Shown here piece by piece: positions 1 through 64,000 of a DNA stretch of 64,000 nucleotides. The notes under the pieces were generated by a model. The model was not told the DNA's origin. It made no database searches and saw nothing but the letters and a program-made list of their open reading frames with translations. Numbering within the stretch: the first letter of the stretch is position 1; each line of letters opens with the position of its first letter. The position numbers and the translations under genes were made by a program. This DNA comes from Clostridiaceae bacterium (GTDB lineage: Bacteria; Bacillota; Clostridia; DSM-8532), in the NCBI GenBank assembly GCA_012521705.1, contig JAAYLX010000030.1, positions 1 to 64,000 on the forward strand, read 5' to 3'.

Positions 1-1
1 C

Positions 2-196
2 CATCCGCTCTTAGGCGATGGAAAATACGGAATAAACAAGCTTAACAGAGGATACAAGAAGCAATGGCTTTGCTCCTACAAGCTTGTTTTTGATTTTGAT
101 ACCGATGCGGGCATTCTCAATTATCTCAACCAAAAAGATTTTGAAATTGATGTTGACTGGATGAAAGACGAGTTTACAAGGCTCAGCCAAGAGTAA
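2..196 (+). CDS. RluA-family pseudouridine synthase, C-terminal end (partial)
   Basis: The reading frame is open from the window edge to a TAA at 194-196 and gives the last 64 residues of a protein. It begins HPLLGDGKYG and continues with a segment ending in SYKLVFDF. This is the typical tail of RluA/RluC/RluD-type rRNA pseudouridine synthases, where an HP(L/I)xGDxxYG motif is followed by an L(H/C)(A/S)YxLxF strand. The catalytic Asp and any S4 domain lie outside the window, so the target uridine cannot be named. The family call rests on these two motifs only. Confidence 0.7.
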   Translation, partial: HPLLGDGKYGINKLNRGYKKQWLCSYKLVFDFDTDAGILNYLNQKDFEIDVDWMKDEFTRLSQE

Positions 197-271
197 TATT
201 GCATTTTGCGTGGTAACACAAATCACAGGACAGATATATATCTCAGTAAAAGGTGCACTGGTTGAAGAAGG

Positions 272-643
272 TTACAGTTGTCTTCCGCAATACGGGCAAA
301 ATCTGAAATGGGGTTCAACTTTTACATTGCAGGCTGAACAGTATTTGAAAGGCTCCCCATGGAACAAAGGACGCAAATTCTCATTTCGTATTTCAGTATA
401 AGCCCCTTTTTCAAACTGGCGCCCTGTCTCCGGATCCAGCTCAAAGACGCTATCGCAGCAGGTTGCCTTAACCAGATATCTGTTATTCCATCTGAATGTA
501 GGTATAAAGAACATGTGCAGATATGAGTAGGTTTTTAATATTTCAAAACGCGTCAGCTTTCCGCAAGAAGGACAAATCGCGTTATTGTATACCCCTATTG
601 GTTTTTGCGCCTGGTTCACACCGAAAACACCAATAAAGAACAT
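272..643 (-). CDS. zinc-ribbon domain protein
   Basis: This 123-residue protein carries two Cys-x2-Cys pairs: CPSCG near residue 24 and, at the C-terminus, CSAC followed by CPYCGRQL. It also has an internal CC at about residue 62. The arrangement fits the zinc-ribbon proteins (zinc_ribbon_15-like) that are common and uncharacterised in Firmicutes. The ATG at 643 has an AGGGGG ribosome binding site 8 bases upstream. It lies 36 bp after the small membrane protein gene and may be the last gene of the metH transcript. Function is unknown; metal binding is inferred from the cysteines. Confidence 0.6.
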   Translation of the reverse strand: MFFIGVFGVNQAQKPIGVYNNAICPSCGKLTRFEILKTYSYLHMFFIPTFRWNNRYLVKATCCDSVFELDPETGRQFEKGAYTEIRNENLRPLFHGEPFKYCSACNVKVEPHFRFCPYCGRQL

Positions 644-679
644 GAGATGTACCCCCTATTGTATTGGTGCTCTTTTTGT

Positions 680-1132
680 TTAATCGTCATAATCGTCATC
701 ATCGTATCTGTAATCTTCCTGTTCTTCCTTTTCCTCACGCAGTAATATGATATTTTCCTGTATTGAGAAGAACACCATGACAAGCTCGAACATGGCACGA
801 AGAATAATTTCAAGAATAATTGTACCTATAAGGCCTATCAGGAAATTTGCCGCGAACATGGCCACAATGCCTATTACAACCAGAACCAATGCAAAGGCTA
901 TATAAAGAATTTTTGCCAGAGCGCTGGTGACCATGACCCTGAAATTCAAAACATCACTAAGATAGTCCAAAAAACTGTCATATCTCTTTGTTTTCCTGGG
1001 CACAAGAAAGAGGAAATACACCCAAATACCCGCAATGACCGCTGCTGTGATTATATATGGCAGAGAGCCTCCCAGAGCTTTAGTGACCTTCTCCGCCATA
1101 GAGAAAAAACCGAGTCTTAAAAATCCTTCCAT
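680..1132 (-). CDS. small integral membrane protein, unknown function
   Basis: A 150-residue protein with at least three hydrophobic segments (roughly residues 23-43, 70-90 and 95-125) and a strongly acidic tail rich in Glu, Asp and Tyr that ends YDDDDYDD. I do not recognise a family. The frame can be extended upstream to a TTG overlapping the metH stop, but the ATG at 1132 has GGAGG six bases upstream and is the better start. It follows metH by 19 bp, so co-transcription is likely. The acidic tail is probably cytoplasmic. Confidence 0.6.
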   Translation of the reverse strand: MEGFLRLGFFSMAEKVTKALGGSLPYIITAAVIAGIWVYFLFLVPRKTKRYDSFLDYLSDVLNFRVMVTSALAKILYIAFALVLVVIGIVAMFAANFLIGLIGTIILEIILRAMFELVMVFFSIQENIILLREEKEEQEDYRYDDDDYDD

Positions 1133-1151
1133 GCCAAGCCTCCATTGTTTT

Positions 1152-3548
1152 TTATTTGACAAGTTCCTCTGCCAGCTTTACAGCCCTGTACGCATCATGG
1201 GCATAATACGCGCCAATACTTTCAGCGTAGCTGTTGTCCAATACTGCGCCTCCCACCATCAGCCGGCATGTCATACCTTCGCAGTCCATGAGCTTCTTAA
1301 CCACTTTCATCTGGTTCATGGTCGTGGTCATCAGGGCAGAAAGGGCTATAATATCTGCATTATGTTTCTTTGCAGTTTCTATTATATGATTAGCTTCTAC
1401 ATCTTTTCCAAGATCAATTACATTAAAGCCATAATTTCTTAGAAGCATTGCCACAATATTTTTGCCTATATCGTGAACATCGCCTTTAACAGTGGCAATG
1501 ACTATTATACCATGATGATGGTTATTGTTGTCAGAATTTTTAACGAGTTCGGGCTCAAGAACTTTCATTGCCTTTTCCATTGCCTCTGCTCCACGGATAA
1601 GCTGGGGCAGGAAATATTCTTTCTTCTCGTAAAGTTCGCCAACCTTTTGAATTGCAGGAATCAGCACCATGTTCATAATATCTTTTGCAAGCCTTCCTGC
1701 GATAAGCTCCTGCCGCACCGCCTCTTCAACCGCGTCCCTGTCTCCGGCAAGAATAAGATCATACAAAGTCTTGCCTGAAGCCTGGGATTTAACAGTATTA
1801 TTCTCTGATTTAGTCTGCCCGGAATAAAAATCTATATAATTTTTGGCATCCAAATCCCTTGCCATTAACACATCGGTTGCCCTTACATTCTGCATCATAC
1901 TCTCGTTATTGGGATTAAGAATGGCCGTTGAAAGGCCGTTTGCCACAGCCATGGACAAAAATGATGCATTTATATGCTCCCTTGCGGGAAGGCCGAAGGA
2001 TACATTGGATAAACCAATTGTTGTGTTAACTTTGAATCTCTTGCTGCACCATGAAATGACTTTGAGCGTTTCAACGGCGCAGGACTGGTTGGAGGCAACC
2101 GTCATTACAAGTCCGTCCACCAATATATCTTCCTTGCCGAATCCAAATTTTTTCGCTTCGTTATAAACTTCCCTGACAATATCAATTCTCTCTTCCGCGG
2201 TTTCCGGAACGCCCTGGTCGTTAACGGGGAGAAGTATAAACATTGCCCCGTATTTCTTTGCCAGGGGAAGGAGTTTTTCTATTTTTTCTTTTTCACCTGA
2301 AATGGAATTAATTATTGCCCTTCCGGGGTAAATTCTAAGGGCAGATTCCAAAGCCTCTGCATTTGAGGAGTCCAGCACAATTGGCACAGATACCGTATTG
2401 CACACTGTCCTAACCATTGCTTCAAGGGTCACTTTTTCGTCTATTCCGGCTACCCCCGCATTAATGTCGAGCAATCTTGCACCGGCTTCAACCTGGGATC
2501 TTGCAATCTCTGCGACAAGTTCCATATCCCCATTTTTCAGTGCCTCTTTAAGGGCCTTTTTGCCGGTGGGATTAAGTCTCTCCCCTATAACGGTAAAGGG
2601 CAGGGAAGGATGTATTTCCACCGTCTCCCGGTTGGAGCACACAAGGCTGTAAGGCTTTGTTTCTCTTTGCACAGGTCTGAGGCTTTGAGTACACTCTTTG
2701 AGCTTTTCAATGAATAAAGGCGTTGTCCCGCAACAGCCTCCAAGTGCGTCAGCTCCTGCTTCTACCAGAGTCCCCGCATAGGAGGCAAAGGTGCCTGCGT
2801 CCATATTAAACACGGTTTTTCCCTGTTTGAGTGTAGGTTTTCCTGCGTTGGGCTTTGCAATCAGGGGTACTTTGGCATAGGGTTTCATCTTTTCGATAAT
2901 TTCCACCATCTCGGCAGGTCCCGATGAGCAATTGCACCCCACAGCATCGGCGCCCAGGGACTGGAGGGTCACCAGCACACTTACAGGATCGCTTCCCATA
3001 ATGGTTCTGGGCCCGTCAAAAGTCATTGTCACCATGACAGGAAGGTCACAAAGCTCCTTTACAGCTATCAGCGCTGCACGGGCTTCCTGGAGGTCCATCA
3101 TGGTTTCTATGACAAAAAGGTCGACCCCGCCTTCAAGAAGGCCCTTAACCTGCGCTTTAAAGCTGTCCACAGCCGTTTCAAAATCAATATCCCCGAATGG
3201 AGACAGAAGGCTTCCGCAGGAAGAGATGTCCCCGGCAATTTTTGTATTCCTTCCGGCTGCCTTCCTTGCAATCTGTGCAAGAGTCCTGTTGAGTTCTACA
3301 GTTTCATCGGATAAACCGTAGTCTGACAGCTTGAGTCTGTTGGCTCCGAAGGTAAAGGTATAAATAATGTCCGAGCCTGCCTCCACATAATTTCTGTGGG
3401 CTTTAATAAGTAAATCGGAATTTTCGGCCGCCCATTTTTCCGGGCAGACACCGCCCGGCATTCCGGCTTCCTGCAAAAGGGTGCCCATTCCGCCGTCCAA
3501 TAAGACAATTCTATTATTAAATAGTTTTCTGAATTCCTTTTTGGTCAT
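1152..3548 (-). CDS. metH: cobalamin-dependent methionine synthase, lacking the reactivation domain
   Basis: This 798-residue enzyme transfers the methyl group of methyltetrahydrofolate to homocysteine through cobalamin. Domains in order: homocysteine-binding barrel (1-295) with the zinc cysteines at 207, 272 and 273; pterin-binding barrel (about 316-565); cobalamin cap (about 590-670); B12-binding Rossmann domain (about 678-798) with the DVHDIG motif at 690-695, whose His is the lower axial cobalt ligand. E. coli MetH is about 1,230 residues and carries a C-terminal activation domain. That domain is absent here and is encoded by the gene just upstream. An AGGTGGG ribosome binding site precedes the ATG. 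Confidence 0.93.
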   Translation of the reverse strand: MTKKEFRKLFNNRIVLLDGGMGTLLQEAGMPGGVCPEKWAAENSDLLIKAHRNYVEAGSDIIYTFTFGANRLKLSDYGLSDETVELNRTLAQIARKAAGRNTKIAGDISSCGSLLSPFGDIDFETAVDSFKAQVKGLLEGGVDLFVIETMMDLQEARAALIAVKELCDLPVMVTMTFDGPRTIMGSDPVSVLVTLQSLGADAVGCNCSSGPAEMVEIIEKMKPYAKVPLIAKPNAGKPTLKQGKTVFNMDAGTFASYAGTLVEAGADALGGCCGTTPLFIEKLKECTQSLRPVQRETKPYSLVCSNRETVEIHPSLPFTVIGERLNPTGKKALKEALKNGDMELVAEIARSQVEAGARLLDINAGVAGIDEKVTLEAMVRTVCNTVSVPIVLDSSNAEALESALRIYPGRAIINSISGEKEKIEKLLPLAKKYGAMFILLPVNDQGVPETAEERIDIVREVYNEAKKFGFGKEDILVDGLVMTVASNQSCAVETLKVISWCSKRFKVNTTIGLSNVSFGLPAREHINASFLSMAVANGLSTAILNPNNESMMQNVRATDVLMARDLDAKNYIDFYSGQTKSENNTVKSQASGKTLYDLILAGDRDAVEEAVRQELIAGRLAKDIMNMVLIPAIQKVGELYEKKEYFLPQLIRGAEAMEKAMKVLEPELVKNSDNNNHHHGIIVIATVKGDVHDIGKNIVAMLLRNYGFNVIDLGKDVEANHIIETAKKHNADIIALSALMTTTMNQMKVVKKLMDCEGMTCRLMVGGAVLDNSYAESIGAYYAHDAYRAVKLAEELVK

Positions 3549-3566
3549 GTAATACCCACCTTTATT

Positions 3567-4190
3567 TTACTTTCCGATAATCCCGGCTATTGCAAACACC
3601 GATTTCTCCGGGATAAGCATACAAGTATCTGTAATGCTGATTCCCAGGGTTTCCCCGTCAAGGAGTCTGTAAAAATCCCTCTGCTGTGTTATGTCAAAGT
3701 CCCCGTAACCAGGGCTGAACCTCATTTTGGTCAAAAATTGCCCTTTAGGTCTTAAATATTGCCCGACCATATTCATTACAAGATCCAAAGCTGAGTCTGT
3801 GATTTCAGAGGCGGCCGCGTCAACTATAGCCGCCTCACTCATTTTACCCTCAGCCTGGAGCCTTTCTATCAGCTCCATGATCTTGCTTCCGCCTGTTGCG
3901 CACATAATAAGCGCCTCTTTGCTGTCTTTTAATAGTTCGGACAATTTCATCCCTGAAAGTACCGTACCATCACTTAAAACAACCTGCGGAGCATCTATTC
4001 TTATAATATCCATGACACGATAAGCAGCTTTCAGGTTTAAATTTTTTTCGGTATACAAAATCAGCCTCTCTACTTCACGCATGGCTTCACCCGAAAGCAC
4101 GGTACGTTTTTTGTCATAGCCAAGTCTTGAAAGTATGAGGCTTTTATTGTAAACAGGTTTCAAGCATTTCAAAACTTTTATCTCATGCAT
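3567..4190 (-). CDS. methionine synthase reactivation protein (stand-alone MetH activation domain)
   Basis: A 207-residue protein ending 18 bp before metH and transcribed with it. Motifs near residues 125-165 (ASEI, then a GQYLRPKGQF segment and RFSPGYGD) match the C-terminal SAM-binding activation domain of MetH, which reductively methylates oxidised cobalamin. Together with the shortened MetH this makes a two-protein methionine synthase, an arrangement known from Thermotoga and many Clostridia. The start at 4190 has a GAGG about ten bases upstream. The function call is firm because the domain missing from MetH sits immediately next to it. Confidence 0.85.
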   Translation of the reverse strand: MHEIKVLKCLKPVYNKSLILSRLGYDKKRTVLSGEAMREVERLILYTEKNLNLKAAYRVMDIIRIDAPQVVLSDGTVLSGMKLSELLKDSKEALIMCATGGSKIMELIERLQAEGKMSEAAIVDAAASEITDSALDLVMNMVGQYLRPKGQFLTKMRFSPGYGDFDITQQRDFYRLLDGETLGISITDTCMLIPEKSVFAIAGIIGK

Positions 4191-4232
4191 TTAAGCGTTG
4201 CCTCTTACCAGATTTTACTTAATTTTTTTCAT

Positions 4233-4261
4233 ATTTTATCATAACCGATACCTGAGAACAA
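4233..4261 (-). promoter_or_regulatory. candidate sigma-A promoter for the metH operon
   Basis: On the minus strand TTGTTC (4256-4261) and TAAAAT (4233-4238) are separated by 17 bp, placing transcription about 30 bases before the ribosome binding site of the reactivation gene. The -35 match is weak. No SAM or cobalamin riboswitch is visible between it and the start codon. Confidence 0.35.
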
Positions 4262-4432
4262 ATATAACCATACCTATTTCTTTATTTTTTGAACAGCAGA
4301 TGATCGGGACAGGTGAGTATGTAAGCAAGGGCAAATTGGAAACTCAAAAATTTGCTTAATCCGTCTCCCCTCAAGTCTTACGCAATTTCTCCCGTATGAC
4401 CCATCAAAAAATTAATCATTAATTTTATGGTT

Positions 4433-4460
4433 TTGACAATATTCAAACTTACGATATACT
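4433..4460 (+). promoter_or_regulatory. sigma-A promoter of the MFS transporter gene
   Basis: A perfect TTGACA at 4433-4438 is followed 16 bp later by TATACT at 4455-4460. The start codon is about 57 bases downstream of the -10 element. Confidence 0.65.
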
Positions 4461-4517
4461 TTTATTAGATGCTGTCCATTTTTCTTCACGGAAAGCACAT
4501 CGAAACGGAGATGCGAT

Positions 4518-5696
4518 ATGCAAACAAGCAAAAAGAATCTTTATCTGTTTATGATTCTGAACCTTGCCACAATTGCTTCTGTGCCATTGTTAAGCTCTTT
4601 TCTCCCCATGTATTTTGAAAGAATAGGCTACAATCAGTTCCAGATAGGTTTGTTGACATCCCTTGGCCCCCTTTGCTGTATTATAGTACAGCCGTTGTCA
4701 GGTGTGATGGCCGACAGGGCAAAATTCAAAAACACTGTCTTGCAGGCCATATATATCGGATGTGCAGTAACAACTTTTGCACTGATATTCCGCCAGGATT
4801 ATTACTATGTGTTCATTGTTATGTTGCTTCAGGCGGTTTTCCAGGCGGGAATGGTATCCCTAAATGAAACCATAACTCTGGAGTATCTTGAAAATACACC
4901 CTGGCCATACGGTATCGTCAGGGTCTTTGGTTCAGGCGGATACGCATTGTTTTCAATGGTGTTGGGGGCTTTATCGGGTTCTTACGCCAAATCAATTTTT
5001 ATAGTCACTGGTTTGTTCGGTCTTGTATGTATATTGACAATGCTTAAATTACCCCGTATTGAAGGCCATCAGTCGAAGGAACAGAAAGTTCCTTACAAAA
5101 AGCTGTTCACAATCCCCAATCTGATGGCATACATATTCATACATATTATTATTCAGGCAACATTGAGCTTTCACCTGGTTTTCTTCCCAGTCTACCTGAA
5201 AGATCTGGGAGGAAGCGATAATTTTTACGGGATTATTCTGTTCTTTCAAACCGTTGGGGAATGGCCTTTCCTGATATGGGGGGACAAGATAATAAAGAAG
5301 TTTGGAGTCACCCGGATAATAATGTTTTCCGCCATTGTCTCCACTTTAAGGCTCCTTCTTGTATATTTTCTTACCGACCCGCTTCTTGCCCTTCCTGTTA
5401 ATATGCTGCACGGTGGCACCTACATTGTTATTACTTATACTTTGGCAGTATATATCAATAAGGAAACACCGGATGAACTTAAAGCCTCCGGTCAGGCTTT
5501 CAATAATCTCACGGCTCAGGGAGCCGGCAGAATGGCAGGCAGTTTTCTTGGGGGGATTCTAAGTCAGTATTACGGAATAAAGCAAACTTATCTTTTTGCA
5601 TCTATTCTCTCGATTCTTGGCATCTTCGCATTTACTCTGATGATTCAGTACAATAACAGGAAAAAAGAGGCTGAAAAAACAGCCGCCCCGGTTTAA
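4518..5696 (+). CDS. MFS transporter, LacY/nucleoside-permease-like (MFS_1-like)
   Basis: A 392-residue polytopic membrane protein with about twelve hydrophobic segments and the usual central cytoplasmic loop around residues 185-200. The cytoplasmic loop after TM2 reads SGVMADRAKFKN, close to the GxxxDR(x)GRR signature of the major facilitator superfamily. C-terminal features (a GTYIV helix and GQAFNN near residue 325) recall the LacY-like/MFS_1_like group that also includes nucleoside permeases. The substrate is not predictable. It is a single-gene unit: its own promoter lies upstream and a terminator hairpin overlaps its stop codon. Confidence 0.75.
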   Translation: MQTSKKNLYLFMILNLATIASVPLLSSFLPMYFERIGYNQFQIGLLTSLGPLCCIIVQPLSGVMADRAKFKNTVLQAIYIGCAVTTFALIFRQDYYYVFIVMLLQAVFQAGMVSLNETITLEYLENTPWPYGIVRVFGSGGYALFSMVLGALSGSYAKSIFIVTGLFGLVCILTMLKLPRIEGHQSKEQKVPYKKLFTIPNLMAYIFIHIIIQATLSFHLVFFPVYLKDLGGSDNFYGIILFFQTVGEWPFLIWGDKIIKKFGVTRIIMFSAIVSTLRLLLVYFLTDPLLALPVNMLHGGTYIVITYTLAVYINKETPDELKASGQAFNNLTAQGAGRMAGSFLGGILSQYYGIKQTYLFASILSILGIFAFTLMIQYNNRKKEAEKTAAPV

Positions 5697-5715
5697 GGGC
5701 GGCTGTTGCATTTGT
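5679..5715 (+). terminator. intrinsic terminator after the MFS gene
   Basis: A perfect 10-bp stem (5679-5688 with 5697-5706, ACAGCCGCCC and its complement) encloses an 8-base loop containing the TAA stop codon and is followed by a T-rich stretch. The stem doubles as the last codons of the transporter. Confidence 0.7.
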
Positions 5716-5799
5716 TGGTTATTTACTTAAAACTGATTTATTTTTGGCCTATGATTTCTCTGTCTCACTTAAATTTCTCAGACTCTGCAAAATTTACTT

Positions 5800-7656
5800 T
5801 TATTCTTCCTCTGAAGCTATTGCAGGAGTCTCATTATATCCATTTTTAAAGATTTCTTCAAACTCATCTGCTTCAAGGCGTTCTTTGTCAAGCAGCGCTT
5901 TTGCCACATCCTCAAGTTTCTGTCTGTTCTCAGTGAGAATTTCCTTAATTTTGGCGTATGCGTCATCAATAATTTTCTTGACTTCAGCATCTATCTTGGC
6001 GGAAATATCTTCACTGTAGTTGCGGGCGTGGGCATAGCTCTTACCCAGGAATACCTCATCATTTTCATCGCCGAATACAAGATTGGTAAGTTCATTGCTC
6101 ATTCCATACTTGGTAATCATATCGCGGGCAATCTTATTGGCATATTTCAGGTCATTGGAAGCACCGGTGCTGATCTCACCAAGAACAAGTTCTTCTGCAG
6201 CTCTTCCTCCAAGGCTTACTATAATCCTCTCTATGAGCTGTCCCTTGGTCATATACTGGCGATCCTCATCAGGCTTGTAGGACGTAAATCCACCTGCCCT
6301 GCCCGAAGGTATAATTGTAACCCTGTCCACCTTAACGGTAGTTGATACAACACGGACCGCGATGGCATGACCTGCTTCGTGATAAGCTGTGAGCTTCTTC
6401 TCTTTTTCGCTTATTACCCTGCTCTTTTTCTCGGGTCCCATCATAACCTTGTAGTTGGCTTCCTTTATTTCAGCCATGGTAATGCTCTTAAGGTTTTTGC
6501 GGGCTGCCAGGAGCGCAGCTTCATTGAGAAGGTTTTCAAGGTCCGCGCCTGTAAATCCGGGAGTTGTTTTGGCAATATCTTTGAGATCCACATCAGGACC
6601 CAGAGGTTTGTTCTTGGAATGAACTCTGAGAATTGCTTCACGGCCCTTTATATCAGGGTAGCTTACAACAACCTGTCTGTCGAATCTTCCGGGACGCATA
6701 AGAGCCGGATCCAGAATATCGGGACGGTTGGTAGCAGCAAGAATAATTACACCTTCATTTACTCCGAATCCGTCCATTTCAACCAGGAGCTGGTTCAAAG
6801 TCTGTTCACGTTCATCATGTCCGCCGCCAAGACCGGCACCTCTGTGTCGGCCCACAGCATCGATTTCGTCTATAAAAACAATACATGGCGCATTTTTCTT
6901 GGCCTGATCGAACAAGTCTCTTACACGGGAAGCACCTACACCTACAAACATCTCAACAAAGTCGGAACCGCTAATTGAGAAGAAAGGTACACCCGCTTCG
7001 CCGGCAACAGCTTTGGCAAGCAAGGTTTTACCTGTTCCCGGAGGTCCTACAAGCAGCACGCCTTTCGGTATACGTGCGCCAAGTTCCACATATTTTTTGG
7101 GCTCTTTAAGGAACTGGACTATTTCTTCAAGCTCTTCTTTCTCTTCGTCAGCACCTGCTACATCACTGAAACGGACTTTTAGTTTCGAATCCTCGGCAAC
7201 CCGTGCCCGGCTTTTTCCAAAGGACATGACACGGTTTCCGCCACCGCCTTGTGACTGCTGAATAAAGAAGATCCAGAAGAAGACAAAAAGTATGACCATC
7301 GCAAACATTGGCAGCATCTCAAGCCACCATGGCGGGGTCTGAACAGGCTCAATCTCATATTCGCCAATCTTGCCTTCATCCTTGGCCTTATCAAGAAGTG
7401 CCCTGAAATCATCATGAGAAAGATAGCTTACTGTATACCGCTGATCCGGAAGGAACAATCCCGATGCCTTCTCCAGAATTACTTCTGCTTCATAGGTTTT
7501 TACAAGTACATATTTTACATTCCCGGCATCCAGTTCATCCCTGAACTCCGAATACTTCATGGTTGTAGGATTACTGATACCATTGTACATCATTATAACC
7601 AGGGCCATAATTACAAAAATAATGATATAAAAACTCAAGCCCCTAAAATTTCTCAA
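5800..7656 (-). CDS. ftsH: ATP-dependent zinc metalloprotease FtsH
   Basis: This 618-residue membrane-anchored AAA+ protease degrades membrane and short-lived cytoplasmic proteins as a hexamer. Two membrane helices (about 8-24 and 113-132) flank an extracytoplasmic domain. Walker A GPPGTGKT is at 204-211, Walker B with FIDEID near 261-266, a second region of homology ending RPGRFDR near 327, and the zinc site HEAGH at 426-430. Length is typical of Gram-positive FtsH. Translation most likely starts at a TTG at 7656, because AGGAGG lies ten bases upstream and no other start is available before the first membrane helix. The tilS-hpt-ftsH order is conserved in Firmicutes. Confidence 0.96.
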
Positions 7657-7791
7657 ATATATTCAACCTCCTGTGAAGGCCAAGACATCTATATAAAAAC
7701 ATAATACGGCCATCATCAAAATATTAATATTATCATAATATCGTAACATAACTATAGGCAAAAAACAATAAATATTACTTTCCGGGAAGTC

Positions 7792-8313
7792 TTATAACTC
7801 CTCGATTACACATACATCCGGAAGATTTCTGTAATGTTCTTTATAGTCCAGGCCATATCCGATAACAAATTCATCCGGAATAATTATGCCCTGATAATCC
7901 ACTTCTAAATCTACTTTCCTTCTGGATGGTTTGTCCAAAATGGTGCACAATTTTACACTGGCACAATGCTTGGCTTTAAACAGGTCCTTAAGGTATGTAA
8001 GCGTAAGGCCTGTATCAATTAAATCCTCAACTATAAGAACGTGCTTGCCGGTAATATCATAGTCTATGTCCTTCAAAATCCTTACTACCCCTGAAGATAC
8101 TGTTGAGTTACCATAGCTGCTTACTGAAATGAAATCTATGCTCAGGGGCAGATCAATGGCCCTTGCAAGGTCGGCCAGAAATACGAATCCGCCTTTTAAT
8201 ACTCCTACGAGCAATAAATCTTTTCCTCTATAATCCTCTGTAATCCTTTTTGCTAATTCCTCAGTTTTTGCTTTGAGCTCTTCTCTGCTTACCAGAACTT
8301 TAATTTTTGGCAT
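7792..8313 (-). CDS. hpt: hypoxanthine (guanine) phosphoribosyltransferase
   Basis: A 173-residue purine salvage enzyme that converts hypoxanthine or guanine and PRPP to IMP or GMP. The PRPP-binding loop VEDLIDTGLT is near residues 95-104, and the flexible-loop region has VSSYGNST near 66. The C-terminal part contains PDEFVIGYGLDY, the base-recognition region of the family. The length fits bacterial HPRT. GGAGG stands about eight bases before the ATG. It starts 3 bp after tilS ends, so the two are translationally linked, as in other Firmicutes. Confidence 0.94.
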   Translation of the reverse strand: MPKIKVLVSREELKAKTEELAKRITEDYRGKDLLLVGVLKGGFVFLADLARAIDLPLSIDFISVSSYGNSTVSSGVVRILKDIDYDITGKHVLIVEDLIDTGLTLTYLKDLFKAKHCASVKLCTILDKPSRRKVDLEVDYQGIIIPDEFVIGYGLDYKEHYRNLPDVCVIEEL

Positions 8314-8316
8314 TTT

Positions 8317-9750
8317 TCAATTTCCTCCATCCTGTAAGTCTTTCCACGAAAGAACCAAAACGTTTTGTGCGTCCCTTCGTGCTCTGTAATCATTTGAAGT
8401 TCTTTTCCCAATAATCCATATAATTTCATTTTCAATGGCAATAAGCGGGATTCTGTCCCGTTCTTCCCTGACTATTTTTTCATCGATAAAATATTTCTTT
8501 AGTTTTTTCTCCCCCCTTGATCCGAACGGTCTTACTACATCGCCGTTATTGCGGCTTCTGATGACTATATCATTTTTCAGCTTGTCATAATCGAAAAGCT
8601 GTATTTTACTGTTTTCTTTTATATCCTCCGGAAAACCGTATTTTTTAAAGGCTTCTCCGGAAGGTAACACTTCTGATATTAATATTCCCCTAATTTCATC
8701 CACTTTTGTTATTCCATCTATAATTACAGGATAGGAAAAAGTTACAGCGCTCTCATCCTGTTTATGCGCAATTATAAGGGTGTCATAGGAAATCTTAGCC
8801 TCTGTACTTCTGGGAAGCTCAACTTTCTTGCCTGTAATGCCCTTCCGGCATAAATCAAGAACCTGTTCCACATGTACTGACTCAAAATTTTTGCGGCAGT
8901 TATTTATTTTCTCCCAGGCAATTCTTATTATCCTCTTTTTTATTGCCCGGTCAAGATTATTAAAGTTATTTAATGAAATAATTATTTGATTATTATCATC
9001 CAGAACCACTTCAGAATATGCCTTCAGCGCAACTGCCTCCAAAAAAGCCTGCTCGTCCTGCATAAGTTCGGAAAGCCTTACAAGCTGATTGGCCGGATTT
9101 ACGCCGAACATTTCTTTTATTTTGGGGAAAAGTTCATTTCTTATTCTGTTTCTGGTATACTCCGAATCAAGATTTGTACTGTCGGTACGATAAGGAATGC
9201 CGTTTTCAGACAAATACTTTTCTATGTCATCTCTTGAAATGTTGAGAAGTGGACGGATAATTCTGCCCTGCTTGAATTTCATCCCGCAAAGCCCGTCAGG
9301 ACCCGTGCCTCTAAGGATATTGAGCATAACGGTTTCAGCCTGGTCCTCTTTTTGATGGGCCACGGCGATAAAATCCGCTTTTTTTTCTTCAAGAACCTGG
9401 TTGAATATTCTGTAGCGGGCATTTCTGCCTGCTTCTTCAAGGGAGATCCTGTTTATGAGCGCAGTTTTCGCGATATCTTCTTTAAAGATCCTAAGTTCAA
9501 TATCCCATTTTTCACAGAGTTCCCGGACAAATTCCTGGTCTCCGTCCGATTCCTCTCCGCGAAGGCAATGATTCAGATGAACTGCCGTAAGCTCGAGGTC
9601 ATAAACATTTTTTAATTCAGATAAAACCTTCAGAAGGCACACCGAATCGGCCCCTCCTGAAATTCCTGCAACTATTTTGGAGCCTTTGTCAAAAAGTTTG
9701 TATTTTTCAATATTGGTTACGACATCACTTATGAGGTTCTCTGTGTTCAT
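8317..9750 (-). CDS. tilS: tRNA(Ile)-lysidine synthetase
   Basis: A 477-residue N-type ATP pyrophosphatase that attaches lysine to C34 of the CAU-anticodon tRNA-Ile, switching its decoding from AUG to AUA. The PP-loop motif SGGADS is at about residues 30-35, followed by the family segments VHLNHCLRGEES and AVAHQKEDQAET. The C-terminal TilS domains end in a region with RSRNNGDVVRP. It sits 14 bp after dnaB with only a weak ribosome binding site (ATAGG), which suggests coupled translation. It is an essential enzyme. Confidence 0.93.
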   Translation of the reverse strand: MNTENLISDVVTNIEKYKLFDKGSKIVAGISGGADSVCLLKVLSELKNVYDLELTAVHLNHCLRGEESDGDQEFVRELCEKWDIELRIFKEDIAKTALINRISLEEAGRNARYRIFNQVLEEKKADFIAVAHQKEDQAETVMLNILRGTGPDGLCGMKFKQGRIIRPLLNISRDDIEKYLSENGIPYRTDSTNLDSEYTRNRIRNELFPKIKEMFGVNPANQLVRLSELMQDEQAFLEAVALKAYSEVVLDDNNQIIISLNNFNNLDRAIKKRIIRIAWEKINNCRKNFESVHVEQVLDLCRKGITGKKVELPRSTEAKISYDTLIIAHKQDESAVTFSYPVIIDGITKVDEIRGILISEVLPSGEAFKKYGFPEDIKENSKIQLFDYDKLKNDIVIRSRNNGDVVRPFGSRGEKKLKKYFIDEKIVREERDRIPLIAIENEIIWIIGKRTSNDYRARRDAQNVLVLSWKDLQDGGN

Positions 9751-9763
9751 TATTAATTAAAAC

Positions 9764-11104
9764 CTATGGCGCAGAAACACGCTCATCATACAAGCGGTTT
9801 CCGAACTTGGTATACTGCGGTATCCATGCCAGTTCCACTGTCCCTGTCGGACCGTTACGGTGTTTTGCGATTATTACTTCAACTATGTTCCGCTTTTCAG
9901 AATCCTCGTTGTAATAATCGTCACGGTACAGGAACATTACCATGTCGGCGTCCTGCTCGATTGCTCCCGATTCTCTCAAGTCGCTTAATACAGGGCGATG
10001 GTCATTTCTCGTCTCAGGAGCACGGCTTAACTGGGATAACGCAATTATGGGCACATTAAGTTCTTTGGCCATTATTTTAAGCGAACGGGAGATGTCGGAT
10101 ATCTCCTGCTGCCTGTTCTCACTTCTTTTTCGGCCTTCCATAAGCTGCAGATAGTCAATGATAACAAGGCCAAGGCCCTTGTTGAGTTTAAGCTTGCGCA
10201 GCTTTGAAAGCATTTCCATTGTATTTATACTGGCATTATCGTCTATGTAAATAGGGGATTTTGAAAGGGGACCAAGTGAAAAGCCGATCTTTTTCCAGTC
10301 CTCAGCCTCAAGTTTTCCCGTTCTCATTTTTTCAAGCTCTACCATTGACTCCAATGACAGAATTCTGTTAACAAGCTGTGTCTTTGACATCTCAAGGCTG
10401 AAGATCGCAACGGGGAAACCTCTCAGAGCCGCATTAACTGCAATGTTGAGAACGAATGAAGTCTTACCCATTGCCGGACGGGCGGCAACCAGAATAAGAT
10501 CCGAATTCTGAAAGCCGGACGTTTTTCTGTCCAAATCAATAAATCCGCTGGGCACGCCTGTAAGTTCGCCCTTGTTCTGACAGAGTTCCTCCAGGTGCGA
10601 GAAAGTTGTGTCCAATACTGAATTAATATGCTCAAGACCGGTCCTGTTCATACCCTGGGAAATCTCGAATACGCTCTTTTCGGCCTGGTTTAATACTTCC
10701 ACGCCTTCTGCCACGCCCTGGAAAGAAATATCCATGATTTCGCCTGAAACCTGGATCAGTTTTCTGAGCAGGGCCTTATCCTGCACTATATTCACATAAT
10801 GCATTACATTGGCTGTGGTAGGTATGCTGTTTGCAAGCTGGGCAATGTAATCCAGATTCCCCACTTTTTCAAGAGTGCCTCTGCGGGAAAGGGCATCGGA
10901 AACAGTGACAATATCCACCGGGAGACTATCTTCATAAAGGGAAATGATAGCTTCATATATTTCTTTATGCTTTTCCAGATAAAAATCTTCTGGCTTTAGC
11001 TTTCCACTTACTTCCGACAGGGAATTCCGATCAATTAACAGGGCTCCCAAAATTGATTGTTCCGCCTCGATATGGTGGGGCGGAATCCTTGCGATGTTTT
11101 CCAT
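9764..11104 (-). CDS. dnaB: replicative DNA helicase DnaB
   Basis: A 446-residue hexameric 5'-3' helicase of the replication fork. The N-terminal DnaB domain (about 6-110) begins PPHHIEAEQSILGA; the RecA-like C-terminal domain has Walker A ARPAMGKTSF near 208, Walker B LVIIDYLQLM near 313, and the arginine-finger region near the end. No intein is present. It lies 22 bp after rplI in the conserved rplI-dnaB order. In Firmicutes this protein is often called DnaC; the sequence is the helicase, not the loader. Confidence 0.96.
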   Translation of the reverse strand: MENIARIPPHHIEAEQSILGALLIDRNSLSEVSGKLKPEDFYLEKHKEIYEAIISLYEDSLPVDIVTVSDALSRRGTLEKVGNLDYIAQLANSIPTTANVMHYVNIVQDKALLRKLIQVSGEIMDISFQGVAEGVEVLNQAEKSVFEISQGMNRTGLEHINSVLDTTFSHLEELCQNKGELTGVPSGFIDLDRKTSGFQNSDLILVAARPAMGKTSFVLNIAVNAALRGFPVAIFSLEMSKTQLVNRILSLESMVELEKMRTGKLEAEDWKKIGFSLGPLSKSPIYIDDNASINTMEMLSKLRKLKLNKGLGLVIIDYLQLMEGRKRSENRQQEISDISRSLKIMAKELNVPIIALSQLSRAPETRNDHRPVLSDLRESGAIEQDADMVMFLYRDDYYNEDSEKRNIVEVIIAKHRNGPTGTVELAWIPQYTKFGNRLYDERVSAP

Positions 11105-11126
11105 TTCAACCCCCGAGAAACTGAAC

Positions 11127-11576
11127 TTACTGTCCGTCTTCCACTTTGACCTTTAACTTTCCTGACACACCCGCATAAACCTTGACTTCCACTTCGGTAA
11201 CACCAAGAGTTTTGATTGGTTCTGGAAGTACCAGCATTTTTTTGTCTATTGAAACCTTGTGCTGTTTTTCAAGTTCACTTACTATATCTTTTGCGGTTAT
11301 TGAACCGAACAGTTTTCCGCTGCCCCCGGCCTTGGAGGTGACCACCACTGTCAATTCTGAAATCTTTTTGGCCAAAGCTTTGGCTTCTTCCAATTCTACT
11401 TCCTTACGGTGCTCAGCAGCTTTTTGCTTTGACTTGGCTTCATTTATTGCCGCAGGAGTAGCTTCCACGGCAATGCCCTTTGGAAGCAGAAAGTTTCTTG
11501 CGTAACCGTCGTTGACATCTATTATTTGATCTTTTTTCCCGAGATTCTTAAAATCCTGTTTCAGAATTACCTTCAT
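11127..11576 (-). CDS. rplI: 50S ribosomal protein L9
   Basis: A 149-residue protein starting MKVILKQDFKNLGKKDQI, with the L9 N-terminal rRNA-binding domain (NDGYARNFLLPKG near residues 22-34), a long connecting helix rich in Lys, Glu and Ala, and a globular C-terminal domain. Length and domain plan are standard. A GGAGG precedes the ATG by about seven bases. Confidence 0.97.
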   Translation of the reverse strand: MKVILKQDFKNLGKKDQIIDVNDGYARNFLLPKGIAVEATPAAINEAKSKQKAAEHRKEVELEEAKALAKKISELTVVVTSKAGGSGKLFGSITAKDIVSELEKQHKVSIDKKMLVLPEPIKTLGVTEVEVKVYAGVSGKLKVKVEDGQ

Positions 11577-11629
11577 TGTGCAACCTCCATTTATCCTGAA
11601 ATGGTGAAATGTCGGCTGCCCGGAGAATC

Positions 11630-11962
11630 TTAGGAAGCATCCCCTGTTTTTAAAGATCTGAGACGGGACAGGGCAGACAAATCACCAAAATATTTTTCTG
11701 TTTCATGTTCCTGCAGCAAACCAAGCCTAATTTTTGCCGAAATCTGTTTTTCCAGCGCCTGGTAGTCCAGGCCAAGCCTTCTTGAAAGAAGGTAGCTGAT
11801 TATTATTGTATCCGATAAAGTATCAAGTGCTACAGGTTTTATATCATCGCATGTTTCTGAAGCCATTTCGGAATATAGGGTAGATATTGAAAGAAGCAGC
11901 TGGCTTTTAAGTCCTTCAATCATCCGCATATTTCTGGTGATATCCATGCCTCTGAAATTCAT
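11630..11962 (-). CDS. MazG-like family protein
   Basis: A roughly 110-residue all-helical protein resembling the MazG-like family found between rpsR and rplI in Clostridia. It contains the segment SDTIIISYLLSRRLGLDY near residue 60. MazG proteins are nucleoside triphosphate pyrophosphohydrolases, but the full EExxE metal-binding pattern is not obvious here, so activity is uncertain. An earlier ATG at 11995 lacks any ribosome binding site. The ATG at 11962 has a GGAAGTG about eight bases upstream, so I use it. It is probably read through into rplI 53 bp further on. Confidence 0.6.
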   Translation of the reverse strand: MNFRGMDITRNMRMIEGLKSQLLLSISTLYSEMASETCDDIKPVALDTLSDTIIISYLLSRRLGLDYQALEKQISAKIRLGLLQEHETEKYFGDLSALSRLRSLKTGDAS

Positions 11963-12058
11963 TCTATCACTTCCATCCCATTTGTGTGAAATCATTATAG
12001 CATTGGGATGGATTAAGTTCCAATTTCCCGAATGGATATAAAATGCGGAAATTCAAAT

Positions 12059-12088
12059 ACAGCCTATAGATATCTATCTATAGGCTGT
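12059..12088 (-). terminator. hairpin after rpsR (possible partial terminator)
   Basis: A perfect 12-bp stem (12059-12070 with 12077-12088) and 6-base loop lie just past the rpsR stop. The following bases are AT-rich but not a clean T run on the minus strand, so it may attenuate rather than stop transcription into the mazG-like and rplI genes. Confidence 0.5.
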
Positions 12089-12096
12089 TTTAATTG

Positions 12097-12363
12097 TTAG
12101 TCAGTTGTATAAGGTAATAAAGCAATGTGGCGAGCTCTCTTTATGGATACTGTCAGTTGGCGCTGATGTTTTGCACAACATCCTGAAATTCTCCTGGGAA
12201 GAATCTTCCCCTTCTCTGACAAGTATTTTCTGAGTTTCAGAACATCCTTATAATCTATTGAAGCCACTTTATCGACACAGAACTGACATATCTTACGTTT
12301 AGCCCTTCTCATGCCCTGGCCTTTGCCGCTCTTAGGGCTCTTTTCTTTTTTTGCTTCAGACAT
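12097..12363 (-). CDS. rpsR: 30S ribosomal protein S18
   Basis: An 88-residue basic protein with the S18 core: RKICQFC and a segment beginning [15 protein letters not shown], then [14 protein letters not shown] and a tail [17 protein letters not shown] precedes the ATG by about ten bases. S18 normally lies in an rpsF-ssb-rpsR operon. Here rpsF and ssb are not upstream: the neighbour is a GGDEF-EAL gene, and S18 starts its own transcript. Confidence 0.96.
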
Positions 12364-12478
12364 TTAAAGAATGCCTCCTTCCAAGACTTTTTCTGGTTAC
12401 TTAAGGCATACACGCTATCTTTTTATCTCTATCTGCTAATTATTATATATCCGTCATGCTACTTTACATAGCTAAACT

Positions 12479-12507
12479 AATATATCACAAACTGTAAACC
12501 GTGTCAA
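12479..12507 (-). promoter_or_regulatory. sigma-A promoter of the rpsR-rplI-dnaB region
   Basis: Minus-strand TTGACA (12502-12507) and TATATT (12479-12484) are 17 bp apart. The -35 element overlaps the last codon of the GGDEF-EAL gene upstream. The leader to the rpsR start is about 110 bases, with no structure I can name. Confidence 0.65.
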
Positions 12508-14876
12508 TCCATTAGCTTTATAACCAGTTCCTCGGGAATGGGTTCACTGAAATAATAACCCTGGATCCTCTCGCATCTCTTTCTGGCAAGGTACCTGAAC
12601 TGGTCTTCGGTCTCCACACCCTCGGCTACAATGGACAGTCCAAGCCGTCTTCCTATTTCAACTATTAAACCGGTAAGCAGGCTTTTTTCCTTCTTGCCTC
12701 CAATATTATCCACAAAACTCTTGTCCAGTTTAAGTGTGTCCAGAGGAAGCTCGGTCAAATAATTAAGCGAAGAATATCCTGTTCCGAAATCATCCAGGGC
12801 AATTCTTACGCCATGGTCTCTCAGAAGCTTTATATTCTCAAGCACAAGTTCGACTGATTCCATCATTCCGGATTCGGTTATTTCCAGCTCCACACATGAC
12901 GGGGGTATATTATACGATTCAATCAGTTTTAGCACCTTTTCGGAAAAGTTTTTCTGCAATAACTGGACAACAGAAATATTTACCGACATAATAAGGTGTT
13001 CATATCCCATATTATGCAACTTTCTTAAGAATTTTATAGCTTCTTCCAAAATCCAGTCTCCAAGAGGAATAATAAGTTTGGACTCTTCGGCTATGGGAAT
13101 AAACTTTGAAGGGGGAACGGACCCCAGTTTTTCGTTATTCCAGCGGCACAGTGCTTCAAAGCCCATTATTTTTTTGTCTGAAGATCTGTATTGGGGCTGA
13201 TAATATAGTGTAAACTCATTTTTTATAAGTCCGAGTTTAATATGGTTTCTGATGTCAAGCCTTTCGGTGATTTCATCATTCATGCCCGGCTTAAAGAAAA
13301 GGTATTTGCTCTTCTTTTCGGTGGCCCTGTACATGGCTGTATCGGCATTTCTCAAAAGCACATCAACATAATCGCCGTCTTCCGGATATCTTGCAATACC
13401 GACATTTGCTCCAAGGCTGAGATTATAATCCTCCAACTGTATTATAGCTTCAAGATAATTAATGAGATTTTCCACAAAAGAGAGCAATTCTTCATCATTT
13501 GTGTCGGGCACCAATAATGCGAACTCATCCCCGCCAAGCCTGGAAATATGTATTTTCTCACTGCAGAACCTCTTTAACCTTGTGGAGACCTCTACCATAA
13601 CCTTATCTCCAATTATATGGCCGTAAAAGTCGTTGATGAGTTTGAAATTATCCATATCAATGTATATCAGGGCAATGGTTTTAACTCCATTGTTTTTCAT
13701 GGCTTCAAAGCGCTCAGTCAGCGAGGAACTGTTGGGAAGACCTGTCAAAGTGTCATAATAGGCCAGTCTGTTGATTCTTTCTTCAATCTCTTTTTTCGCG
13801 GTAATATCGGTATCGGCACCCGCCATTTTGATAATGCTTCCGTCAAAATCCCATAAAGCCTTGCCCACTGAATGAATCCACTTAATCTGGCCATCGGGGG
13901 TTTTTATCCTGTATTCACATTCAAATTGGGGGGTTTTCTCGGCAATATGCTTATCAAAACAACGCCTTAGTTTAGGATAGTCTTCAGGCAGAATCAAGGT
14001 TTTGTAGACGTCATCTTCTCTTCCGGCCACATCATTTTTGTCCAGCCCGAAGATCTCGTACCATTTATCAGCATAAAAGCTGGTCCCGGCTTCACTGTCT
14101 TTTTCCCAGATACCTATATTGGATGCTTCAATAACAAGGTTGTGCCTTTCATCTTTTTCCTGAAGCATTATTTTTTGTTTAATAAGTTCATCCAGCTGAT
14201 CTTTGAGCTCTTCTTCAGATGCGGCAAGCTCCTCATAAACAGCCGTCAGTTCCTCATGCTTTACAAACAGCTCATGTTCGGAGGTGACCCTGTCGGTGAT
14301 ATCTATGCCCATTAATTCATAGACTTTAATATTATCGTGGTCTAAAATATGCAGATGGGAAAGTAAATATAAGGAATCACCTTTCTGGGTGTGTATGCAA
14401 AGCTCAAAATGCTTTTCGGTATTGACGTCATTTACCTCATCCAGCAGAGTTCTGAGCTTAAGCTGCTCTTTTGCGGGTAAAAGATCAAATATTCTGTGGG
14501 TTTTTACTATATTCTCAGATTTATACCCAAGTTTATCTTCGGCGTTGTTGTTAAATTCAAGAATAATTCCATCTTCCAAAAAAGTGATGATTAATATATT
14601 GGCAGCTTTGATTGCGTTTTGTGACAGGGCCTCTTTTCTTCTCAATTCTTTATTGAGTCGGAAAAAATATATGGAAATAGTGACCAGTGCCAGGCAGAGA
14701 ATACTCAGGATACAGGTTAATAAAGTCACTATATTGACTTGATAAGGACCATCTGCGGATATGTTTATTAAATTGGAGTTAAAGCAAAAAAATAATAATA
14801 TTTGAAGTACTGCCGTAAATATTATCGCCCTTGAATATTTACGCACAAATTCCCGTATTCTTTTAAGACATTCCAT
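12504..14876 (-). CDS. membrane PAS-GGDEF-EAL protein (cyclic di-GMP turnover)
   Basis: A 790-residue signalling protein. Two membrane helices (about 18-35 and 48-72) are followed by a PAS domain (about 85-200), a coiled coil (about 203-245) and a second PAS/PAC domain (about 245-365). A GGDEF domain comes next, with an intact GGDEF at 448-452, then an EAL domain with EAL at 574-576. The EAL metal and catalytic motifs are all present (EITES, DDFGTGYSS, KLDKSF, AEGVE), so phosphodiesterase activity is likely. No RxxD product-inhibition site precedes the GGDEF. A longer frame starts at 14924, but the ATG at 14876 has GGAGGG four bases upstream. Ligands of the PAS domains are unknown. Confidence 0.9.
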   Translation of the reverse strand: MECLKRIREFVRKYSRAIIFTAVLQILLFFCFNSNLINISADGPYQVNIVTLLTCILSILCLALVTISIYFFRLNKELRRKEALSQNAIKAANILIITFLEDGIILEFNNNAEDKLGYKSENIVKTHRIFDLLPAKEQLKLRTLLDEVNDVNTEKHFELCIHTQKGDSLYLLSHLHILDHDNIKVYELMGIDITDRVTSEHELFVKHEELTAVYEELAASEEELKDQLDELIKQKIMLQEKDERHNLVIEASNIGIWEKDSEAGTSFYADKWYEIFGLDKNDVAGREDDVYKTLILPEDYPKLRRCFDKHIAEKTPQFECEYRIKTPDGQIKWIHSVGKALWDFDGSIIKMAGADTDITAKKEIEERINRLAYYDTLTGLPNSSSLTERFEAMKNNGVKTIALIYIDMDNFKLINDFYGHIIGDKVMVEVSTRLKRFCSEKIHISRLGGDEFALLVPDTNDEELLSFVENLINYLEAIIQLEDYNLSLGANVGIARYPEDGDYVDVLLRNADTAMYRATEKKSKYLFFKPGMNDEITERLDIRNHIKLGLIKNEFTLYYQPQYRSSDKKIMGFEALCRWNNEKLGSVPPSKFIPIAEESKLIIPLGDWILEEAIKFLRKLHNMGYEHLIMSVNISVVQLLQKNFSEKVLKLIESYNIPPSCVELEITESGMMESVELVLENIKLLRDHGVRIALDDFGTGYSSLNYLTELPLDTLKLDKSFVDNIGGKKEKSLLTGLIVEIGRRLGLSIVAEGVETEDQFRYLARKRCERIQGYYFSEPIPEELVIKLMD

Positions 14877-14967
14877 GGTGCCCTCCAATTTGTAAATTTT
14901 GTAACCCCGAAGCACATAAAACAAATATACCCAAAAACTTAAATCCTAAAACAAAAAATTTCGACAA

Positions 14968-15000
14968 AAAAAGACATACTTTTACAAAGTATGTCTTTTT
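14968..15000 (-). terminator. bidirectional terminator after the DUF4349 lipoprotein gene
   Basis: A 14-bp perfect stem (14968-14981 with 14987-15000, core AAGACATACTT) has a 5-base loop. It is flanked by A and T runs that work as a U-tail on the minus strand as well as the plus strand. Confidence 0.8.
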
Positions 15001-15050
15001 CGAGTGGAAGGAAATGTCACCATGACCTTTTGTTGTAACGGTTTGGGCAA

Positions 15051-16139
15051 TTATTTATCCTTAGTATTTTCCTCCCCGGAATTTTTATTCTCTTGAGAAG
15101 AATCAAATATTCTTGTTGGAATTACCGGCTTTTTCGCACTGTTTTCAGCTTTGTTACTGTCCGCAGGTTTTTTCCTGGCTTTCTTAATAAGCAGCACAAC
15201 AATGATAATTATTGCGCCGTAGAAAATGATGGCAATCCACGAACCGGCAAACCAAACTATAACGTTTTCAACTGTTCTGCGGAAATCCTTAATGGACCTG
15301 CTGAACGCTCCGGAGATTCTGTCTCCAAGGGTCCTGGCGACAGGATCACTTTCTGTTGCATCGTCAACTTCCTGTATATGTATATTGATTCGGCTGAAGG
15401 CCAATAATCTGTCGTAATTTCTCAGGGTGTTTTCTATACTCTCAATTTCATATCTGACTTCTGAAATCCTTTTCTCCAAAGTAATTACGTCCTCCAGCTT
15501 TGTGGACTTTTCCATTAATTCCAGAAGGGTTTCTTCCTGAACTTTGAGTGTCCGTACCCTTGTTTCGTAATCAACATACTGGTCAGTAATATCGGTTCCC
15601 TTTGAGTTGGATTCAAGAACTGTCCCGATACTTCCCATATCCTGCATTACTGCTTCGAATCTATCGGCAGGCACCCTGATTGTATAGTAGGCATTGCGCA
15701 AAGCCCGGGAATTCTGGCTTCTCCCGCGGATTGTACGGGATTCTGCAAACCCTCCGAAATCTTCAATAAGCTGGTCCAATGCGGTTATTGCCTCATCAAA
15801 GTTTTTGGTTTCAAGGGACACGTCCCCCTCCATTATTATCTTTCTTTGTGCCATTAAATCTGTAGAAGTATTTGTTGCAGAGGTATATCCAGGCTTTGCT
15901 TCCCCGTCATATTCTGCCTGAGGTGCTACTGCAGGCGCAGCAGAATCCCTGGAAACCGATACCGAATAATTGGCGCCTCCGATTCCTACTTCATCGAAGT
16001 AAACATTTTCTTTGGGAGCTGAAGCCTGTGTAGCTTCATTTGCACTTTTACTTGCGCAGGAAGTCATTATAAGCGTAAGTACAAGCAAGGACGCAATAAG
16101 AATACTTTTTCTCTTTATAAAAATTTTTCCTTTCTTCAT
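15051..16139 (-). CDS. DUF4349 lipoprotein with C-terminal membrane anchor
   Basis: A 362-residue exported protein. A charged N-terminus and hydrophobic stretch end in the lipobox-like LIMTSCAS, so Cys near residue 29 should carry lipid. The central part (about 95-270) is a DUF4349 domain with MAQRKIIMEGDVSLE and a coiled-coil section. A membrane helix near 290-315 and a Lys-rich cytoplasmic tail follow. The family's function is unknown. The frame extends upstream to 16241, but the ATG at 16139 has a GAGGT nine bases upstream and begins the signal sequence. Confidence 0.75.
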   Translation of the reverse strand: MKKGKIFIKRKSILIASLLVLTLIMTSCASKSANEATQASAPKENVYFDEVGIGGANYSVSVSRDSAAPAVAPQAEYDGEAKPGYTSATNTSTDLMAQRKIIMEGDVSLETKNFDEAITALDQLIEDFGGFAESRTIRGRSQNSRALRNAYYTIRVPADRFEAVMQDMGSIGTVLESNSKGTDITDQYVDYETRVRTLKVQEETLLELMEKSTKLEDVITLEKRISEVRYEIESIENTLRNYDRLLAFSRINIHIQEVDDATESDPVARTLGDRISGAFSRSIKDFRRTVENVIVWFAGSWIAIIFYGAIIIIVVLLIKKARKKPADSNKAENSAKKPVIPTRIFDSSQENKNSGEENTKDK

Positions 16140-16305
16140 AGGGCATAACCTCACTTTCACTATATTTGACGTCCGGCAAGGAAAAAAGTTCAATTTTTTT
16201 AAGCATTTGTTGCAAACTGACCCCATATCATTAACGGGCATAATTCTGTTTAAATGGTCAAGTTACCCCTGCCTTATGAATAAACTTCTATAAAGAGGTG
16301 ATTGT

Positions 16306-17106
16306 ATGTCCCAGGACGATTTCCTTGCTGGAACCTATGTGTTTAATGACGAAGTAATGTATGAAGGAATTTTCTCAGAAAGTACAAATCCTGATGTGGA
16401 AACCTTAAAAATTCAGGATTGTTACCTATATAATGCCGACTATCAGAGCACGGAAAAAAACGATGCGTTTGAGATAGACCTTCGTTTTTCCATCGGCATA
16501 CTTTATGATTGCCGGAGAAAGTCATCCTGGTTAACTGAGACCGAATTTAAAGAGATCCCATGTGAAAAGAAACTTATTCTTAACAAAAAGAAATTATCAG
16601 AGCGAGTTTACGATAAGAATACCAAAAAGTATTTTGTTCACCATCTTAAAAATGTCCGGTTCAATACGCGGATTCTGGACGAAAATAAGGTAAAGCTTAC
16701 GGTTACGGCAACCATTGAAGGAATAATACTTACAAAATATCACCACAATTTCTGGATATGTGATGATTTTAATCCCAGGCCTCCCTCAAAGAGCGAAAAT
16801 CTTGACTGGAAACAGGTCCTTGAAAGCATAAATATCAGGGATACTGTATTAATGTTTGAAACTCTGCTGGCTCTTGTCAAAAGATTATGCTCCGAAAGGC
16901 AGGACTATACTTGCAAAAGGATGAGAAAAACCTCTCACAGCAATCAACCCGCAAAAGAACCGCCGAATTGCGAAACTTGTACAAATGCGACCAATTGCCC
17001 GAATCAAGAGAATACATGTGAGGAATTGTATAACATAATCAGAAAGCTTAACGATGAGCTCAAAGAAAAGGACTATATAATTGACGGCTTGTTAAAATGC
17101 CTTTAA
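16306..17106 (+). CDS. unknown Cys-rich protein at the edge of the spore-surface cluster
   Basis: A 266-residue protein with no signal peptide. The first 160 residues look beta-rich. The region near residues 223-240 holds four cysteines (CETC, then NCPN and TCEE), and the end (about 240-266) is a predicted coiled coil. I do not recognise the family. AAAGAGGTG lies six bases before the ATG. Placement next to coat-like genes and a beta-rich build suggest a structural spore protein, but that is an inference from neighbours only. Confidence 0.55.
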   Translation: MSQDDFLAGTYVFNDEVMYEGIFSESTNPDVETLKIQDCYLYNADYQSTEKNDAFEIDLRFSIGILYDCRRKSSWLTETEFKEIPCEKKLILNKKKLSERVYDKNTKKYFVHHLKNVRFNTRILDENKVKLTVTATIEGIILTKYHHNFWICDDFNPRPPSKSENLDWKQVLESINIRDTVLMFETLLALVKRLCSERQDYTCKRMRKTSHSNQPAKEPPNCETCTNATNCPNQENTCEELYNIIRKLNDELKEKDYIIDGLLKCL

Positions 17107-17203
17107 AAATCTCCTTCCCTTCAGCCTGTGATAAGATTTTTACCGGCAAAGAGAAGGAGTTCTGGGCGAAAACCATACTTTATTCATAATAAGCTCCCCC
17201 TGC

Positions 17204-17235
17204 GAAAAAATCCTTCGGTCGGAAGGATTTTCTCT
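17204..17235. terminator. bidirectional terminator between convergent genes
   Basis: A 10-bp stem (17207-17216 with 17222-17231, AAAATCCTTC and its complement) has a 5-base loop and lies between the convergent genes ending at 17106 and 17280. A run on one side and T run on the other allow use from both strands. Confidence 0.65.
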
Positions 17236-17279
17236 GCCCGCAGGATACAATAATAATATTTGAAATTCGGTACTTATCC

Positions 17280-18140
17280 TTAGCAGTCACAGCGATATTC
17301 ATCAACTTTACCCTGTACTACGACATCCTGATCGATTCCCAGCTTATCAATGATATCCTCGGTTACGGTCAGTTCGACTATAGTAGTCCAGACAGATGTC
17401 GTATCTGACGTTATAACCTGGAATGTATCCAGAATATCTGCATCATAGCGGAAACATTTCAGCAGTATGTAGGACTGAAGACTTGGATCATCAATATAGC
17501 AGTGCTTCAGTTTCGGTTTGAACTCCGAGAACGGAATTGCTACGGTATATTCAAAGCTTGTATAGTTGTTTACCCCCTGAGATACGATAATAAGTGACTC
17601 ATGTGGTGTCTTCCGGTTCTGGCGCTGAAGGACCGGTACGCCTGCCGCGTCAATCACTGTTGAATCCACAAATGCCTTGGTAATGGTCGGGTCGTATTGC
17701 AGCCTGTTGGAAAGATTCCTCGGTAAGGTTAATACATCGAAATTTCCATTTTCATATTCAACAAGAAGCACCAATTCATACCTGTGAGCTATCTTTGATT
17801 TGCTTCCGCACAGCAATGTATTTCTTGGATAATCCGGCTGGATAATCCTCTTGCAAATCTTTACACAAACAACGGGAGACCCTTGTACCGGTTGCGCATC
17901 GGGGGTACTGCCATCATTGATAATATAGATTCTGAATGTTCTCTTATTCCCGGTAGGCACTCCTGCTGTGTACTCCTCCTGCCACAGGGTGTCGGTGTCA
18001 GGCAGAACCTTCTTGCCCAAGACCTGCTTCGCGAATATGTCAATGTAGTGCAATTCGGGCTTAACGTCAGGCTTACCATCAGGTTTACCGTCAGGTTTGA
18101 ATTCGGGCTTAACGTCGGTCTTAATAGCTTCTTCTGACAT
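17280..18140 (-). CDS. spore-surface-type beta-rich protein, paralogue A
   Basis: A 286-residue protein whose first 30 residues are a Lys-Pro-Asp repeat (FKPDGKPDGKPDVKP). The rest is beta-rich, with conserved landmarks LLCGSKSKI near 110, LVEYENGNFDVLTLP near 127-141 and AIPFSEF near 205. It ends in a Cys pair (CDC). The central block aligns by eye with the protein at 19483-20151 (LCGNRIRI and LVQFADNSYDLITLP), so the two are paralogues. The IPFSEF block recalls SPOCS/DUF3794 proteins of the spore envelope, but that link is tentative. AGGAGT precedes the ATG by eight bases and a sporulation-type -10 element lies further up. Confidence 0.65.
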   Translation of the reverse strand: MSEEAIKTDVKPEFKPDGKPDGKPDVKPELHYIDIFAKQVLGKKVLPDTDTLWQEEYTAGVPTGNKRTFRIYIINDGSTPDAQPVQGSPVVCVKICKRIIQPDYPRNTLLCGSKSKIAHRYELVLLVEYENGNFDVLTLPRNLSNRLQYDPTITKAFVDSTVIDAAGVPVLQRQNRKTPHESLIIVSQGVNNYTSFEYTVAIPFSEFKPKLKHCYIDDPSLQSYILLKCFRYDADILDTFQVITSDTTSVWTTIVELTVTEDIIDKLGIDQDVVVQGKVDEYRCDC

Positions 18141-18176
18141 ACAAATAACTCCTTTTAGAATGATTACTTTCTGCTT

Positions 18177-18185
18177 TATATTATG
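18177..18185 (-). promoter_or_regulatory. candidate sigma-K-type -10 element
   Basis: Minus-strand CATAATATA fits the sigma-K -10 consensus CATAnnnTA, and the next bases AAG are shared with the element at 20187-20195. It lies 37 bases before the start codon at 18140. A clear AC at the -35 position is not seen. Confidence 0.4.
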
Positions 18186-18203
18186 TAATTGAGATTGTAA
18201 CTG

Positions 18204-18566
18204 CTACTTAAAAAATCTTGAGAATTTGCTGCCAAATGCATTTTTGTGAGGTATTTCCTTAAAAATTTCCGTATTGGATTGGATATTATCAAGAAGTTCC
18301 TTCATCAAAATTATTTCGTTCTGAAGCTGATCTATTTTATTAATAATTTCTGCATAGTTCTTCTCATATTCCCTGTTTTTTTCGGCAGGAACCTGAACCG
18401 GATTATTTATGGATTTTGAGCCCAAGCTTTGTACGCTTATTCCGACAGGGTCTTTATGTGGTTTCTCTGTAAACGAAATCGGGTTTTTTGTATATATTTC
18501 ATTTTCTTCTCTGAGCATCCTTTTCCAGCCCGAACTATAGGCTGATCTGTCAACGAATTCTTCCAT
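18204..18566 (-). CDS. small coiled-coil protein, unknown
   Basis: A 120-residue soluble protein. The N-terminal half is polar and Pro/Ser/Lys-rich, and the C-terminal half (about 66-105) is a predicted coiled coil with leucine and isoleucine heptads around KIDQLQNEIILMKELLDNIQ. It ends in a basic, Phe-rich tail. No family is recognised. The frame also has an ATG at 18584, but the ATG at 18566 has GGAAGGTG about seven bases upstream. It lies between the glycosyltransferase and paralogue A in a leftward series and has its own sporulation-type -10 motif, so a role in the same assembly is plausible. Confidence 0.5.
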   Translation of the reverse strand: MEEFVDRSAYSSGWKRMLREENEIYTKNPISFTEKPHKDPVGISVQSLGSKSINNPVQVPAEKNREYEKNYAEIINKIDQLQNEIILMKELLDNIQSNTEIFKEIPHKNAFGSKFSRFFK

Positions 18567-18597
18567 ATTGCTGTCACCTTCCATTTTGCATCTTTTA

Positions 18598-18606
18598 TAT
18601 TATATG
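18598..18606 (-). promoter_or_regulatory. candidate sigma-K-type -10 element
   Basis: Minus-strand CATATAATA matches CATAnnnTA and lies 32 bases upstream of the start codon at 18566. It is the second of several such elements in this cluster. Confidence 0.35.
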
Positions 18607-18649
18607 AGGAACTTCAGAAATATCTTCTGTTTCATCCCTCTTAAACACC

Positions 18650-19474
18650 TTAAGTCTGGGCATAGGCACACATTTTTTTAAATTCCTTGCATCCGGGCAA
18701 ATCCGAGTCCCTGTAGATATGATAAGCCGGATATGTGGTATCCACATAAAGCTCAAAACCGTTAACCGCCGCGCGGACACAAAAGTGGCGGTCCTCCCCG
18801 TTAAAGCTAAGATTGTATATGGGCGTAAAAGACACCTTGCTATGAAGTACTTTTTTGCTTAACAAAGTACAGCCGCCAAGTCCTCCCACTTTATATACTC
18901 CGGGTTTTCTCAGCATGTCGTAAAACTTTTGGGTCCTCTCCCTTATTTGTCCTGCATTAAATAATTCTTCACCTTTCATCTCATACTGGGTGTAATTGTC
19001 ATACAGCCAGACCTGGGGGCAAAGGGGTCCTGCATGGGACCATCTGGTCCAGTAAATTTCGGAAATAATATCCTTGTCCAGTTCAATTAAATGCTTCAGG
19101 GTATCGGGGTGGAGAAGCAAATCCGAATCCACAAAAAAGAGCCCGTCAAAATCCCTGTCCCTTGCATATTCAAGTATCCGGTTTCTCAGTTCCCCCACCC
19201 TGAAAGTGCTGATTCTGTTCCATTTGTGCCGGCTGTAAGGTTTATTGTCCTCTTTCATATACTCAGGAGCCAATAGGCTTCCTGCTTTCAGCACAGTGCC
19301 TTTAAGAGCCCTGGCTATATTCTGCAAAACCAAAGATGAGTCAAGCGATATATTATCATCAATGAACAAAAAACTAACCTGAATACCATGAGTCTTCAGG
19401 TTCAAAAGCGAAATACCATATTCACTTAGTATTTCAGGTTTCTGTCTGACAGGACTTGCTGCAAGAATCCGCAT
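18650..19474 (-). CDS. glycosyltransferase, GT-A type (GT2/Anp1-like)
   Basis: A 274-residue soluble protein with a GT-A fold signature: an N-terminal Rossmann-like strand MRILAASPVRQ, and FVDSDLLLHPDTL near residue 116, whose DSD is the DxD metal and nucleotide-sugar site. The middle of the protein (YWTRWSHAGPLCPQVW) and a late GEDRHFCVRA segment with an acidic pair fit processive or single-addition inverting enzymes. No membrane segment is present. It starts 9 bp after the paralogue at 19483, with its ribosome binding site inside that gene, so the two are coupled. The acceptor is presumably the neighbouring surface proteins or a spore polysaccharide; this is inferred. Confidence 0.75.
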   Translation of the reverse strand: MRILAASPVRQKPEILSEYGISLLNLKTHGIQVSFLFIDDNISLDSSLVLQNIARALKGTVLKAGSLLAPEYMKEDNKPYSRHKWNRISTFRVGELRNRILEYARDRDFDGLFFVDSDLLLHPDTLKHLIELDKDIISEIYWTRWSHAGPLCPQVWLYDNYTQYEMKGEELFNAGQIRERTQKFYDMLRKPGVYKVGGLGGCTLLSKKVLHSKVSFTPIYNLSFNGEDRHFCVRAAVNGFELYVDTTYPAYHIYRDSDLPGCKEFKKMCAYAQT

Positions 19475-19482
19475 GACCTATG

Positions 19483-20151
19483 CTACTCCAATTCTCCCAA
19501 TACGGTAAGTTCATCTTCAACCACTACCTGAACTATAAGATCGAAGAATATTGCTAAATCCACTGTTGTTGCCGGAACCGGCGGCGAGCTTGTTCCACAG
19601 AAGCATACGGCTCCAATATCCGCGTTCCAGGTCATATTTCTCAACCTTGTAACAACCGTAAACAGTGTGTCGGCAGGTACAACCCCTGTGAAATCGTCAA
19701 CAGGAATTGTAATTGTGTAAACAAATACATTGCCCACTATCTGCATGGTTTGCAATATGCTTCGAGAAATTTGCTTTTCGGTGAGATCATATAATGTGGT
19801 CACTTTTACCCCAATGTCATCGGGAAGAGTAATCAGGTCATAAGAGTTATCAGCAAACTGGACCAGGAGAAATACTTTGAAAGGTACAGTTATTCTGATC
19901 CTGTTGCCGCACAGACAGGTCCATGTCGGTTTTCCGACGAATTTTACCTTGACGTCCTGGATGCATTCCACCGGGAATTCATTGAATGGTCCTGCATTGT
20001 TTATGAAAAGAGTTACCGGCTCTTTTGTCTGAAGCCTCTGACCGGTCACGGGATCCCTCTTCTCCTGGAAAAATATCTGAACATCCTTTTCTTCAAACCT
20101 GGCTTTGGTTTTCTTAATGATAAGATTGACAGGTTTATAGTCCTTATGCAT
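19483..20151 (-). CDS. spore-surface-type beta-rich protein, paralogue B
   Basis: A 222-residue beta-rich protein with a central CLCGNRIRITVPFKVFLL segment followed by LITLPDD, homologous by inspection to paralogue A at 17280-18140. It lacks the Lys-Pro-Asp repeat and ends in an acidic strand. A GTG at 20157 could serve as start, but AAGGGGAG is nine bases before the ATG at 20151 and only three before the GTG, so I use the ATG. It is co-transcribed with the following glycosyltransferase. Cysteines in CLC and CFC motifs could cross-link coat layers. No function is established. Confidence 0.65.
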   Translation of the reverse strand: MHKDYKPVNLIIKKTKARFEEKDVQIFFQEKRDPVTGQRLQTKEPVTLFINNAGPFNEFPVECIQDVKVKFVGKPTWTCLCGNRIRITVPFKVFLLVQFADNSYDLITLPDDIGVKVTTLYDLTEKQISRSILQTMQIVGNVFVYTITIPVDDFTGVVPADTLFTVVTRLRNMTWNADIGAVCFCGTSSPPVPATTVDLAIFFDLIVQVVVEDELTVLGELE

Positions 20152-20186
20152 TGACACAAACTCCCCTTATTGCTGTTTTGATACTT

Positions 20187-20195
20187 TATATTATG
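20187..20195 (-). promoter_or_regulatory. candidate sigma-K-type -10 element
   Basis: Minus-strand CATAATATA followed by AAG is identical over 12 bases to the element before paralogue A and lies 36 bases before the start codon at 20151. Spacing to the start is the same in both cases. Confidence 0.45.
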
Positions 20196-20315
20196 CATGG
20201 CATGTGATTGTTGCTATTGCGTCAGAAGGAAAGTTACGGGTCCTTAATCAAAATCTGTTCATTTATGAAAAGACTTCGTGTTATTGATTAAATTCTTCTC
20301 AAACCCGCTTATTCT

Positions 20316-20371
20316 GAATATTTCCGTGAAAGTATTATCATTCACTGGCTAAGGCTTATCCACATATAATC
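20316..20371 (+). promoter_or_regulatory. candidate sporulation promoters of the cgeB-type operon
   Basis: Two overlapping candidates are visible. A sigma-E-like pair has GAATATT at 20316-20322 and CATTCACT at 20339-20346, 16 bp apart. A sigma-K-like pair has AC at 20344-20345 and CATATAATC at 20363-20371, 17 bp apart. The start codon is at 20398. Neither is proven; both match consensus except for one or two bases. Confidence 0.4.
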
Positions 20372-20397
20372 TAGTAAACATAATAAGGAGGACGAAA

Positions 20398-21342
20398 ATG
20401 AAAATTCTTTTTACCAATCCCTCACCATTGATCAAATATGGCATGCAGAAGGGCTTTGAAAAACACGGCTGGGAGACCGACAGACTTGAAGTCCCCCAGC
20501 AGAGTGTGGACGGCCTTATTAAAAAGATCGAGGAATTCAAGCCCGACTATTTATTCACAGAGGGCGGAGTTGATACAAAGAAGTTTATTTTTCCCGTGCT
20601 GGAAAGATATTCTGTCCCTCATATATATTGGGCTGTCGAGGACCCGGTCGCCCATGCAACCCTTGCTTTGCAATGGGCTACAAAATCGGTGCTCGTACTG
20701 ACCCCTGATATGGAAATGCTTGAAAGTTACAGACAGAACGGGCATAAGGCTCTTTGCATACCCTTTGCGGCAGACCCCGACTACTACTATAAATATCCTT
20801 ATGATGAACATTTCGCCTCCTTGGATGCGATCCATGTAGGGAACAATTACAATGTTTTCCCTGAACGCAGAAAAGCTTATAAATACATAATAAGTCCGTT
20901 TATTGACCACGGGAAAAAGATAGAGGTGTACGGATTTGACTGGGATCATCCCCGTCATGAGTTTAAGCTTGACCCTGCATATCATAAAGGTTATTTACCC
21001 CATGAAAAAAGTGTCATTGCTTATTCCAACGCAAAGATCACATTGGGGGTTCATTCCATTACAAATTCACGGACTATGCAGTCCATGCGGACTTTTGAAG
21101 TCCTTGGCTGCGGCGGATTCTTCCTCACGCAGCGCACTCGGGCTATTGAGTATATGTTCAAAAACCATGTCCACCTCGTATGGTCAGCAAGCTACGAGGA
21201 AACTGTCGACCTAATGAATTATTACCTTGAAAATGACTCGGCCAGGGAAAAGATTGCTTTGACCGGTCAGCAGTTTGTGTATCAGAACCACAGCTATGAG
21301 AGACGTGTTTCTGAAATAATAAATGCTTTAAAGGCGGGATGA
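20398..21342 (+). CDS. CgeB-family spore glycosyltransferase
   Basis: A 314-residue soluble glycosyltransferase of the CgeB group (DUF3880 plus Glyco_trans_1_2). The N-terminal half has the family segments YLFTEGG near 58 and IYWAVEDPVAH near 79. The C-terminal half has MRTFEVLGCGGFFLT near 228, the usual nucleotide-sugar end of the family, and a final YEETVDLMNYYL. B. subtilis CgeB acts in glycosylation of the outermost spore layer. AAGGAGG sits seven bases before the ATG. It overlaps the pyruvyl transferase by four bases (ATGA). Confidence 0.8.
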   Translation: MKILFTNPSPLIKYGMQKGFEKHGWETDRLEVPQQSVDGLIKKIEEFKPDYLFTEGGVDTKKFIFPVLERYSVPHIYWAVEDPVAHATLALQWATKSVLVLTPDMEMLESYRQNGHKALCIPFAADPDYYYKYPYDEHFASLDAIHVGNNYNVFPERRKAYKYIISPFIDHGKKIEVYGFDWDHPRHEFKLDPAYHKGYLPHEKSVIAYSNAKITLGVHSITNSRTMQSMRTFEVLGCGGFFLTQRTRAIEYMFKNHVHLVWSASYEETVDLMNYYLENDSAREKIALTGQQFVYQNHSYERRVSEIINALKAG

Positions 21343-22328
21343 ATTTGAAAATTGCGATTATCGGATATTACGGACATAACAACCTGGGCGATGAGCTTAA
21401 TCTGTTTGAAATGATGAAACTGATAAAGAAGCAGTATCCTCTTGCGGACATTACCGTGTTCAGCGGAGGACTTGGTTGTCTGTATTATGATGTAGACTAT
21501 AACATCGTACTGGCAGACAGGATGACATTGTCCGAATACAGGAATACTTTAAATACATTTGATATTGTAATTATAGGGGGCGGAGGCCTTGTCTTCCTGG
21601 GGGCAAATTACTTTGATTTTCTTCAGGAAGGATTAAAAGTCCCTTACATATTTAGCCGGGTGGGAATCGACAACCGCGTTGTTTCCCCGCAGGTAACGGC
21701 ACAACTTAAAGAGATCCTCAGCAGGGCCTATGATGTTACAGTACGGACAAGTTACGACAGGGAACTTGCCGTAAAATATCTTGGAATTGACTGCGGTGTA
21801 GTTCCGGAAGCCATATGGAACTATGAGGCCGAAAAATTCCCGCTACCCTTTGCCGGCAAAAAGATTCTTGCCAGCATAAATGCTTATGGTGCAAAATTTG
21901 CACCTCAGATTAAAGCTGCCCTTTCAGAAATAAAAGTTACCCATACCGATTTTACTTTATCAATGCAGGATACTTCCAGGGACTTTTATTTCAATATCCT
22001 GAGTACTCCGGATAAAAGAGTTATATTGCCTGAATCGGTAAGTCTCCATAAAAAGGCTTCATTCCTGGCCTCCATGGACCTTGTTATAACGAGCAGGCTC
22101 CATGCAGGGTTAATAGCCTTGAGTCATGGGATACCTGCCATTATGTTAAAGAGTACTCCCAAGGTTAAATTCCTGCTTGAAGAAATAAAGCTTCCCGAAT
22201 TGTTCGTCGGAGGAGAAATAACTTCATCTTTGATTGAAAACACTCTCAGAACCAATTATAAACCTCGCCTGACAGAAATAGCACAACGAATGAAAGAACT
22301 GTCTCAAGCTCCTGTAATCCCGTTATAG
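21339..22328 (+). CDS. polysaccharide pyruvyl transferase family protein (CsaB-like)
   Basis: A 329-residue protein starting KIAIIGYYGHNNLGDELNL, the nucleotide-binding start of the polysaccharide pyruvyl transferase family. It includes IIGGGGLVF near 77 and the C-terminal SRLHAGLIALSHGIPAI segment of the GT-B-like fold. Family members add ketal-linked pyruvate to cell-wall or exopolysaccharide sugars; CsaB pyruvylation anchors S-layer proteins. Its start overlaps the CgeB stop, so the two enzymes are made together. The acceptor glycan is unknown. Confidence 0.82.
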   Translation: MNLKIAIIGYYGHNNLGDELNLFEMMKLIKKQYPLADITVFSGGLGCLYYDVDYNIVLADRMTLSEYRNTLNTFDIVIIGGGGLVFLGANYFDFLQEGLKVPYIFSRVGIDNRVVSPQVTAQLKEILSRAYDVTVRTSYDRELAVKYLGIDCGVVPEAIWNYEAEKFPLPFAGKKILASINAYGAKFAPQIKAALSEIKVTHTDFTLSMQDTSRDFYFNILSTPDKRVILPESVSLHKKASFLASMDLVITSRLHAGLIALSHGIPAIMLKSTPKVKFLLEEIKLPELFVGGEITSSLIENTLRTNYKPRLTEIAQRMKELSQAPVIPL

Positions 22329-22341
22329 AAAGGAGAGCGTT

Positions 22342-23547
22342 ATGAGTAATGAATATAGGGACATCATGCCATTGTTTTCCGGGAAAAAAATCATGGCTTC
22401 AGATATTGATATAAAAAATCCTGTTATAAAAACCCAGCACCCCGTGGTGGTAATATACCCTCCCACCATTGACTGGAACTATATGAAGCAGCGCCCTCAG
22501 CAGATTATGGAGCAATTCTCGCTGAACAGGTTTGATGTGTTTTACTGCAACAAAACCCAGTCAAAAACGCAACTATATACTAATATCAATCCCAATCTGA
22601 GAATTGTGCATAATAATACTACATTTATAAGTGACATTGTGCCACAGCTAAAAAAGCAAGGAAAAAAAATAATACTTTGGGTTTCCTGGTCCAAACTCCA
22701 TTCTTTTTTGGACCATTACAGCCCTGATTTTATCATATATGACTATCTGGACGATTTTGCAGCATGGGAACCATACCTTGATCCCATGGTAAATAAAGCT
22801 GATGTAGTAATTACAACATCAAAAATCTTAAATGACAGGATGAAACGGGATTATCCGCAGAAGCCAAACTTCATGGTACCCAACGGCTGTAATCTGTCCC
22901 ATTTTGTCCCTGACAAAAATAGTCCGAAGCCTGTAGAATTTTTAGATCACAATGGGCCTGTCATTACCTATTCAGGCGCATGGGCAAACTGGATAAATGC
23001 CGGCCTGATTGAAAAAATTGCCCTTACTTACAAGGACGCATTGGTGGCAATTATAGGAACCTTGTTCGGAGTGTCAGTCCCAAAGCAGATTCCAAATATC
23101 AAATATTTGGGATTAAAGCAGTATGACCAGCTCCCTCCGTATTTGCAGCACAGCACGGTTTGCATTATACCATTTTTGATTAATCCAATAACCGTTGCCA
23201 CCAATCCTATAAAAATGTATGAATACCTGGCCTCCGGAACTCCCGTGGTATCATCCGACATCCCTGAAGCACGGGGCGTTCCCGGAGTTTACATTGGCAA
23301 GAATGATAAAGATTTTGTGGATAAAATCGGGATGATATTAAGAAAAGAGCATGATTTTAACTACGATGAAGTATACTCCTGGCTAAAAACCCATACCTGG
23401 GAAAGAAGGTTTGAGAAGATACATAGTATTATTAATGAGTTTATGGATATTCCCAATCTGAAAGCTGTAAATGAAGCTGAAAACGTAAATAAAAATGAGA
23501 ATGACAATGATAATAAAGATAAGGAAAAAACAGATGACAAACTTTAG
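22342..23547 (+). CDS. glycosyltransferase, GT-B fold (GT4-like)
   Basis: A 401-residue protein with a two-domain GT-B plan. Its N-terminal domain has VVIYPPTIDWNYMKQRPQQI near 31, typical of GTs found beside teichuronic or exopolysaccharide genes. The linker has NGCNLSHF near 183, and the C-terminal domain has KMYEYLASGTPVVSSDIPE near 292, which includes the nucleotide-sugar Glu. The last 25 residues are a low-complexity Asn/Lys/Asp/Glu tail. GAAAGGAG precedes the ATG. It follows the pyruvyl transferase by 13 bp. Confidence 0.82.
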   Translation: MSNEYRDIMPLFSGKKIMASDIDIKNPVIKTQHPVVVIYPPTIDWNYMKQRPQQIMEQFSLNRFDVFYCNKTQSKTQLYTNINPNLRIVHNNTTFISDIVPQLKKQGKKIILWVSWSKLHSFLDHYSPDFIIYDYLDDFAAWEPYLDPMVNKADVVITTSKILNDRMKRDYPQKPNFMVPNGCNLSHFVPDKNSPKPVEFLDHNGPVITYSGAWANWINAGLIEKIALTYKDALVAIIGTLFGVSVPKQIPNIKYLGLKQYDQLPPYLQHSTVCIIPFLINPITVATNPIKMYEYLASGTPVVSSDIPEARGVPGVYIGKNDKDFVDKIGMILRKEHDFNYDEVYSWLKTHTWERRFEKIHSIINEFMDIPNLKAVNEAENVNKNENDNDNKDKEKTDDKL

Positions 23548-23650
23548 GTATATTCTCTATAAACGCAAAAAATATAAGCACTTAAGAAAAATCAAAGTGA
23601 AAAGTAACAGCAAAACTGAAACAAAAACAGTATTGGCACAGCAAAAATAA
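23534..23650 (+). CDS. possible 38-residue basic peptide
   Basis: A short frame starts inside the last codons of the glycosyltransferase (ATG at 23534) and ends with TAA at 23648. Its start MTNFRYILYKRKKYKHLRKI is very basic, and the rest is polar. AAGGA lies eight bases upstream of the ATG, inside the Asn/Lys tail of the upstream gene. The terminator hairpin begins at its stop codon, so it would be the last gene of the operon. Small size makes a chance frame possible. Confidence 0.35.
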   Translation: MTNFRYILYKRKKYKHLRKIKVKSNSKTETKTVLAQQK

Positions 23651-23683
23651 AAGCCCTGAAAGTCTGTACTTTCAGGGCTTTTT
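23649..23683 (+). terminator. intrinsic terminator of the cgeB-type operon
   Basis: A perfect 14-bp stem (23649-23662 with 23669-23682, core AGCCCTGAAAG) has a 6-base loop and five Ts. It abuts the CCA end of the oppositely oriented tRNA-Arg gene. Confidence 0.85.
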
Positions 23684-23759
23684 GGCGCGCCCAGCAGAGC
23701 TCGAATCCACAACCTTCTGGTCCGTAGCCAGACGCTCTATCCAGTTGAGCTATGGGCGC
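23683..23759 (-). tRNA. tRNA-Arg (anticodon ACG)
   Basis: The minus strand folds as a complete cloverleaf: acceptor GCGCCCA with TGGGCGC, D-arm GCTC/GAGC, anticodon stem TCTGG/CCAGA with loop CTACGGA, and T-loop TTCGAGC. The anticodon ACG reads CGN arginine codons after A34-to-I editing. The 3' CCA is encoded. Confidence 0.95.
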
Positions 23760-23868
23760 ATATTTGCACCTCGCTGAGATGCATTAATTATATTAATATA
23801 AATCAAAACAAAAATCAACACCTATTTGTTTGAATATTAATCCAGTAAAGGATTACACTTCCCGATAC

Positions 23869-24810
23869 TCAGAACATATCCTTCTTGTTGAGGAAAAACG
23901 CAACAATCAGGGAAAGTACAATTGAGCCGGCAAATATATACAGCCACATAAACGGATTATGCTGCAGGGGAAGCGGAACATTCTGCCCGAAAAAGCTGTA
24001 TACCATATTGGGAATGGCCAAAACTATAGTCATGGCTGCAAGGAATTTCATCACTACATTCTGGTTATTGGATATGATAGAGGCAAAGGCGTCCATCATT
24101 CCGCTTAGAATTGTGCTGTATATGTTTGCCATCTCAATGGCCTGCTTGTTCTCAATAATCGTATCTTCAAGAAGATCATGGTCTTCTTCGTACAGCTTAA
24201 TTACTCTTCCTGTCAACAGTCTTTCAAGCACGGTCTCGTTTGATTTCAGTGATGTAGTGAAATAAACAAGGCTTTTGCTAAGCTCCATCAGCTTATAGAG
24301 TTCCTTGTTACGCATTGACTTATGAAGGGTTTTCTCCAAATACTCGGTTTTCTTGTCAATATGCCTCAGGTACTTTAAGAAGTCTTCTGCTATGTTGTAA
24401 AGAATCTGCAGGATAAAACGGGTCTTCTTATAGGTATAAAAGTTTCTTATCTGCCCGTTTCTGAATCTTTCAAGCACAGAGGTCTGCTTGCTGCTGATGG
24501 TGATGATAAAATCATCCCTGACCTGCATAATTCCCATTGGAACAGTTTCATACTTGATGGAATTATCCTCTTCGTAGACATAGGGTATATCAACAATAAT
24601 AAGCGTCTGATCTTCGTCTATGTCTACACGCGGTTTTTCCTCGCTGTCCAATGGATCCCTCAGCATATTCTGCTCTACGTTTAGGTGCTTAATAACAGCC
24701 TCAAGCTCCTCTTCGGTGGGGTTTGTAAGGTTTACCCAGCACCCTCTTTCAATGGCCTCAATACAAATTAGTTCGTTTCCCGGTTCTACTGTTTTGAAAA
24801 TTTCTATCAA
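23869..24810 (-). CDS. corA: CorA-family divalent cation (Mg2+) channel, GQN variant
   Basis: A 313-residue protein with a large cytoplasmic domain and two C-terminal membrane helices (about 252-274 and 286-306). After the first helix the usual YGMN signature reads FGQN (Gly at about 275), so the motif Met is replaced by Gln. The rest is typical: a long helical stalk with KSNETVLERL and the end FFLNKKDMF. Translation most likely starts at a TTG at 24810, which has GGAAGGTGA five bases upstream; a GTG at 24819 has no proper spacing. An M-box riboswitch precedes it, which supports Mg2+ as the substrate. Confidence 0.85.
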   Translation of the reverse strand: MIEIFKTVEPGNELICIEAIERGCWVNLTNPTEEELEAVIKHLNVEQNMLRDPLDSEEKPRVDIDEDQTLIIVDIPYVYEEDNSIKYETVPMGIMQVRDDFIITISSKQTSVLERFRNGQIRNFYTYKKTRFILQILYNIAEDFLKYLRHIDKKTEYLEKTLHKSMRNKELYKLMELSKSLVYFTTSLKSNETVLERLLTGRVIKLYEEDHDLLEDTIIENKQAIEMANIYSTILSGMMDAFASIISNNQNVVMKFLAAMTIVLAIPNMVYSFFGQNVPLPLQHNPFMWLYIFAGSIVLSLIVAFFLNKKDMF

Positions 24811-24891
24811 CGGGATCACCTTCCTTCTATAAAATCACCTCACAAAGAATTATGTCCCCAAATACACGGGTGACATATACTACAAACACAA

Positions 24892-24914
24892 TAAAAAAGC
24901 CCGCCGGAGCGGAC
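24892..24914 (-). terminator. riboswitch terminator before corA
   Basis: Minus-strand GTCCGC, a 4-base loop and GCGGGC are followed by six Ts, between the M-box aptamer and the corA start. It is the expected expression platform: Mg2+ binding would favour this terminator and switch corA off. Confidence 0.75.
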
Positions 24915-24939
24915 ATGAATACTAAAATCCATGGTAATC

Positions 24940-25095
24940 ACACTCCCATCATTGAGCTTTGGCACTATACGACTTAGGTCTTCACCAGCTGCATTAAACA
25001 AAACCTTAATTCGGCAGTGTCTGTTCAACCCGTTGGCGTCTCTCGACGTTTCGGGGCAGCAGCATTTTTTCGTATAGGAGCCTCACCTAACAGGT
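24940..25095 (-). promoter_or_regulatory. M-box (ykoK-type) magnesium riboswitch
   Basis: The leader of corA carries the M-box core in the right order: GTTAGGTGAGGCTCCTATACG, then GCTGCTGCCC, AACGTC and GACGCCAACGGGTT with GAACAG, and finally TGCAGCTGG and AGTGCCAAAGCTC. These blocks are the conserved cores of the B. subtilis mgtE/ykoK element. It senses Mg2+ directly in the RNA. Confidence 0.9.
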
Positions 25096-25133
25096 AGTTG
25101 CATACATGTATCAGGCAATTTATTTCCTATTAA

Positions 25134-25161
25134 ATTATAGCACTTATGCAAATTACGTCAA
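25134..25161 (-). promoter_or_regulatory. sigma-A promoter of the M-box/corA transcript
   Basis: Minus-strand TTGACG (25156-25161) and a perfect TATAAT (25134-25139) are 16 bp apart, about 35 bases before the aptamer. Confidence 0.75.
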
Positions 25162-25189
25162 TAAAATTACTTAATATTCAAAATAACAT

Positions 25190-25224
25190 AAAAAAGCGCT
25201 CTTATGATTTTATAGAGCGCTTTT
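25190..25224 (-). terminator. terminator after the ABC permease gene
   Basis: An 11-bp stem (25192-25202 with 25214-25224, AAAAGCGCTCT and complement) is followed on the minus strand by a T run. Confidence 0.75.
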
Positions 25225-25259
25225 GGGCCATCAGAGCCAGTTCTGTAGATTATTATGAT

Positions 25260-26645
25260 TTAATCCTGTCTCAGTGCTTTCATAACACTTAGTTTCATAG
25301 CCCGTCTTGAAGGAAGAAGTCCGGCAAGCAGACTTGCAAGTGGAGCAAAGATTAAAGCGGCTATGGGAAGCCAAAACGGTATGACGGATGACGGGAGGGT
25401 TTTTTGACCATCGGGAGTCCAGATTATGGACCCGCCCAGACTTACATTAAATTTATTGAGAAGGTACGACATACCGAAACTCAGAAATATACCAAATATA
25501 CCTCCGAATACCCCTATCCACCATGCCTCCATCATAAACAGCCTGCGTATGTCGTTGAGCCTTGCACCTATAACCTTGAATATTCCAATCTCCCTCGTAC
25601 GCTCGTAGATGGACATATACATGGTATTTGCAATACCTATGGCAGCAATTACGAAGGACATAATGCCAATTCCCAAAAGAATCTGCCGTAAGCCCGCAGA
25701 CTGTTTCTGCATCTCCTCCAGTATCTGTACGGGGCTGAAACATTCATATCCCAATTCCTTAATTTTTTCCATAATGGGGACGACATCATCCATGCTCTTA
25801 GCTTTTACAATGACCTGGTAATAGCCCTCCTGCTCTTTTCCGCCTGAAGCATACATGGGCATAATGCGTACTCCTCCGTAAAAGCCGCCGCCTCCGTTGG
25901 AGCCGCCGTTCTGTCTATTGTATTTTTCAATTTCTTTCTGATATTTCTTTACGGTATCCATTGGCATAAGTATGCGCCAGCTGTACTCGGAGCCTAATTG
26001 TTCCACAGTTCCGACCACTTCCACCTTAACAGGCTTTGCCTGTACTTTAGGTTTTTCCATTCCCGGCTGCGGCTTTTCACCATAATTCATATCCCAGCTT
26101 ATGGTGAGTTTTTCCTTTGTAATATCAAAGTCCTCGGGAATAGGTTCCCAGCGCACTGCCCTGGGATTATAAAAGTTATACATCACGTCTCTGCCAAATA
26201 CCATTTGGTTGGTATCCCCTTCCTGCAGGGGGCGGCCATTGACAGGGATATCAAGAATGTCAAACATTCTTGGCTCTATACCCATAATGCTGACGTGACC
26301 AACGTATTTGCCGGCCATCATCTTCACATTGATTTCGAAGATAGGAGCTACTCCTTCTACTCCGTCCATCTTTTCCAAACGGGCAACCATATCATCGTCA
26401 AGGGGAGGAATGTCCTTCCCGTCAGGGGTCTTACCACCCTGATTATAATGGTAGACGGTAATCTGCATTATATTGCCCATCTGATTGATCTGCTCCAGAA
26501 AGTTTCTGTTCATGGCAATACCTAAGGAGAGCATGATCATAATGGCACAGGTTCCTATCATTACACCTGATATTGTCAATAATGTCCGGAGCTTATGGCG
26601 GAACAGGTTTTTTATGCTTAGCAGCAAAGTATCCGTTAATTTCAT
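25260..26645 (-). CDS. MacB/FtsX-type ABC transporter permease
   Basis: A 461-residue permease with the MacB plan. One N-terminal membrane helix (about 18-43) is followed by a large extracytoplasmic domain (about 45-325) and three C-terminal helices (about 330-352, 378-405 and 425-450) with the FtsX motif ERTREIGIFKVIGA near 350. The external domain contains a Gly/Asn-rich insert (about 245-256). It follows the accessory gene directly. This class moves lipoproteins, peptides or drugs, or transduces signals, rather than importing solutes. Confidence 0.87.
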   Translation of the reverse strand: MKLTDTLLLSIKNLFRHKLRTLLTISGVMIGTCAIMIMLSLGIAMNRNFLEQINQMGNIMQITVYHYNQGGKTPDGKDIPPLDDDMVARLEKMDGVEGVAPIFEINVKMMAGKYVGHVSIMGIEPRMFDILDIPVNGRPLQEGDTNQMVFGRDVMYNFYNPRAVRWEPIPEDFDITKEKLTISWDMNYGEKPQPGMEKPKVQAKPVKVEVVGTVEQLGSEYSWRILMPMDTVKKYQKEIEKYNRQNGGSNGGGGFYGGVRIMPMYASGGKEQEGYYQVIVKAKSMDDVVPIMEKIKELGYECFSPVQILEEMQKQSAGLRQILLGIGIMSFVIAAIGIANTMYMSIYERTREIGIFKVIGARLNDIRRLFMMEAWWIGVFGGIFGIFLSFGMSYLLNKFNVSLGGSIIWTPDGQKTLPSSVIPFWLPIAALIFAPLASLLAGLLPSRRAMKLSVMKALRQD

Positions 26646-28748
26646 TTAAACTTCAAACTCCTCGCTCTTCTTGCGTTTGCGTTTAATAATAATGACCACT
26701 GCTGCAGCTATACCTGCAACCACTACTCCAATAATGATATAGAACCAGACACTGCCGACGAATCCCCTGCTCCCCATTGACGGATCCATGCCAGGGTCCA
26801 TGGGTCCATCGACAGGGAATTCACCTCCGGGAGGCATCATCATTTCCATGACATTCATGGAAAGCTCTTTAACCAATTCTTTTTGTTCACCGCTGGCAGT
26901 TTCGTACTGGAATATAATCCGTCCTGTTGTTTCTCCCGGCATATTGGGAGTGATCATGACTTCAAAATACTCCCTGTATCCGGGGGTAAAGTTTCCGAAA
27001 TAACTGCTTTTCGGGTCTACATGGAAGTCGCCTTCAATATTGAGCTTTACATTATAAATATCTGTCTTGCCCAGATTGTACATTTCAAAGGCGACGTACA
27101 CCGGGTTTCCGACATAGATTTCAGGGGGCAGGGATATATCCGACACCTCAAATCTGGCAGGCTGGTATACGGGTATACCGATAATCTCATCTGCCTTGTA
27201 AGGATTTCCGGCATCATCTTCGTATTCAAAAGAAATTGTAACCGTATAGGTTTTTGATTTGGCATCGGGGATTGTAAACAGAGTCAGATCCCAGTCATAG
27301 GTGCCTTTGGGAGCAATCTTGTCTATGTAGAAGGTATTACTGCTGCCGACTGGTGAGAACACACTTCCTGTCTCATTTGATTCCTCGGTGACAATAAAGC
27401 TTCCCTTGATGTTTCTGACTGTCTTGGTCGCATGGGTATTGGCAAACTGGACATTTAACTTGAATTCTTCCCCTGCATCCACCAGAGTCGGCTCGGAAGA
27501 GTAGCTCTTGACAATGATTTTCGGTACATTCTTGCCGGCCTCTCCTCCGGCTACATCCGAATCCACAAACACGGATATTGCCCGGGCAATGGCAGCGGAT
27601 TCATCTGCGCCCACCGGCGCAACTTTAATAGTGATGGGCACACCGCCTCTTGCCGCATTATAGTCGGGCTGGAAGCTAAACGTAACTTTTTTGTCTTCCC
27701 CGGGTTTAAGATTTTGGATTATAATGAGATTTTGTGATGTTGGCAACAGTGCCTCTGTACTTTCAGCAGAAATCTTAATCTGCCCGGAATCCATGCTGTC
27801 AGTATTTTTGATTTCGACATCCACATTAAAATTTTCACCTGGTTTTACACTGGTCAATGAAGGTTTTATTTCTGTGATCTGCAGATCTGCTTCCTTTGCG
27901 TCACCGGCACCCTTGACCGGTATCCAGATCTGCTGCTCTACCTTCGCATCTTTACCCAGTTCATCAGTATACTCAATTTCAAATGTTACAGGATAACTGC
28001 TGGACTTTAACTTTTCCGAAGCTATGAGTTTATAATTTAATGATCTTTTCTCTGACCCGAATACTCTGTAAAAATCATATTGGGAATTGCCAGAGAAAAG
28101 CATAAAGGTGTCCTGGGCAAGATCTTTTATTGAGACCTTGACCCCTTTTGCAGACAGAGTACCTTCATTGGTAAGCAGCAACGAAAGCTCAAACATTTCT
28201 CCCGCTTTTGCTGAAACAGTCTGACCTTCAGGAAGAGTAAGCTTAAGATTACAGTTGGTCTGATAACTCTTTATTTTTATATAAACAGTATGTTCCGTAG
28301 GAGCTATTGCATCATTCCAGGTATTTGTATATGACAATTGAAATGTGAGAGGGTAGTATCCGTCATTTACCAGTTTGTCTGCTTCCACCATAAGTTCGAT
28401 ATCAGCCTCACCGCCATTGGTGGTTAGCCATTTTATTGGTTGTTCTGACAGTACTTTAACTGAAACAAATGGAGAATCCTCCTTATATAAAGGAGTAAAA
28501 ACTATGTTCTTTGCATAGCTGTTCGGGCTAAGATTCTGAATATGTAGATTAAAAGTGCCGGTTTTTCCTGCTACCAGCTCAAGGTCATCATCCACATATA
28601 CCCTGATTTGTGGCACAAAATGCGGTTCATCAGGAATATAAACATCTGCGTAAAGCTCCAGTTTTGAACTTGTCATAGAAATTACCATAATAACCATAAA
28701 GACAATAAAAGCAACCGGTCCCTTTTTCTTAAGCCATTTTCCCATCAT
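26646..28748 (-). CDS. extracytoplasmic multi-domain accessory protein of the ABC system (COG1361-like)
   Basis: A 700-residue protein with an N-terminal signal anchor (about 9-28) and a C-terminal membrane helix (about 667-690) followed by KRKRKK. The 630 residues between look like serial Ig-like or NEW3/CARDB beta-sandwich domains, with repeating phrases such as VKPGENFNVDVEIKN, LKPGEDKKVTFSF and VDAGEEFKLNVQFAN. Such proteins are known as COG1361 S-layer-type proteins. The frame can begin at 28769 (TTG), but ATG 28748 has GGAAGGG six bases upstream. It overlaps the ATPase gene by 20 bases and abuts the permease gene, so all three form one system. Confidence 0.78.
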   Translation of the reverse strand: MMGKWLKKKGPVAFIVFMVIMVISMTSSKLELYADVYIPDEPHFVPQIRVYVDDDLELVAGKTGTFNLHIQNLSPNSYAKNIVFTPLYKEDSPFVSVKVLSEQPIKWLTTNGGEADIELMVEADKLVNDGYYPLTFQLSYTNTWNDAIAPTEHTVYIKIKSYQTNCNLKLTLPEGQTVSAKAGEMFELSLLLTNEGTLSAKGVKVSIKDLAQDTFMLFSGNSQYDFYRVFGSEKRSLNYKLIASEKLKSSSYPVTFEIEYTDELGKDAKVEQQIWIPVKGAGDAKEADLQITEIKPSLTSVKPGENFNVDVEIKNTDSMDSGQIKISAESTEALLPTSQNLIIIQNLKPGEDKKVTFSFQPDYNAARGGVPITIKVAPVGADESAAIARAISVFVDSDVAGGEAGKNVPKIIVKSYSSEPTLVDAGEEFKLNVQFANTHATKTVRNIKGSFIVTEESNETGSVFSPVGSSNTFYIDKIAPKGTYDWDLTLFTIPDAKSKTYTVTISFEYEDDAGNPYKADEIIGIPVYQPARFEVSDISLPPEIYVGNPVYVAFEMYNLGKTDIYNVKLNIEGDFHVDPKSSYFGNFTPGYREYFEVMITPNMPGETTGRIIFQYETASGEQKELVKELSMNVMEMMMPPGGEFPVDGPMDPGMDPSMGSRGFVGSVWFYIIIGVVVAGIAAAVVIIIKRKRKKSEEFEV

Positions 28749-29442
28749 TCTGATCCCTTCCATTTTCAATCTTTTCTATCTTTCCATCACGTATCTTTAT
28801 CACCCGTGATGCAAATCCCGATATCTCGACATCGTGGGTAACTACCACTAAAGTCTGTTTGTTCTCTTTGGCAAGAGAAGTCATAAGATTCATCATCTCA
28901 TATTTGTTGGCCGTGTCCAGGTTTCCGGTGGGTTCATCGGCAAAGATAATCTTTGGGTTATTGCAAAATGCTCTTGCGATACTTACCCTTTGCTGCTGAC
29001 CACCGCTCAGCTCTGAAGGTTTATGCTTCATCCTGTCCTTAAGGCCTACCGCTTCCAAAAGCTCTTTTGCCCTTTGCAGCCGTTTTTTCTTTGGTACTCC
29101 GCAAAAAGTCAGCGGTATTGTAACATTCTCGATGGCAGTGAGGGTGGGAATAAGGTAATAGCTCTGGAAGACAAATCCTATATATCGCTGCCGGAATACC
29201 GCCAGCTGATTTTCACTCAGGGTGTCAATTCTGGTGTTGCCAATTTTTATAGAGCCCTTTGTCGGTCTGTCCAGACCGGCCATTATATGCAGCAACGTGG
29301 ACTTTCCGGAACCGGAAGGCCCCTGAAGGCAGCATATTTCTCCCTCTTCTATCTCAAGGCTTATGCCGTTTACAGCCATTATCCGTTCCTGCCCCATCTT
29401 ATAGCCGCGATATACATCATTCAGAGTAATAATTGATGACAT
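28729..29442 (-). CDS. MacB/LolD-type ABC transporter ATPase
   Basis: A 237-residue nucleotide-binding protein with Walker A GPSGSGKST near 40, LSGGQQQR signature near 143, Walker B IIFADEPTGNLD near 164 and the H-loop VVTHD near 200. The sequence VFQSYYLIPTLTAIENV is characteristic of the LolD/MacB family. It is first in the operon, with GAAGGGG about six bases before the ATG, and powers the permease at 25260-26645. Confidence 0.92.
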   Translation of the reverse strand: MSSIITLNDVYRGYKMGQERIMAVNGISLEIEEGEICCLQGPSGSGKSTLLHIMAGLDRPTKGSIKIGNTRIDTLSENQLAVFRQRYIGFVFQSYYLIPTLTAIENVTIPLTFCGVPKKKRLQRAKELLEAVGLKDRMKHKPSELSGGQQQRVSIARAFCNNPKIIFADEPTGNLDTANKYEMMNLMTSLAKENKQTLVVVTHDVEISGFASRVIKIRDGKIEKIENGRDQNDGKMA

Positions 29443-29519
29443 AGTGATCCCCTTCGTATATCCTTTGGGTTTTTGTAAATGTTTTAATGGTTTCTTAAAT
29501 TTATATGGTCAAGTTTGTG

Positions 29520-30554
29520 TTAAAATTCATTCGTCAGCCATTGTGCCAGGTCATCCAAAACCTGATCTTTCATTCCCATATCCTTGTCGATATTCTTCAT
29601 TCCGGCCTTGCTGTCCGAAAGCTTCTTTGCAAGATCCATTCCATTTATACGGGTTCCTTTGAGAATCTCAGGAAGTTGGGAGATGATTTCCTCACAAAGA
29701 GCGTCCGAATAAACCGCTGCACTCTTTATTTGCGCTCCGTCCACTTTAAGGTATAATTCTATCCCGCCCCAGGAGAACCTGTTTTTCAATTGGACGTCAA
29801 AGTTGGGCGTCTCCCCGAAATTCCATTCCCATGAACCGTTTCTGACAATTATCTCCCTGAACTGCGAATCATTGGGCCAGATTGATTTATCATTGTCACT
29901 AAAGTGAATGTGTTTGCACTTGGCCCCGTATTCTTCTTTGAAAGCGTTAGTTACAGCTTCCCTGATAATGCCCGGTGTCAGATCAGGCTTGATGTCACAC
30001 AGATTAATTACTCGGCTTTTTACCGACGATACGCCTTTGGCCTGGATTTTATCCTTTGATACGGTAAGATACCTGGCCATTCTTTCCTTATCCGCACTTA
30101 TGAGGATTGTCCCATGGTGGAGGGCATTTAAACCTCTGAAACAAAATGCGTTTCCGGAGAATTTTCTGTCATCGACAACCATGTCGTTTCTGCCGCTCAT
30201 GGCTGCATTTATCCCGAGATTTTTCAGGGCGTTTATAATAACCATGCATTGGCGCTTAACGTCATAGTCCTTCTGGTTCAATATAAACGAGAAGTTAAGG
30301 TTTCCTGCATCGTGGAATACCGCTCCGCCTCCTGATATTCTCCTGGCAAGGCGGATATTGTCCTCCTCCATCAGCATAAGGTTGCATTCTGTCCAGGGGT
30401 TTTGGTTCCGGCCAATTACAACGGTGTCCTTATTCTGCCATAAAAATAAAGTAGCTTCACCTAACGGCTGATTAATCAGAAAATACTCTTCCAATGCAAG
30501 ATTAATCCAGGGGTTTTTGATTTCGGTAGTTATTATCTTTAATTCTCTTGTCAT
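29520..30554 (-). CDS. lplA: lipoate-protein ligase A
   Basis: A 344-residue enzyme that adenylates lipoate and attaches it to Lys of target domains. The catalytic fold is shown by ARRISGGGAVFHD near 70-82, LNFSF near 86, and the KFSGNAF segment near 131 that includes the catalytic Lys region. The C-terminal small domain (about 245-340) is present, so the enzyme is the complete LplA type. It is downstream of gcvPB beyond a hairpin; GcvH is its natural target. AGGAG precedes the ATG. Confidence 0.9.
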   Translation of the reverse strand: MTRELKIITTEIKNPWINLALEEYFLINQPLGEATLFLWQNKDTVVIGRNQNPWTECNLMLMEEDNIRLARRISGGGAVFHDAGNLNFSFILNQKDYDVKRQCMVIINALKNLGINAAMSGRNDMVVDDRKFSGNAFCFRGLNALHHGTILISADKERMARYLTVSKDKIQAKGVSSVKSRVINLCDIKPDLTPGIIREAVTNAFKEEYGAKCKHIHFSDNDKSIWPNDSQFREIIVRNGSWEWNFGETPNFDVQLKNRFSWGGIELYLKVDGAQIKSAAVYSDALCEEIISQLPEILKGTRINGMDLAKKLSDSKAGMKNIDKDMGMKDQVLDDLAQWLTNEF

Positions 30555-30607
30555 CTCGTCTCCTGATTTTTTAAGTATTTATTTTGTCCGCAGGTACATT
30601 TTAACAT

Positions 30608-30646
30608 GGAAAAAGCTGCTTCTTGTAATTAGACGCAGCTTTTTCC
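30608..30646 (-). terminator. terminator between gcvPB and lplA
   Basis: A perfect 12-bp stem (30608-30619 with 30635-30646, GGAAAAAGCTGC and complement) lies after gcvPB. The T-rich arm gives a weak U-tail, so partial read-through to lplA is possible. Confidence 0.65.
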
Positions 30647-30731
30647 TGTTTAGTTCACCAAGGTTGCAAAAATATTTCGAAAATATTTCAGATAATACTT
30701 TTAAATATCTGTTACTTCAAAGTCCATACAC

Positions 30732-32183
30732 TTATTTGCTCCATCTGAGGACAGGCGTACGTGCGGCTTTTACTTCATCCAGCCTTGTAACATGAGCCTT
30801 CCTGGGCGCCTTTTTCAGCGACTCAGGATCTTCCTCGGCCAGTTTTGCCAGTTCCCTCATTGCCTCAATAAACTGGTCCAGGGTTTCCGGGCTCTCGGTT
30901 TCGGTAGGCTCAACCATCATGGCCTCTTTAACAATGAGAGGGAAGTAAATGGTCGGAGGATGATAGCCTCTGTCTATCAAACTCTTGGCGATATCCAGCG
31001 CGGTTGCTCCATTTTTTGCCTGTCTCACCGCCGAAAGGACAAATTCATGCATACACGTTCTGTTATATGGTATTTCATACAAATCTTCGAGCTTTTTCCG
31101 AATATAGTTTGCATTTAATACTGCTGTTTGGGAAGCCTCTTTAAGTCCCTGCGGCCCCATGGTCATAATATAGCTGAAAGCGCGCACTATGACAGAAAAG
31201 TTCCCGTAAAAAGATTTCACTTTGCCTATGGACAGTGGCCTGTCGTAGTCCAGCACGTAACAGTCGTCTTGTTTCTCCACAACCGGTACCGGAAGGAAGG
31301 GCACCAGCTCTTTTGCAACACCTATCGGCCCTGAGCCCGGTCCTCCTCCGCCATGGGGAGTCGAGAAGGTTTTATGCAGATTTACGTGGGCAATGTCAAA
31401 TCCCATATCGCCTGGCCTTGCAATACCCATAATTGCATTCATATTGGCACCGTCATAGTAGAGAAGGCCTCCACATTCATGTACCATACGTGAGATTTCA
31501 AGAATATCTTCTTCAAACAAACCCAAAGTATTGGGGTTTGTCAGCATAAGGCCGGCCACCGTATCGTCCAGCGTCTCTTTCAGGGCATTGATATCCACAC
31601 AGCCTCTCTCGTCGGACGGGATATGGACCACTTCAAACCCAACCAGTGCGGCAGATGCAGGATTGGTTCCATGGGATGAATCGGGAACAATTATCTTGAC
31701 CCGTTTGTGGTCATTGCGGGATGTATGGTATGCTTTGATAATCATTAAGCCTGTCATTTCGCCCTGGGCTCCGGCCGCAGGCTGAAGGGTAACTTTCTCC
31801 ATGCCGAGTATTTCGGAAAGGTATCTATCCATGCGGTAAAGGAGCTCCAGACAGCCCTGGGAGCTTTCGGGACCCTGAAGGGGGTGCATTTGTGTGAACC
31901 CGTCCAATGAAGCCATATCTTCATTTATCTTGGGATTGTATTTCATCGTACAGGAGCCCAGAGGGTAAAAGCCCGAATCAACACCAAAGTTTCTTTGGGA
32001 GAGCTTCGTATAATGGCGGATTACATCCACTTCCGAAACTTCCGGGATTTCAGGACTGTTTTCCCTTAATAAGTTGCCATCGAATAATGAATTTATATTC
32101 ACTTTAGGTACATCGCTTATGGGAAGAGAATAGCCGATACGGCCTTCAACAGATTTTTCGAAAATCAGTCTTTCGTCCCTCAT
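30732..32183 (-). CDS. gcvPB: glycine dehydrogenase (decarboxylating) subunit 2
   Basis: A 483-residue subunit of the glycine cleavage P-protein. It carries the PLP site: [16 protein letters not shown] near 270, whose Lys forms the Schiff base. Other family landmarks are [15 protein letters not shown] near 76 and [11 protein letters not shown] near 165. The split P-protein, with the PLP half here and the other half in gcvPA, is normal for Firmicutes. It starts directly after the gcvPA stop. Confidence 0.95.
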
Positions 32184-33566
32184 TTAAACCCCTCCCTGGC
32201 ATATATTTTTTACCCTGTCGGCCAACAGGTCAATTTCTGCCCTGTCGCGTTTTTCGGTAACGGCAACAAGCCAACATCCCTTAAGCTCAGGATAATCGGT
32301 TGATAAGTCGTAACCGCCAATGATATTATCCTTCAATAATTCGTCGTTAAGCTTTTTCGGATGGATGGCAGGCTTTACGACAAACTCCCTGAAGAAAGGT
32401 GCGTCAAAGACTTTTGAAACAGAATTGGTATTTAACAGAGAGTTATATGCGTAAACAGATTTGTCAATGCACTGGCTTGCAACTTCATACAGGCCCTTTT
32501 TGCCCATCAGCGACAGATAAACAGTGGCAGTCAGCGCGCACATTGCCTGGTTCGTGCATATATTTGAAGTTGCTTTTTCCCTTCGAATATGCTGTTCCCT
32601 TGCCTGAAGGGTGAGTACAAATCCCCGCTTTCCTTCCGAGTCGGTGGTCTCGCCCACAATTCTTCCAGGCATGCGGCGTATCAGAGGTTTCTTCACAGCA
32701 AAGAATCCTAATAGCGGCCCTCCGAAATTCATGGGATTCCCCAAAGGCTGGCCTTCGCCCACAGCAATATCGGCACCAAGGTTTCCCGGAGCCTCGAATA
32801 CTCCAAGTGAAATTGGATCACATACAGCAATCAGAAGGGCATTTACTTCTTTGGCCATTTGTGATGTGGCTTTCAAATCCTCAACAATGCCAAAGAAATT
32901 AGGCGACTGGATGACTACAGCCGAAGTCTTATCCGACAGAGCCTTGCGGAGGGATTCAAGATTTACTGTTCCGCTTTTGTCACCTTCACAATAAAAATCA
33001 ATCTCTTTAATCTCTATCCCTGAATGGCGCAATACCGAAGCCAAAACTTTTCGGTATTCCGGGTTTATACTTCTTGCAACCACCACTTCATTCCGGTTAT
33101 TGTACCTGCACGCTAAAATAACAGCTTCATAAAGGGCGGAAGCTCCGTCATACAGTGAAGCGTTGGCAGCATCCATCCCGGTCAGCTCGGCAATCATGGT
33201 CTGAAATTCAAACATTGCCTGAAGTATACCCTGGCTCATTTCAGCCTGGTAAGGGGTATAGGAAGTATAAAACTCCTGGCGGGATGTTATATGGCTGACC
33301 GCCGAAGGTATTATGTGGTCGTAAATGCCCGCTCCCAAAAAGCATACATTCCGGGAGGCGTCATAATTTTTATTGGTCAGCTCCTGTGTCTGTTTCTTAA
33401 GTTCGTGCTCTGAAAGTGGGTCAGGAAGATTGAGGTCCTCTTTGAGCCTCAGTTGGTCAGGTATAGCTGAAAACAGTTCGTCAATGGACTTAATGCCTAT
33501 GGTTTTCAGCATTTCTTCCTGCTGTTTTTTGGTGGCAGGAATATATGACGATTTCAAAAGCTTCAC
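32184..33566 (-). CDS. gcvPA: glycine dehydrogenase (decarboxylating) subunit 1
   Basis: A 460-residue partner of GcvPB, together decarboxylating glycine and passing aminomethyl to GcvH-bound lipoate. Typical segments are [16 protein letters not shown] near 74, [18 protein letters not shown] near 98 and [14 protein letters not shown]-like text ([14 protein letters not shown]) near 265. Its start codon overlaps the gcvH stop by four bases (ATGA). Confidence 0.95.
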
Positions 33567-33943
33567 TCTCCCTTTGTAAACTCTTCATACCGGGCTTTAT
33601 CCATAAGAAGCTCCAGTTCATCCTTGTTGGACATTCTGACTACTGCGATATGATTTTCATAAGGGTCTTCGTTAATAAGTTCGGGGTTATCCTCGAGTGC
33701 TTCGTTGGCCTCTTCAACTGTCCCGGATACGGGAGAATATACGTCCGATGCAGCCTTTACCGATTCCACAACTCCCAGCACTCCGCCCTGTTCAACAGTT
33801 GAGCCTGTTTCAGGGATTTCAACATAAACTATGCTTCCAAGAGAGTGCTGAGCATAATCGGTAATTCCTATATAGGCCAGGTCACCTTCAACCCTCACCC
33901 ATTCGTGGTCTTTTGAATAGTATAAGCCATCTCTTACTTCCAT
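33563..33943 (-). CDS. gcvH: glycine cleavage system H protein
   Basis: A 126-residue lipoyl carrier. [14 protein letters not shown] near residues 58-71 includes the Lys that is lipoylated, and [20 protein letters not shown] is the usual N-terminal fold. It shuttles the aminomethyl group between GcvP and GcvT. The gene lies 15 bp after gcvT. LplA encoded 3 kb downstream is the likely lipoylating enzyme. Confidence 0.96.
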
Positions 33944-33958
33944 AAAAATCCTCCACCC

Positions 33959-35056
33959 TTATTTTTTATACTTTTTCCCGTAAAAGGGTAATTCAACTAT
34001 TTTGGCTTCACAGCTTCTGTTTCGGATTAGTATTTCAATCCGGTCTTCAGGGGTAAAATCACCTTTAACGAGAGCAAGTCCCCCATTAGTATTCAGCCTC
34101 GGGAGCGGACCCCCGCTTGTGACATAACCGATATTCTCACCGTTTTTCAATACCTCGTATCCGTTTCTGGGAATGCCTCTGTCAAGCATTTCAAAACCGT
34201 ACAGTTTTCTTTCAGGATTGTCTGATTGGTTAAGTAAAGCCTTTTTACCTATAAAATCTTCTTTGCTGAGTTTTACGAATTTTCCAAGTCCGGCTTCCAG
34301 TGGTGTTATACTGTCTGAAAGTTCATGTCCGTACAGCGGAAGGGCTGCCTCAAGCCGCAGAGTATCCCTGGCTCCAAGTCCAATGGGCAAAAGCCCATCT
34401 TCTTTACCTGCTTCCAATATTCCATTCCAGAGCGCTTCCGGGTCAGAGCCACTTTCAGTAATATTCAAATAAATCTCAAACCCATCTTCGCCCGTATACC
34501 CGCTTCTGGACAAAATAACATTCATGCCCATGACCCTGGTTTCCTTAAACCTGAAAAAGCCGGGCAACTCATTATCGTCCACAAGTTTATTAATTATCTT
34601 CTCTGACAGGGGACCCTGCAAAGCTAAAAGTACATATTCCGGGGATAAATTTTCAACCTTAACATTGCCGGTGGCATGGGAATTTATCCATTCAAAATCT
34701 TTTTCTGTGTTACCCGCATTTACAACAATGAAAAGCTTATCCTCAGAAAACTTATACACTATAACATCATCAACAACAGTACCGTTTTCATAACACATGG
34801 GGGAATACACCGCTTTATAGGAAGGAGTGGTAGAAATATCATTGGTGATAAGGGAATTTACAAACTTTACAGCATCACTGCCTGTTACAAGAATCTGACC
34901 CATATGGGAAACATCGAAAAGTCCTGCTTTGGTTCTGACCGTGTGGTGTTCCTGCAGTATATCTGAGTAGGATACAGGAAGCTCCCATCCGCCAAATGAG
35001 GTAAATCTTGCGCCTAAGGCTTTTTGAAGGTTATACAGTGGAGTACGTTTATCCAT
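33959..35056 (-). CDS. gcvT: glycine cleavage system T protein (aminomethyltransferase)
   Basis: A 365-residue tetrahydrofolate-dependent enzyme that releases ammonia and makes methylene-THF from GcvH-bound aminomethyl. Landmarks include FGGWELPVSY near 20, GLFDVSHMGQI near 42, SRSGYTGEDGFEIYL near 185 and LRLEAALPLYGHEL near 240. It is the first gene of the gcv operon and is preceded by a roughly 195-base leader with a terminator-like hairpin. Confidence 0.96.
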   Translation of the reverse strand: MDKRTPLYNLQKALGARFTSFGGWELPVSYSDILQEHHTVRTKAGLFDVSHMGQILVTGSDAVKFVNSLITNDISTTPSYKAVYSPMCYENGTVVDDVIVYKFSEDKLFIVVNAGNTEKDFEWINSHATGNVKVENLSPEYVLLALQGPLSEKIINKLVDDNELPGFFRFKETRVMGMNVILSRSGYTGEDGFEIYLNITESGSDPEALWNGILEAGKEDGLLPIGLGARDTLRLEAALPLYGHELSDSITPLEAGLGKFVKLSKEDFIGKKALLNQSDNPERKLYGFEMLDRGIPRNGYEVLKNGENIGYVTSGGPLPRLNTNGGLALVKGDFTPEDRIEILIRNRSCEAKIVELPFYGKKYKK

Positions 35057-35125
35057 ATTCTTCTCTCCCTATGACAAATAACATCATTATTTAATTATCT
35101 TTAATCGGACAGGTTAATATACTAA

Positions 35126-35163
35126 TATAAAAAGGGTTGACAACCATAGTGGTTGATCACCCT
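35126..35163 (-). terminator. terminator-like hairpin in the gcvT leader (candidate attenuator)
   Basis: On the minus strand AGGGT and TCAACCA pair with TGGTTG and AACCCT around a 3x3 internal loop (35133-35146 with 35150-35163), followed by TTTTTATAT. It lies between the promoter and the gcvT ribosome binding site, the position expected for a regulated terminator. Confidence 0.5.
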
Positions 35164-35256
35164 GTTATTTGACTTTTAAGGTTCCCTGCCCATGGGGAAA
35201 AACTCTCTGGTATCATTAAGTTTTATTGGCGTGATGCTAATGTATCTCATATTTTA

Positions 35257-35285
35257 ATTATATTTGTTCTCAAATTGGAAGTCAA
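35257..35285 (-). promoter_or_regulatory. sigma-A promoter of the gcv operon
   Basis: Minus-strand TTGACT (35280-35285) and TATAAT (35257-35262) are 17 bp apart. Transcription from here gives a leader of about 195 bases before gcvT. Confidence 0.7.
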
Positions 35286-35300
35286 TTTCCAGCAATGAAT

Positions 35301-35329
35301 AAAAAATCCCCTGGCTTTCTGCCAGGGGA
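35301..35329 (-). terminator. intrinsic terminator of the NlpC/P60 gene
   Basis: A perfect 9-bp GC-rich stem (35307-35315 with 35321-35329, TCCCCTGGC and complement) and 5-base loop precede six Ts on the minus strand. Confidence 0.9.
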
Positions 35330-35355
35330 AGTTTTTAAAGCTTTTCACCTGTTTT

Positions 35356-36390
35356 TCATTTTATTACTCGTCTTGCGCCCATGTATTTGCCTCTGTAAGA
35401 ATTAAGGTCGGCAATGACTACTTTGCCTTTTGATGAAGAAGCATGGATGAAGCTTCCGCCTCCCAGGTAGATACCTACATGGCTAACGTCAGCAGCCCCT
35501 CCATCTGTATCGAACAGAACAATGTCTCCTGCCTGGAGATTCGAGCGCTCTACCTTTGTTCCAAAACTCCAGTACTCACCTGAAGATCTCGGAACATAAA
35601 TACCAAAGTGAGAGTAAACATATTTGGTAAGTCCGGAGCAATCAAGCCCGCTTTTTGAGTATCCACCCCATACGTATTTTACTCCCTGGAGAGTCTTTGC
35701 ATAATCACAAATCTGTTGCGCAAGGCTCTTTCCTTCTGCGCTCTGAGGAGCGGCAGCCGCGGCTGGGGCGGAAGAAGTTGTGCCTCTGGAAGGAGTTTTT
35801 GTTTCTGTAACTACTTTTTGTACTTCATTAGCACTGTTAACAAGGTATTTGGCAAGTACATATCCTTTTTTGTCACTCCAGGTTATGATTCTCGCCCATT
35901 CACCAATGGTTTCGTAGTAAGTTACTTTGTCCCCTCTGCCAATTGTCTGAACCAGCTTACTGTCACTGTTTGGTTCAGATCTGACATTCAGTTTATTTGC
36001 ATTTACCCATTTTACTACACCCTTTACTTGCGGTGTCGATTCGGGTTTTGCAGTTTCCTGAGTACTTTCGTTATCAGCCTGGGGTTCTACCAAAGTCATT
36101 GTCTGAACGGCTGTTGCAGCCATTAACAGGTTTTCTTTTTCATGGACTTTTCTGAATTTCTTTTCTTCAAGTAGTTCTTTGATTTGAGACGAGTTATCAT
36201 CGGATATATTAGATGCTACAATCTGGTTATCTGAAGTGAAAGCTGTGTCGGCTTTAATTTCATTTTGATACGTCTCTGATACTGCAGTTTCACCTGTCCA
36301 GTTAGCGGACAATACCAAAGCCGTTTGAGACAGGACAAATAGTATTGTCAGTATCAAAAACGAAATATTAGCCGATTTAGGTTTACTCAT
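35356..36390 (-). CDS. secreted SH3b-NlpC/P60 peptidoglycan endopeptidase
   Basis: A 344-residue exported hydrolase. A signal sequence (about 8-29) is followed by a polar linker, a bacterial SH3 domain (about 126-188, NKLNVRSEPNSDSKLV), a Pro/Ala linker and an NlpC/P60 domain (about 225-344). The catalytic Cys is in LDCSGL near 248, with His in VSHVGIY near 301 and a third polar residue in FIHASS near 313. The family cleaves the D-Glu to diaminopimelate bond of stem peptides. AGGAGGAC precedes the ATG. A c-di-AMP riboswitch in the leader ties it to turgor and wall control. Confidence 0.92.
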   Translation of the reverse strand: MSKPKSANISFLILTILFVLSQTALVLSANWTGETAVSETYQNEIKADTAFTSDNQIVASNISDDNSSQIKELLEEKKFRKVHEKENLLMAATAVQTMTLVEPQADNESTQETAKPESTPQVKGVVKWVNANKLNVRSEPNSDSKLVQTIGRGDKVTYYETIGEWARIITWSDKKGYVLAKYLVNSANEVQKVVTETKTPSRGTTSSAPAAAAAPQSAEGKSLAQQICDYAKTLQGVKYVWGGYSKSGLDCSGLTKYVYSHFGIYVPRSSGEYWSFGTKVERSNLQAGDIVLFDTDGGAADVSHVGIYLGGGSFIHASSSKGKVVIADLNSYRGKYMGARRVIK

Positions 36391-36399
36391 GATGTCCTC

Positions 36400-36520
36400 C
36401 TATTTTGGCTCCCGGAGTTAGCTGACGGGTTCGGGTAAATAGGTAACCCTACCATTTTCATGGATTCACCCCAAAAAAATTGGTTCCTCCGTATTCCTTT
36501 CGGAAAATTAGCCTTTTTTT
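36400..36520 (-). promoter_or_regulatory. c-di-AMP riboswitch (ydaO/yuaA class)
   Basis: The leader of the NlpC/P60 gene has the conserved pieces of the ydaO motif in order: CGGAGGAACC, then GGGGTGAATCC, TAGGGTTACC, and ACCCGAACCCGTCAGCTAAC with CTCCGG. The class binds cyclic di-AMP and is widely attached to cell-wall hydrolase and potassium genes, where ligand binding turns expression off. Confidence 0.88.
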
Positions 36521-36567
36521 TCGTACATATTATAATAATATGTCGTTTTATTCCAGATGCTTTGTAC

Positions 36568-36596
36568 ATTATACCAGTTTCGGCCTGACACTTCAA
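36568..36596 (-). promoter_or_regulatory. sigma-A promoter of the riboswitch-NlpC/P60 transcript
   Basis: Minus-strand TTGAAG (36591-36596) and TATAAT (36568-36573) are 17 bp apart, about 45 bases before the c-di-AMP aptamer. Confidence 0.65.
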
Positions 36597-36599
36597 CCT

Positions 36600-37020
36600 T
36601 AGGATAAAATTACCATTATTTTTCCTAAACCGTTTCCCTCATTTATGAGTGTTTTTGGCATTTTCCCTGGCATATTTTTTGTACATCAATAGTATATTAC
36701 ATTTTTATTACCTTTTGAAGCCCTTTCCCCTCTGAAATATATTAATAGAATTGTCCACCACTTATGACTACTTTAAACAGGCCTTTTCAGTAAATTAGAC
36801 TGCATAAGGGTTCTAAATTCACAGACAAACCATGGGAAATAAATTCTTCGGATCGCATTTTGAAACATGTATATTTTCGCTGTGAACATTATTCCTGTCA
36901 TTTCCGGTTGATATTATAAGTTGTTTGTGTTAGTCTAATATACGTGCTCCTGAAATGAGTCACAATACCTTAATAAGTCGAATTTTACGCAGTTAACAGC
37001 TCATTAATTTTTCGTAAATT
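36600..37020. other. intergenic stretch without recognisable feature
   Basis: About 420 AT-rich bases lie between the NlpC/P60 promoter and the initiator tRNA promoter. I find no frame with a ribosome binding site, no strong hairpin and no known RNA motif here. Confidence 0.5.
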
Positions 37021-37025
37021 AGGTA

Positions 37026-37054
37026 TTGTCAATCTGAAAAATCTATGCTATTAT
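37026..37054 (+). promoter_or_regulatory. promoter of the initiator tRNA gene
   Basis: TTGTCA (37026-37031) and TATTAT (37049-37054) are 17 bp apart and end 23 bases before the tRNA 5' end. Confidence 0.6.
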
Positions 37055-37077
37055 ATTAGGGCACTAAAAATTGACGT

Positions 37078-37155
<78 letters not shown>

Positions 37156-37160
37156 AAGTA

Positions 37161-37192
37161 AAAACCGCTTGTTCTTATGGGCAAGCGGTTTT
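37161..37192 (+). terminator. terminator of the tRNA-fMet gene
   Basis: A perfect 11-bp stem (37161-37171 with 37182-37192, AAAACCGCTTG and complement) follows the CCA end by five bases and continues into TTGTTATT. Confidence 0.8.
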
Positions 37193-37259
37193 GTTATTCC
37201 CTGATATCTCAATAATTTCTGCGCAAGGACGTAAAACTCACACATACAGGCATTCAAAC

Positions 37260-37685
37260 CTAATAACTATATATTTGAGTATCTTCCTGAAAACCGAATC
37301 TGTACCGGATAATTGTAACTTCTTTGGTACCTCTTATTACTTCGTACGTTACAGCATCTCCTTCTTTTTCTCTGTCCGTTCTGCTGCAATGGAATGAAAT
37401 AAACTCGTTTTGCCCATAATCAAGTTCATAGATACTGAATGACAGGTTTTTGGTATTGGAATCATAGTCCGGAAATTTTACGCGTCCATAATTCAACTGT
37501 AAAAGAGTTAACTCGTAATTAGGTTTGACTTTGAATCTAACCATGCCGCTTTGTTCATCAAATTCGTAAACAACCGGAATCCCGGGGTCACGGGAGGTAA
37601 TGCGAACTGTAAGTATTACTAAAATACATAAAACGGCTGCTGCTATTAATATAAGAACAGGTTTTCTCTTCAAAAAATTTATCAT
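37260..37685 (-). CDS. small exported or membrane-anchored protein, unknown
   Basis: A 141-residue protein with a basic N-terminus, a hydrophobic segment (about 9-28) and a beta-rich polar domain with many Tyr and acidic residues. No Cys follows the hydrophobic stretch at a lipobox position, so it is probably anchored by the uncleaved helix. No family is recognised. It is the last of three leftward genes after an ECF sigma factor gene and may belong to the same regulon. Confidence 0.5.
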   Translation of the reverse strand: MINFLKRKPVLILIAAAVLCILVILTVRITSRDPGIPVVYEFDEQSGMVRFKVKPNYELTLLQLNYGRVKFPDYDSNTKNLSFSIYELDYGQNEFISFHCSRTDREKEGDAVTYEVIRGTKEVTIIRYRFGFQEDTQIYSY

Positions 37686-37770
37686 AATTACGTCAACCTT
37701 TTCTTTTTAATTTTTTGCACATACAAATATAAAAAGGGGGGATGGGATATTATATTCCCATCCCATACAA

Positions 37771-38934
37771 TTATTGCATTACACAGGAGAAACCGACAGC
37801 AAATCTTGTCGTACTCGTCTTTGTACCTATGGTGCCAATTTCGAGAGTATAGTAGTCTCTGTTCACACGAATAGCAAATGGCGACTTGGTCGAGCATCTG
37901 TATGAATATTTTCCTGCACTTGAAAGAGGAACTGTATTGGATAAATAACTCTTTCTGCTGCCCTGTGTTGTTTTCCCTAAACTAACAACTGTGTTGTATA
38001 AGTTATAAAAATTTGAGAATGACAAGTTGCCGGACAGAATTGAACCAATAAGTGTTACTGTTTTATACCCCAATTGAATAATTGATTCTATGCTGGTGGT
38101 TGAGGTATTTTCACCCACACCTTTAAGTTCATAACCGCCCAGATAGTAGCTTTGGGTACCGGTATTAGTTATGTCCAGAGTCAATGTCGGAGTAATTTTC
38201 ATGCTTGTCGGATAGTAGCCTTGGATTGAGAAATCATAGACATCAACGTCAAAGGCATCGACAACCTCTGAAGTAAGGACTATTTCATTATTGCTGTAAA
38301 AAAATGCACGAAGCGCAATGCGGGCAAAGCTCCATCTATATACGGTCATTCCATTCCAGGAATACATATAACTCTTATATGCTGTTGTATAGTAAGGATC
38401 AGAAACTCCGGAATTCAGGTTATTAGTCATTGCTGTAGAGACATTTTCGGACAAGGAACCTGATTGAGTTTTAAAGAGGGCACTTTTTGTTATATAAATA
38501 ATGGTGTTGCCCGATGTAAACTTGTAGCAGTACTGGCCGTTATACATAACCGCCGTTAAGGAAGGATAGGTTTTTAGATTATTAAGGATAATCTGCATCT
38601 TGCTGTCACTGAGTTGCAGAGTTGAGTATGGACCATAAATAATATTCGATGCTGCGATGACTGCCTTGGAGCTCTTGATTTCATCAGTAGGCTTATCTTT
38701 TACAACAATTCCATTTGGCTTGTCTACAGGTATGTCGGCTTCACGGACTATATTGACCGGGGTGCGGGGGAACACTGTAAATTCGTTTGGCTTTCCATTG
38801 CTCAGATCGATGGCCTCAGATCCCGACAATTTGAAGGGCTGAGGATTTACTGAAGTCGAAGCAAACGAAACACTTGAGGTCGCCAACATACACACAATCA
38901 AAAGTATGCTCAGACACTTTTTGATGGATCTCAC
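37771..38934 (-). CDS. exported protein of unknown function next to an ECF sigma factor
   Basis: A 387-residue protein with a classical signal peptide (positive MRSIKKC, hydrophobic core, cleavage expected after SVSFAS at about residue 26). The mature part is rich in Ser, Thr and Tyr and looks like a secreted, mostly beta protein; I recognise no domain. The start is a GTG at 38934 with a purine-rich AGAAGAAAGG directly before it, a cramped spacing, but a stop codon just upstream leaves no other choice. It sits between the sigma factor and a second exported protein. Confidence 0.6.
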   Translation of the reverse strand: MRSIKKCLSILLIVCMLATSSVSFASTSVNPQPFKLSGSEAIDLSNGKPNEFTVFPRTPVNIVREADIPVDKPNGIVVKDKPTDEIKSSKAVIAASNIIYGPYSTLQLSDSKMQIILNNLKTYPSLTAVMYNGQYCYKFTSGNTIIYITKSALFKTQSGSLSENVSTAMTNNLNSGVSDPYYTTAYKSYMYSWNGMTVYRWSFARIALRAFFYSNNEIVLTSEVVDAFDVDVYDFSIQGYYPTSMKITPTLTLDITNTGTQSYYLGGYELKGVGENTSTTSIESIIQLGYKTVTLIGSILSGNLSFSNFYNLYNTVVSLGKTTQGSRKSYLSNTVPLSSAGKYSYRCSTKSPFAIRVNRDYYTLEIGTIGTKTSTTRFAVGFSCVMQ

Positions 38935-39048
38935 CCTTTCTTCTCAATTAGTATTGTTGGAGGTAAATGTAATGGCAAATTCAGATACGATCTGTACAGA
39001 CGTGTTTTTTACTCATAATAGATTACACGGCTCTTATACTGTGCCGAC

Positions 39049-39663
39049 TCAACCTGTTTTCCGCCTATGTAAAAGAACTTCTATTTTATTATTTAGCTCT
39101 TCCTGATAAGGGTTTTCGATTTCATTGACACAACCATTCTCGATATCTTCATTTATATTTTCAACATGGGAGACTGCGGCGTAAGAAAAGATCAGCCTTA
39201 CTCTTACGTTCTGCTCAGTTATGTCAAGAATTTTGGCGATCTCTTTATCAGAATAATCAAAAAAATATCTTAACGCAATTATGTCTGCGTAAGGCTGATA
39301 CAGAAGCCTGATTTTCTCTTTCAGATCCGCAAGGCTCTCATTCTTTATCAAATGCTCATCTATACTGTATGTACAATCAGGTATAACCTCATCTATTTCC
39401 TCAATTGTTATCTGGTTGTTACGTTTTCTTTTATTGTACAGATTAATCGAAACATTCCTACATATAATAACCATTAAAGCCCGCGTATTGTTACACTCAA
39501 TATCATTAATCAGCCGAATATTATTTAATAGTTTTACAAATGACATCTGAACCGCATCCTGAGCCAGATGATGGTTGTTAAGAATACGAAATGCAGTGGA
39601 ATACATTAAGCCGTTGTATTTTTGATATAATGATTCGATTTTAGTTATTGCCTCTCTTGTCAT
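39049..39663 (-). CDS. sigma-70 family (ECF-type) RNA polymerase sigma factor with unusual C-terminus
   Basis: A 204-residue protein. Region 2 (about 10-80) has the core-binding and -10 helix text AFRILNNHHLAQDAVQMSFVKLL. Region 4 (about 115-155) has ALRYFFDYSDKEIAKILDI followed by TEQNVRVRL, a normal helix-turn-helix. ECF factors usually stop within ten to fifteen residues of this point. Here about 45 residues follow, first acidic (NINEDIENG) and then basic (LLHRRKTG), which look unrelated to a sigma tail. No anti-sigma gene is seen alongside. It may control the two exported proteins downstream. Confidence 0.72.
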   Translation of the reverse strand: MTREAITKIESLYQKYNGLMYSTAFRILNNHHLAQDAVQMSFVKLLNNIRLINDIECNNTRALMVIICRNVSINLYNKRKRNNQITIEEIDEVIPDCTYSIDEHLIKNESLADLKEKIRLLYQPYADIIALRYFFDYSDKEIAKILDITEQNVRVRLIFSYAAVSHVENINEDIENGCVNEIENPYQEELNNKIEVLLHRRKTG

Positions 39664-39870
39664 TCACATTTGACCCCGTAAAGTTGAATTTCTGTATTAT
39701 TATTACATATTACCATATATTCTCAGGCTTAAAATTACCGTTTTTTTACAATTTCATTTTTTGATCCTGGTACATTTTAAGAGTTATTAATAACCAGAGA
39801 TTAAGCCCAAAGAGTTGCCGAAATCAGGTACGAAGAATTATGCTGGATGCGGTGTCTACGGAAAAAACTA
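39664..39870. other. intergenic stretch without recognisable feature
   Basis: About 200 AT-rich bases between the sigma factor gene start and the interrupted membrane protein gene. I see no gene or clear regulatory signal; a weak -10-like AT-rich stretch may serve the sigma gene. Confidence 0.4.
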
Positions 39871-41391
39871 TCAGCTTGCGCATCGTCTCCTGAATAATCC
39901 CTCAAATCCCTTTGATGCCACTACAAACAGGGCGAAGAAGGCAATATAGGCATACCTGTGCTGGACTTCAATGAGCCAGTATACGAAAAATGTTACAATA
40001 AAAAATGTGACAGATATAATTTGTACAGAGCTGTTTTTTTCTGCTTTTAATGCCGTAAGCATACTTATTATCCCAAAAAGGAAGATTAATAAATAAAAGG
40101 CTGAATCTACTGCCGTGAAAAGGTACAGTAAGAATCTTACAGGGATACTTATATTCAATATATTAATGCTTTTATTAAGGTCAATTCCGTTAAAAGCCGG
40201 ATACCAGGACGCATCGCAGGACCACATTATTCTGATTTTTTTTGATAAGAGTAAACTTAATCTTTTCGGGCCGACAGACAACCTTTCCTTGATTAGTTTT
40301 ATTGCTTCTTCGTCACGCTGGTCCGGATTTTCAATAAAGTATTTTGACTCGAACAATTTGTCTGCATCTTCTTTGGAAAAAGTCCCCGAAGTGGAATGAT
40401 TTAAGCCTACTACGAATTTATATAAGGGAAAATTGTTCGACAGCCCGTACGGGCTTATGCCGGACAGGACAAAAAGCTTTGAAATTGCTGCATTTCCTAT
40501 GAAGTAGACCTAAATCGCGCAGCCGACAGGCAAAAATACTTCTCTGAACTTAACTTTAAGAGTCTCCTTGCTAAATCGTTGAAGAACAGTAATAACGCCA
40601 TAACCAAGAAGCGCTGCTATCATCAGTACAGCTTCCGGACGAACCATGTTGCTCAATGAAAAAAAGATCCCTGCAATAACCGCCTTACCTAAAGTAAATC
40701 TTTGTATATAAATAATTATATAAAACCCTGCGAACAGAAGCATGGCTGCAAGATGCTGATTGGTATACACCGGACTGAGGCTCAGATTAAGCGGAAAAAA
40801 GGCATAGGCAAAGGCAACCAACCTGGACGTTTTATCAGAGCAGAACTCACGTAAAATAAGATATAGCAAAACATTGGTTATGGACATAAAGATGCAATTT
40901 GCAATCAATAAAGGAACTATATCTATCCCGAAAATCTTTATAACCGGTGACATAACAGCCGGGAATCCTAACTGGTATGCCCATATTGAAAAATAGGGCT
41001 GGCTTAAGTATTTAGGTGTCTTATTTGCTATCTGTGAGGTCACCCAGTAAAATAGCTGAAAATCAGAGTACTGCTTTGTTTTGGTGATAAAAACAAATAA
41101 CAGTTTAACTGACAAAGAGACAATAAAAAGGATTATGGCAAAAACAAAGGGACTGCGCATTTTTAGGGTACTTTTCAATACCCTGTTTTTCAGGTACACA
41201 AGCAGAGCAACAACTGCAGTTAACAAAATCCCCATAAGAATGAGATATCCTTTATGGGATACCCTGTAAAATTCGGTCCTTAAGTTCCTAAGACAATAAA
41301 CAAAATCCAGTAAATCTATGACAAGAATAGCTGCAAAACAAACCATTGCTGATAAAAATAGCAGTCTTTGCAGTACACTGTTTTTTACCAT
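39871..41391 (-). pseudogene. membrane protein (GT39/ArnT-like glycosyltransferase fold), interrupted by an in-frame TAG
   Basis: Two open frames, 41391 to 40513 and 40509 to 39871, are in the same phase and separated only by a TAG at 40510-40512. Reading through it gives one 506-residue polytopic protein. The N-terminal part holds many membrane helices and a loop text (SDFQLFYWVTSQIANKTPKY, VYTNQHLAAMLLF) like GT39/ArnT-type polyprenyl-phosphate-sugar transferases. The part after the stop begins VYFIGNAAIS and continues through a soluble loop into three more helices and an Arg-rich end. A good ribosome binding site (AGAGGTG) is at the front. One base change could restore it, so the loss is recent, or the stop is read through. 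Confidence 0.75.
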
Positions 41392-41679
41392 GACGCACCT
41401 CTTCCTATACAGGTCCGGTTAAATCTATTATGCTGTTCAAAAGGTAAAGTTATATAATTATCAGAACTAAATTTTACATCTGATATTTCAGCTATTTCAT
41501 CAGACGTTTTATATGGAAGAAAGTTCATAAATGTTCTTTGCATTTATACTCAGTTACTAACAATTTTACAAGTAAATTATATTTGCCAATGGGTAATAAT
41601 TTATTTCCCAGTCCGGAATAATATTTATTAACCGCGATGCTCAATTAAAAAGTTAATAAAAACAAACAAATTTTGACTA

Positions 41680-41708
41680 TTGAAAAATATGATGTTTTGT
41701 TATATAAT
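41680..41708 (+). promoter_or_regulatory. sigma-A promoter of the ribose operon
   Basis: TTGAAA (41680-41685) and a perfect TATAAT (41703-41708) are 17 bp apart, directly before the operator repeats. Confidence 0.7.
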
Positions 41709-41710
41709 TC

Positions 41711-41739
41711 AGTTAAACGTTTTACTTAATCGTTTAACT
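41711..41739 (+). promoter_or_regulatory. LacI-family operator pair
   Basis: A perfect 9-bp inverted repeat, AGTTAAACG (41711-41719) and CGTTTAACT (41731-41739), spans the transcription start region. Each arm end carries the central CG of a LacI-type half-palindrome, so two operator sites side by side are possible. Position fits autorepression by the adjacent LacI-family protein. Confidence 0.65.
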
Positions 41740-41770
41740 AAAAGTTCTCGGCTATAAAAGGGTGAAATCA

Positions 41771-42808
41771 ATGGAAAACAAGGCCATTACCATCAAAGAA
41801 ATAGCAAAAGAAGCGGGCGTATCTACAGCGACAGTCTCAATGATTCTGAACAATAAAGACAATAACATCAGTGAAGCAACCAGAAACAGAGTGCTGGAAA
41901 TCGTCAAAAGAACAAATTACATACCCAATACCATGGCCAGAAGTCTCGTGACAAAACAAACCAGAACTATCGGCCTCATATTGCCCGACATCACCAACCC
42001 ATTCTTCCCCGAAATCGCAAGGGGAGCCGAGGACAGAGCAAGTCAATCAAGATATAGCATAATTTATTGTAATACAGATGATAATTTGAACAGGGAAGAC
42101 ACATGCATTGACATACTGTCTGAAAAAATGGTTGACGGCATCATCTTTGCCCATTCTGCCGACAGGGGCAGAGTTGGCGGAGTAAAACGATGCAGAGTGC
42201 CAATTGTCCTGATTGACCGCGACTATCAATTCCCCAATGTAATCGGAAGAGTACTTGTAGATAACAAAAAGGCTTCCTTTACAGGAGTCAATTATCTTAT
42301 AGATCAGGGCTACCGGAAAATCGCCTATATCGCAGGTTCTATTAACACAATGACCGCCCGTGACCGTTTGGAGGGATATAAAGAAGCTTTGAAGGAAAGA
42401 AATATCCCATATAAAGACGAATACGTCAGGATAGGCGAATACAGATCCCAGTGGGGTATGGAAGCAGTAGGAGCGCTTCTGGATGAAAAAATAGACATGG
42501 ATGCAATCTTCTGCGGTAACGACCTGATTGCAATCGGCGCAATTAAAGAACTTAAGAACAATGGTTACAAAGTCCCGGATGACATAGGAGTTATGGGGTT
42601 TGACGATATATATCTTTCCGGAATTGTAGAACCGGCACTGACAACAATCAAGCAGCCTGTATATGAAATGGGATACCGTGCTGCTGATCTATTGATAAAT
42701 GCCATTGAATCGCCGGAAGAGTCTGAAAATAGCGTAGACGAGGATACAATTATTTTGGAAACAGAACTTATTATTAGGGAATCAACCAAGGAGGGAGCAA
42801 AAAAATGA
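41771..42808 (+). CDS. rbsR: LacI-family ribose operon repressor
   Basis: A 345-residue regulator. The helix-turn-helix TIKEIAKEAGVSTATV is at about 8-23, and the hinge helix follows with YIPNTMARSLV near 50. The ligand domain is a periplasmic-binding-protein fold starting TIGLILPDITNPFF near 60. Translation is best from the ATG at 41771, which has AAGGGTG six bases upstream; a GTG at 41762 is too close to that site. It overlaps rbsK by four bases and sits first in the operon, just downstream of its operators, which implies autoregulation lifted by ribose. Confidence 0.88.
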   Translation: MENKAITIKEIAKEAGVSTATVSMILNNKDNNISEATRNRVLEIVKRTNYIPNTMARSLVTKQTRTIGLILPDITNPFFPEIARGAEDRASQSRYSIIYCNTDDNLNREDTCIDILSEKMVDGIIFAHSADRGRVGGVKRCRVPIVLIDRDYQFPNVIGRVLVDNKKASFTGVNYLIDQGYRKIAYIAGSINTMTARDRLEGYKEALKERNIPYKDEYVRIGEYRSQWGMEAVGALLDEKIDMDAIFCGNDLIAIGAIKELKNNGYKVPDDIGVMGFDDIYLSGIVEPALTTIKQPVYEMGYRAADLLINAIESPEESENSVDEDTIILETELIIRESTKEGAKK

Positions 42809-43731
42809 TAACTGTAATAGGCAGCATCAACATGGACCTGGTAATACATACAGAAAGAATCCCACGTCCCGGGGAGACCGTTTTGGGAAATGATTTCAGA
42901 CAGATTCCCGGAGGCAAAGGCGCAAACCAGGCAAGTGCGGCTGCAAAACTTGGAGCGAATGTAAAAATGATAGGCTGCGTAGGAGACGATGCATTTGCTT
43001 CTACATTAATTAACTCCCTGAATACGTACGGTGTTAACACAGACCATGTTTCCATTGTCCCGGACATAGCCAGCGGAGTCGCTGTTATTACCGTGGAGCA
43101 ATCCGGGAATAATAGCATTGTCATAGCTCCCGGTGCCAATTATTGTGTGACCGATGAAAAGCTCAAAGAGGCTGAAGATACTATAAGAAACTCTGATGTA
43201 ATAATGCTCCAGCTTGAGATTCCTGTTGAAACTGTAAAATCGGCAGTTTTAATGGCAAAGGCTGCAGGAAAGAAAGTAATTCTAAATCCGGCGCCTGCTG
43301 CAAAGCTTGACGGAGAAATCCTTAAAAATGTTGATATATTAACTCCCAACGAAACTGAGCTGGAAGTATTAAGCGGCCACAGTACGGATACCATTGAAGA
43401 TATCAGGGCTGCCGGCCAAATAATGCTTAACAAAGGAGTCAAAGAATTGATTGTCACTCTGGGTTCCCGGGGTTGCCTGTATATGAATAATCAGATGTCA
43501 AAGAAATTCGATGCCTACAAAGTGAAAGCCGTGGATACCACAGCGGCAGGAGATGCATTTAACGGCGCATTGGCAGTTTATTTGAGCGAAGGAAAAACTA
43601 TTGATGAAGCAATAGATTTCGCCATGAAGGTCGGTGCAATGTCAGTGACAAGACACGGGGCGCAACCTTCCCTTCCGCTTCTTTCAGAGGTATTGGATTT
43701 TGAGAACTGGTTAAAAACACAAAGCCTTTAA
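42805..43731 (+). CDS. rbsK: ribokinase
   Basis: A 308-residue PfkB-family kinase that phosphorylates ribose at O5. It begins with GSINMDLVIHTERIPRPGET and a sugar-binding PGGKGANQA near 40; the catalytic base lies in VDTTAAGDAFNGAL near 250 (Asp of GDAF) with the anion hole just before. Length and motifs match ribokinase rather than fructokinase. It shares ATGA with the rbsR stop. Confidence 0.93.
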   Translation: MITVIGSINMDLVIHTERIPRPGETVLGNDFRQIPGGKGANQASAAAKLGANVKMIGCVGDDAFASTLINSLNTYGVNTDHVSIVPDIASGVAVITVEQSGNNSIVIAPGANYCVTDEKLKEAEDTIRNSDVIMLQLEIPVETVKSAVLMAKAAGKKVILNPAPAAKLDGEILKNVDILTPNETELEVLSGHSTDTIEDIRAAGQIMLNKGVKELIVTLGSRGCLYMNNQMSKKFDAYKVKAVDTTAAGDAFNGALAVYLSEGKTIDEAIDFAMKVGAMSVTRHGAQPSLPLLSEVLDFENWLKTQSL

Positions 43732-43746
43732 AAGGGGGATGCTAAA

Positions 43747-44166
43747 TTGAAAAAGAGCGTATTACTTAATTCCGATATTTCATGGGTTGTCTCCAATATG
43801 AGACATACAGACACTTTAGTGATCGGTGATGCGGGGCTTCCGGTTCCAAACCATGTTATGCAGATAGACCTGGCTGTCACAAAAGGAATACCCGATTTTA
43901 TGAGCGTTTTAAAAGCTGTACTTACCGAACTTAGGGTTGAGAAGGTTACTTTGGCAGAAGAAATTAAAACAAAAAGCCCTGAATTGCATAAAGAAACAAT
44001 CGAGCTGATCAAAAAGACAGAAAAAGAAGAAGGAATAACCATAGCCATTGAGTACATTCCCCACGAAGAATTCAAGGAAGAAACAGCTTACAGCAAAGCG
44101 GTTGTAAGAACCGGCGAATTTACTCCTTATGCGAACATCATTCTGACTTCCGGAGTTGTGTTCTGA
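43747..44166 (+). CDS. rbsD: D-ribose pyranase
   Basis: A 139-residue protein that converts beta-D-ribopyranose to the furanose form used by ribokinase. Family marks are LNSDISWVVSNMRHTDTLVIGDAGLPVP at the start (split here as LNSDISWV and GDAGLPVP; the His near residue 20 is catalytic) and a C-terminal GEFTPYANIILTSGV. It starts at a TTG at 43747 with AAGGGGG about eight bases upstream; no ATG is available in frame. Its presence is the strongest single marker that the operon handles ribose. Confidence 0.93.
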   Translation: MKKSVLLNSDISWVVSNMRHTDTLVIGDAGLPVPNHVMQIDLAVTKGIPDFMSVLKAVLTELRVEKVTLAEEIKTKSPELHKETIELIKKTEKEEGITIAIEYIPHEEFKEETAYSKAVVRTGEFTPYANIILTSGVVF

Positions 44167-44208
44167 GCAACTCCAGGCGGTATCCAAACCTGAACGGAGG
44201 GTTTATAA

Positions 44209-45726
44209 ATGCCTGAAAAAATTATCTCAATGAAAAATATTTGCAAAGATTTTTCCGGGGTTCAGGTGCTTAAAAATGTGGACTTCAACATCTACGACGG
44301 CAAAATTATGGCTTTGCTGGGTGAAAACGGCGCAGGGAAATCAACTCTGATGAAGATACTTACCGGTGTCTACACAAAAACATCGGGTGAGATTTATCTT
44401 AACGGAAAAGAAGTCAACTTTAGAAGTACTAAGGATTCTCAGGACAGCGGAATTGCAATAATCCATCAGGAACTGAACCTGATCCGCCACCTTTCCATTG
44501 GCGAAAACATCTTCCTGGGAAGGGAGCCTGTTACCAGGACGGGACGAATCAAATGGAAACAATTATATGAAGAGTCAAAGGTCTGGCTTGAGAAACTGGG
44601 ACTTGACGAAGACCCAAGGGAACTTGTCGGGAATATCAGTGTAGGTAAGCAACAGCTTGTTGAAATCGCAAAGGCATTATCGTTAAACGCAAAAGTTATT
44701 ATAATGGATGAGCCTACCGGCGCTTTGACAGTTTCTGAAACAGAAAGGCTCTTTAGCGTAATACGTGAGTTAAAAGCCCAGGGACACAGCATAGTTTATA
44801 TTTCGCACAGGCTGAAAGAGATTTTTGAAATCTGTGACGATGTTACCGTATTAAGAGACGGTGAGTTAATTGGTGAAAAAAGTATAGATGAGCTTGATGA
44901 GGATAAAATCATTGAAATGATGGTTGGAAGAAAGCTCAATGAACAATATCCGAGAATTGTATCCCAGCCGGGCGATGTGCTGTTGGAAGTAAAAGATTTG
45001 ACCAACCGCTATGTTCAGAATGTTTCATTCAAGCTTCGCCAGGGTGAGATTCTTGGAGTTGCGGGACTCATGGGGGCCGGCAGAACCGAGTTGGCCCGGA
45101 CAATATACGGAATATACAAGAAGGATTCCGGAGAAATTGTTCTTGAAAACCGTAGTCTAAGGATTCACCATCCCACAGATGCCCTTAAGAACGGAATTGC
45201 CTATGTGTCTGAAGACAGAAAAGCAAACGGGATACACCTGGGTTTAAGCGTCCGGGAGAATATTACAATGGCTTCGCTGGGCTCTTATTGCGGAAAAATA
45301 GGCAATATTTCAAAATCCGAGGAAGAAAAATCAGCAAATCACTATATCAAAAGTATGCATATCAAAGTCTCAGGAACCAGGCAGCTTTTGAAGCACTTAA
45401 GCGGCGGAAACCAGCAGAAAGTATCATTGGCTAAGAACCTGGATGCAAAACCGAAAGTTCTGATTCTTGACGAGCCTACCCGCGGTGTTGATGTAGGCGC
45501 AAAGAAAGAAATATACGAATTAATCAACCAGTTCAAGCAACAGGGAATGAGTATTATTATGATTTCCTCTGAAATTCCTGAGATTCTTGGCATGAGTGAC
45601 AGAATTATGGTCATGCATGAAGGAAGAGTTACCGGAATTATTGACAGGGAAACCGCCACTCAGGAAAAAATCATGAGCCTGGCAGTAGGGAAGGATGTGT
45701 GCCAAAATGCAGAAAATATCATTTGA
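44209..45726 (+). CDS. rbsA: ribose ABC transporter ATP-binding protein (two ATPase domains)
   Basis: A 505-residue fused ATPase typical of carbohydrate uptake transporter-2 systems. Domain 1 has Walker A GENGAGKST near 39, signature ISVGKQQLVEIAKAL and Walker B VIIMDEPTGAL near 165. Domain 2 has a degenerate Walker A (GLMGAGRTE near 287) and a good signature LSGGNQQKV near 393 with LILDEPTRGVD. The degeneration of the second site is normal for RbsA. GGAGGG precedes the ATG. Confidence 0.94.
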   Translation: MPEKIISMKNICKDFSGVQVLKNVDFNIYDGKIMALLGENGAGKSTLMKILTGVYTKTSGEIYLNGKEVNFRSTKDSQDSGIAIIHQELNLIRHLSIGENIFLGREPVTRTGRIKWKQLYEESKVWLEKLGLDEDPRELVGNISVGKQQLVEIAKALSLNAKVIIMDEPTGALTVSETERLFSVIRELKAQGHSIVYISHRLKEIFEICDDVTVLRDGELIGEKSIDELDEDKIIEMMVGRKLNEQYPRIVSQPGDVLLEVKDLTNRYVQNVSFKLRQGEILGVAGLMGAGRTELARTIYGIYKKDSGEIVLENRSLRIHHPTDALKNGIAYVSEDRKANGIHLGLSVRENITMASLGSYCGKIGNISKSEEEKSANHYIKSMHIKVSGTRQLLKHLSGGNQQKVSLAKNLDAKPKVLILDEPTRGVDVGAKKEIYELINQFKQQGMSIIMISSEIPEILGMSDRIMVMHEGRVTGIIDRETATQEKIMSLAVGKDVCQNAENII

Positions 45727-46672
45727 TGCAAATTCGGTCAAGAGGGTTGTAAAGCAGCAGAGGCCTCTTGTTGTTCTTATAATTTTGAGTGTCGTCATGT
45801 CCGTATTGAATAACCGATTCTGGACTGTGGACAATATACTGACTGTTTTGAGACAGTCATCAATTAACGGCGTTATTGCAGCAGGTATGACTTTCGCCAT
45901 ACTGATCGGAGGAATTGACCTTTCTGTCGGTTCGGTTCTTGCCATCTGCGGCGCCATTGCTGCAACGCTGATATCATCGGGAATGCATGTTGTTCCTGTA
46001 ATACTTATTACATTGTTATTAGGCCTCATGGTCGGGTTAGTCAACGGATTGCTTATCAGTAAAGGCCGGCTTCAGCCATTTATCGCGACACTGGGCACCA
46101 TGTCCCTGTTAAGAGGATTTACACTTGTTTACACAAACGGAAAACCTATCAGCAGCCGTGGCGGAGTCTGGTCAGAAGCATTTTCCCAAATTGGTACAGG
46201 TTATTTCCTGAAGCTTCCTGTTCCTGTCTACATAATGCTTTTCGTCTTTCTCGTAGCTTACTATGTCCTTCGTCATCTGAGGATAGGCCGCTACATCTAT
46301 GCGCTGGGCTCAAATGAAGAAGCTACCATGTATTCAGCCATCAAAACAGACAGAGTTAAAATCTTTGTTTACTGTGCTTCAGGTATTCTGGCAGCATTGG
46401 CAGGAATTATATTGACTTCAAGACTCGGGTCGGCACAGCCAACAGCAGGCGCCGGATACGAGATGGATGCAATAGCAGCGGTAGTTCTCGGTGGAACCAG
46501 TATGGCGGGCGGTATCGGCACAATTTCCGGAACAGCCATTGGCGTATTGATAATAGGAATTCTTAATAATGCATTAAACTTACTCCAGGTACCTTCCTAT
46601 TATCAGGATGTTGCCAAAGGAGCAGTTATTCTGATTGCAGTCTTGCTCGACAGGAAACAGAAGTCAAGATAA
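45695..46672 (+). CDS. rbsC: ribose ABC transporter permease
   Basis: A 325-residue permease of the carbohydrate uptake transporter-2 family with about eight to ten membrane helices. Family marks are GGIDLSVGS near 72 and the long loop to GAGYEMDAIAAVVLGGTSMAGGIG near 255 (EMDAIAAVVLGG is the coupling-helix region). It overlaps the rbsA end by 32 bases. Start choice is uncertain: ATG 45695 or ATG 45707 four codons in, both with only fair ribosome binding sites. Confidence 0.93.
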   Translation: MCAKMQKISFDANSVKRVVKQQRPLVVLIILSVVMSVLNNRFWTVDNILTVLRQSSINGVIAAGMTFAILIGGIDLSVGSVLAICGAIAATLISSGMHVVPVILITLLLGLMVGLVNGLLISKGRLQPFIATLGTMSLLRGFTLVYTNGKPISSRGGVWSEAFSQIGTGYFLKLPVPVYIMLFVFLVAYYVLRHLRIGRYIYALGSNEEATMYSAIKTDRVKIFVYCASGILAALAGIILTSRLGSAQPTAGAGYEMDAIAAVVLGGTSMAGGIGTISGTAIGVLIIGILNNALNLLQVPSYYQDVAKGAVILIAVLLDRKQKSR

Positions 46673-46785
46673 TACCATCGTTTAAATTATTCCGTGACTT
46701 TAAGCTAAATTCCAAATTTCATGTGCTCTTAAATCCGCAAGGATTGGAGATAAATTAAAAACTAATTTTAAGGAGGAAAAAGAAA

Positions 46786-47733
46786 ATGAAAAAAATCTTG
46801 GTATGGTTACTTGCACTAACTATGATTATTGGTATGGTTGGCTGCGGCAAACCATCAACAAATGAACCTACTACTTCCACAGAACCGACTACATCCGGTG
46901 AACCATCTGGAGCACCTGCAGAAAAAGCTACCATAGGTCTTGTAATTTCAACCCTGAACAATCCTTTCTTTGTTGACTTAAAAGACGGAGCTCAGGCAAA
47001 AGCAGATGAGCTTGGCGCAAAACTCATCGTGCTCGATTCACAGGATGACTCAGCTATAGAAATGTCAAATGTTGAGGACCTGATTACCCAAAAAGTTGAC
47101 CTCATTCTGATTAACCCAACTGATTCCGATGCAGTAGGCAACGCAGTTGCGGCTGCCAACAAAGCCGGTATCCCTGTTGTCACCCTTGACAGATCAGCAA
47201 ACTCCGGTGATGTAGTTGCTCATATCGCTTCCGACAACGTAGCAGGCGGAAAAATGGCTGGTGAATTCATAATTGAAAAACTTGGCGGCAAGGGTAAAGT
47301 AGTTGAACTTGAAGGCGTTCCCGGTACATCTGCAGCAAGAGATCGCGGTCAGGGCTTCAATGACGCTATAAAAGGAAGCTCCATCGAAGTTGTTGCAAGG
47401 CAGACAGCTAACTTCGACAGAGCTCAGGGATTGTCCGTTATGGAAAATATTCTTCAGGCACAGCCCGAAATTGATGCCGTATTCGCTCACAACGACGAAA
47501 TGGCATTGGGCGCCCTGGAAGCTATTAAAGCATCCGGAAGAGACATCATGATCGTCGGCTTTGACGCAACTGATGATGCTGTCAAGGCCGTTAACGAAGG
47601 ATTTATGGCTGCTACTGTTCAACAGCTTCCTAAAGAAATCGGTGGCAAAGGCGTTGATATCGCTATGAAGGTTCTCGCCGGAGAAAAAGTAGATTCATAT
47701 ATTCCTGTTGATTTGCAGCTTGTTACTAAATAA
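46786..47733 (+). CDS. rbsB: ribose-binding lipoprotein
   Basis: A 315-residue exported receptor. The signal peptide ends in a lipobox (GMVGC, Cys at about 20), followed by a Thr/Pro/Ser linker and the two-lobe binding domain. All residues that contact ribose in E. coli RbsB are kept: Asn and two Phe in STLNNPFFV, Asn in NPTDSDAV, Asp-Arg in TLDRS, Arg in SAARDRG, Phe in TANFDRAQG, Asn in AHNDEMAL, Phe-Asp in VGFDATD and Gln in TVQQLP. AAGGAGG lies about nine bases upstream. The 113-base gap after rbsC and the terminator after it make it the last gene. Confidence 0.95.
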
Positions 47734-47834
47734 AATCCTTATTCCCTCCCCCGTATTTTCACTTCTATTTCTATTGTACTTTGTTTTTAAGCATGTGTAA
47801 ATCATGCCGGGGTACAATCAAATCAGCACATCTG

Positions 47835-47877
47835 AAAGCAAAGAATCTGGCTGAATATCTGCCAGATTCTTTGCTTT
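47835..47877 (+). terminator. terminator of the ribose operon
   Basis: A perfect 17-bp stem (47835-47851 with 47861-47877) around a 9-base loop, followed by TTTAT. It may also stop the leftward cotJ transcript. Confidence 0.85.
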
Positions 47878-47896
47878 TTATATGACTTTTTCTTAT

Positions 47897-48490
47897 TTAT
47901 TTTTTCATCTTGCCATAAGAGAACCTCTTTTTGTCACTCAGGTAGTCCTGTACATAGCGAAGCGCTTCACCAAAGCGCTGGAAGTGAACGATTTCCCTTT
48001 CCCTTAAAAATCTCAGAGGCTGTATAACATCCGGGTCATCTGCCAAGTTAAGGAGATATTCGTATGTAGATCTGGCTTTTTGTTCGGCTGCCAAATTTTC
48101 ATAAAGGTCAGTCCTCGGGTCTCCTTTTGACTGGAAGTATTTCGCTGAAAAAGGAGTGCCGGCAGCCTGAACCGGATATGTGCCTTTGCCGTGGTCGACA
48201 TAATATGGCTCATATCCGCTTCCTTTAATGTCTTCAATGCTTGCATTCTTTGTAAGCTGTGCGACCATTGATTGTATCATTTCGAAATGAGCAAGTTCCT
48301 CTGTGCCTATATCATTCAAGGTAGCTTTAGCCATAGGAGTAACCATTGATGGACGCTGGCTCAGATATCTCAGTGATGCAGCCAATTCTCCGTCAGGACC
48401 GCCAAATTGTGTGATAATAAGTCTTGCCATTCTTGGATCCGGTCTTTTAATTTTTACCGGGAACTGCAATTTTTTATCATAAATCCACAT
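47897..48490 (-). CDS. cotJC: spore coat protein CotJC (manganese-catalase-like)
   Basis: A 197-residue protein of the Mn-catalase family, starting MWIYDKKLQFPVKI. It has the helical-bundle metal residues: Glu in GPDGELAASLRYL near 33, EELAHFEM near 66-73, then EQKARSTYEYLL and REREIVHFQRF in the second half. In B. subtilis the CotJ proteins join the inner coat under mother-cell control. The frame opens further upstream, but AAGGTGA eight bases before the ATG at 48490 decides the start. Catalase activity is possible but not shown. Confidence 0.92.
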   Translation of the reverse strand: MWIYDKKLQFPVKIKRPDPRMARLIITQFGGPDGELAASLRYLSQRPSMVTPMAKATLNDIGTEELAHFEMIQSMVAQLTKNASIEDIKGSGYEPYYVDHGKGTYPVQAAGTPFSAKYFQSKGDPRTDLYENLAAEQKARSTYEYLLNLADDPDVIQPLRFLREREIVHFQRFGEALRYVQDYLSDKKRFSYGKMKK

Positions 48491-48764
48491 TACACTCATC
48501 ACCTTCCAAATCAAAGTTAAACTTGTACTGCCACGGCCACGGGTTTTCAATCCATCTCCATGGAGAATCACTGATATTCTGAGGAGTCAGCATTCCATAT
48601 GTGCGTTCATATTCTTCTCTTAATTCTTTTGCCCGTTTAACGACATTATTGTATTTTTGTATGGCGTCTCTGTCGGTGGGATGGGTATTCAGATAAAGCT
48701 GAAGATCGAGTGCATAAAAATCAAGAACTGAAATTATTTTCAATAATTCGTCTCTATTCATCAT
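48477..48764 (-). CDS. cotJB: spore coat protein CotJB
   Basis: A 95-residue small acidic coat protein with MNRDELLKIISVLDFYALDLQLYLN at the front (split by family as NRDELL and DFYALDLQLYLN) and a Trp-rich end SPWRWIENPWPWQY typical of CotJB. Two adjacent ATGs (48764 and 48761) follow a GAGG nine to twelve bases upstream. It overlaps cotJA in front and cotJC behind. Confidence 0.9.
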   Translation of the reverse strand: MMNRDELLKIISVLDFYALDLQLYLNTHPTDRDAIQKYNNVVKRAKELREEYERTYGMLTPQNISDSPWRWIENPWPWQYKFNFDLEGDECNVDL

Positions 48765-48975
48765 CGCAATCATCCTCTCTGCCTTTTCTCTCCCACCCGT
48801 AGACATCGTACAGTTCAGGGAAAATGGTTCCTTTTCTGAAGCCGTCCAACGGCCGGAAAGTATTACACAGCTTCTGGAAAGGGACATATGCATGGGCCAA
48901 CTGTACATTGTGTAATGACTGTTCCTGAGGTATGCAGGTCGCTAATGGTTTTGCTACTGTCATATCTTCATTCAT
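48754..48975 (-). CDS. cotJA: spore coat protein CotJA
   Basis: A 73-residue coat-associated protein with LAHAYVPFQKLCNTFRPLDG in the middle and FPELYDVY near the end, both typical of CotJA. GGGGAGA precedes the ATG. It is first in cotJABC, which is assembled as one complex in the coat. Confidence 0.9.
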   Translation of the reverse strand: MNEDMTVAKPLATCIPQEQSLHNVQLAHAYVPFQKLCNTFRPLDGFRKGTIFPELYDVYGWERKGREDDCDDE

Positions 48976-49011
48976 AAAAATCTCCCCTCATAATTGGATA
49001 AGCTTATATTT

Positions 49012-49042
49012 TATAGTATGCATTGACAAAAACAGTGTTCCT
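49012..49042 (-). promoter_or_regulatory. candidate sporulation promoter of cotJABC
   Basis: Minus-strand CATACTATA (49012-49020) fits the mother-cell sigma-K -10 consensus CATAnnnTA, is close to the sigma-E -10, and has an AC about 16 bases upstream. B. subtilis cotJ is sigma-E dependent. The site is 37 bases before the cotJA start. Confidence 0.4.
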
Positions 49043-49222
49043 TCATGGAGCACGATAAAAAATGAATTATCCTCAGACGTGTCCATCTTTTTATGCTCCA
49101 AAATTCGCACTATGACTTGTTCAGGACTATGAAATTCCTTCCTTCAGGGAAATGTTTATTGTGAATATTTTGATAATTTTATAATATTATCTATTGTGCT
49201 AAAAAATAAGGAGGGAATTGTA

Positions 49223-50122
49223 GTGTTGTCAAAACAGGAGTACATTGGTGTTTCTATAGAAGTGAATCTGTTCTTCATGCGAATCATGAAAGAACATTTA
49301 TTTTTTATAGAAACGAATTTACAACCCATTCAAATCGTCAATATTGTTGAAGCCAGCAGGCTTAAGCGAAATTTTGAACAATTGCTCAGCGAGACCGTTC
49401 ATTATGCCAATGGCGTCGTCCCCGATAATATTCTCAAGTCCGGGGAAATTGTCACATCCTTTACCCTTAAAGCGGAAGAAACCACCGCGATGCTTACAGG
49501 TGCGAATATCAATACAGACATTACAAAGAAAGAATATGAATTGGTGAAAAATACATACCAAAATTATGAAGATTCGCTTGAAAGTATTATTAATAATATA
49601 AACAGACGGGCTTACGGTGTGCTGCAGGAGGTCATTACATTTAAAAAGAAAATCCTGACCATGGTTTCAGAATGCCGCCTTTTTATAAATCTTTATCCTG
49701 AACTGTTGGAACATCTTATCCGTGAAGCAGTATATTATCAAAAAATACTAAGATCTCTCCTTGACAGAAACATATCAAAATCAATCCTGTGCGATGAACT
49801 TAACTTCTGGAACCACATAATGGAGGAACATGCCCAGTTTATTAACGGTTTTCTCGATCCGACTGAAAAAAATTACAAAGCAATTATGCAGAGCACGGCA
49901 AAAAAATTCGAAAAACTGGTGGAGGAATGTATCAGAACCGCTGAAAATAAAATGATACAAAAAAGTCTGGAGTCAACCGAGGACTTCAGGTATTTTAAGA
50001 AACAAGCCACTGAAGGTATATTGAAATGCCAGATAAAATCCATAATCCCCCCCTTACTGGCAGATCATGTTTTGCGAGAAGCCAATCATTATTTAAGATT
50101 ATTAAAAGCTATGGGAAGTTAA
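49223..50122 (+). CDS. DUF2935 domain protein
   Basis: A 299-residue helical protein of the DUF2935 family, with two four-helix halves carrying His/Glu pairs: MKEHLFFIE near 22, REAVYYQK near 171, EEHAQFING near 205 and REANHYLRLLKA at the end. These positions would suit metal binding, as in hemerythrin- or ferritin-like folds, but function is unknown. A GTG at 49223 is the start, with GGAGGG seven bases upstream; an in-frame GTG at 49196 has none. Neighbouring cot genes suggest a spore link. Confidence 0.75.
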   Translation: MLSKQEYIGVSIEVNLFFMRIMKEHLFFIETNLQPIQIVNIVEASRLKRNFEQLLSETVHYANGVVPDNILKSGEIVTSFTLKAEETTAMLTGANINTDITKKEYELVKNTYQNYEDSLESIINNINRRAYGVLQEVITFKKKILTMVSECRLFINLYPELLEHLIREAVYYQKILRSLLDRNISKSILCDELNFWNHIMEEHAQFINGFLDPTEKNYKAIMQSTAKKFEKLVEECIRTAENKMIQKSLESTEDFRYFKKQATEGILKCQIKSIIPPLLADHVLREANHYLRLLKAMGS

Positions 50123-50154
50123 TATAACAGGTTTGTGTTTTATTTGATAATAAT

Positions 50155-50224
50155 TGATGTTCAGATCTATTGCCTGACGCATTAATTTATTCCTGCGGGA
50201 AGGACGGCAAGGATCTGAACATCA
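50155..50224. repeat. long imperfect hairpin between convergent genes
   Basis: Perfect 13-bp arms (50155-50167 and 50212-50224, TGATGTTCAGATC and complement) are extended inward by TTGCC and GGCAA. The loop is about 31 bases. No T run follows on either strand, so it is not a standard terminator. Confidence 0.6.
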
Positions 50225-50243
50225 TATCATACACATATTATTT

Positions 50244-50807
50244 TTACTGGGTGGGGTACATACCTTTACTGTGCATGTAATTAAATATAGCTTCTCCGTG
50301 TTGCTGCTCTTCTTTTTGGATATGGTTCAGAATATTTCGTATCTGAGGGTTTCTGAACTCGAAAATTGCAGTGTCATAGGTACTGGAGACATGTTTTTCA
50401 GTCATCAGCATATCCATGCAAAGGTCTTTGTCAGAGTTCTGGTAGCCCTGAGTTCCACCCTGGGGCATAAAGCTTCCCTGTTGCTGCTGCGATTGTTGGG
50501 CTTGTTGCTGTTGCTGCTGGTTTTGCTGTGCCATCTGCGGCTGTTGCTGTGCTTGCTGTTGTTGCTGCGGTTGCTGTTGCTGATTTGCATTTCCCCCTCC
50601 CTGCTGGTTTACTGCGGGAATTTGGCCCGACAGAAGCTGGTTGATTGTATTCAGGTGCTCCCTTTCTATATTGGCATTATTATTGAAAAGGGCTTTCAAT
50701 TGGGGGTCTGAAGCCAAATTCGCATAGTTGGTATACTTTTGTATGCATAACTGTTCATGGGTTTTCTGGTCCTCAAGCAAGTACCTTTCCTTCGTAGTAA
50801 GATTCAT
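50244..50807 (-). CDS. CotF-family spore coat protein with Gln-rich insert
   Basis: A 187-residue protein of the coat F family. An N-terminal helical part (KERYLLEDQKTHEQL) and a C-terminal part (DMLMTEKHVSSTYDTA, then EEQQHGEAIFNYMHSKGMYP) form the usual ferritin-like bundle. Between them, residues about 68-118 are almost only Gln with a few Pro, Ala, Met and Asn, an insert normal CotF lacks. The ATG at 50807 has GGAGGTG about seven bases upstream; a longer frame to 50837 has no site. Confidence 0.85.
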   Translation of the reverse strand: MNLTTKERYLLEDQKTHEQLCIQKYTNYANLASDPQLKALFNNNANIEREHLNTINQLLSGQIPAVNQQGGGNANQQQQPQQQQQAQQQPQMAQQNQQQQQQAQQSQQQQGSFMPQGGTQGYQNSDKDLCMDMLMTEKHVSSTYDTAIFEFRNPQIRNILNHIQKEEQQHGEAIFNYMHSKGMYPTQ

Positions 50808-50987
50808 TTTAAACACCTCCGCGCATAGTATTTTCAAATGGATAGAATTTATACCAACCCCTCTGACCTCTTAGTCGTCCGGTAAAAGGATTCAAAATAT
50901 TGTTTTTGCCGTGACTTTTTTGCCGACAATATTTATTGGCAGGGACAAAAAGTGTATAATAGACTGGATATGGAAAGGGGTTAAAAG

Positions 50988-52334
50988 ATGAGTGGTTCAA
51001 TGAAAGCATTTGTTCTTGGTATGGCCAGAAGCGGATACGAGGCAGCCAGGTTTTTGGTAAGCAAAGGTTACAATGTAATAGTCAATGACGCAAAAACAGA
51101 GCAAAATCCGGACCATATAAAAGAATTGCAGGAGCTTGGCGTTGAGCTTGTTTTGGGAAGCCATCCCGATGAAATATTTGACGGTTCTTTTGAGCTTCTT
51201 GTTAAAAATCCGGGAATTCCAAACAACCATCCCTACGTTGAAAAAGCAAAGACATTCGGTATTCCTGTTATAAATGAACTTGAACTTGCTTACCGCTATT
51301 TCCCTAAGGGAGTAAAAATAATCGGCGTCACAGGAACCAATGGCAAGACCACCACAACAACCATTATCTATAAATTTCTTGAAGAAGCCTCTAAAAGCGT
51401 GTATTTGATGGGCAACATCGGTTATCCGGTCTGCTCTTTTGTTCCCCGGCTGAAAGATGGAGATATTGCAGTTATGGAGGTATCAGACCACCAGCTTTGC
51501 AATGTTATTGAGTTTAAGACCGATGTATCGGTCCTGACAAATATTTATGAAGCCCATATAGATTTTCACGGTTCATACGAGAACTACAAAAATATCAAGA
51601 AAAGGATATTCAATCACCATACAGAAAGTGATGTCGCAATCCTCAACCTTGACAATAAGGAAGTACTTACACTTACAGATGATATAAAATCCGAGAAGAA
51701 GTACTTTTCATCCGGTCAGGTCAATGAAAACGGCTGCTCGATCTCTGATAATTATATTTGCTACAGGAATGAGAAAATAATAGCCCTTGATGAAGTCAAA
51801 ATAAAGGGAAGGCACAATTACGAAAATGCAATGGCCGCGATACTGGCTGTCAAGGAGTTTGGCGTTGCCAACAGCGTGATAGTCAGGGTTTTAAAATCCT
51901 TTGGCGGCGTAGAACACCGTATGGAATTCGTTGAAACCATAAATGGTGTGGATTACTACAATGATTCCAAGTCAACCAATATTACTTCCACCCAGATTGC
52001 CCTGGCATCCTTTGAAAGGCCGACAGTACTTCTTTTGGGCGGCCTTGACAGAGGTCACAGTTTTGATGAACTTAAAGGATATTTGAAGAATGTCAAACTC
52101 ATTGTGGCGTACGGTGAAACCAGGCTGAGAATTGAGAGCTTTGCCAAAGAGTGTGTCATCCCCTGCAAAGTAACCAATACCCTGAAAGAGGCTACAAATG
52201 AGGCTTATGAATCTTCCGAGCCCGGTGATGTTGTTCTTTTGAGCCCGGCATGCGCTTCCTGGGACCAGTATGATAATTTTGAAATCAGGGGTAATGAGTT
52301 TAAGAACTTTGTAAGGGAATTGAGCAACAAATAA
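50988..52334 (+). CDS. murD: UDP-N-acetylmuramoyl-L-alanine-D-glutamate ligase (MurD, divergent group)
   Basis: A 448-residue Mur ligase that adds D-glutamate to UDP-MurNAc-L-Ala in the cytoplasm. The ATP loop VTGTNGKTTTT is near 114, NIYEAHIDFHGSYENY near 184 carries the His after the carbamoyl-Lys region, and YNDSKSTN near 322 is typical of MurD. Where textbook MurD has a SSFQL motif this one has SDHQL near 165. The gene stands outside a division-and-cell-wall cluster and converges on murI, which makes its D-Glu substrate. AAAGGGG precedes the ATG. Confidence 0.88.
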   Translation: MSGSMKAFVLGMARSGYEAARFLVSKGYNVIVNDAKTEQNPDHIKELQELGVELVLGSHPDEIFDGSFELLVKNPGIPNNHPYVEKAKTFGIPVINELELAYRYFPKGVKIIGVTGTNGKTTTTTIIYKFLEEASKSVYLMGNIGYPVCSFVPRLKDGDIAVMEVSDHQLCNVIEFKTDVSVLTNIYEAHIDFHGSYENYKNIKKRIFNHHTESDVAILNLDNKEVLTLTDDIKSEKKYFSSGQVNENGCSISDNYICYRNEKIIALDEVKIKGRHNYENAMAAILAVKEFGVANSVIVRVLKSFGGVEHRMEFVETINGVDYYNDSKSTNITSTQIALASFERPTVLLLGGLDRGHSFDELKGYLKNVKLIVAYGETRLRIESFAKECVIPCKVTNTLKEATNEAYESSEPGDVVLLSPACASWDQYDNFEIRGNEFKNFVRELSNK

Positions 52335-52358
52335 AACTATGATATTCAGAACAGTATA

Positions 52359-52392
52359 AAAAAGTACGGCTTTCTCCATTGCCGTACTTTTT
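52359..52392. terminator. bidirectional terminator between murD and murI
   Basis: A perfect 12-bp stem (52359-52370 with 52381-52392, AAAAAGTACGGC and complement) and 10-base loop end in a T run on both strands. Confidence 0.85.
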
Positions 52393-52450
52393 GTAATATT
52401 TGCTCTTTGAATGAATTATATTCTGTAATTTAACTTTCATGCTGTCTTAC

Positions 52451-53227
52451 TTATACAGTATCCTGATATATTATCCTCTCGTAATTATTGAGTAAATCCG
52501 GGTCAGTCACCTGTTTTCCAGATTGATAATAAACCACCGTGCCTTTTTCGCTGCTGTTATTAAGAATATTTCTTTCCTTCAAAATCTCGTACAGGTGGTT
52601 TACCGTACCCCTGTTTCCGTCAATGATATCAATATTCTTAGGTAATACCCTGGTCAACACTTTCCTGAACAGTGGAAAATGAGTACACCCTAAAACAACA
52701 GTACCGTACTGGTCAATATTTCGAGGAAGGATTTCCTTAATGTAGTTTTCCACTTCCGGGCCTTCAAACAAAAACCTCTCCGCAAACTCGACCAGTTTGG
52801 GAGCGGGCTGCATATCAACAAGGTGTTTCGTATCAAACCTTGAAACAAGGCTCTGGAATTTTTCCTCCTTAAGTGTCAGAGGAGTCGCAAGGGTAAGGAC
52901 TCTCTTGCCTTCATTATTGTTTTTTTCAACTGCCGGTTTAATGGCAGGTTCCATGCCTATAATAGGGAAATCATATACTTCCCTTAAACTTCTTACAGCT
53001 GCGCTTGTAGCAGTATTACAGGCTATAACCAAAGCTTTTATATGGTGCTTTACCAAAAACTCCACTGCCTTAAAGGTCAGCTCTTTTACTTCTTCTTTGG
53101 ATTTAGTACCATAGGGTGCGTTATCAGTATCCCCGAAATATATATAGTTTTCGTTAGGCAGGATTGTCAGCGCCTCTTTTAAGACTGACAATCCACCTAT
53201 TCCCGAATCAAAAAAGCCTATTTTCAT
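52451..53227 (-). CDS. murI: glutamate racemase
   Basis: A 258-residue enzyme interconverting L- and D-glutamate for peptidoglycan. Landmarks are FFDSGIGGLSVL at residues 5-16 with the catalytic Asp region, ACNTATSAA near 71 (first catalytic Cys) and VLGCTHFPLF near 180 (second Cys). MKIGFFDSG is the standard beginning, so I place the start at the ATG at 53227; a GTG at 53242 with GGGAG four bases upstream is the alternative. It is 20 bp after the beta-phosphoglucomutase gene. Confidence 0.92.
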   Translation of the reverse strand: MKIGFFDSGIGGLSVLKEALTILPNENYIYFGDTDNAPYGTKSKEEVKELTFKAVEFLVKHHIKALVIACNTATSAAVRSLREVYDFPIIGMEPAIKPAVEKNNNEGKRVLTLATPLTLKEEKFQSLVSRFDTKHLVDMQPAPKLVEFAERFLFEGPEVENYIKEILPRNIDQYGTVVLGCTHFPLFRKVLTRVLPKNIDIIDGNRGTVNHLYEILKERNILNNSSEKGTVVYYQSGKQVTDPDLLNNYERIIYQDTV

Positions 53228-53261
53228 GTGCAGTGATTCCACCAGACTCCCTGAGCCAAAA

Positions 53262-53915
53262 TTATTTTGCTTTTGAATTATATAGCTCTATTAAATCATT
53301 CAGGCTTAAATCCTTAACCGATGGTACCACCATATCCGCAATGGGCAGATTTTCTTTTGTACCGATACCAACAGCCAGCATTCCTGCTGCGTGAGCCGCT
53401 TCTATACCCGCATAAGCATCTTCTATTACTATGCAATCTTTCGGATCCAGCCCCAATTTTTCCGCTCCTAAAAGGAATACATCAGGTGCGGGCTTGCTCC
53501 TTTTAATATCTCTTCCGCCGACAATGGCGTCAAACAGTTCTTTTACCTGAAGCCTGGAAAGTACCAGATCAGTATTTTTGCTGACAGAGCCAATGGCAGT
53601 CTTGATATTATTTTTCCTCAATTCCGATAAAAATTCTATTACACCGGGAAATATGTCCTCGGGTACAATCTGCTGGCACATTTCAACATAATAGTCGTTC
53701 TTCTTGTTGGCAAGCCTTTCAATCTCTTCTTCATCCTTTATATCGGGGAAAAGCATCCTTGCACAGTCCAATCTTGAAACACCCTTGAACCGTTCATTAA
53801 ACTCTTTGTCAAAAGGTACCGAATATTCGTCGGCAAGACGTTTCCAGCAAAGATAATGGAATCCTGAAGTATCAGTAATTACACCATCTAAATCAAATAT
53901 GACTCCTTTTAGCAT
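53262..53915 (-). CDS. pgmB: beta-phosphoglucomutase
   Basis: A 217-residue HAD-superfamily enzyme turning beta-glucose 1-phosphate into glucose 6-phosphate. Motif I is FDLDGVITDT (Asp nucleophile at 8, acid/base Asp at 10), the cap has FKGVSRLDC near 44, motif II Ser is in IGSVSKN near 111 and Lys in KRSKPAPDVF near 140, with IEDAYAGIEAA as the metal site. The caps fit beta-PGM rather than other HAD enzymes. No sugar phosphorylase gene adjoins it. GAGGAG precedes the ATG. Confidence 0.87.
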   Translation of the reverse strand: MLKGVIFDLDGVITDTSGFHYLCWKRLADEYSVPFDKEFNERFKGVSRLDCARMLFPDIKDEEEIERLANKKNDYYVEMCQQIVPEDIFPGVIEFLSELRKNNIKTAIGSVSKNTDLVLSRLQVKELFDAIVGGRDIKRSKPAPDVFLLGAEKLGLDPKDCIVIEDAYAGIEAAHAAGMLAVGIGTKENLPIADMVVPSVKDLSLNDLIELYNSKAK

Positions 53916-54205
53916 CAGTTTTTCTCCTCTACAATTTATATTTTAATTTTAAAAGTAAGCTGTAACTGCCCAGTCTGCTCAAAATCATCCTTATTATACC
54001 ATCAGGATTAATCTGATTCTATACAACAATAATATAAATTAGGCCCCTCAAAACAGGGCATTATGACATATATTTCACGATTATTTTTTACATAAAGTTA
54101 ACATTGAGCTATCACAGATTTAATTGTAATCATCGATACTTTATATGTCGCCAAAATTCGGCTGAATATGATTCAACATTTTTTGATTTTGATTGGAGGA
54201 CAAGC
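53916..54205. other. intergenic region between divergent genes
   Basis: About 290 AT-rich bases. A minus-strand TATAAT (53993-53998) lies upstream of the beta-phosphoglucomutase start without a good -35. A near-perfect 17-base palindrome ATCAGGATTAATCTGAT lies beside it (54001-54017) and could be an operator. Confidence 0.4.
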
Positions 54206-55822
54206 ATGAGCATTTCAATGATAATACTTTTGCTCGGCGGCCTGGGCATGTTCCTGTATGGAATGAAAATGATGTCTGACGGCCTTGAAAATGTTGCGGG
54301 GGACAAAATGAGACGTACACTGGAAGTCATGACTTCAAACCGGCTTTCTGCCGTAGGAGTAGGCGCTGCTGTTACTGCGGCAATCCAGAGTTCTTCAGCA
54401 ACAACCGTTATGGTTGTCGGTTTTGTAAACGCAGGTCTCATGACATTGGTTCAGGCAACAGGAGTAATTATGGGGGCCAATATAGGTACTACCATAACCG
54501 GTCAACTGATAGCTTTCAAACTCTCCGATATCGCACCTTTATTTCTGTTCTTAGGCATGCTGATGACTATATTTCTGAAGAAGAGATCTCTGACTCGTCT
54601 TGGCGGAATCGTACTTGGTTTTGGTTTACTGTTTGTAGGAATAGATTTAATGTCCCAGTCCATGGAACCTTTACGCTATGACCAGCAGTTTCAGAATTTC
54701 CTGGTGAACTTTAAGAATCCTGTGGTAGGTATTTTGGTTGGCGCTGTATTCACCGCTGTAATACAAAGTTCATCAGCTTCAGTGGGTATACTTCAGACCC
54801 TCGCCGCTATGGGACTTATTGGGCTTGATTCGGCGGTATTTGTTATACTGGGACAGAATATCGGAACCTGTATAACAGCTTTACTTGCAGCAATAGGCAC
54901 AAATGCGAACTCTAAACGCGCGGCCGGTATTCATCTATTGTTCAACTTCTTAGGTAATATTATTTATCTTCCTTTGCTCATATTTTTCCCACAAATTGTC
55001 CAATGGGTGGAAAGCCTTTCCCCGGGTAATCCTTCAAGGCAAATAGCCAATTTCCACACAATATTCAATATAACTGTTACAATTCTTCTTTTCCCCTTTG
55101 CAAATCTCATGGTCAAATTAGTTACTCGATTAATTAAAGAAAAGAAACAGGATGGAGATGTCGAGAAAAAACTTATTTATCTTGATGAGAGAATTGCGCA
55201 GACTCCGACCATAGCTTTGGGCCAGACACTTAAAGAGATGAACAGAATGGGCCAGATTGTATTTGATAATTTTAACCTTGCTGTCGAAGCATTTTTCCAA
55301 AAGAGTGAGCAGAAATGCAATAAGGTTTTTGAGGTGGAAAAAGCCATAGACTTTTTAAGTAACGGAATATCCCATTATCTGATTGAATTCAGGGGCTTAA
55401 AGCTATTGGAAAAAGACCTTAAAGTTATGGGAAGTCTGCACCATGTAATTATTGACATGGAACGGATAGGTGACCATGCAGAAAACATAGCCCAGTATGC
55501 GCTGGATTTTGCTGATAAAAAAGCTATATTGACAGATGAAGGGCTGGAAGAATTAAAGGCCATGTCCCAGAAGACTTCCCAGATGCTGAGTACAGCATTG
55601 GATGTATTTAACAGCCGGGATCCTGAGAAACTTGCTCTTGTTAATCAACTTGAGCAGGAAGTTGATGACATGAAGTCCACCTATTTAAACAATCACATAA
55701 ACAGGCTCCAGGAGAAATATTGTAATCCCCAGGCGGGTGTTATATTCACCAATATGGTTTCCGATCTTGAAAGAATTGCGGACCATGCGAACAACATCGC
55801 TTTTTCAGTCGAGGAAGATTAG
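54206..55822 (+). CDS. Na/phosphate cotransporter family protein with PhoU-like domain
   Basis: A 538-residue protein. The N-terminal two thirds hold two PF02690-type repeats, each with the QSSSA signature (AIQSSSATT near 58 and VIQSSSASV near 185) and about eight membrane helices. The last 190 residues are a helical PhoU-like domain (MERIGDHAENIAQYA near 422 and LERIADHANNIA near 520). The plan equals YjbB/NptA-like exporters or importers of phosphate. The ATG at 54206 has GGAGG six bases upstream; the frame is open further upstream without a site. Confidence 0.88.
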   Translation: MSISMIILLLGGLGMFLYGMKMMSDGLENVAGDKMRRTLEVMTSNRLSAVGVGAAVTAAIQSSSATTVMVVGFVNAGLMTLVQATGVIMGANIGTTITGQLIAFKLSDIAPLFLFLGMLMTIFLKKRSLTRLGGIVLGFGLLFVGIDLMSQSMEPLRYDQQFQNFLVNFKNPVVGILVGAVFTAVIQSSSASVGILQTLAAMGLIGLDSAVFVILGQNIGTCITALLAAIGTNANSKRAAGIHLLFNFLGNIIYLPLLIFFPQIVQWVESLSPGNPSRQIANFHTIFNITVTILLFPFANLMVKLVTRLIKEKKQDGDVEKKLIYLDERIAQTPTIALGQTLKEMNRMGQIVFDNFNLAVEAFFQKSEQKCNKVFEVEKAIDFLSNGISHYLIEFRGLKLLEKDLKVMGSLHHVIIDMERIGDHAENIAQYALDFADKKAILTDEGLEELKAMSQKTSQMLSTALDVFNSRDPEKLALVNQLEQEVDDMKSTYLNNHINRLQEKYCNPQAGVIFTNMVSDLERIADHANNIAFSVEED

Positions 55823-55854
55823 ATGGGGGTTTAACATAAAAAAATCATGATAAA

Positions 55855-55904
55855 CAAAAGGGACTTTCCGCAATGAATTATCATATATTGGAAAGCCCCT
55901 TTTG
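55855..55904 (+). terminator. terminator after the Na/phosphate cotransporter gene
   Basis: A 15-base stem with one mismatch (55855-55869 with 55890-55904, CAAAAGGG and matching CCCCTTTTG) is followed by TTTGTGG. It also faces the end of the liv operon. Confidence 0.6.
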
Positions 55905-55965
55905 TTTGTGGAAAATATTTATATAATTTAGAAGGAAAACAAAACAATTATCATTTACAGCTTTG

Positions 55966-56664
55966 TCATGTGCCCAAATAAGCGGCTTTTACATCAGGAT
56001 TGTTCATAAGGTCCTGACCTGAGCCTGAAAGTGTAATGCGGCCTGTCTCCATAACATATCCTATGTCCGCTGTCTGAAGCGCCATATTTGCATTCTGCTC
56101 AATAAGAAGGATTGTTACTCCAAGTCTGTTTACCTCTTTTATTATCTCAAAGATATTGCTGACAATAAGAGGCGCAAGGCCTAATGAAGGTTCATCCATC
56201 ATCATAAGCTTTGGACGGCTCATCAACGCCCTTCCTACTGCGAGCATCTGCTGTTCACCACCGGAAAGGGTACCGCCCAACTGCCATTCGCGTTCCTTTA
56301 AACGTGGAAACAGATCATATACCCATTTAAGGTCTTCGGAGATATCATCATTGCGAAGATAAGCACCTATTTTAAGATTCTCCAAAACTGTAAGGTTGGG
56401 AAAGATCTTACGGCCTTCGGGTACCAGGGTAATTCCTCTGGAAACAATGCTGGTAGGATCTTTACCGGTTATATCTTCGCCCATGAATTCCACTTTTCCT
56501 CCTGCAGGCTTTACAAGGCCGCAGATGGTTCTAAGGGTTGTACTTTTACCTGCACCGTTTGCTCCAATAAGGGTGACAATGCTTTTTTCAGGGACCTCGA
56601 AAGATATTCCCTTTACAGCCTCAATTCCACCGTAATTTACTTTTAAGTCAGTTATTTTAAGCAT
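55966..56664 (-). CDS. livF: branched-chain amino acid ABC transporter ATPase LivF
   Basis: A 232-residue ATPase with Walker A GANGAGKST near 37, signature LSGGEQQMLAVGRAL near 134, Walker B MMMDEPSLGLAP and the C-terminal AAYLGT common to LivF. An upstream in-frame ATG at 56688 exists, but the ATG at 56664 overlaps the livG stop and is the normal family start (MLKITDLKVNYGG). It pairs with LivG. Confidence 0.94.
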   Translation of the reverse strand: MLKITDLKVNYGGIEAVKGISFEVPEKSIVTLIGANGAGKSTTLRTICGLVKPAGGKVEFMGEDITGKDPTSIVSRGITLVPEGRKIFPNLTVLENLKIGAYLRNDDISEDLKWVYDLFPRLKEREWQLGGTLSGGEQQMLAVGRALMSRPKLMMMDEPSLGLAPLIVSNIFEIIKEVNRLGVTILLIEQNANMALQTADIGYVMETGRITLSGSGQDLMNNPDVKAAYLGT

Positions 56665-57499
56665 CTTCCGCCACCCCCAGATAAGCATCTATGACACGCT
56701 GGTTCTTCTGAACTTCTTCAGGTGTACCGTGAGCAATCAGTTTTCCGAAATCCAGAACATAAATACGCTCTGAAATCTTCATAACAAGATCCATGTGGTG
56801 TTCTATCATCAAAACCGTAAGATTGTATTTATCCTTTATCTGGACTATGAAATCGGCCAGTTCCTGTGTTTCCTGCGGATTCATACCCGCTGCCGGCTCG
56901 TCAAGCATAAGGAGCTTGGGTTCTGTTGCCAGGGCTCTGGATATCTCCAGGCGGCGCTGAAGTCCATAGGGAAGGTTTGATGCAATCTCATCCTTGTACT
57001 GAAGAAGGCCTTGCTCTTCCAGAAGTGCCAGACTTTCTTCCCTCATTCTCTGCTCTTCTTTGAAATTCAACCGGAATGTGGCCGAAAGAAAATTCTGCCT
57101 TGCCCGCATGTGTTTTGCCACAAGAACATTTTCAAATACCGTCATGGTTTTGAACAGGCGAATGTTCTGGAATGTACGTGCAATGCCAAGTTTTGTTATC
57201 TTGTCAGGTGTGGGGCTGATAATTTTCAGATCCTCACCCCTGTATTCTCCTGTATAAAGTTTCTTCATTTTCCCCTGGGGACGGTTTGAAACTATGGTTT
57301 TACCGCAAAAGCTGACACTTCCGTTTGTGGGCTCATAAACTCCGGTGATGCAGTTGAAAACAGTAGTCTTTCCGGCTCCGTTGGGTCCGATAAGCGCTAC
57401 TATCTCGTCTTTGTAAACATCCATTGTTAAATCATTTACTGCTGTTACACCGCCAAACTGCATGGTCAGTCTTTCCAGATGTAATATGTTTTCTGCCAT
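56657..57499 (-). CDS. livG: branched-chain amino acid ABC transporter ATPase LivG
   Basis: A 280-residue ATPase with Walker A GPNGAGKTT near 38, an insert (residues about 67-95) typical of LivG, GIARTFQNIRLF near 105, signature LPYGLQRRLEISRAL and Walker B LLMLDEPAAGMNP. It lies 1 bp after livM. Confidence 0.94.
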   Translation of the reverse strand: MAENILHLERLTMQFGGVTAVNDLTMDVYKDEIVALIGPNGAGKTTVFNCITGVYEPTNGSVSFCGKTIVSNRPQGKMKKLYTGEYRGEDLKIISPTPDKITKLGIARTFQNIRLFKTMTVFENVLVAKHMRARQNFLSATFRLNFKEEQRMREESLALLEEQGLLQYKDEIASNLPYGLQRRLEISRALATEPKLLMLDEPAAGMNPQETQELADFIVQIKDKYNLTVLMIEHHMDLVMKISERIYVLDFGKLIAHGTPEEVQKNQRVIDAYLGVAEDA

Positions 57500-57500
57500 A

Positions 57501-58631
57501 TTATGCCCCCTCCTTCCTGTTTCTTGATGCTATCCTGCTGAAGAATCTCGCAATGCCTTCTGATGAAAACTCTCTGGTTCCCATAATGCCCTGGTTATAA
57601 AACAGCACTATAACCATGATTACCACTGAGAAGACAACCTTACGGAAACCGGAAGCAAGAAGGGGTACCTTGAATGATCCAATATAGGTTTCGGAATCGA
57701 GGAATCTGAGCCACCATTCACTGCAGGCAATGAACAGGAATGAAGAAATTACACTTCCCGTAATGGAACCAACTCCACCGATAACGACAATAAGCAGTAT
57801 TTCATAGGTCATGGCAGCTTTAAATGCGCTTGCCTGAACAGTTGTCTGGTACATAGCGAGTAATGCCCCGCCTACTCCTGCAAAGAAAGAGCTTATTACA
57901 AAGGATAACAGCTTATGCTTTGCAAGGTTGATACCCATTGCCTCGGCTGCAATCTCGTCATCACGGATTGCCTTGAAGGCTCTTCCGTAGGAAGAGTTTA
58001 TCAGTAAAACTATCAGGGCAATGGAAATTCCTGCAACTGTGAATGGGAACAATACTGATGAAAAGCTGGGGAATTTCTTAAGCAAATTGGAGCCGTTGGT
58101 TATGGGCCCAAGTTTATTCCACTGGAATATTGCGCGGATTATCTCGGCAAAACCAAGAGTGGCTATGGCAAGATAGTCGCTTTTAAGCCTCAGAACCGGA
58201 AGGCCAATGAAGAAAGCAAAAATTCCTGCAGCAACACCTGCCATAATGAGCGCAATAAATACCGGAACGGTAAATCTGATAATTCCCCCGTCAAAGTATT
58301 GGTAAACCGCAGCCCTGTCTTCAACAGGGATTGTAAATATGGCATAAGTGTATGATCCGATAAGCATAAATCCTGCCTGGCCCAAAGAGAACAGCCCGGT
58401 AAAGCCGTTCAGCAGGTTCATGGAAACTGCCACAAGTGCGTATATGGCTCCCTTCTTGAGAACTACAAAGAGCATGGATGAGGGAGGCATCATTTTTTCA
58501 AGAATAAACAAAGCAGAGTATAAAACTATTATCAGTAAGAATCCGATTTTGTTTTTGGCAATGAACTCTGATACAGCCGAAAAAGTTGATTTATTATTAA
58601 GTCCGTTTCTTTCCATGTTCATAACATTCAC
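57501..58631 (-). CDS. livM: branched-chain amino acid ABC transporter permease LivM
   Basis: A 376-residue membrane protein with about nine to ten helices. Landmarks are NLLNGFTGLFSLGQAGFM near 72, ATLGFAEIIRA near 183 and FKAIRDDEIAAEAMGI near 245, the LivM coupling region. It overlaps neither neighbour and begins next to the livH stop. Confidence 0.93.
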   Translation of the reverse strand: MNVMNMERNGLNNKSTFSAVSEFIAKNKIGFLLIIVLYSALFILEKMMPPSSMLFVVLKKGAIYALVAVSMNLLNGFTGLFSLGQAGFMLIGSYTYAIFTIPVEDRAAVYQYFDGGIIRFTVPVFIALIMAGVAAGIFAFFIGLPVLRLKSDYLAIATLGFAEIIRAIFQWNKLGPITNGSNLLKKFPSFSSVLFPFTVAGISIALIVLLINSSYGRAFKAIRDDEIAAEAMGINLAKHKLLSFVISSFFAGVGGALLAMYQTTVQASAFKAAMTYEILLIVVIGGVGSITGSVISSFLFIACSEWWLRFLDSETYIGSFKVPLLASGFRKVVFSVVIMVIVLFYNQGIMGTREFSSEGIARFFSRIASRNRKEGA

Positions 58632-59516
58632 CTATACCTTCTCTGTGGTTTTCTCGCCGAAAAGCCCGGTGGGTTTTGCGACAAGAATAATTATGAGTAA
58701 AGCAAAGGTAAAGGCGTCGGAGAAAGTAGTCCAGCCCAGACCTTTAGTAATATTCTCGCACATTCCAATAATTAATCCTCCAACAACAGCTCCCGGGATA
58801 CTTCCTATACCGCCGAATACTGCCGCAACGAAGGCTCTTAAGCCCGGCATGGCGCCCGCAACGGGAGTTACTGTTGAGTAACTGGTGAAATAAAGTATGG
58901 AACTAATTGCTGCTAAAAATGATCCTATAATAAAGGTGAAACTTATTACCGAATTTATATTGATACCCATAATCTGACTGGTCTCAAAATCTTTGGATAC
59001 TGCACGCATGGCCATTCCGATCTTGGTGTACTTGATAAGCATAACAAGAATAATTACCAGCAAGACAGTTAGTATTGGTGTGATAATTGTCACTATGGGG
59101 GTAGTTGCACTACCGATAGTAATTGATCCGCTTATCCAAGGAATCTTAGGATATTGTTTTGCAAGCCCGCTTGTAAAGTACCAGGCTAAATTTTGCAGCA
59201 GGTATGAAACGCCAATAGCACTGATCATAACCGACATACGGGGAGCCGAACGCAACGGCTTGTACGCAATTCGCTCAATTAAAAAGCCTAAAATGACTGT
59301 AATAATGATGACTAACGGTATTGAAACATACAGTGGCGTGCTGGCTGCAAGATATACCATTGCAAAACCTGCAAACATAAAAATATCGCCGTGTGCAAAG
59401 TTTATGAGTCTGAGGATACCATATACCATGGTGTAGCCTATGGATATCAGCGCATACTGCCCACCTAAGGATATACCAGCAAGAATATATGGCAGGTTTT
59501 TGTTTATAAATTCCAT
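58632..59516 (-). CDS. livH: branched-chain amino acid ABC transporter permease LivH
   Basis: A 294-residue permease with about eight membrane helices. Typical text is SIGYTMVYGILRLINFAHGD near 25, GMAMRAVSKDFETSQIMGI near 178 and FGGIGSIPGAVVGG near 245. It lies downstream of a hairpin that follows the binding-protein gene. Confidence 0.94.
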   Translation of the reverse strand: MEFINKNLPYILAGISLGGQYALISIGYTMVYGILRLINFAHGDIFMFAGFAMVYLAASTPLYVSIPLVIIITVILGFLIERIAYKPLRSAPRMSVMISAIGVSYLLQNLAWYFTSGLAKQYPKIPWISGSITIGSATTPIVTIITPILTVLLVIILVMLIKYTKIGMAMRAVSKDFETSQIMGININSVISFTFIIGSFLAAISSILYFTSYSTVTPVAGAMPGLRAFVAAVFGGIGSIPGAVVGGLIIGMCENITKGLGWTTFSDAFTFALLIIILVAKPTGLFGEKTTEKV

Positions 59517-59591
59517 ATTGGAACCTCCGATTTTATGCCGACATTAAAAACGCTCTGAATAATATGAATATATACATATTATAACGTAAAT

Positions 59592-59621
59592 AACCGAAAG
59601 GGGCATACGCCCCTATCGGTT
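59592..59621 (-). terminator. hairpin between the binding protein and livH
   Basis: Arms AACCGATAGGGGC and GCCCCTTTCGGTT (59592-59604 with 59609-59621) pair with one T-T mismatch and a 4-base loop. The T-poor tail on the minus strand suggests partial termination or a processing stop that lets the binding protein be made in excess. Confidence 0.65.
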
Positions 59622-59649
59622 TTTGCAATTATTCTGTAAATTTATTTTA

Positions 59650-60846
59650 TTACTTAACACTCTGGATGGCAACGAATTCCCAGGAAGCGTCACTGTTGTT
59701 GGAACGTTTGATATAAGCAACATTACGAATAGCGTCGCCAATCTCGTCAAATGCGATATCTCCGGTAACACCGGTGTATTTAACATTCCAGAGAACTTCA
59801 TTTATAGCCTTAGGATCAGGGGTTCCTGCAGCTTTGATAGCTTCAACTGCTACCATGTATGCATCATATCCCAGAGCTGAAACAGCAGCAACTATATCGT
59901 TTCCGCCATTGTTTGCAAGCTTGTCGGGATTTGCATTGAGCCAAGCTTTAAAGTCTTTAACGAACTTGGAACCTGCAGCTGAGTCGTCACCCTCATCAAA
60001 GAAGGTGGAAACGAAGATTTCCTGACTTGACCCCTTTGCAGCTTCAAGAATAACTGAGCTGTCCCAGGTATCGCCTGCCAGTAAAGGAATATTGATTCCC
60101 TGTGATACAGCCTGGCCGATAATCAGAGAAGCAGCTTCTGTGGAAGTAGGAGCAAAGATTACGTCTACTCCTGCATTTGCTGCAGTTGTCAGGTAAGCAG
60201 TAAAGTCGCTGTTTCCTTCCTGGAAGTTTTCTTCAATAACAGTTCCGCCAAGAGCTTCAAAAGCTTCTTTGAAGTAGTTACCAAGACCTACAGAGTAGTC
60301 ATCACCCAATTTGGTGAGTATGTAAGCTTTCTTTGCATTGAACTGGTCAACAGCAAAGTTGGCAAGAACAGTACCCTGGAACGGGTCAAGGTAGCAAATG
60401 CGGAAATAATGAGTATTTCCCAATGTAACCTGAGGGTTTGTACATGAAACACCAATTACGGGTATTCCGGCATTTCCGAACACGTCACTGGCTGCTATGG
60501 ACACGCTGGAACCATAAGAACCAAGGACGATGGAGCACTTTTTGCCTACAAGAGTAGCAGCAGCTGTCGGGCCTTTGTCGTTTGAAGATTCATTATCAAC
60601 TATCTCAAGCTTAATATCATAGGTTTTTCCGCCAAGCTCAACTTTGTTGACAATGGTGTTGGCAAATTCTATACCGAGTACTTCCTGTTTTCCGCCGGCG
60701 CCGTTGTCACCTGAAGAAGGCTCATATACGCCTATTCTAATGACATTGTCAGATCCGGCATCACTGTTTTTGTTGGATGATCCACAACCTGTGAGCATAA
60801 CCAATACAAGGCTCAGTATTAATAGTAGAGCTGTTATTTTTTTCAT
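59650..60846 (-). CDS. branched-chain amino acid ABC transporter substrate-binding lipoprotein
   Basis: A 398-residue lipoprotein. The signal peptide ends in a lipobox (VMLTGC, Cys at about 21). The binding domain follows with IRIGVYEPSSGDNGAGGKQ at about 36, typical of LivJ/LivK type I folds, and VLGSYGSSVSIAASDV near 108 carries ligand-contact Ser/Ala positions. It is the first gene of the operon and its terminator-like hairpin follows. The exact amino acid preference is not readable from sequence. GGAGGG lies about 13 bases before the ATG. Confidence 0.9.
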   Translation of the reverse strand: MKKITALLLILSLVLVMLTGCGSSNKNSDAGSDNVIRIGVYEPSSGDNGAGGKQEVLGIEFANTIVNKVELGGKTYDIKLEIVDNESSNDKGPTAAATLVGKKCSIVLGSYGSSVSIAASDVFGNAGIPVIGVSCTNPQVTLGNTHYFRICYLDPFQGTVLANFAVDQFNAKKAYILTKLGDDYSVGLGNYFKEAFEALGGTVIEENFQEGNSDFTAYLTTAANAGVDVIFAPTSTEAASLIIGQAVSQGINIPLLAGDTWDSSVILEAAKGSSQEIFVSTFFDEGDDSAAGSKFVKDFKAWLNANPDKLANNGGNDIVAAVSALGYDAYMVAVEAIKAAGTPDPKAINEVLWNVKYTGVTGDIAFDEIGDAIRNVAYIKRSNNSDASWEFVAIQSVK

Positions 60847-60910
60847 TTTCTGTTTTCCCTCCTGTTTTGCATGATAAAGCGCTAACTAACTACGGTTTAT
60901 ATTTATTTGA

Positions 60911-60939
60911 ATTGTACTCTATTTTTCCATAAAATACAA
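60911..60939 (-). promoter_or_regulatory. candidate promoter of the liv operon
   Basis: Minus-strand TTGTAT (60934-60939) and TACAAT (60911-60916) are 17 bp apart, about 65 bases before the binding-protein start. Confidence 0.45.
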
Positions 60940-61084
60940 TCATGAATGGATAAGTTTATTGGTAGAAGTATTTGGAAACCCCCAAGAGCGTTGTTATCAG
61001 ACATTTTTGAATAATAAAAAATTTAATCCTGCATATTAAGAAGAGCCGATTTTTTAAGATTCGCATTTTGTGCGGAATGATTTT

Positions 61085-61921
61085 ATGGAAAATACAAGAA
61101 TTACACCTGTAAACTTCATAAAACTTCTAAAAAAGCGATGCGTTGAAGACCAGATATCCGAGTATGCGTACCACATCACATACAGCCTGCTCCTCTCATT
61201 TTTTCCTTTTATTATATTCCTTATGACGCTTATCGGATATATGGATCTGGACTCCTCAGTGGTATTAACAGCACTGGAGAACTACTTTCCCCAAAACGTT
61301 TACCTGCTTGTTTCTGAAATCATAACAGATGTGATTGACAAGCAGAGGGACGGTCTTATGTCGTTCTCCATTTTATTTTCGGTTTACGCAGCCTCAGGAG
61401 GGTTCAGGGCATTTGTAAATGCCAGCAACAGGGCAATGAGAGTAAAAGAAGAAAGACATATAATATTACTTTATTTACAATCCTTTTTCTGGGTTGTCCT
61501 GTTTGCATTTGTTATATTACTTTCACTGGCAGGAATTGTTTTCGGTGAGCAGATATTAAACCTTGTCTACAGATATTACAAACCCTATGGAAACAATAAA
61601 CTTCTTCATATTTTCAGAGTGATCATTCCGGAGATAATGATATTCGTTTTGTTCCTCTGCTTCTATATGTTTGTTCCGGCACGAAAGGTATGTTTCAAAT
61701 GTGCCATAACAGGCACTGTATTCACTACTTCGTCCTGGATTATTTTCACTATGCTTTTTCAGTTATATGTAAACAACTATGCCAACTATTCAAGGTTTTA
61801 CGGCACCCTGGGCGCTGTTGTTGCTCTTTTGCTCTGGCTATTGTTAACATCTACCATCATGCTGATAGGGGTTGAAATTAACGCGTTATTAATGGAACTT
61901 AAAATAACTTCCCCGGATTAA
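61085..61921 (+). CDS. YihY/BrkB-family integral membrane protein
   Basis: A 278-residue protein with six membrane helices. The N-terminal FIKLLKKRCVEDQISEYAYHITYSLLLSFFPF text is split in the family as the start of helix 1; other landmarks are AASGGFRAFVNASNRAMRV near 117 and YGTLGAVVALLLWLLL near 245. The family is often misnamed ribonuclease BN; its role is unknown. The ATG at 61085 is preferred over an in-frame GTG at 61070, both with weak ribosome binding sites. Confidence 0.82.
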   Translation: MENTRITPVNFIKLLKKRCVEDQISEYAYHITYSLLLSFFPFIIFLMTLIGYMDLDSSVVLTALENYFPQNVYLLVSEIITDVIDKQRDGLMSFSILFSVYAASGGFRAFVNASNRAMRVKEERHIILLYLQSFFWVVLFAFVILLSLAGIVFGEQILNLVYRYYKPYGNNKLLHIFRVIIPEIMIFVLFLCFYMFVPARKVCFKCAITGTVFTTSSWIIFTMLFQLYVNNYANYSRFYGTLGAVVALLLWLLLTSTIMLIGVEINALLMELKITSPD

Positions 61922-61972
61922 ACAGCCTGATTTTTTTCATGCTTTTGCCCTAATTTTAACCTGAAGTTTAAC

Positions 61973-62254
61973 TTATTTTTGCAAAGCGTTTTGTTTATCT
62001 ATACTCTTATTTCTGTAATACAATACGATATCTGCTGAAACCATAAGCAGATTCAGAACATAAAAAATAACCACGTATGTAATGTTTCCTGCAAGAACTT
62101 TGCTCAAAATCCCGCAGACATATCCAGCCGCTATAAAACAGAGGAATAAAATACTCTTACCCTTTGCTGTTCTGGCTTTCCAGGATTTTATTATGGAAGT
62201 TGGCCAGGACACACCAAAAAGTATTACCATGAACATTTCCAATATTTCAGACAT
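61973..62254 (-). CDS. small three-helix membrane protein (PQ-loop/SemiSWEET-like)
   Basis: A 93-residue protein with three hydrophobic helices (about 5-20, 32-52 and 58-80) and a SWPTSIIKSW text after the first helix, a match to the PQ-loop-like proteins of Firmicutes in which WP replaces PQ. SemiSWEET members are sugar transporters made of one such triple helix. The ATG at 62254 has GAAGGT six bases upstream; longer frames have no site. The substrate is unknown. Confidence 0.6.
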   Translation of the reverse strand: MSEILEMFMVILFGVSWPTSIIKSWKARTAKGKSILFLCFIAAGYVCGILSKVLAGNITYVVIFYVLNLLMVSADIVLYYRNKSIDKQNALQK

Positions 62255-62333
62255 AATCTGACCTTCTTTATTGTAAAATTGCTTTTGAAAAGTATGAGCT
62301 TTAATATGAGCTGAAGATCCCGCAATAGCGGAG

Positions 62334-62963
62334 TTAAATGTCCAGCCAGGAAAAGACATTATTAAAAGCGATATCTGCCCGCCTTTCCAAAGCCTCTTTG
62401 GTCGCAAATGCCACATGTGGGGTGAGTACCGTGTTTGGTGCATTAATTATTGGATCGTCAGGCTTTAAAGGCGGCTCAATATCAAACACGTCTATTCCTG
62501 CCCCGGCAATCTTTCCTTGTGAAAGTGCTTCTGCCAAAGCTTTATTGTCGACCACAGGCCCCCTTGCCGTATACCTTGTGGCAATATCGCATTTTGTTAT
62601 ATTTCTGAGAACTGAAATAATAAGACCAAAAGTCAGTTCTGCCACTGATACAGTGGAGTAACCCGCGGCATTTCGCACCTCGATGCTGTTATTTCTGCAG
62701 TATTCCAGACCAATATGGTCAAGGCCTGTAAAGGCCACCGAAATAAACTTTAAGTTTTTGCACTCTTTAATTGCTTCTTCTGGAAAAGAATGATTTGCCA
62801 AAATGACAATATCAGCTTCTTTCGCTCTTTCAACAAGTTCCCGGACATCCTTTGGCTTTTGGTCATACATTATAAAATCGTGACCATTATCCTCCATTTT
62901 CTTTGCATGGGAATTTATTATTTCTTTTGCAACTCCAAGTGGCTCCAACAAAACTATTTTCAA
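62334..62963 (-). pseudogene. D-isomer 2-hydroxyacid dehydrogenase lacking its NAD-binding core
   Basis: A 209-residue protein in an intact frame. Residues 1-137 match the start of 2-hydroxyacid dehydrogenases (FTGLDHIGLEYC near 79; NAAGYSTVSVAELTFGL near 97). The remainder matches their end (TARGPVVDNKALAEAL near 138, GAGIDVFDIEPP and LTPHVAFAT with the catalytic His). About 105 residues that should lie between, including the GxGxxG NAD site and the catalytic Arg, are absent. The family is about 315 residues. A TTG start at 62963 with GAGGT is likely; GTG 62972 is the alternative. Probably a non-functional in-frame deletion remnant. Confidence 0.75.
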
Positions 62964-63123
62964 CTTAAACACCTCGATGAAAAATTTATTTTATTCATAT
63001 CAATGTAAAAATAATTATGTATTTTTTACTATTTAAGTCATTGATATTTACGTCCAAAACCATTATACAATCAAACTCTTTAATACCACAGGAATATCCC
63101 TAAAAAATATCATTTTAAAATAG

Positions 63124-63129
63124 TATAAT
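63124..63129 (+). promoter_or_regulatory. -10 element immediately before dinB
   Basis: A perfect TATAAT ends seven bases before the dinB start codon; the -35 region is poor (TAAAAA). Transcription from it would begin on or next to the A of the ATG. Confidence 0.4.
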
Positions 63130-63135
63130 ATATAT

Positions 63136-64000
63136 ATGAACAAGTTAAACGACAGAACAATTTTACATTGCGATTGTAACGGCTTTTATGCGTCGGTCGA
63201 ATGCCTGCTTAACCCAAAGCTGAAGGATGTGCCCATGGCAGTCTGCGGGAATCCGGAAAACAGGCATGGTATTATTCTTGCCAAAAATGAACTTGCCAAA
63301 AAGTTTAATGTAAAAACTGCTGAAACCATCTGGCAGGCTAAAAGAAAATGCCCCGACCTTGTTTTGGTTCCTCCCCATCATGATGAATATGAAAAGTACT
63401 CAAAAATCGTAAACAAGATCTATGAGAGATACACCGACCAGGTAGAACCCTTTGGCATTGATGAGTCCTGGCTTGACGTCACCGACAGTGTCCATCTTTT
63501 CGGTTCTGGAAAAGAAATTGCAGATGAGCTGCGAAAAACAGTTTCATCTGAAGTTGGCCTTACCATATCGGTGGGAGTCTCTTTCAACAAGGTGTTTGCA
63601 AAGCTTGGAAGCGATTATAAAAAACCTGACGCTACAACTGTAATAAGCCGCGACAATTTTAAGTCCATTGTCTATCCCCTTCCGGTATCATCCCTGCTCT
63701 ATGTAGGAAAGTCAGCCCAGGAAGTTCTGAACAAACTTCATATTTACACTATCGGAGACCTTGCAGGAAGTGACAAAAGCCTTATTGCAGCTAAACTTGG
63801 AAAGATGGGAGAAACAATTCACGATTATGCAAACGGAATTGACAATGACCCTGTCAAATCCATATACGAGGGAAGAGAAATAAAGTCGGTCGGAAACGGA
63901 ATGACTTTTAAGAGAGACCTTGTTGGGCTTTCCGACATTAGTGTCAGCGTGCATGCGCTTGCAGACACGGTTGCTTCAAGAATGAGAAGGTACAAAGTAA
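63136..64000 (+). CDS. Y-family DNA polymerase (DinB/Pol IV type), N-terminal part
   Basis: The first 288 residues of a translesion polymerase; the frame runs off the window. HCDCNGFYASVE at about 11-22 carries the first metal Asp and the Tyr steric gate. The second acidic pair is in IDESWLDVT near 110. A thumb/HhH region follows with LYVGKSAQEVLNKL near 188 and the little-finger domain begins near 250. Full members are about 400 residues. The only possible start is ATG 63136, preceded by an in-frame stop and without a ribosome binding site. Confidence 0.9.
   Translation, partial: MNKLNDRTILHCDCNGFYASVECLLNPKLKDVPMAVCGNPENRHGIILAKNELAKKFNVKTAETIWQAKRKCPDLVLVPPHHDEYEKYSKIVNKIYERYTDQVEPFGIDESWLDVTDSVHLFGSGKEIADELRKTVSSEVGLTISVGVSFNKVFAKLGSDYKKPDATTVISRDNFKSIVYPLPVSSLLYVGKSAQEVLNKLHIYTIGDLAGSDKSLIAAKLGKMGETIHDYANGIDNDPVKSIYEGREIKSVGNGMTFKRDLVGLSDISVSVHALADTVASRMRRYKV

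Follow-up and report, generated by a model that had tools for sequence, protein, structure and literature searches.

Gene content and setting of the locus

We found that the eight genes at 16306-23547 of the window (the whole 64,000 bp stretch of DNA that was analysed) are confirmed as open reading frames, and that their enzymes belong to the families first described for them when compared with Pfam and NCBIfam (Table 1). The three glycosyltransferases and the pyruvyl transferase of the initial annotation are all present (PF13524, GT4/PF13692, a GT-A-like protein with weak Anp1 similarity, and PF04230), as are the two paralogues, which we call ParA and ParB, the coiled-coil protein and a Cys-containing protein. 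The two divergent arms proposed earlier hold for cgeB, the pyruvyl transferase gene and the GT4 gene on the plus strand versus the genes for ParA, the GT-A-like glycosyltransferase, the coiled-coil protein and ParB on the minus strand, whereas the gene at 16306 (hereafter 16306) lies outside both and is a separate unit convergent with parB. For a small basic ORF at about 23534-23650, after the GT4 gene, no counterpart was found in the relatives. The locus is flanked by a DUF4349 gene on one side and a tRNA-Arg/CorA pair on the other. In two relatives without the locus (G003 and G013) the DUF4349 and CorA genes directly adjoin, and in G002 they are likewise close together, with the locus on another contig; in both G007 and G002 the locus occupies a different place from that in the window. 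Its distribution is that of a module subject to gain, loss or relocation.

Table 1. Genes and candidate promoter elements of the locus, with positions in the window
Feature	Position	Strand	Remarks
266-aa protein (16306)	16306..17106	+	N-terminal beta domain, C-terminal helical/coiled-coil tail; ParB partner gene
ParB, 286 aa, beta-rich	17280..18140	-	Cys 92, 96, 111, 214, 229 and C-terminal CDC
-10-like element CATAATATA before parB	18177..18185	-	
126-aa coiled-coil protein	18204..18584	-	Orthologues precede parB
Sigma-E-type promoter ATA-N14-CATATAAT (putative) before coiled-coil gene	18599..18623	-	
GT-A-like glycosyltransferase	18650..19474	-	Weak Anp1 match; DSD and GEDRHFC motifs
ParA, 224 aa, ParB paralogue	19483..20157	-	24% identity, E 4e-9
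-10-like element CATAATATA before parA	20187..20195	-	
Sigma-K-type element AC-N17-CATATAAT before glycan operon	20344..20370	+	
CgeB-like glycosyltransferase	20398..21342	+	PF13524, E 8.5e-26
Polysaccharide pyruvyl transferase, CsaB-like	21339..22328	+	PF04230, E 1.7e-20
GT4 glycosyltransferase, TuaH-like	22342..23547	+	PF13692, E 2.4e-9
tRNA-Arg(ACG), right border of locus	23683..23759	-	

ParA and ParB matched nothing in Pfam, NCBIfam or the PDB, DUF11 and endospore-appendage domains of Pfam included, and a PDB sequence search with the profile of the family, which comprises a third paralogue (ParC, described below), was equally without a match. Across ParA, ParB and ParC the number of Cys residues ranges from 4 to 12. 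By profile, the family was found in 11 of 292 genomes of the class, in three genera, indicating that it is narrow and lineage-specific. For 16306 and the coiled-coil protein, Pfam and NCBIfam returned nothing informative. The earlier description of 16306 as Cys-rich does not extend to its orthologues, since the Cys-rich tail is not conserved and the 11 Cys of the window copy are reduced to 2-8 in relatives. The predicted models of ParB and 16306 reached a mean pLDDT of 56-57 with shallow alignments; in the low-confidence model of 16306 the N-terminal domain has six strands, and Foldseek searches with these weak models gave no significant structural relative. Homology of 16306 to ParA and ParB was tested, with hhalign among other methods, and rejected, as was the placement of either ParA/B/C or 16306 among SipL/SPOCS domains (PF12673; hhalign probability of about 1% or less). 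Given the Pfam, PDB, DUF11 and SPOCS comparisons, ParA/B/C appear to be a previously undescribed structural protein family matching none of the systems compared.

Conservation and linkage to exosporium and coat genes

Within the genus, at least seven relatives have the locus as well, with its gene order kept. As in the window, parA and cgeB stand contiguous and divergent in G001, G002, G007 and G011, and in G004 and G012 the pair runs to the contig end. ParA and the pyruvyl transferase have an identical presence pattern, in 8 of the 14 genomes of the genus (G000, G001, G002, G004, G005, G007, G011 and G012); these carriers are related and therefore do not count as eight independent events. A scan of genome contigs yielded one locus, on the contig that is also that of the relative G007. 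Identity of the CgeB-like orthologues is 74-85% in six relatives; for ParB it is 66-85% within the genus, falling to 42-43% for orthologues from a second genus. A smaller core, in which a 16306-like gene, the coiled-coil gene and parB occur with the enzymes not nearby, is found in G009 and in the second genus (G024 and G030). The 16306 orthologues adjoin parB in G012, G007, G001 (contig C50), G004, G005, G009, G030 and G024.

We observe that this family is linked to known exosporium and coat genes. The third paralogue of the same genome, ParC (L031:9565-10446), is transcribed divergently from a pair of GT2-TPR glycosyltransferase genes and from a gene for a protein with collagen repeats; the C-terminal domain of the latter protein matches TIGR03721 (exosporium glycoprotein BclB-related; E 2.4e-50). 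TIGR03721 is present in 4 of the 61 genomes searched, and in all four (G000, G004, G005 and G007) parC adjoins a TIGR03721 gene. In G007 a single contiguous cluster (L036) holds both the BclB/ParC locus and the locus of the window type. Furthermore, in G050, which belongs to a different family, genes for a distant ParA/B/C homologue and a coiled-coil protein directly adjoin cotJB-cotJC (L047), and the window carries homologues of this cotJ pair at 47897-48908.

Promoter elements in the window and in orthologues

The motif CATAATATAAAG, reported earlier before both paralogues, has exact minus-strand matches at 20195-20184 and 18185-18174; its distance from the start, given as 36-37 bases, is in fact 33 for parB, and for parA it is 26 if the GTG is the start or 32 if the ATG is. 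It occurs 3 times in the whole 2.25 Mb genome, about as often as the reversed control pattern (2 times), yet two of the copies lie before the paralogues, the third being within a reading frame. With 41 occurrences found in the window against 39 expected, CATANNNTA alone is not enriched, and the window contains no perfect mACm-N16-CATANNNTA, so that the promoter case rests on the orthologues (published sigma-K consensus: mACm-N16-CATAN3TA; PMC5749712). The window copies of parA and parB keep the -10 and have no AC at the -35 place. Since these copies are imperfect, and since a search for the relaxed sigma-K pattern gives 18 hits in the 64 kb window, most of them within genes, it is conservation and not the window sequence that carries the promoter argument.

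Upstream of parA, a perfect mACm-N16-CATANNNTA is present in all five relatives with intact upstream DNA. For parB, CATAATATA/CATAGTATA is conserved in 8 of the 10 upstream regions tested, with GC at the -35 position in the window and AC in G004 and G009. The relaxed sigma-K type AC-N16/17-CATANNNT lies upstream of parC (5/5), cgeB (5/5) and bclB (3/3), and the form AC-N17-CATATA(A/T)T is kept in all five cgeB orthologues. The parA-cgeB intergenic region has diverged save for a few blocks, of which the invariant GGCTTATCCACATATA is the cgeB -10 region. The coiled-coil gene has a sigma-E-type ATA-N13/16-CATATAAT upstream in 8 of 9 orthologues; in C. difficile, the two sigma factors have the same -10 and are told apart by the -35, ATA for sigma-E and AC for sigma-K (PMC3789822). 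As background, neither pattern was present in the upstream 100 bases of any of 80 further genes, taken from 103 kb of this genome. The sporulation promoter controls from this genome, spoIVA, sigK and a second BclB gene, lent the promoter case no support, with no motif upstream of spoIVA and only the -10 upstream of sigK. Sigma-K itself is encoded in the genome, above the curated cut-off. Promoters of the mother-cell type (sigma-E/sigma-K) are predicted across the orthologues, the window copies of parA and parB being imperfect.

Glycan enzymes and the spore-surface interpretation

Among the enzymes, the GT-A-like protein keeps both its DSD motif (D116-S117-D118) and its GEDRHFC motif (starting with G226-E227-D228) invariant in eight orthologues. 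The CgeB-like protein scores 91 bits against a PF13524 cut-off of 25, its likeness to CgeB being one of family, and the GT4 protein scores 64.6 bits against NF047676, below the cut-off. PDB sequence searches with the CgeB-like, pyruvyl transferase and GT4 proteins gave no match. We place the pyruvyl transferase in PF04230 by its family match and its PEP-binding Arg, His and Lys. It was rejected as a CsaB, reaching 81 bits against the CsaB equivalog TIGR03609, below the cut-off of 213; a GT4-CsaB fusion elsewhere in the genome, at 271 bits, is a separate bona fide CsaB. In an alignment with that CsaB, R136, R253, H255 and K275 of the window enzyme are conserved, and by the RLH-N19-K spacing and motif they probably correspond to R148, R306, H308 and K328 of Paenibacillus alvei CsaB (PMC10435577).

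The outer layers of a spore determine its adhesion, hydrophilicity and resistance; to our knowledge, few of their proteins have been identified beyond Bacillus and a handful of Clostridium species. Gene content, conservation, exosporium and coat linkage, promoter conservation and catalytic residues support a mother-cell locus. We consider it probable, at roughly two chances in three, that this locus serves an outer spore layer of exosporium or crust type and combines structural proteins with glycan enzymes. The mother-cell, spore-surface assignment first proposed is well supported by the BclB and cotJB-cotJC linkage, the sigma-K/sigma-E promoters and the presence of sigma-K. A distribution including many non-spore-formers, which would have spoken against it, was not seen: carriers at least 90% complete all have SpoIVA, a weak test of spore formation since SpoIVA is near universal (44 of 48 good genomes, with or without the locus).

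Localisation on the spore, self-assembly, the structure and acceptor of the glycan, and its pyruvylation are what we infer. After engulfment, sigma-E would turn on the coiled-coil protein first, and later sigma-K would turn on the Cys-containing, beta-rich ParA and ParB, together with ParC elsewhere in the genome, and the glycan enzymes. ParA/B/C may then assemble on the spore surface with the BclB-type collagen-like protein into an outer layer, on whose surface proteins the GT-A-like, CgeB-like and GT4 enzymes, joined by the two GT2-TPR enzymes encoded beside parC, would build a glycan, which the pyruvyl transferase could cap with acidic pyruvate ketals from phosphoenolpyruvate. The full scheme, with a pyruvylated spore glycan on undescribed, self-assembling ParA/B/C, laid down under sigma-K and variable among close relatives, is tentative and in our estimate somewhat less likely than not. 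In the literature searched, mostly outside subscription journals, we encountered no pyruvylated spore glycan, which is weak evidence of absence, and a review of pyruvate substitutions never mentions spores (PMC6801904).

The placement of the pyruvylated glycan on the paralogues is likewise something we infer, and the collagen-like BclB is an equally good acceptor. It is possible, if rather unlikely, that the glycan sits mainly on BclB and that ParA/B/C are basal-layer or anchor proteins, themselves unglycosylated. The parC and GT2-TPR genes adjoin bclB, C. difficile has in SgtA a glycosyltransferase that modifies BclA3 (PMC7157674), and in the C. sporogenes exosporium Cys-rich proteins occur alongside BclA/BclB (PMC4942563); however, G001, G002 and G011 have ParA and the pyruvyl transferase, and no TIGR03721 protein was found in them. 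That the paralogues form appendages such as ribbons or pili, and not a continuous layer, is improbable: the C. taeniosporum appendages do consist of two ~29-kDa paralogues with a collagen-like glycoprotein under sigma-K promoters (PMC5749712), but neither ParA nor ParB has a DUF11 or endospore-appendage match in Pfam.

The remaining alternatives lie outside sporulation. The enzyme's PF04230/CsaB similarity and the genome's richness in SLH proteins would fit the making, in vegetative cells, of a pyruvylated secondary cell-wall polymer to which SLH-domain proteins are anchored, with the paralogues as vegetative envelope proteins. Against this, the genome has the separate fusion that passes the CsaB cut-off which the window enzyme fails, and SLH proteins are present in all eight genomes tested, four of which (G003, G006, G008 and G013) are without the window-type enzyme. 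SLH anchoring therefore seems independent of this enzyme, the co-occurrence expected of SLH/SCWP anchoring was not found, and the reading is weakened to the point of being very improbable, as it also leaves the sigma-K/E promoters and the BclB linkage unexplained. Least probable is a mobile surface island, unrelated to sporulation, inserted beside the tRNA-Arg gene: the adjoining CorA and DUF4349 genes of G003 and G013 and the different place of the locus in G007 and G002 agree with it, but no integrase or transposase was seen among the neighbours, the sporulation-type promoters are conserved and exosporium genes adjoin. These data add an exosporium-linked protein family, found in clostridia that are uncultured and represented by metagenome-assembled genomes, and they offer a case in which the presence of pyruvate ketals at the spore surface can be tested.

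When compared with known systems, the locus shares with the appendage locus of Clostridium taeniosporum (P29a, P29b, GP85, CL2; PMC5749712) two structural paralogues, of ~29 kDa in that species, a collagen-like glycoprotein and sigma-K consensus promoters, whereas DUF11 domains, present in 4 of 9 of the C. taeniosporum proteins, were not seen here, and that locus as described is without a glycosyltransferase or pyruvyl transferase gene. The Clostridium sporogenes exosporium (CsxA, CsxB, CsxC, BclA, BclB; PMC4942563) likewise has Cys-containing structural proteins and collagen-like BclA/BclB with a BclB-type C-terminal domain, but CsxA, compared by description and not by sequence, has 25 Cys in 299 residues versus the 4-12 of ParA/B/C. 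The crust glycan genes of Bacillus subtilis (cgeAB-cgeCDE, spsA-L, yfnHGFED, ytdA-ytcABC; PMC7439481, PMC10502511) also include glycosyltransferases of the CgeB and GT-A types that serve the outer surface of the spore; unlike the window locus, they have no ParA/B/C family, their operon content differs and a pyruvyl transferase is not among the listed crust glycosyltransferases. With CsaB of pyruvylated secondary cell-wall polymers (PMC10435577) the window enzyme shares PF04230 and the conserved PEP-binding Arg/His/Lys, yet it stays below the CsaB cut-off and a true CsaB lies elsewhere in the same genome. In C. difficile BclA3/SgtA (PMC7157674) and B. anthracis BclB, a collagen-like exosporium glycoprotein is similarly served by a dedicated glycosyltransferase, but the glycosyltransferases are others and the window locus adds an orphan structural family. 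Overall, the window locus most probably belongs with the spore-surface glycoprotein loci, set apart by its orphan structural family.

Empty site and upstream block

In relatives that lack the main locus, the genes for the DUF4349 and CorA proteins lie side by side, forming an empty site (stretches L118 and L119), and its occupied counterpart in the window carries a tRNA-Arg at the border. Upstream of the gene at 16306, the partner gene of the paralogue ParB, and of its orthologues, we observe that a GAATAAAC block is kept 15-35 bases 5' of the start codon; to our knowledge, this block matches no known sporulation sigma consensus.

Related genes in and beyond the window

Coordinates of the features (L-numbers, stretches of this genome or of relatives' genomes)
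Feature	Position	Content or source
Occupied site	window 15051-24819	
CotJ pair	window 47897-48908	genes homologous to those for CotJB and for CotJC, the latter of the manganese catalase family
Second probable spore-surface locus	L031:9565-13492	BclB-type collagen protein, ParC and a pair of GT2-TPR glycosyltransferases, on contig C54 of the own genome
Further BclB-type collagen genes	L129:2974-3873; L131:1859-2608; L130	own genome and G007 (same genus)
GT4-CsaB fusion protein	L109:1294-3522	own genome; 743 aa
Single-SPOCS-domain protein	L096 / L133:2738-3472; also L083, L085, L088	

A ParA/B-like gene adjoins the CotJC/CotJB counterparts in G050, a genome of another family. No ParA/B/C gene adjoins the further BclB-type genes in the table, and GGACAA or GACAA upstream is common to those of L131 and L129 and the ParC-linked bclB genes. 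The GT4-CsaB fusion is probably this genome's true pyruvyl transferase for the secondary cell-wall polymer.

Single-SPOCS proteins

A protein of ~230-250 aa with one SPOCS domain (PF12673) and a long Asp/Lys-rich tail is recurrent in the genus, and it is different from SipL.
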